Shown in pieces: positions 1-14,609 of a stretch of 14,609 bases of DNA (position 1 is the stretch's first letter; each line of letters starts with the position of its first letter). Source of the stretch: Asaia bogorensis (GTDB lineage: Bacteria; Pseudomonadota; Alphaproteobacteria; Acetobacterales; Acetobacteraceae); the NCBI GenBank assembly GCA_945871455.1, contig CAMBXJ010000046.1, forward strand, positions 1 through 14,609, given 5' to 3'. The notes below the pieces were generated by a model. It did not search any database, was not told the DNA's origin, and saw nothing but the letters and a program-made list of their open reading frames with translations. The position numbers and the translations under genes are program-made.

Positions 1-103
1 TCACCAGAGACCCGGTCGCCGTGGCGCGATCCAGCAAAAACGTGCCGGTATCCGCCCGCCGCGCATCCCCGAAATAGCCAAGCGCACCGCATTGCTCCGA
101 CAT
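1..103 (-). CDS. IS4-family transposase, N-terminal part (runs off the left edge)
   Basis: Only the first 34 codons are in the window. They begin MSEQCGALGYFGDARR and continue to RATATGSLV at the edge. The pattern 'FGDARRADTGTFLLDRA..TGS' resembles the N-terminal DNA-binding segment of IS4-type transposases common in alphaproteobacteria, where 'FGD.R...R...L' is the usual opening. The start is ATG at 103, preceded by a strong GAGGAGG ribosome-binding site a few bases upstream. A longer frame starting near 273 exists but ignores this site, so I chose 103. The catalytic DDE residues lie outside the window, so intactness cannot be judged. The assignment rests on a short stretch recognised from memory. 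Confidence 0.55.
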   Translation of the reverse strand, partial: MSEQCGALGYFGDARRADTGTFLLDRATATGSLV

Positions 104-310
104 AATGACCCTCCTCGTTCGTCCGGGTCAGAGAATCGCGCGAAGCACCACAAGTCAATTTTGAGGATACGGTAGGGGTTACGGGCGGGATTAAGATGCA
201 ATGAAACGGAGAATTTTCGGGCGATGGGCAGCTGAAACAAGGCGCTGCCGCTTGACCCGGCTATGACCATCATGACATGATCAAAATCGGCCCGCGAGAC
301 GATGCCAGCC

Positions 311-381
311 TGGCCGCCATCAGATTGGAATGGTGGCCGCGATCAAATTGGAATCGGTGGCCGCCTTCGTCGGAATCCGCA
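311..381. mobile_element. Probable terminal repeats of an IS21-family element
   Basis: Three similar units follow one another at 311-331, 334-354 and 358-376. Each reads approximately TGGCCGC-ATC-(A/G)ATTGGAAT, the third being shorter and more diverged, and the block ends ...GGAATCCGCA. Multiple short repeats of this 'GGCCG...GGAAT' form close to a CA-3' terminus are typical of IS21-family ends in alphaproteobacteria. The likely outer end is at 381. No istA or istB coding sequence is visible, so this looks like a solo end left after deletion or after the IS4-type insertion to its left. The repeats are seen directly; the family name is from recall. Confidence 0.5.
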
Positions 382-1014
382 CCCCACGCCAGAAAATCAC
401 TATACAATATTGAAATATCGGCATATGATTAGGAATCCCCCGAGCGGTTCCCACACTTCGCATCCGTTCGGCCGCCGGTAGCGATCGCGGTGCAATGGCA
501 TCTTGGGCCCCAGATCCGCCCTGGGAACCGGAACCCACGCAGCTACCCCGGTCGGTTGGTCGGCAGTTGTCGTGGTACTTCATGGCGGCGGCCCAACCGA
601 ACACCGGGATAGTTAAGCTGAAGAGGCTCTACCACTGATCGTCGTGGCTTTTAGGTAGAACCTCGCACAGCTATGAATACGATGGGCTAGAGGTTGTAGG
701 CAAGCTCGCGCATGCCTTTGGGTTCTCCCGGAAGCTGTCGCGCAACAGCCCGAAACCTCTCCTATCTGGCTATTTGACGAGGCAGGGTGTCGAGAGTTTT
801 TTTGCACGCGATATCGGAACGAATATCCAACGCATGTAGCCCCCGCCAGCGTCGTGGTTCACTGTTGGAGTGGCATTGCGTGACAGAATCTGCGTAATTT
901 CGTCGCCGCGCTACCGCGAGTGCATGTTGCGACTGGTCACCGCTGGTGCAATGCGTCTGGTATCGAGGGTCCCACAGGCCAAGCCAGCCGGCCCCGCTGG
1001 AAGATGCTCAATTC
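382..1014. other. Stretch without an assignable gene
   Basis: No open frame here has a good start, ribosome-binding site and recognisable product. The AT-rich segment 396-430 contains a small inverted repeat, ATATT-GA-AATAT at 407-418. Frame 429-839 on the plus strand is described separately as a possible coding remnant. Near the 3' end of the sensor kinase gene there is a weak hairpin (CCAGC 984-988 with GCTGG 996-1000). It has no T-run on the minus strand, so I do not call it a terminator. The region probably holds debris between mobile DNA and the copper island. Confidence 0.5.
429..839 (+). pseudogene. Possible decayed coding remnant with one internal stop
   Basis: The plus-strand frame from 429 to the TAG at 837-839 is open apart from a single TGA at 636-638. 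On either side the translation looks protein-like: a segment ending PNTGIVKLKRLYH before the stop, then SYEYDGLEVVGKLAHAFGF and SGYLTRQGVESFFARDIG after it. Only internal ATGs (495, 582) are available as starts, and neither has a convincing ribosome-binding site. I recognise no family. It may be a chance open frame; a gene interrupted by a nonsense change or cut at its 5' end by mobile DNA is the alternative. Confidence 0.2.
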
Positions 1015-2349
1015 CTACGTATGCCTGGGCAGCACAACAGTCGCGCGCAAGCCGCCCTCTGGGCGGTTGGAAAGAGTAATGGCACCGCCGTGTGCTTCTA
1101 CAGCTTGGCGGGCAATCGTTAAGCCAAGTCCGGAGCCACCACGTCCCCGAGCATAATCAAGACGACGAAACGGTTCAAAAACGCAGTCCATCTGGTCCTC
1201 TGGAATTCCGGGACCTAAATCCTCGACATGAACCACAAATGCTGCTTCCTCGATACATAGGCGAACCCTCGCGGCTTCTCCATGGTGCACTGCATTGTCG
1301 ATCAGATTTGACAACCCGCGTTTCAGAGCCAGTGGGCGACCGGTCAGCCGGGCTTGCGCAGGACCTTCGTACAGCACGTCCTTTCCCGCGTCAGTTGCAT
1401 CATCGCATAGCGTCTCCAGAATCGCTGCCAGATCGGTCGGGCGTCGCGCCTCCTGTTCCAAATCGCCGCGTAGGTACGCGAGGGTGGTGCCGACCATCGC
1501 GTCCATTTCGGCCAGATCGGCATCGAATTGCCTTTGCAATTCGGCGTCATCAAGGAAACTGGCACGCAACCGAAGCCGCGCGATTGGTGTTCGGAGGTCA
1601 TGGCTGACGGCCGCGAGCGCTTGGGTACGATCGGCAATCATGCGATCGATACGCGCTTGCATGCGATTGAAGGCTTGCGCAGCGTGGACGACCTCACGAG
1701 GCCCCTTCTCCGGGACCAAAACCGTGGAGCCAGATCCGCCAACACGATCAGCGGCCGCCGCGAGTTCTCGCAAAGGGCGCGCTATCAATCGTACAACGAC
1801 TAAACCCAGTAAGAGTATCCCTATAGCCATTGCGGTAGTTGAGAGTAAGTTTGTGCGCTCCGGCGTCGTTGGCCGGAACAATGCCGCGGAAAAATTAAGC
1901 CACGTCCCGTCGGACAACCGGATTGCCCCCACCAGGAGATGAGGTGACTCTGCTAAGGTGGTATCGTCTGAGTGTCCAAGGCGGATGTCTACATCCTCGA
2001 ACTGGGGTGCCAACTCACGCAGCCTGTTGCGTACAGCAACAATGCGCGGACTGTGCTCGTCAGTCAGGCGCACCGTGGGTACTGCGGTCCAGTGTAAATC
2101 CAGGCTGGCAGAAGCCAGGTCGTGGGTGGTGCGATCACGAGCGGCCGGCTCCAAAACCTCAAGCACGCGCTTCGTCGCCAATAACCTTTCGGCCAACTGA
2201 TGTTCACGGGCGGTGCCCAGCAGCGCCTCAATGTCGACTTGATGAAGCCACAGGCTACCTAGGTGAAACGCCAGCAGGCCGGCGAGCAATACCAAAATGA
2301 TACGGGCGCCCAGCGTATCGGGCGCGATCCTGCCAAGCACACGCCACAT
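1015..2349 (-). CDS. Sensor histidine kinase of the copper-island two-component system
   Basis: Inner-membrane EnvZ/OmpR-class kinase of 444 aa that should phosphorylate the adjacent response regulator. The order is TM1 (about 14-36), a periplasmic sensor of about 130 residues, TM2 (about 170-190), HAMP (about 191-243), a HisKA domain with phospho-acceptor H250 in AVSHDLRTP, then an HATPase domain with N-box NLIDNAVHHG (about 348-357), D-box DLGPGIP (about 377-383) and G-box GRGGSGLGL (about 402-410). The ATG at 2349 overlaps the regulator's TGA by one base (TGATG), so translation is coupled. A TTG two codons' distance upstream (2352) is less likely. Gene position suggests periplasmic copper sensing, but the sensor domain has no Met/His cluster that would prove it. 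This is the last gene of the minus-strand operon. Confidence 0.95.
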   Translation of the reverse strand: MWRVLGRIAPDTLGARIILVLLAGLLAFHLGSLWLHQVDIEALLGTAREHQLAERLLATKRVLEVLEPAARDRTTHDLASASLDLHWTAVPTVRLTDEHSPRIVAVRNRLRELAPQFEDVDIRLGHSDDTTLAESPHLLVGAIRLSDGTWLNFSAALFRPTTPERTNLLSTTAMAIGILLLGLVVVRLIARPLRELAAAADRVGGSGSTVLVPEKGPREVVHAAQAFNRMQARIDRMIADRTQALAAVSHDLRTPIARLRLRASFLDDAELQRQFDADLAEMDAMVGTTLAYLRGDLEQEARRPTDLAAILETLCDDATDAGKDVLYEGPAQARLTGRPLALKRGLSNLIDNAVHHGEAARVRLCIEEAAFVVHVEDLGPGIPEDQMDCVFEPFRRLDYARGRGGSGLGLTIARQAVEAHGGAITLSNRPEGGLRATVVLPRHT

Positions 2350-3086
2350 CAAGAGCGTGTCACCGTTGGCTGGAACAGGTAGCCCACACCCCGCACTGTC
2401 TTGACGATGGAGGGACTGTCTTCGCTAGGTTCGAGTTTGCGACGCAGCCGACTGACCATGACATCGACCGCCCGATCTTCGCTGTCGGACATTCGCCCGC
2501 GTGCTAGGTCAAGCAGTTGATTTCGCGAGAGAACACGCTGAGGGTGTTCACAGAAGGCCAGCAGAATATCATATTCTCCTCCGGAAATATCGATGGCGCT
2601 GCCGTCGGGGGCGATGAGCTCCCGTCGGCGTGTATCGAGCCTCCAGCCGGCGAACAGGATATGGTCGCCGAGCGCGCCGCCAGCACGCGTGTCGCCCGAA
2701 ATCTGACTGCGCCGCAGTACGGCTCGGATACGCGCCAATAGTTCAGGGCGGCTAAAAGGCTTGGCAATGTAGTCGTCGGCGCCCAACTCGAGTCCTAACA
2801 CTCGGTCGGCCTCGTCACCGCGTGCGGTGACCATGATGATCGGGACCTGGGTCTTACCCCGCAAAGCACGTGTCAGATCAAGACCAGACGTGCCAGGTAA
2901 CATGACATCCAGCAGGATCAAATCCACGGCAGCGTGATTGAGGGTCTCCCACATCTCGCGCCCATCGCGCACGCCGGTTACGCGATAGCCGTTTTGTCGC
3001 AGGACCCTGACCATCAACACGCGCATCTCAGCGTCGTCTTCCACGACGAGGATATGCGCTTCGGCGGCTAGTTGGTCGGTGTTCAT
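2349..3086 (-). CDS. OmpR-family response regulator (CopR/CusR-like role)
   Basis: DNA-binding response regulator of 245 aa. The receiver domain (about 11-125) shows the acidic pair E16/D17-D18, phospho-acceptor D60 in LILLDVMLPG, T87 in MVTA and K109 in KPF. The C-terminal winged helix (about 140-240) carries the family pattern DRAVDVMVSRLRRKLE and the ending VKTVRGVGYLF. The frame is open for 39 more codons upstream to 3203, but that extension is low-complexity and unlike the family. ATG 3086 gives the normal length and has a nearby GGAG, though closer than usual. It is preceded by 143 bases after the CusF-like gene, which could hold a separate promoter. It probably controls the minus-strand copper genes, inferred from linkage only. 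Confidence 0.95.
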   Translation of the reverse strand: MNTDQLAAEAHILVVEDDAEMRVLMVRVLRQNGYRVTGVRDGREMWETLNHAAVDLILLDVMLPGTSGLDLTRALRGKTQVPIIMVTARGDEADRVLGLELGADDYIAKPFSRPELLARIRAVLRRSQISGDTRAGGALGDHILFAGWRLDTRRRELIAPDGSAIDISGGEYDILLAFCEHPQRVLSRNQLLDLARGRMSDSEDRAVDVMVSRLRRKLEPSEDSPSIVKTVRGVGYLFQPTVTRS

Positions 3087-3229
3087 CGTCTCCGCGGCAC
3101 TCTCTAAGCCGTCATCCGACCACGCTCGGTCGTCATCCAGACAGCTATCATCACCCGATGTTTGACACGAGTCTGGTGCGGTGGAATGAAGACGCTGCCT
3201 CACTCTCGCCGCCCACCAACCATACGCTC

Positions 3230-3529
3230 CTATTTCAGCTTGCTGATACTCGTAACGGTGATCTGACCGTTTACCCGCTCTGCCTCGAATTTAACCCGAT
3301 CGCCGGGCTTAAGGGACTTGAGCCAAGCGGGGTCTGCGACGCGGAAAACCATCGTCATCGAATCCATATCAAGATTCTTGATGGGTTCATGTCGCAATGT
3401 GATCTTGCCGGCTGCCTGGTCGACCTTGGTGACATCACCGCTGGTTGGAACCGTCTGGGCGAGGGACGGTTGGAGAGCTTGCAGTCCAATGATCGTCAGG
3501 ACCGCCAGTAGAATCATGAGCTGGCGCAT
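3230..3529 (-). CDS. CusF-like periplasmic copper-binding protein
   Basis: Small secreted protein of 99 aa with a signal peptide (MRQLMILLAVL...LAQ, cleavage after about residue 25) and a CusF-type OB-fold domain (about 31-99). The metal-site segment reads RHEPIKNLDMDSMTM, giving H47, M55, M58 and M60. Their spacing (0, 8, 11, 13) matches CusF H36, W44, M47 and M49, so the copper-capping tryptophan of CusF is replaced here by methionine. Role: binds periplasmic Cu(I) and probably hands it to the multicopper oxidase or an exporter. The ATG at 3529 is preceded by AGGA at good spacing. A GTG at 3562 overlapping the upstream stop is possible but would add residues before the signal peptide. Confidence 0.9.
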   Translation of the reverse strand: MRQLMILLAVLTIIGLQALQPSLAQTVPTSGDVTKVDQAAGKITLRHEPIKNLDMDSMTMVFRVADPAWLKSLKPGDRVKFEAERVNGQITVTSISKLK

Positions 3530-3558
3530 ATTCTGGGTTCCTGTTGATAATATTTGTG

Positions 3559-4050
3559 TCACTTCACGACGACGACGCCATGCATGCCGGATTCACGGTG
3601 GCCAGGAATAAGGCACGAAAAGTCAAATTCCCCCGCCTTGGTGAAGAGCCACACGATCTCACCACGAGTCTTCGGCTTCAATCGCTTCGCATTGGGATCG
3701 TCGTGCTCCATGTCGGGGTTCTTCTGCATTTCTTCCATGTGCTTGAGGTTTTCGGCGAGTGTCGCCAGGACAATTTCGTGGTCGATGGCGCCATTGTTGC
3801 GGAGCATGAACTTGATCTGCTCGCCACGGCGCACTTCGATGCGGTTCGGCGAGAACAGCATTTTGCCGTCATCCTCCCGCATCGTCATGACAATCGGTCG
3901 GGATGGTTTCCTGGGGTCGCCGGGCTTACCGTAAGCCGTCTCTTCTGCATGACCCTCGCCGGGCTTGTGCCCCGGGCTCGCTGTCGCCATCGCGGCAATT
4001 GCCAGGGAAAGGCCGGTGAACAGGGACGCCACGATCAGAGGTTTGTGCAT
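3559..4050 (-). CDS. Periplasmic blue-copper cupredoxin, CopI-like
   Basis: Secreted single-domain cupredoxin of 163 aa. The signal peptide (about 1-24) is followed by a His-containing linker and a plastocyanin/azurin-like fold. Type-1 copper ligands are readable: H91 in AIDHEI, then C146, H151 and M156 in FSCLIPGHRESGM. Between the first His and the Cys is an extra loop rich in Met, His and acidic residues (about 104-120). CopI-type cupredoxins protect against copper in the periplasm, and the position beside a multicopper oxidase suggests electron or copper shuttling. The start at 4050 has AAGGT about 9 bases upstream. An upstream in-frame extension to 4167 would overlap the oxidase gene and lack a signal peptide, so I rejected it. 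Confidence 0.9.
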   Translation of the reverse strand: MHKPLIVASLFTGLSLAIAAMATASPGHKPGEGHAEETAYGKPGDPRKPSRPIVMTMREDDGKMLFSPNRIEVRRGEQIKFMLRNNGAIDHEIVLATLAENLKHMEEMQKNPDMEHDDPNAKRLKPKTRGEIVWLFTKAGEFDFSCLIPGHRESGMHGVVVVK

Positions 4051-4144
4051 GGGCTTACCTTCTTGGTAGGTCAGGAGAGGTGGGGGAAGCGTCGCCAGAA
4101 CCAGCTTAGCGCTCGCAGTTGCGCGCAATATCTTCCGACGCCCG

Positions 4145-5539
4145 CTAGTGCGAACCGGAACCGCCACGCGGTTTGACTACGCGGACGTGCGAGGCTCGAT
4201 CGGGAGTACTCGCCATCCTCTGAGGGGGCGCTGCCGGTGCTTGTGCCCGTTGCCCTGTCCATTCGTAGGAAACCGTGCCGGGCGGGTGTGTGTAGTGCCC
4301 AGGGTCCGCGTAGTCATTGGCGGCAAGCCCCTCCCGCACCTTCACGACCGAAAACATTCCACCCATTTCAACCGGGCCGAACTGCGCGAATCCGGTCATC
4401 ATCGGCAGCGTGTTGTCGGGTAGCGGCATCTCCATTTCGCCCATGTCGGCCATACCGGCCGAACCCATTGCCATGTAGTCGGGCACGAGGCGACGCATCT
4501 TCTTGGTGAAATCACGCTTGTTGACCCCGATGTAGGTCTTCACGTCGTGCCCCATCGCATTCATCGTATGGTGCGATTTGTGGCAGTGAATCGCCCAATC
4601 TCCTGGTTCATCGGCAACGAATTCATATGCACGCATGCCGCCGACGGGAATGTCGATCGTCACCTCCGGCCAGCGCGCCTCCGGCCTTACCCATCCGCCA
4701 TCGGTGCATGTCACCTCGAAGTGGTATCCGTGCATGTGTATCGGATGATTGGTCATGGTGAGGTTGCCGACCCGGACCCGCACGCGATCACCCTTGCGCA
4801 CCACCAACGGGTCGATCCCTGGGAAGGCGCGGCTGTTCCAGGTCCACAGGTTGAAGTCCAACATCGTATTGACCTTCGGCACATAGGCGCCAGGCTGGAT
4901 GTCGTAGGCGTTGAGGAGGAAAACGAAGTCGCGATCGACGCGGTGTTCGGTCGGGTTACGCGGGTGCACCACAAAGAACCCCATCATGCCCATCGCCATC
5001 TGCACCATTTCATCGGCATGCGGATGGTACATAAAGGTCCCGCTCTTCTTGAGCTCGTACTCGTAGACGAACGTCTTTCCCGGTTTGATGTGGGGCTGCG
5101 TGAGACCACCAACACCGTCCATGCCGCAAGGCAGAAGCTGACCATGCCAATGGATGGTCGTATGCTCGGGCAGGCGGTTGGTGACAAAGATGCGAACGCG
5201 ATCGCCTTCCACCGCTTCGATCGTCGGGCCCGGGCTTTGACCGTTATAGCCCCACAGGTGTGCCAACATTCCAGGGGCGATCTCGCGAACGACCGGCTCG
5301 GCGACGAGATGGAATTCCTTCCAGCCGTCCTTCATGCGCCACGGCAATGTCCACCCGTTGAGTGTGACGACCGGCTGGTAGTCCGGGCCTGTCGTTGGTT
5401 GCAGTGGCGGACGCATCTTCGCGTCGGCAACCGTCGCCGCCTCGGGGATCGATTGCGCCTGAACGCGTCCACTGACCGCCGCTGCGCCCAGCAAGGCAAG
5501 GCCAGATGAGGATATGAGGTTGCGACGGGGAAGGATCAT
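4145..5539 (-). CDS. Tat-exported two-domain multicopper oxidase
   Basis: Periplasmic oxidase of 464 aa, probably oxidising Cu(I) to Cu(II) with reduction of O2 to water. The N-terminus PRRNLISSSGLALLGAA is a Tat signal. Domain 1 carries HWHG (H130, H132) and HPH (H172, H174). Domain 2 carries HPIHMHG (H265, H268, H270) and HCHKSHHTMNAM (H318, C319, H320, H324, M329). Only about 90 residues separate the two ligand groups, so the middle domain of three-domain laccases and CueO is absent, and the type-1 site sits in domain 2. This matches type-B two-domain (small-laccase) oxidases. A C-terminal extension (about 346-464) has a Met-rich patch at 356-394 (MAMGSAGMADMGEMEM). The start is supported by AGGAGT 5 bases upstream. 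Annotation pipelines may call it CopA or 'copper oxidase'. Confidence 0.95.
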   Translation of the reverse strand: MILPRRNLISSSGLALLGAAAVSGRVQAQSIPEAATVADAKMRPPLQPTTGPDYQPVVTLNGWTLPWRMKDGWKEFHLVAEPVVREIAPGMLAHLWGYNGQSPGPTIEAVEGDRVRIFVTNRLPEHTTIHWHGQLLPCGMDGVGGLTQPHIKPGKTFVYEYELKKSGTFMYHPHADEMVQMAMGMMGFFVVHPRNPTEHRVDRDFVFLLNAYDIQPGAYVPKVNTMLDFNLWTWNSRAFPGIDPLVVRKGDRVRVRVGNLTMTNHPIHMHGYHFEVTCTDGGWVRPEARWPEVTIDIPVGGMRAYEFVADEPGDWAIHCHKSHHTMNAMGHDVKTYIGVNKRDFTKKMRRLVPDYMAMGSAGMADMGEMEMPLPDNTLPMMTGFAQFGPVEMGGMFSVVKVREGLAANDYADPGHYTHPPGTVSYEWTGQRAQAPAAPPQRMASTPDRASHVRVVKPRGGSGSH

Positions 5540-5567
5540 CGTGGACTCCTGAATCTAATGGCTGAAT

Positions 5568-6983
5568 CTAGTGGCCCGGAGCGCCGGTGGGAACGACCGG
5601 AGTTGCCTCGGGCACCTCGCCTGGCGAGCCGGAGCCCCCGCCAATAACCGCAGCACGCAGTTCGATTTCCGCCTGGAAGAAGCTTTTGCGCGCTGCAATC
5701 GCGGCGATGCTCACGAAAACCCGTTCTCGCGCTTCGGTCAGCAAGTCGAAGACGTCAATCAGCATCCCATTGTATTGCAGTAAGGTCTCTTGGGCGACGA
5801 TGCGGCGCAGTGGCAACACCCGGTTCTGGTACTGGGCCGCGATCTCGTGTGCAGCAAGGAGGTTCCCGTATGCCCCCCGAGCTTCCGAACGTGCATTTAC
5901 CGCTTGACCGGCCAACCGGTTGACCGCGCGCATGTAGGTTTCCAACTCTCTTCTGGCCTTGACTTCGCCCCCGTCAAAGATCGGGAATTCGATCTCCAAC
6001 TCAAGTCCACCGCGGTTTGTGCTACCCGCACTGTCACGCTCATTCTTGCCTATCCCCGCCAGCTCTAGCAATGAAACGAAGCGGGTCGTCTCAGACAACT
6101 TCAGCGACCGGGCGGCGATGGCGAGCTCTTGCCGTGCCATCTTGAGGTCTATACGGTTCTCCAACGCTTCCGTTTCGACGTTGATCGTTCGGTCTACTGT
6201 TCGTGGTAGGGGTGGCAGGCGCGACGGAATCCGAATCTCAAGGGTTTCACCCCAAAGTCCCATGACGCGCGTTAATGCGTCCTTCGTCTGTCGCTCCCGC
6301 AGCCGCGCCTGTGCGAGCTGCACGCCGATCTCAGCGTACGCTGCGCCCGCACGAGCCTGTTCCAGCTTGGTCGCGCCGCCGGTTTCGCCTAGCTTGCGCA
6401 TGAGGTCAGCGGTCGCATCTGCCGCGGTTCGCGCCTGCTCCAGATACCCAACGGTCTCCCTCGTCGCCACCGCGGCCAGCCATGCCTGACGAGTATCGAG
6501 TGCGATCCGATAGGTCGCGGCGATCGCGGCTTTCTGGGCCTGGTCAAAACGCAGACCGGCGATCTCCTTGCGTGCCGGCAGAGTTGTGAGCGCGAGAATA
6601 TTGCCAAGCAGACGAAACTCCCACTCGACAAAGGAGGGGCCGCTGATGCGAGACAGGCTCAGCTTCGGGTTTGGCGGCAAGCCAGCTTCAACACTGGCGA
6701 TCTCCGCTAGGCCGAGATCGTTGTAAGCAGCCTGAAGCATTCGATTGTTGAGAAGGGCAATCTGCACCGCGTTGTCTGCCGACAGGGGATCGCGCAACAA
6801 CAACGCGACACGTGCCGCGACGACTGCGGCGTCCGATTCAGACGCAATTTTTATTGTCTCGGCGCCCACTTGATCTCGAACCGTGGTCGCTACCACCGCC
6901 ATGCCGCCGTCGGGGGTGAAATTAGCACACGCTGTCACCAAGAAACCGAGGCTCAAGCCAAAAGCCGGCCGAATGAGCCTCAT
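5568..6983 (-). CDS. TolC-family outer-membrane lipoprotein (orphan, CusC-like)
   Basis: Outer-membrane efflux-type protein of 471 aa. The N-terminus is a lipoprotein signal with lipobox LVTAC (C19). The body shows the two-repeat OEP pattern: a first helical half (about 80-260; AQIALLNNRMLQAAYNDLG, NPKLSLS) and a second (about 290-440; FPIFDGGEVKARRELE, RVLPLRRIVAQETLLQYNG). The C-terminal tail is Gly/Pro-rich. The ATG at 6983 overlaps the stop of the upstream small lipoprotein gene (ATGA), which decides the start against a longer open frame to 7181. It lies 28 bases ahead of the oxidase gene. No RND pump or membrane-fusion gene is in the window, so either it partners with pumps encoded elsewhere or it has another export or structural role. 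Confidence 0.92.
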   Translation of the reverse strand: MRLIRPAFGLSLGFLVTACANFTPDGGMAVVATTVRDQVGAETIKIASESDAAVVAARVALLLRDPLSADNAVQIALLNNRMLQAAYNDLGLAEIASVEAGLPPNPKLSLSRISGPSFVEWEFRLLGNILALTTLPARKEIAGLRFDQAQKAAIAATYRIALDTRQAWLAAVATRETVGYLEQARTAADATADLMRKLGETGGATKLEQARAGAAYAEIGVQLAQARLRERQTKDALTRVMGLWGETLEIRIPSRLPPLPRTVDRTINVETEALENRIDLKMARQELAIAARSLKLSETTRFVSLLELAGIGKNERDSAGSTNRGGLELEIEFPIFDGGEVKARRELETYMRAVNRLAGQAVNARSEARGAYGNLLAAHEIAAQYQNRVLPLRRIVAQETLLQYNGMLIDVFDLLTEARERVFVSIAAIAARKSFFQAEIELRAAVIGGGSGSPGEVPEATPVVPTGAPGH

Positions 6984-7204
6984 GGCGCACGTCCAGAGCG
7001 TGGCGCTACGGCATCGTTCATCTCTCGCCACGACCTTGGACCAACAGGCCGATAGTCCAACGTTCCCGCGGTCACGGAAGGATAGGTAGCGGACGAAGCG
7101 CCAGCGCCCCCATTCGCGGGGTTCGGCCCCGACAGAATCACGGGCTGAGCTATAGCGCAGCCGGTAGCGGCAAAAATACACGACAATGCAAAAGCGGCTC
7201 GCAC
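6980..7204 (-). CDS. Small copper-operon lipoprotein, GTG start
   Basis: A 74-aa gene easily missed. The GTG at 7204 has GGGAGG 5 bases upstream, and the TGA overlaps the ATG of the TolC-family gene. The N-terminus is a lipoprotein signal ending ATGC (C16). The mature part is short and Gly/Pro-rich, and ends in DYRPVGPRSWREMNDAVAP. A similar 'DPANPxxP ... Y..Y+P .... W...N..V' pattern occurs in small lipoproteins next to copper-linked TolC genes, as I recall the family; no function is established to my knowledge. An ATG at 7228 would add 8 residues before the signal and lacks a ribosome-binding site. It is the first gene of the seven-gene minus-strand block, so its promoter should lie just upstream. 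Confidence 0.72.
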   Translation of the reverse strand: MRAAFALSCIFAATGCAIAQPVILSGPNPANGGAGASSATYPSVTAGTLDYRPVGPRSWREMNDAVAPRSGRAP

Positions 7205-7527
7205 TTCAGCCTCCCAAGGGTCGATCATGAACGAGCCGAGACATTAATTCAGCACAATGCGCCTGCGCGGTGCAACCTGCATGAGATGATCAGTTAGAAC
7301 GCAAGCATGTCTGCCTGATGTACGGATTGCGACAAAGCGTTGCCGGGGCCGAGATATCGCGGTTTCTGGGGTGTTCAGCTTGAACTTGACGAAGCGCGGG
7401 CGCGGGACGCTGCACGGCCGCTCGGCGCGGCGGATCTCTCCGAAATGCCGACCAGGTCGCTGCTGAACTGGACGCCGCTTCCAAATCAGCCTGACCGCGT
7501 ACCGGCAAGTCGCTCGGCGCCAAAGGA
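7205..7527. other. Intergenic region between the ATPase gene and the small-lipoprotein operon
   Basis: This gap of 323 bases should hold the terminator of the ATPase gene and the promoter of the minus-strand operon. I find no hairpin with a T-run and no convincing sigma-70 pair. Upstream of the GTG at 7204 the minus strand has an AT-rich stretch (GAATTAATG, about 7240-7248) and TTGCAC about 25 bases before it, which is only a weak match. The GC-rich part 7340-7527 is open on both strands for 60-80 codons, but neither translation resembles a known family or has a good start. A binding site for the response regulator is expected near 7205-7300. Confidence 0.4.
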
Positions 7528-9903
7528 CTACGACAGCCGTACGCCACGTAAACGCAGCGCGTTGCCGATGACCGAGACGGAACTGAGGGCCATAGCGAGC
7601 GCCGCTACGATGGGGCTGAGCAACAGTCCGAAGGCGGGATACAGTACCCCGGCCGCCAGCGGCACGCCGGCCACGTTGTAGATAAAGGCAAACACCAGAT
7701 TCTGGCGGATGTTGCGCATCGTCGCCCGACTGAGGGTACGTGCCCGGGCGATGCCCATCAGGTCGCCCTTCACAAGCGTGACACCGGCGCTGTGCATCGC
7801 CACCTCGGTGCCGGTGCCCATTGCGATACCGACATCGGCCTCGGCCAGCGCCGGAGCGTCGTTCACGCCATCACCCGCCATCGCGACCACCTCGCCCTTG
7901 GTGCGCAGGTCACGGACGATGCGATGCTTGTCCTGCGGCATCACCTCGGCCTGCACATCGGTGATACCGAGTTTCCCAGCAATCGCATTTGCGGTGGTGG
8001 CATTGTCGCCGGTCAGCATCACGATGCGGATGCCATCCTGGCGTAACCGGTCGAGTGCTGCGGCCGTGCTTGCCTTCACCGGATCAGCGATGGCGATGAC
8101 GCCGCCCGGTTTCCCCTCGATACCCACGAACAGCACAGTTGCGCCGCCGCCGCGCATTTCGTCGGCCCGGGCGGCGAGGGTGGCGGTGTCTACCCCCTGC
8201 GCCTCCATCATACGCGCATTGCCCAATGCCACCTTGCGCCCGCCCACCATGCCCATCACGCCTTGGCCGGTTACCGAGGTGAATTCCTGTGGCTCGGAAA
8301 TGCTGGCGCCCTTGTCGCGCGCCGCTGCCACAATGGCCGCGGCCAACGGGTGCTCGCTCGACCGTTCCAGGCTGGCAGCGAGCGCCAGAAGCTCAGGTTC
8401 GGTCACGCCGTCGACCGGCACGATCTCCACGACACGCGGTTTGCCCTCCGTGAGAGTGCCCGTCTTGTCGACCACCAGGGTAGTGACTTTCTCCATGCGC
8501 TCCAGCGCCTCAGCCGACTTGATCAGCACGCCAGCGGTCGCGCCCTTGCCGACGCCAGTCATGATCGACATCGGTGTGGCGAGGCCCAGCGCGCAGGGAC
8601 AAGCGATGATCAACACCGAGACCGCCGCGATCAACCCATAGGCCAGCGCTGGCGCGGGTCCCCATATAGCCCAGGCGATGAAGGCCAGAACCGCCATCGC
8701 GATCACGACCGGGACGAAGTATCCCGAGACAGTATCCGCCATGCGCTGGATCGGTGCTCGGCTCCGCTGGGCTTCAGCCACCATGGCAACAATGCGCGCC
8801 AGCATGGTTTCGGCCCCCACCTTCTCGGCCTGCATCACCAGCGCGCCGGTCCCATTCACTGTGCCGCCGATGAGCTTGTCACCAGTCTCCTTGGCCAGCG
8901 GCATGGACTCGCCGGTGACCATGGACTCGTCCACAGCGCCGCGTCCCTCCAGCACCACCCCGTCCACCGGCACGGCGTCGCCCGGCCTGACGCGCAGCCG
9001 GTCCCCGGCCTGCACATGCCCGAGCGGGATCTCCTCATCCTCGCCCGAGGTGGTGATGCGCCGTGCGGTCTTGGGCGCGAGGTTCAACAGGGCGCGGATG
9101 GCGCCACCCGTCTGCTCGCGCGCCCGCAGTTCCAGCACCTGACCGAGCAGAACCAGCACGATGATGACCGCGCCGGCCTCGAAATAGACAGCAACGGAGC
9201 CGCCCTCCCCGCGGAAACCGGCGGGAAAGACACCGGGCACGAATGTGGCGAAAAGGCTGTAAAGGTAGGCGGCGCCGGTGCCGATCGCGATCAATGTGAA
9301 CATGTTGAGGTTGCGGGTGACCAGTGAAGCCCAGGCTCGCTCGAAGAACGGCCAGCCGGCCCACAGGATCACAGGGGTGGCGAGCAGGAATTGGATCCAA
9401 GTCGATGTGGCTGGGCTCATCAGATGGCGCAGCCCTAGCAGATGGCCACCCATTTCCAGCGCCACCACGGGCAACGTCAGCGCGGTGCCAATCCAGAACC
9501 GCCGCGTCATGTCGATCAGCTCGTGGTTCGGTGCGGCCTCAGCAGTGATTTCCACCGGTTCCAAGGCCATGCCGCAGATCGGGCAACTGCCGGGGCCGAC
9601 CTGCCGCACTTCCGGATGCATCGGGCAGGTGTAGATCGTGCCGGGCGGCGCAACCGGAGCGGCGAGCGCCTCGGCCTTGAGATAGAGGCCGGGGTCGTCA
9701 ACGAACTTCGTGCGGCAACGCGCCGAGCAGAAATGGAATGCTTGCCCATCATGCTCAGCATGATGCTTGGAGGTCTGCGGGTCGACTTTCATGCCACACA
9801 CGGGGTCGATTGCCATCAGCTCGTCCGCGTCCGCACGCAGATGTCCCCAAGTGTGTTCCGCTGCACCGTGGCCATCGTGGCTGTGCCGGTGATGATCGCT
9901 CAT
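7528..9903 (-). CDS. copA: Cu(I)-exporting P1B-type ATPase
   Basis: Inner-membrane ATPase of 791 aa that should pump Cu(I) (or Ag(I)) out of the cytoplasm. A His-rich start ([13 protein letters not shown]) is followed by a YHS-like segment DPVCGM (33-38; further Cys at 59 and 63) and a heavy-metal-binding segment [15 protein letters not shown] (93-112). There is no classical GMTCxxC domain. Core motifs: TGES (330-333), the membrane CPC ion site (435-437), DKTGT with phospho-acceptor D479, H518-P519, MLTGDN (629-634) and GDGVND (678-683). YN (742-743) and MALSS (771-775) in the last helices indicate the copper subclass. GGAGA 8 bases before ATG 9903 sets the start; the open frame beyond it runs antisense through csoR and is not used. 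It is divergent from csoR across a CsoR-like operator. Confidence 0.97.
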
Positions 9904-9940
9904 GCTGTTCTCTCCTAGGCGCAAGATGGGTGGTGCTGCC

Positions 9941-9971
9941 TTGAAGCGTATACCTATAGGGGGTATATAAT
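9941..9971 (+). promoter_or_regulatory. Promoter of csoR overlapping the operator
   Basis: A perfect -10 box TATAAT lies at 9966-9971, with TTGAAG (4 of 6 to consensus) at 9941-9946, separated by 19 bases that are largely filled by the palindrome. Transcription would start near 9976-9979, at or within the csoR ATG, implying a leaderless or nearly leaderless mRNA. Consistent with that, no good ribosome-binding site precedes the ATG. A matching promoter for the divergent ATPase gene is less clear; TATACG on the minus strand at 9952-9947 is a weak -10 candidate. Confidence 0.5.
9948..9968. promoter_or_regulatory. CsoR-type operator between csoR and the ATPase gene
   Basis: The sequence TATACCTATAGGGGGTATA (9949-9967) is an imperfect palindrome. 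TATACC at 9949-9954 mirrors GGTATA at 9962-9967 across 7 bases, and CCTATAGG at 9953-9960 is a perfect inner palindrome. Short C- and G-tracts between AT-rich arms are the known operator form of CsoR-family repressors. It lies 9 bases before the csoR start and 45 bases before the ATPase start, so one repressor could silence both genes. The palindrome is seen directly; CsoR binding is inferred. Confidence 0.72.
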
Positions 9972-9975
9972 AAGC

Positions 9976-10251
9976 ATGAGCTCCAATGCGAAAAAGTCGG
10001 TCCTGACCCGCTTGAAGCGGATCGAGGGTCAGGTGGGCGGCCTCCACCGGATGATCGACGAGGACCGCTACTGCACCGACGTCTTGATTCAGATCAATGC
10101 CGTGCTCGCTGCACTCCATAAGGTGGAGGCGGAGATCCTGCGCAATCACGTGGCACATTGCGTGGCCGATGCCTTCTCCGAGGGTGACCCCGAAGGACAG
10201 CGGCGAAAGGTCGAGGAACTGGTCGATATGATGAGTCGGATGACGAGGTAG
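9976..10251 (+). CDS. csoR: CsoR-family copper-sensing repressor
   Basis: All-helical DUF156 repressor of 91 aa. C33, H58 and C62 (in RYCTDV and RNHVAHCV) reproduce the Cu(I) triad of mycobacterial CsoR (C36, H61, C65) with identical spacing. This separates it from RcnR and FrmR types. The N-terminus [20 protein letters not shown] is the conserved first helix with basic DNA-contact residues. Cu(I) binding should release the protein from DNA and induce transcription. The adjacent palindrome makes autoregulation and control of the divergent ATPase gene likely. The next gene starts 4 bases after its stop, so the two are co-transcribed. Confidence 0.93.
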
Positions 10252-10255
10252 GAAG

Positions 10256-10702
10256 GTGCGGAAAGCCTGGCGGCGCAACATTGGCAGGGTCGCTGCACTC
10301 CTCGGAGTGATCGGTGCGCTTTTGATTGGAGCCAACCCCGCCTCAGCGCATGCCGGCGTCGGCCACATCTCCTTGGACGCAGCGTCCGTGGACGCTTCTG
10401 ATTTGACACAGATAATCCACCCACTTGATCGGCAAGCTCATGCACCCCAACGTGGCGTGACATCCGCGGCGTCGATCGCGGATAGCGATGGCGACAAGCA
10501 GCCCGCTGATTGCCCACATCAGCATGGTCGCACGTGCTGTGCGTCCGCATCGTGCCCAGCGTTCGGCTTGGCTCCAGCCGTTGGGTCGATGGATCTGCTT
10601 TCCTGGTCCTGCGCATCGCGTGCCGTCCAGAGCGCCGCAATGCTGTTGCCTGCGGGCTTCGATGGATCGCCATTGACGCCTCCACCCCGAAGGAACGGCT
10701 GA
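10256..10702 (+). CDS. Secreted Cys/His-rich protein coupled to csoR (CopL/DUF2946-like)
   Basis: A 148-aa protein starting at GTG 10256, with GAGG 7 bases upstream inside the end of csoR. A signal peptide (about 1-31, ending NPASA) is followed by a His-containing segment, a cluster [15 protein letters not shown] (86-100), and a hydrophobic stretch with another Cys (C119). Layout and size resemble CopL/DUF2946 proteins found beside copper genes, but I see no full-length match and place it there only by pattern. The four Cys and two His within 15 residues suggest metal binding in the periplasm. Tight coupling to the repressor suggests copper-controlled expression. Confidence 0.68.
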
Positions 10703-10822
10703 CCGGCTCAACGCCTGTCGTCCGTCGCACCGCCTTCGGTGCACTGCTCCTCAGACGTTTGTCGCCGCTGCCCTGTCGCGTGCCGCCCTTGCATCCGACC
10801 TCTTCAAGGACCGAACGTCATC

Positions 10823-11983
10823 ATGCCCGCACACCGCATCTATCAGCGTCCGTTGGCGCCCGCCGCCGGCGTCAGGCTGACATCCCGTCTGAGCTATCCT
10901 CGGACGACCGCCATCGAGCCACCGCTGCGCGCCAACGGTGAGAGTGCCGGAGAAGTTGGCACGCCATTCCGCAGACCGCGATCGTCGCGCCGTGCCCTGC
11001 TAGGCGGTGCGCTGCTCGCTCTTGCCGCGCCAACCCCCGGACGTGCGGCGACGAGTGGTACTGTGTTCACCGCCGACGAACTCGGAGGATCGATCACTGC
11101 CGTCAAACTGCCGGCCGGTATCGTCCGCACTCTACGGCTGCCCATCGCGCCCCATAATGTGGACCTCAGTAGCGACGGTCGCAGCCTGCTGCTGGTCGGA
11201 TTGCCGCCCGGCGGAACACACGCCGCGGGGGGCGGCCGGCTCCTGGTTCTCGACTCCGGCGACATCACGAAACCGCCTCAGGCCGAAATCGCCATCGGCC
11301 CCCATCCTGCGCATGTGGTCCCCGACGCCGATGGCATCCATGCCTATGTCACCGACTCACATGAGGGAGTCGTCATTGTGGTGGATCTGAAGGCCGGGCG
11401 TGTCGTCGCGCGCATTCCCGTCGGCGCAGAGCCGCATGGGCTGCGCCTGGCCCCCAGTGAAGCCGAGCTCTACGTGGCCAACATGCGCAGCAACGATGTC
11501 TCGGTGGTGGATGTGCGAAACCGCAAGGAGGTGGCGCGCATTCAGGTCGGCCGCGTGCCTGTCCAGGTGGCATTCACCCCGGATGGACGCCAGGTCTTCG
11601 CCTCGCTGAACGGCGAGAACCGCGTGGCGATCATCGATCGGACCGAGCGCAAGCGAGTGGGTAGCGCTCCGGTGGGCCGCAATCCGGTGCAACTCCAGGT
11701 CACGCCGGATGGCAGGTGGCTTTACGTCGCCAACCAAGGCAGCAAGGCCGAGCCCGACGAAACCGTCTCAGTCATCGACGTCACGACCCAGCAGCCTGTC
11801 GCGACCATCCCATCTGGGCGCGGCGCGCATGGCATTGCCATGAGCCATGACGGAGCATTGGTCTTCGTCAGCAACATCGTCGACGGCTCCATCGCCGTGC
11901 TGGAAGTTGCAACCCAGTCCCGTCGAAGCGTCCATCGCGTAGGTGCCGGCCCCAACGGCATCGCCTTCCTCCCCTCGGCCTAG
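10823..11983 (+). CDS. Tat-exported YVTN beta-propeller protein
   Basis: A 386-aa periplasmic beta-propeller of the YVTN/YncE type. Repeats of the form 'HG+...EAELYVANMRSNDVSVVD', 'TPDGRWLYVANQG', 'HDGALVFVSN...G+IAVLE' occur about every 40-45 residues from about 80 to the end, enough for seven blades. A Tat motif SRRALLGG lies at about 55-62, so the chosen ATG leaves an unusually long, Arg-rich region before it. No in-frame ATG or GTG lies closer, and AAGGA upstream of 10823 is spaced far (13 bases). Such proteins recur in alphaproteobacterial copper clusters without a proven role; a scaffold or metal-handling function is a guess. The gap from the previous gene (120 bases) holds nothing I recognise. 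Confidence 0.88.
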   Translation: MPAHRIYQRPLAPAAGVRLTSRLSYPRTTAIEPPLRANGESAGEVGTPFRRPRSSRRALLGGALLALAAPTPGRAATSGTVFTADELGGSITAVKLPAGIVRTLRLPIAPHNVDLSSDGRSLLLVGLPPGGTHAAGGGRLLVLDSGDITKPPQAEIAIGPHPAHVVPDADGIHAYVTDSHEGVVIVVDLKAGRVVARIPVGAEPHGLRLAPSEAELYVANMRSNDVSVVDVRNRKEVARIQVGRVPVQVAFTPDGRQVFASLNGENRVAIIDRTERKRVGSAPVGRNPVQLQVTPDGRWLYVANQGSKAEPDETVSVIDVTTQQPVATIPSGRGAHGIAMSHDGALVFVSNIVDGSIAVLEVATQSRRSVHRVGAGPNGIAFLPSA

Positions 11984-12023
11984 CACCCGCCTGGCCGCCA
12001 TCCCATCCAACAGGAACATCGCC

Positions 12024-12896
12024 ATGAACCGCACGACATTGCTTATCTCGACCGCGCTGCTCGCCTTATCCATCGCCGGCGCCCCGCTTGCCGGCTTGGC
12101 CCAAGGCCAGGCTCAGCCGCCCGCGCCCCAGGCGCAGGGCGCAGACAAGGGCAACGAGGACCACAAGGAGCACCACCCGACGGGCGCGACGACAGCGCAG
12201 GCCGCACCAGGGACTGCGACCCCCGCACCCGCGCCGTCCGTGCCCGGTCAAGCAGGGGCCGGCCAGGCTCCCGCCATGGGAATGATGGGCGGTGGCATGG
12301 GCATGATGGGAGGCGATATGGGTGCCATGATGCAGCGCATGATGCCGATGATGCGCGGCATGATGGCGCAGCACGGCATGGAGCGGATGGACGGGCCCAT
12401 GGGCATGATGGCCCCCGGACGAGTCGAGGGGCGCATTGCCTTCCTGCGCACCGAGCTACAGATCACCGAGGCACAAACTCCCGCTTGGAATGCCTTTGCC
12501 GACGTGCTCCGTGCGCAAGCCCGCGGCATGGGAGCGATGCGCAGCCGGATGATGGGCAACAGCGCGATGCCCGCGGGACAAATGCCGACCGGGCCGATGC
12601 CAGGCGCCCAGGCGCCGGGCAGCCCGCCGTCGGCTGGACCGATGCCAGGTGGGCAGATGCCGGGCGGGCAAGCGACTGGCCGTCCGATGCCGGGAGCTGG
12701 AATGGGAATGATGCCGAACCAAGGCGCGACAGTCAGTTTCCCTGACCATGCCGACCAGGTTGTCCAGATGCTGGCGGCCAGTCATGAAGCGGCGCGGGCA
12801 ATCGCCACCACGGGGCGCGCGCTTTATGCAGTGCTGACCGACACCCAGAAGAAGACGGCCGACGAACTCCTCGCAATGCCAATGCGCGGCATGTGA
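12024..12896 (+). CDS. Met-rich Spy/CpxP-like (LTxxQ) periplasmic protein
   Basis: A 290-aa secreted protein with 38 methionines (13%). After the signal peptide (about 1-26) come a Pro/Ala-rich linker with His (36-80), a dense Met/Gly block (85-129, 20 Met in 45 residues), a helical half with LQITEAQ (145-151), a Pro-Met-Gly low-complexity insert (180-232, units such as MPGGQMPGGQ), and a second helical half ending with LTDTQ (271-275). The paired LTxxQ-like motifs mark the Spy/CpxP fold. Runs of Met suit Cu(I) binding, so it likely buffers periplasmic copper or protects proteins from it. AGGA sits 8 bases before ATG 12024. It lies 40 bases after the propeller gene and is likely co-transcribed. 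Confidence 0.85.
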   Translation: MNRTTLLISTALLALSIAGAPLAGLAQGQAQPPAPQAQGADKGNEDHKEHHPTGATTAQAAPGTATPAPAPSVPGQAGAGQAPAMGMMGGGMGMMGGDMGAMMQRMMPMMRGMMAQHGMERMDGPMGMMAPGRVEGRIAFLRTELQITEAQTPAWNAFADVLRAQARGMGAMRSRMMGNSAMPAGQMPTGPMPGAQAPGSPPSAGPMPGGQMPGGQATGRPMPGAGMGMMPNQGATVSFPDHADQVVQMLAASHEAARAIATTGRALYAVLTDTQKKTADELLAMPMRGM

Positions 12897-12986
12897 GCCA
12901 TCGCGTCGACCGCGCTGTGGGAGTGGCAGCCTAACGGCCGCGGCTCCCCGGCACCGCAAAACTTGCGAGGTTTAGGAGCTGCTGAA

Positions 12987-13250
12987 ATGGACGAACCGTC
13001 TCACTCACCTTGGTGGCGCAGTGCCCGCGGGCTTGCGCTCTGCGGCTTCCTGCTGATTGCAGGGTTCTTCCTGATCACGGAGCACACTGCGCACGTGTTC
13101 GGGGTTCTGCCTTTCGTTCTACTCCTCCTCTGCCCACTGATGCACCTGTTCCACCACGGCCGGCATCGTGGTCATGGCGGCCATGGGCACCATCACGCCG
13201 CTCAACGCGACGGCGCGAACCCGCCTCCTCGTCCAGGAGCCCAGCCATGA
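12987..13250 (+). CDS. DUF2933-family small membrane protein with His tail
   Basis: An 87-aa protein with two closely spaced membrane segments (about 17-31 and 36-54). The intervening TEHTAHVFG and following LCPLMHLFHHG are the conserved DUF2933 core. The tail HHGRHRGHGGHGHHH (56-70) is strongly His-rich and suits binding of Cu or another metal near the membrane. AGGAG 8 bases before ATG 12987 sets the start; a TTG at 12963 would add 8 residues and lacks support. The stop overlaps the next ATG (ATGA). DUF2933 proteins are common in metal-resistance clusters but have no assigned function that I know. Confidence 0.85.
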   Translation: MDEPSHSPWWRSARGLALCGFLLIAGFFLITEHTAHVFGVLPFVLLLLCPLMHLFHHGRHRGHGGHGHHHAAQRDGANPPPRPGAQP

Positions 13251-13906
13251 CCCACGACAGCAGCGCTTACGGCCTGTGGTTCCTGGTGGCACTGAACTCG
13301 GCCGTCTTCATCCTGTTCGCCTTCAGTTTTGGCAAACCGCAGTCGCCGCGTGATTGGCGGTCCTTCGGCGCATTCAGCGCGTTTATCATTGCGCTATTCG
13401 CTGAAATGTATGGCTTTCCGCTGACGATTTACTTGCTGTCCGGCTGGCTGCAGACCCGTTACCCCGCGGTTGATATCCTTTCGCACGATGCCGGACATTT
13501 ATGGTCGACGCTATTCGGCGTTAACGGCAATCCCCACTTCGGTGTCCTGCATATCCTGAGCGCGGTGTTCATCGGCGCCGGCTTCATCCTGCTATCGGCG
13601 GCATGGCGCGTGTTGCATGCAGCGCAAGCAGTCGGGCGCTTGGCAACGACTGGACCTTACGCCCGTGTGCGGCATCCCCAATACATAGCGTTCATCGCTA
13701 TCCTGCTCGGCTTCCTGCTTCAATGGCCGACCTTGCTGACCTTGGCGATGTTCCCTGTCCTGGTCGCTATGTATATTCGCCTCGCTCATCGCGAGGAATC
13801 CGACGTGCGGAAGGCCTTCGGCGAGGAGTACGACCGCTATGCAGCTCGGGTGCCCCGTTGGCTACCCCGACGCCAATCTGGTGACGTGGGCCGCCGCACA
13901 GCATGA
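13247..13906 (+). CDS. Isoprenylcysteine carboxyl-methyltransferase-like membrane protein
   Basis: A 219-aa membrane protein of the ICMT/PEMT superfamily, presumed to transfer a methyl group from S-adenosylmethionine. About five membrane helices are visible. The C-terminal SAM-binding signature is present: GPYARVRHPQY (136-146), then HREESDVRKAFGEEYDRYAARVPRWLP (181-207) with the typical E..L/F...Y..Y...V.R..P pattern. The ATG lies in an ATGA overlap with the DUF2933 gene and has AGGAG upstream. Bacteria do not prenylate proteins in the eukaryotic way, so the substrate is unknown. Related proteins (CzcN-like) sit in other metal-resistance operons. Overlap with both neighbours suggests stoichiometric expression. 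Confidence 0.9.
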   Translation: MTHDSSAYGLWFLVALNSAVFILFAFSFGKPQSPRDWRSFGAFSAFIIALFAEMYGFPLTIYLLSGWLQTRYPAVDILSHDAGHLWSTLFGVNGNPHFGVLHILSAVFIGAGFILLSAAWRVLHAAQAVGRLATTGPYARVRHPQYIAFIAILLGFLLQWPTLLTLAMFPVLVAMYIRLAHREESDVRKAFGEEYDRYAARVPRWLPRRQSGDVGRRTA

Positions 13907-14334
13907 CGAATGCGGCCTGGCTGCCTGCTATACGTCGCTACATGGTTATCTCCTTGCTTGGCCATGCCATTTGGGAGGTGGTGCAATTGCCACTGTTCAC
14001 GCTGTGGCGAGAAAAACCGCCTTGGACAGTCGCATTCGCGGCGTTGCACTGTCTGGGCGGTGACCTTGCGATCGCCAGCACAGTGCTGGTCGCAGCACTC
14101 CTACTGGCAGGGCGCCATGATTGGCCAAGCGGTGGCGCGGGAAGTGTAGCGATGCTTGCACTCACTTTCGGTGGCGTCTACACGGGCTGGAGCGAATACA
14201 GTAATGCCATCGTCAGGCAGACATGGACCTACACGAGCGCGATGCCTCTTGTTCCTTGGTTGGGCATTGGTGTTACGCCGCTATTGCAGTGGCTTATCAT
14301 ACCCGCCCTCGCCCTGCGTGCCGCTTCGCGGTAG
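13903..14334 (+). CDS. Unnamed four-helix membrane protein of copper clusters
   Basis: A 143-aa integral membrane protein with four predicted helices (about 13-33, 44-70, 81-100, 113-138). Polar or charged residues sit inside or at the ends of the helices: H21, E25 and Q28 (GHAIWEVVQLPLF), H49, C50 and D54 (LHCLGGDL), E98 and N101 (GWSEYSNAIV), Q129 (LLQW). These look like conserved functional positions, possibly metal or cofactor ligands. I recognise the general pattern from copper and other accessory clusters but know no name or function. The ATG is in an ATGA overlap with the methyltransferase gene, so the two are translationally coupled. It is the last gene of the plus-strand block. Confidence 0.8.
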   Translation: MTNAAWLPAIRRYMVISLLGHAIWEVVQLPLFTLWREKPPWTVAFAALHCLGGDLAIASTVLVAALLLAGRHDWPSGGAGSVAMLALTFGGVYTGWSEYSNAIVRQTWTYTSAMPLVPWLGIGVTPLLQWLIIPALALRAASR

Positions 14335-14343
14335 TCCAATGGG

Positions 14344-14407
14344 GGCAACCCTCATAGATCGTTGCCAGGGAGGGTTGGAGCCGGCTTCGATCGCTGCTCC
14401 AAGTTTT
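14344..14407 (+). terminator. Overlapping inverted repeats after the plus-strand block
   Basis: Three stems fall within 60 bases of the last stop codon: GGCAAC 14344-14349 with GTTGCC 14361-14366; CAACCCTC 14346-14353 with GAGGGTTG 14370-14377 (8 bp perfect); and GGAGC 14377-14381 with GCTCC 14396-14400, followed by AAGTTTT. The first two are mutually exclusive. The last, with its short T-run, could be a weak intrinsic terminator. The alternatives could also be part of an IS boundary. Confidence 0.35.
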
Positions 14408-14418
14408 CCCTGACGATT

Positions 14419-14609
14419 TCAATTATTTATGAAAAATTTGGCTAGCCGGAGCAAAACCTCGGCATTGGCGCGACGGGCCAGCCGATGGGCGGCCGACCCC
14501 TCACGGGCCAGTTCGATCAGGTCCTGTCGTGATTCGCTGTCGAGGAAGCCGCGCCGGATCATGGATGGGAGCAGAATCGCCTTCGATCCGGTTGGCAAGC
14601 GATTCCTTC
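14419..14609 (-). pseudogene. IS630-family transposase, truncated (runs off the right edge)
   Basis: The minus-strand frame entering from the right edge reads ...LPTGSKAILLPSMIRR, then GFLDSESRQDLIELAREG and SAAHRLARRANAEVLL. This matches the N-terminal helix-turn-helix region of IS630-type transposases common in alphaproteobacteria ('RRGFLDAESRRDLIELARDGS.AHRLARRANALVLLDDG'). After about 'RRANA' the family pattern breaks and the frame ends RLAKFFINN with TGA at 14419-14421. The catalytic domain is therefore missing and the break lies near 14440-14460. The start lies outside the window or, less likely, at ATG 14562. The remnant marks the right border of the copper island. Confidence 0.7.

Follow-up and report, generated by a model that had tools for sequence, protein, structure and literature searches.

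The three overlapping genes at the end of the window (the whole analysed stretch of 14,609 nucleotides from Asaia bogorensis, contig CAMBXJ010000046.1) appear to form the inner-membrane part at the end of a copper-resistance operon that is probably under CsoR control, and to be made of two units. One of them is DUF2933 with the methyltransferase, whose genes overlap and which are already published as a copper-island pair. The other would be the unnamed gene 3, often accompanied by a two-helix protein of the DUF2933 type (DUF2933 itself, here class A, or the related classes B and C); the gene 3 family with its DUF2933-like partners B and C is the new part. Most explanations of copper islands centre on CopA, multicopper oxidases and efflux pumps; no role has been assigned to the small membrane proteins and methyltransferases that recur in them. 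We tentatively propose that near CopA gene 3 and a DUF2933-type partner form an inner-membrane copper(I) site, to which the methyltransferase would be an optional accessory; we infer this mechanism and regard it as possible rather than probable.

The trio is encoded on the plus strand and consists of the DUF2933 gene (gene 1, 12987–13250, 87 aa), an ICMT/PEMT-type membrane methyltransferase (gene 2, 13247–13906, 219 aa) and gene 3 (13903–14334, 143 aa), an unnamed four-helix membrane protein of a copper-island family. The genes are joined by two ATGA overlaps (13247–13250 and 13903–13906, plus strand), and the coordinates, strand and lengths given in the original prediction were all confirmed. 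The trio closes a co-directional plus-strand run (9976–14334) with a csoR-type repressor gene at its head (9976–10251; Pfam PF02583, E 1.4e-29). Between them lie, on the same strand, a csoR-adjacent gene of 148 aa without a Pfam match (10256–10702), a gene for a beta-propeller protein (10739–11983; cytochrome d1/YncE-like by Pfam) and an LTXXQ (Spy/CpxP-type) gene (11943–12896; Pfam PF07813, E 2.7e-13), the true start of which is probably located within the frame. The gene of the copper P-type ATPase CopA (7528–9903, minus strand, start at 9903 as read from the DNA) is divergent from csoR, and the intergenic region harbors the inverted repeat TATACC-N7-GGTATA (9949–9967), which we take to resemble a CsoR operator. 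A multicopper oxidase gene (4145–5539, minus strand; Pfam Cu-oxidase_3, E 2.1e-41) belongs to the same island. The run from csoR to gene 3 is probably co-transcribed as one CsoR-controlled copper-resistance operon. The closest relative locus, L020 from a Rhodospirillales assembly, has the entire trio and a gene 3 that is 91% identical. An LTXXQ match upstream of DUF2933 is present also at L032, L053, L095 and L127. DUF411 profile matches were seen immediately upstream of DUF2933 or gene 3, or next to one of them, at L016, L032, L074, L083 and L115, with an LTXXQ match close by at L016, L032 and L115; this gene order may recur.

Gene 1 passes the Pfam model of DUF2933 (PF11666; E 1.2e-21, 77 bits vs a cut-off of 21, residues 20–69). 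Its product has two hydrophobic segments (by eye) with CPLMH in the second one and a C-terminal tail whose His-rich character, as originally predicted, can be read in the translation. The single Cys of the second helix is retained in 13 of 13 class A seeds. The pairing of this gene with the methyltransferase was assessed in a class sample (200 genomes asked for, 190 searched, methyltransferase threshold E 1e-20), in which DUF2933 occurs in 17 of the 190 genomes (19 places) and the methyltransferase in 14 (15 places). A DUF2933 domain is found within 100 bases at 14 of these 15 methyltransferase places, all but the one in genome G076, and 5 of the 19 DUF2933 places are without an adjoining methyltransferase match at the same threshold. 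Of the 12 methyltransferase places in a phylum sample of 200 genomes, which overlaps with the class sample, 8 adjoin DUF2933. All nine triad loci inspected, the window among them, keep the ATGA overlap between DUF2933 and the methyltransferase; the methyltransferase and gene 3 are joined by ATGA in three of the nine (the window, L020 and L053), and at L032 this overlap reads GTGA. A methyltransferase homologue at G188:C8:53817–54347, which adjoins DUF2933, contains an internal TGA, which probably reflects decay of the copy or an error of sequencing.

The pair has a published copper context. Available excerpts of an Alteromonas paper (PMC8478169) tabulate merR-copA-cupredoxin clusters of various genera that contain DUF2933 and ICMT-family genes, and describe genes of the copper systems of that paper as induced by copper, and the ICMT-family proteins CzcN and NccN are named in metal clusters in excerpts of two others (PMC7563307, PMC12029693). 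The excerpts of these three papers contain no mechanism for the pair or for CzcN/NccN. Because the pair is tabulated in copper islands, the earlier statement that none of the three genes had been linked to copper fails for DUF2933 and the methyltransferase.

The best Pfam match of the methyltransferase is PEMT (PF04191; 34.9 bits vs a cut-off of 25), and ICMT (PF04140; 25.1 bits vs a cut-off of 24) is passed as well; the matches fall in the C-terminal SAM region. The same region resembles ICMT structures by profile (4a2n, E 1.9e-10; 5v7p, E 6.3e-8) and by Foldseek (5v7p and 4a2n best, probability 1.0, E about 0.02), the latter for a predicted fold with mean pLDDT 72 that is good chiefly in the C-terminal half. 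The SAM-methyltransferase signature that had been predicted is borne out by these matches and by R142-H143-P144-Q145 and E183-E184, which are invariant in 29 aligned sequences together with an N-terminal signature (E53-M54-Y55, F57-P58-L59, H80 and G83-H84-L85). The protein remains far below the NCBIfam equivalog cut-offs of the true protein-S-isoprenylcysteine O-methyltransferase (NF040696; 42.6 bits vs 160) and of the methanethiol S-methyltransferase MddA (NF045656; 22.4 bits vs 270), hence no substrate can be assigned from those two models. The sole source of an assignment as phospholipid N-methyltransferase is the Pfam family match.

For gene 3, protein search gave 64 homologues, and 54 sequences were aligned. 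Its model (mean pLDDT 95.1, pTM 0.86) agrees with the four-helix protein expected earlier and has long helices at residues 6–31, 40–69, 79–104 and 124–142. Among the 54 sequences, two of the polar residues pointed out in the original prediction (D54, E98) are invariant and four (E25, H49, C50, N101) at least 90% conserved, while H21 is variable (H or N in the alignment rows shown). The full set of positions conserved at this level of at least 90% comprises W24-E25, L29-P30, H49-C50, G53-D54, S97-E98 and N101, and further W108, Y110, M114-P115, G123, P126 and Q129-W130. In the model the conserved residues cluster at helix ends near loops 1 and 3. The content of Lys and Arg per residue is about 0.17 and 0.19 at the termini and 0.13 in loop 2, and drops to 0.07 in loop 1 and 0.08 in loop 3; by the positive-inside rule this charge pattern suggests that the conserved face is periplasmic. 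C50 is the only conserved cysteine in the 54 sequences, therefore the protein is without a conserved intramolecular disulfide.

By sequence, gene 3 belongs to no named family of Pfam or NCBIfam. Pfam returned for gene 3 only DUF3267 (E 0.4, 11.5 bits vs a cut-off of 27.1) and for the 54 homologues weak scattered matches, the best of them being TctB (E 0.0014, in 2 of 54). NCBIfam gave no family for gene 3, and comparison of its model with the PDB gave no convincing fold match. No paper describing gene 3 was found among the titles, abstract beginnings and excerpts of the open-licence literature searched, which for a nameless family is weak evidence of absence.

The neighbourhoods of gene 3 were collected from 104 loci (a genome scan plus plasmid, genus, class and phylum stretches), which form 74 clusters at 80% identity. 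Fifty-five of the clusters have at least 8 kb of flank, counted up to 6 kb per side, and the other 19 are below 8 kb. The scan confirmed 443 relatives, and the best 80 loci were kept, so that close relatives are over-represented. Short stretches (L001, L010–L019, L100–L112), mostly superseded by longer ones from the same places, were left out of the 55-locus counts; the places in G116, G158 and G166 (L108, L102 and L110) and a weak match in G001 also lie outside them. The latter match (E 5e-4) was rejected as gene 3, its locus L015 being without a profile match. The genus sample gave a match in 7 of 40 relatives. One of the 55 loci, L131, was left out of the tree. Its 518-aa frame with a gene 3 end was rejected as a functional fusion, since the translation reads as a truncated remnant running into a TolC-like stretch. 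This remnant (L131:5424–6977, the G009 match of the genus sample) lies beside CusB and CusA matches. The neighbourhood profiles were built mostly from these same neighbourhoods, and gene gaps were taken from stop-to-stop frames, which slightly overstates adjacency.

A family of the copper/metal list (CopA, multicopper oxidase, CsoR, CueR/MerR, two cupredoxin profiles, CusA, DUF411, SCO and PCuAC) is found within 10 kb of gene 3 in 52 of the 55 non-redundant loci, the scan part of which is the best 80 of 443, vs 1 of 13 control stretches (SCO); the control is small and consists of random 20-kb stretches from 8 genomes, with the window's own cupredoxin profile left out. CopA, multicopper oxidase, gene 3, the ICMT-type gene and a DUF2933-type protein were matched in 0 of the 13 control stretches, and a class I methyltransferase in one. 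Within the same 10 kb of gene 3, and with the same selection of the best 80 of 443 in the scan part, the 55 loci contain CopA (33), multicopper oxidase (27), DUF411 (25), cytochrome c (24), TlpA/DsbE (22), CueR/MerR (21), SCO (20), CcdA (18) and CusA (15), as well as class B (22), DUF2933 (12), class C (1), the ICMT-type methyltransferase (11) and a class I methyltransferase (11). A DUF2933-type protein of any class is present within 10 kb in 35 and within 3 kb in 29 of these 55 loci (scan part, best 80 of 443); the remaining 20 have no A, B or C match within 10 kb, so the partner is either dispensable or undetected there.

The trio as a whole is much rarer. The full triad lies within 1.5 kb in 8 of the 74 clusters (scan part, best 80 of 443) and in two gene orders, gene 3 leading in L079, L115 and L116. 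Four clusters (L074, L083, L113 and L127) have DUF2933 by gene 3 without the methyltransferase, and three have the methyltransferase by gene 3 without a detected DUF2933. The three-gene functional unit of the original prediction is not supported by these counts and by the 11 of 55 loci with a methyltransferase within 10 kb; of the adjacency proposed there, that of DUF2933 and the methyltransferase stood and that of the full trio is kept in a minority of clusters. The location of the trio in a copper locus, near to CopA and multicopper oxidase genes, was confirmed, and by position DUF2933 is linked separately with the methyltransferase and with gene 3. In the class sample, among the candidates scored, DUF2933 is carried by 8 of the 11 genomes with gene 3 and by 9 of the 179 without it (Fisher's test, p about 1e-7, relatedness uncorrected), a co-occurrence that rests on the Pfam DUF2933 and gene 3 profiles and is thus free of the seeding bias of class B described below. 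A neighbour pair of DUF2933 and gene 3 occurs outside the window's class, at G286:C32. In the gene 3 phylogeny (73 rows), 30 of the 70 inner branches are open, and the window sits on a long branch. On this tree the label "DUF2933 or methyltransferase adjacent" changes at least 9 times (without a shuffled comparison); because the tree is poorly supported, a repeated origin of the linkage is unproven.

The members of classes B and C are small, have two hydrophobic segments and carry PC..M in the second of these. They are unannotated: class B is found at L003:4908–5180, L005:6620–6895, L007:6959–7249 and L023:8566–8853, and class C at L012:672–986, L060:8666–8980, L057:9216–9554 and L091:18681–18995, L057 carrying both classes. 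For the class B example L003:4908–5180 Pfam gives no family over its cut-off. Invariant in 19 class B sequences are R23, G48, P51, P58-C59, M62-C63, G66 and C68 (PC..MC..G.C); the motif of class C is PCA.MM..CM, and 2 of its 3 seeds have an HGG tail. Single pairwise profile comparisons relate class C to both class A (E 1.4e-7, probability 94) and class B (E 5.8e-10, probability 97), the match of A with B being weaker (E 1.3e-5, probability 81), and judging by these profiles class C would bridge DUF2933 and class B. In L003, L005 and L007 class B sits within DUF411/DsbE/SCO/CcdA copper operons. In the class and phylum samples the first-look candidates of gene 3 and class B were scored only in part for many genomes. 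Among the candidates scored, a class A or B protein lies no farther than about 2.1 kb from gene 3 at 9 of its 11 class-sample places (class B at 6 and, within 1 kb, DUF2933 at 3), and at the remaining two, in G161 and G166, DUF2933 is about 5.5 and 13 kb away. Class B was found, among the candidates scored, in 10 of the 190 class-sample genomes. As it was seeded beside gene 3 and at least one sample genome (G076) is apparently a seed, its enrichment near gene 3 is partly built in.

The DUF411/DsbE/SCO/CcdA copper operons, which house many gene 3 homologues, suit a role in thiol redox or maturation equally well. It is possible, albeit unlikely, that gene 3 is the membrane part of a CcdA/DsbE/DUF411-type chain for thiol and cytochrome or copper-site maturation with C50 as a redox or metal contact. 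Within 1.5 kb of gene 3, CcdA is present in 16, SCO in 19 and TlpA/DsbE in 11 of the 55 loci (scan part, best 80 of 443), and gene 3 overlaps the start of ccdA in four plasmid loci (L002, L003, L005 and L007). However, the protein has no second conserved cysteine that could form a disulfide with C50, and CcdA and SCO matches are found in 0 of 9 triad loci (the window and eight others) in the stretches covered. That gene 3 and the pair are separate cargo of copper islands, brought together here by an ATGA overlap without a joint function, would agree with the varying gene order and the small number of loci with a methyltransferase, and nevertheless seems rather unlikely to us: DUF2933 adjoins gene 3 even where the methyltransferase is missing, the two are neighbours in another class as well, and they co-occur with the above p of about 1e-7, relatedness uncorrected.

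Other explanations concern the methyltransferase. Under copper stress it might N-methylate phosphatidylethanolamine or another amine lipid and thereby remove a Cu(II)-binding amine, in which case DUF2933 would anchor or regulate the enzyme and gene 3 would be independent. Cu(II) reportedly binds phosphatidylethanolamine with an increase of lipid oxidation, as the title of Poyton et al. from 2016 has it, and the phospholipid methyltransferase model is the best Pfam match of gene 2. Class I (UbiE/ArsM/PmtA-like) methyltransferases near gene 3 (for instance L025:8913–9983, L002:9206–9820, L054:11206–11820 and L080:11123–11794) also speak for it; 9 of the 11 loci that have one within 10 kb, out of 55 with the scan part being the best 80 of 443, are without an ICMT-type gene. 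In L025 the class I gene is placed between the ICMT-type gene and gene 3, and in L002 after ccdA, two genes past gene 3. However, three of the 11 matches are weaker (L050, 41 bits; L073, 42 bits; L125, 80 bits), and 11 of 55 loci vs 1 of 13 control stretches is a modest enrichment. The curated NCBIfam models of UbiE, ArsM and PmtA are all below cut-off for these proteins; with none assigned, a common substrate by way of a PmtA-like second methyltransferase was rejected. Furthermore, no paper tying phospholipid methylation to copper resistance was found among the titles and abstract beginnings searched. Altogether, a protective methylation of lipids is unlikely. In excerpts of PMC7563307, ubiE-annotated methyltransferase genes beside the Cupriavidus cop cluster are described as copper-induced.

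Enzymes of the ICMT fold act on sulfur-bearing or lipid-like substrates at membranes. An MddA-like methylation of small thiols or of the DUF2933 Cys, turning a thiol into a thioether copper ligand, would be in line with this, with the weak MddA match of gene 2 and with the second-helix Cys kept in all class A seeds. It is improbable in view of the distance of gene 2 from the MddA cut-off and of the DUF2933 places in the class sample that have no adjoining methyltransferase match at E 1e-20.

In the preferred reading, that of a copper(I) site, gene 3 would supply the conserved polar residues E25, H49, C50, D54, E98, N101 and Q129 near the periplasmic face, and the partner the Cys, Met and His of its second helix and also a tail rich in His or Cys that is probably cytoplasmic. 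The predicted site may hold copper or pass it between periplasmic copper proteins and CopA. The target of the methyltransferase would be embedded in the membrane, and a phospholipid amine or a partner protein is the most plausible candidate. The copper and metal context of gene 3 and its proximity to DUF2933-type proteins argue for such a site, and an obligate link of the partner with gene 3 is opposed by the 4 of 10 class B genomes without gene 3 (class sample, candidates scored). A wider version, in which gene 3 and the hairpins of the DUF2933 superfamily (A, B and C) constitute a copper(I) relay of the inner membrane that is common to many alphaproteobacterial copper islands and has gone unrecognised, with interchangeable methyltransferases of two unrelated folds that modify one membrane target and so contribute to copper protection, is unlikely too. 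The class I match in the control gives less weight both to this version and to the protective methylation of lipids. With the present comparison the known pair is separated from the unnamed gene 3, class B and class C, the conserved residues of which are listed above. If the methyltransferase step holds true, membrane methylation would be a part of bacterial copper defence.

The closest known systems share parts of this arrangement. The merR-copA-cupredoxin-DUF2933-isoprenylcysteine methyltransferase cluster of Alteromonas and other genera, as tabulated in excerpts of PMC8478169, has adjacent DUF2933 and ICMT-family genes with CopA; the likeness is drawn at the level of gene family. In contrast to the window, where the run is headed by csoR and has the beta-propeller and LTXXQ genes upstream, gene 3 is absent from the table rows contained in these excerpts. 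CzcN and NccN of the Czc and Ncc clusters (excerpts of PMC7563307 and PMC12029693) are likewise membrane proteins of methyltransferase type in metal-resistance clusters, but the context there is Zn/Co/Cd or Ni, and they are likened by description. The ICMT structures 4a2n (Ma-ICMT) and 5v7p/5vg9 (eukaryotic) correspond by profile and predicted fold to the C-terminal SAM-binding region of gene 2, whereas its N-terminal half with E53-M54-Y55, H80 and G83-H84-L85 lies outside the profile match, and the score below the curated equivalog cut-off sets it apart from a true ICMT. Finally, the alphaproteobacterial plasmid copper operons of the DUF411/DsbE/SCO/CcdA type (L002, L003, L005 and L007) contain gene 3 homologues of 43–49% identity and a DUF2933-like class B protein; unlike the window, they have neither a class A DUF2933 match nor a methyltransferase (P0001) match.
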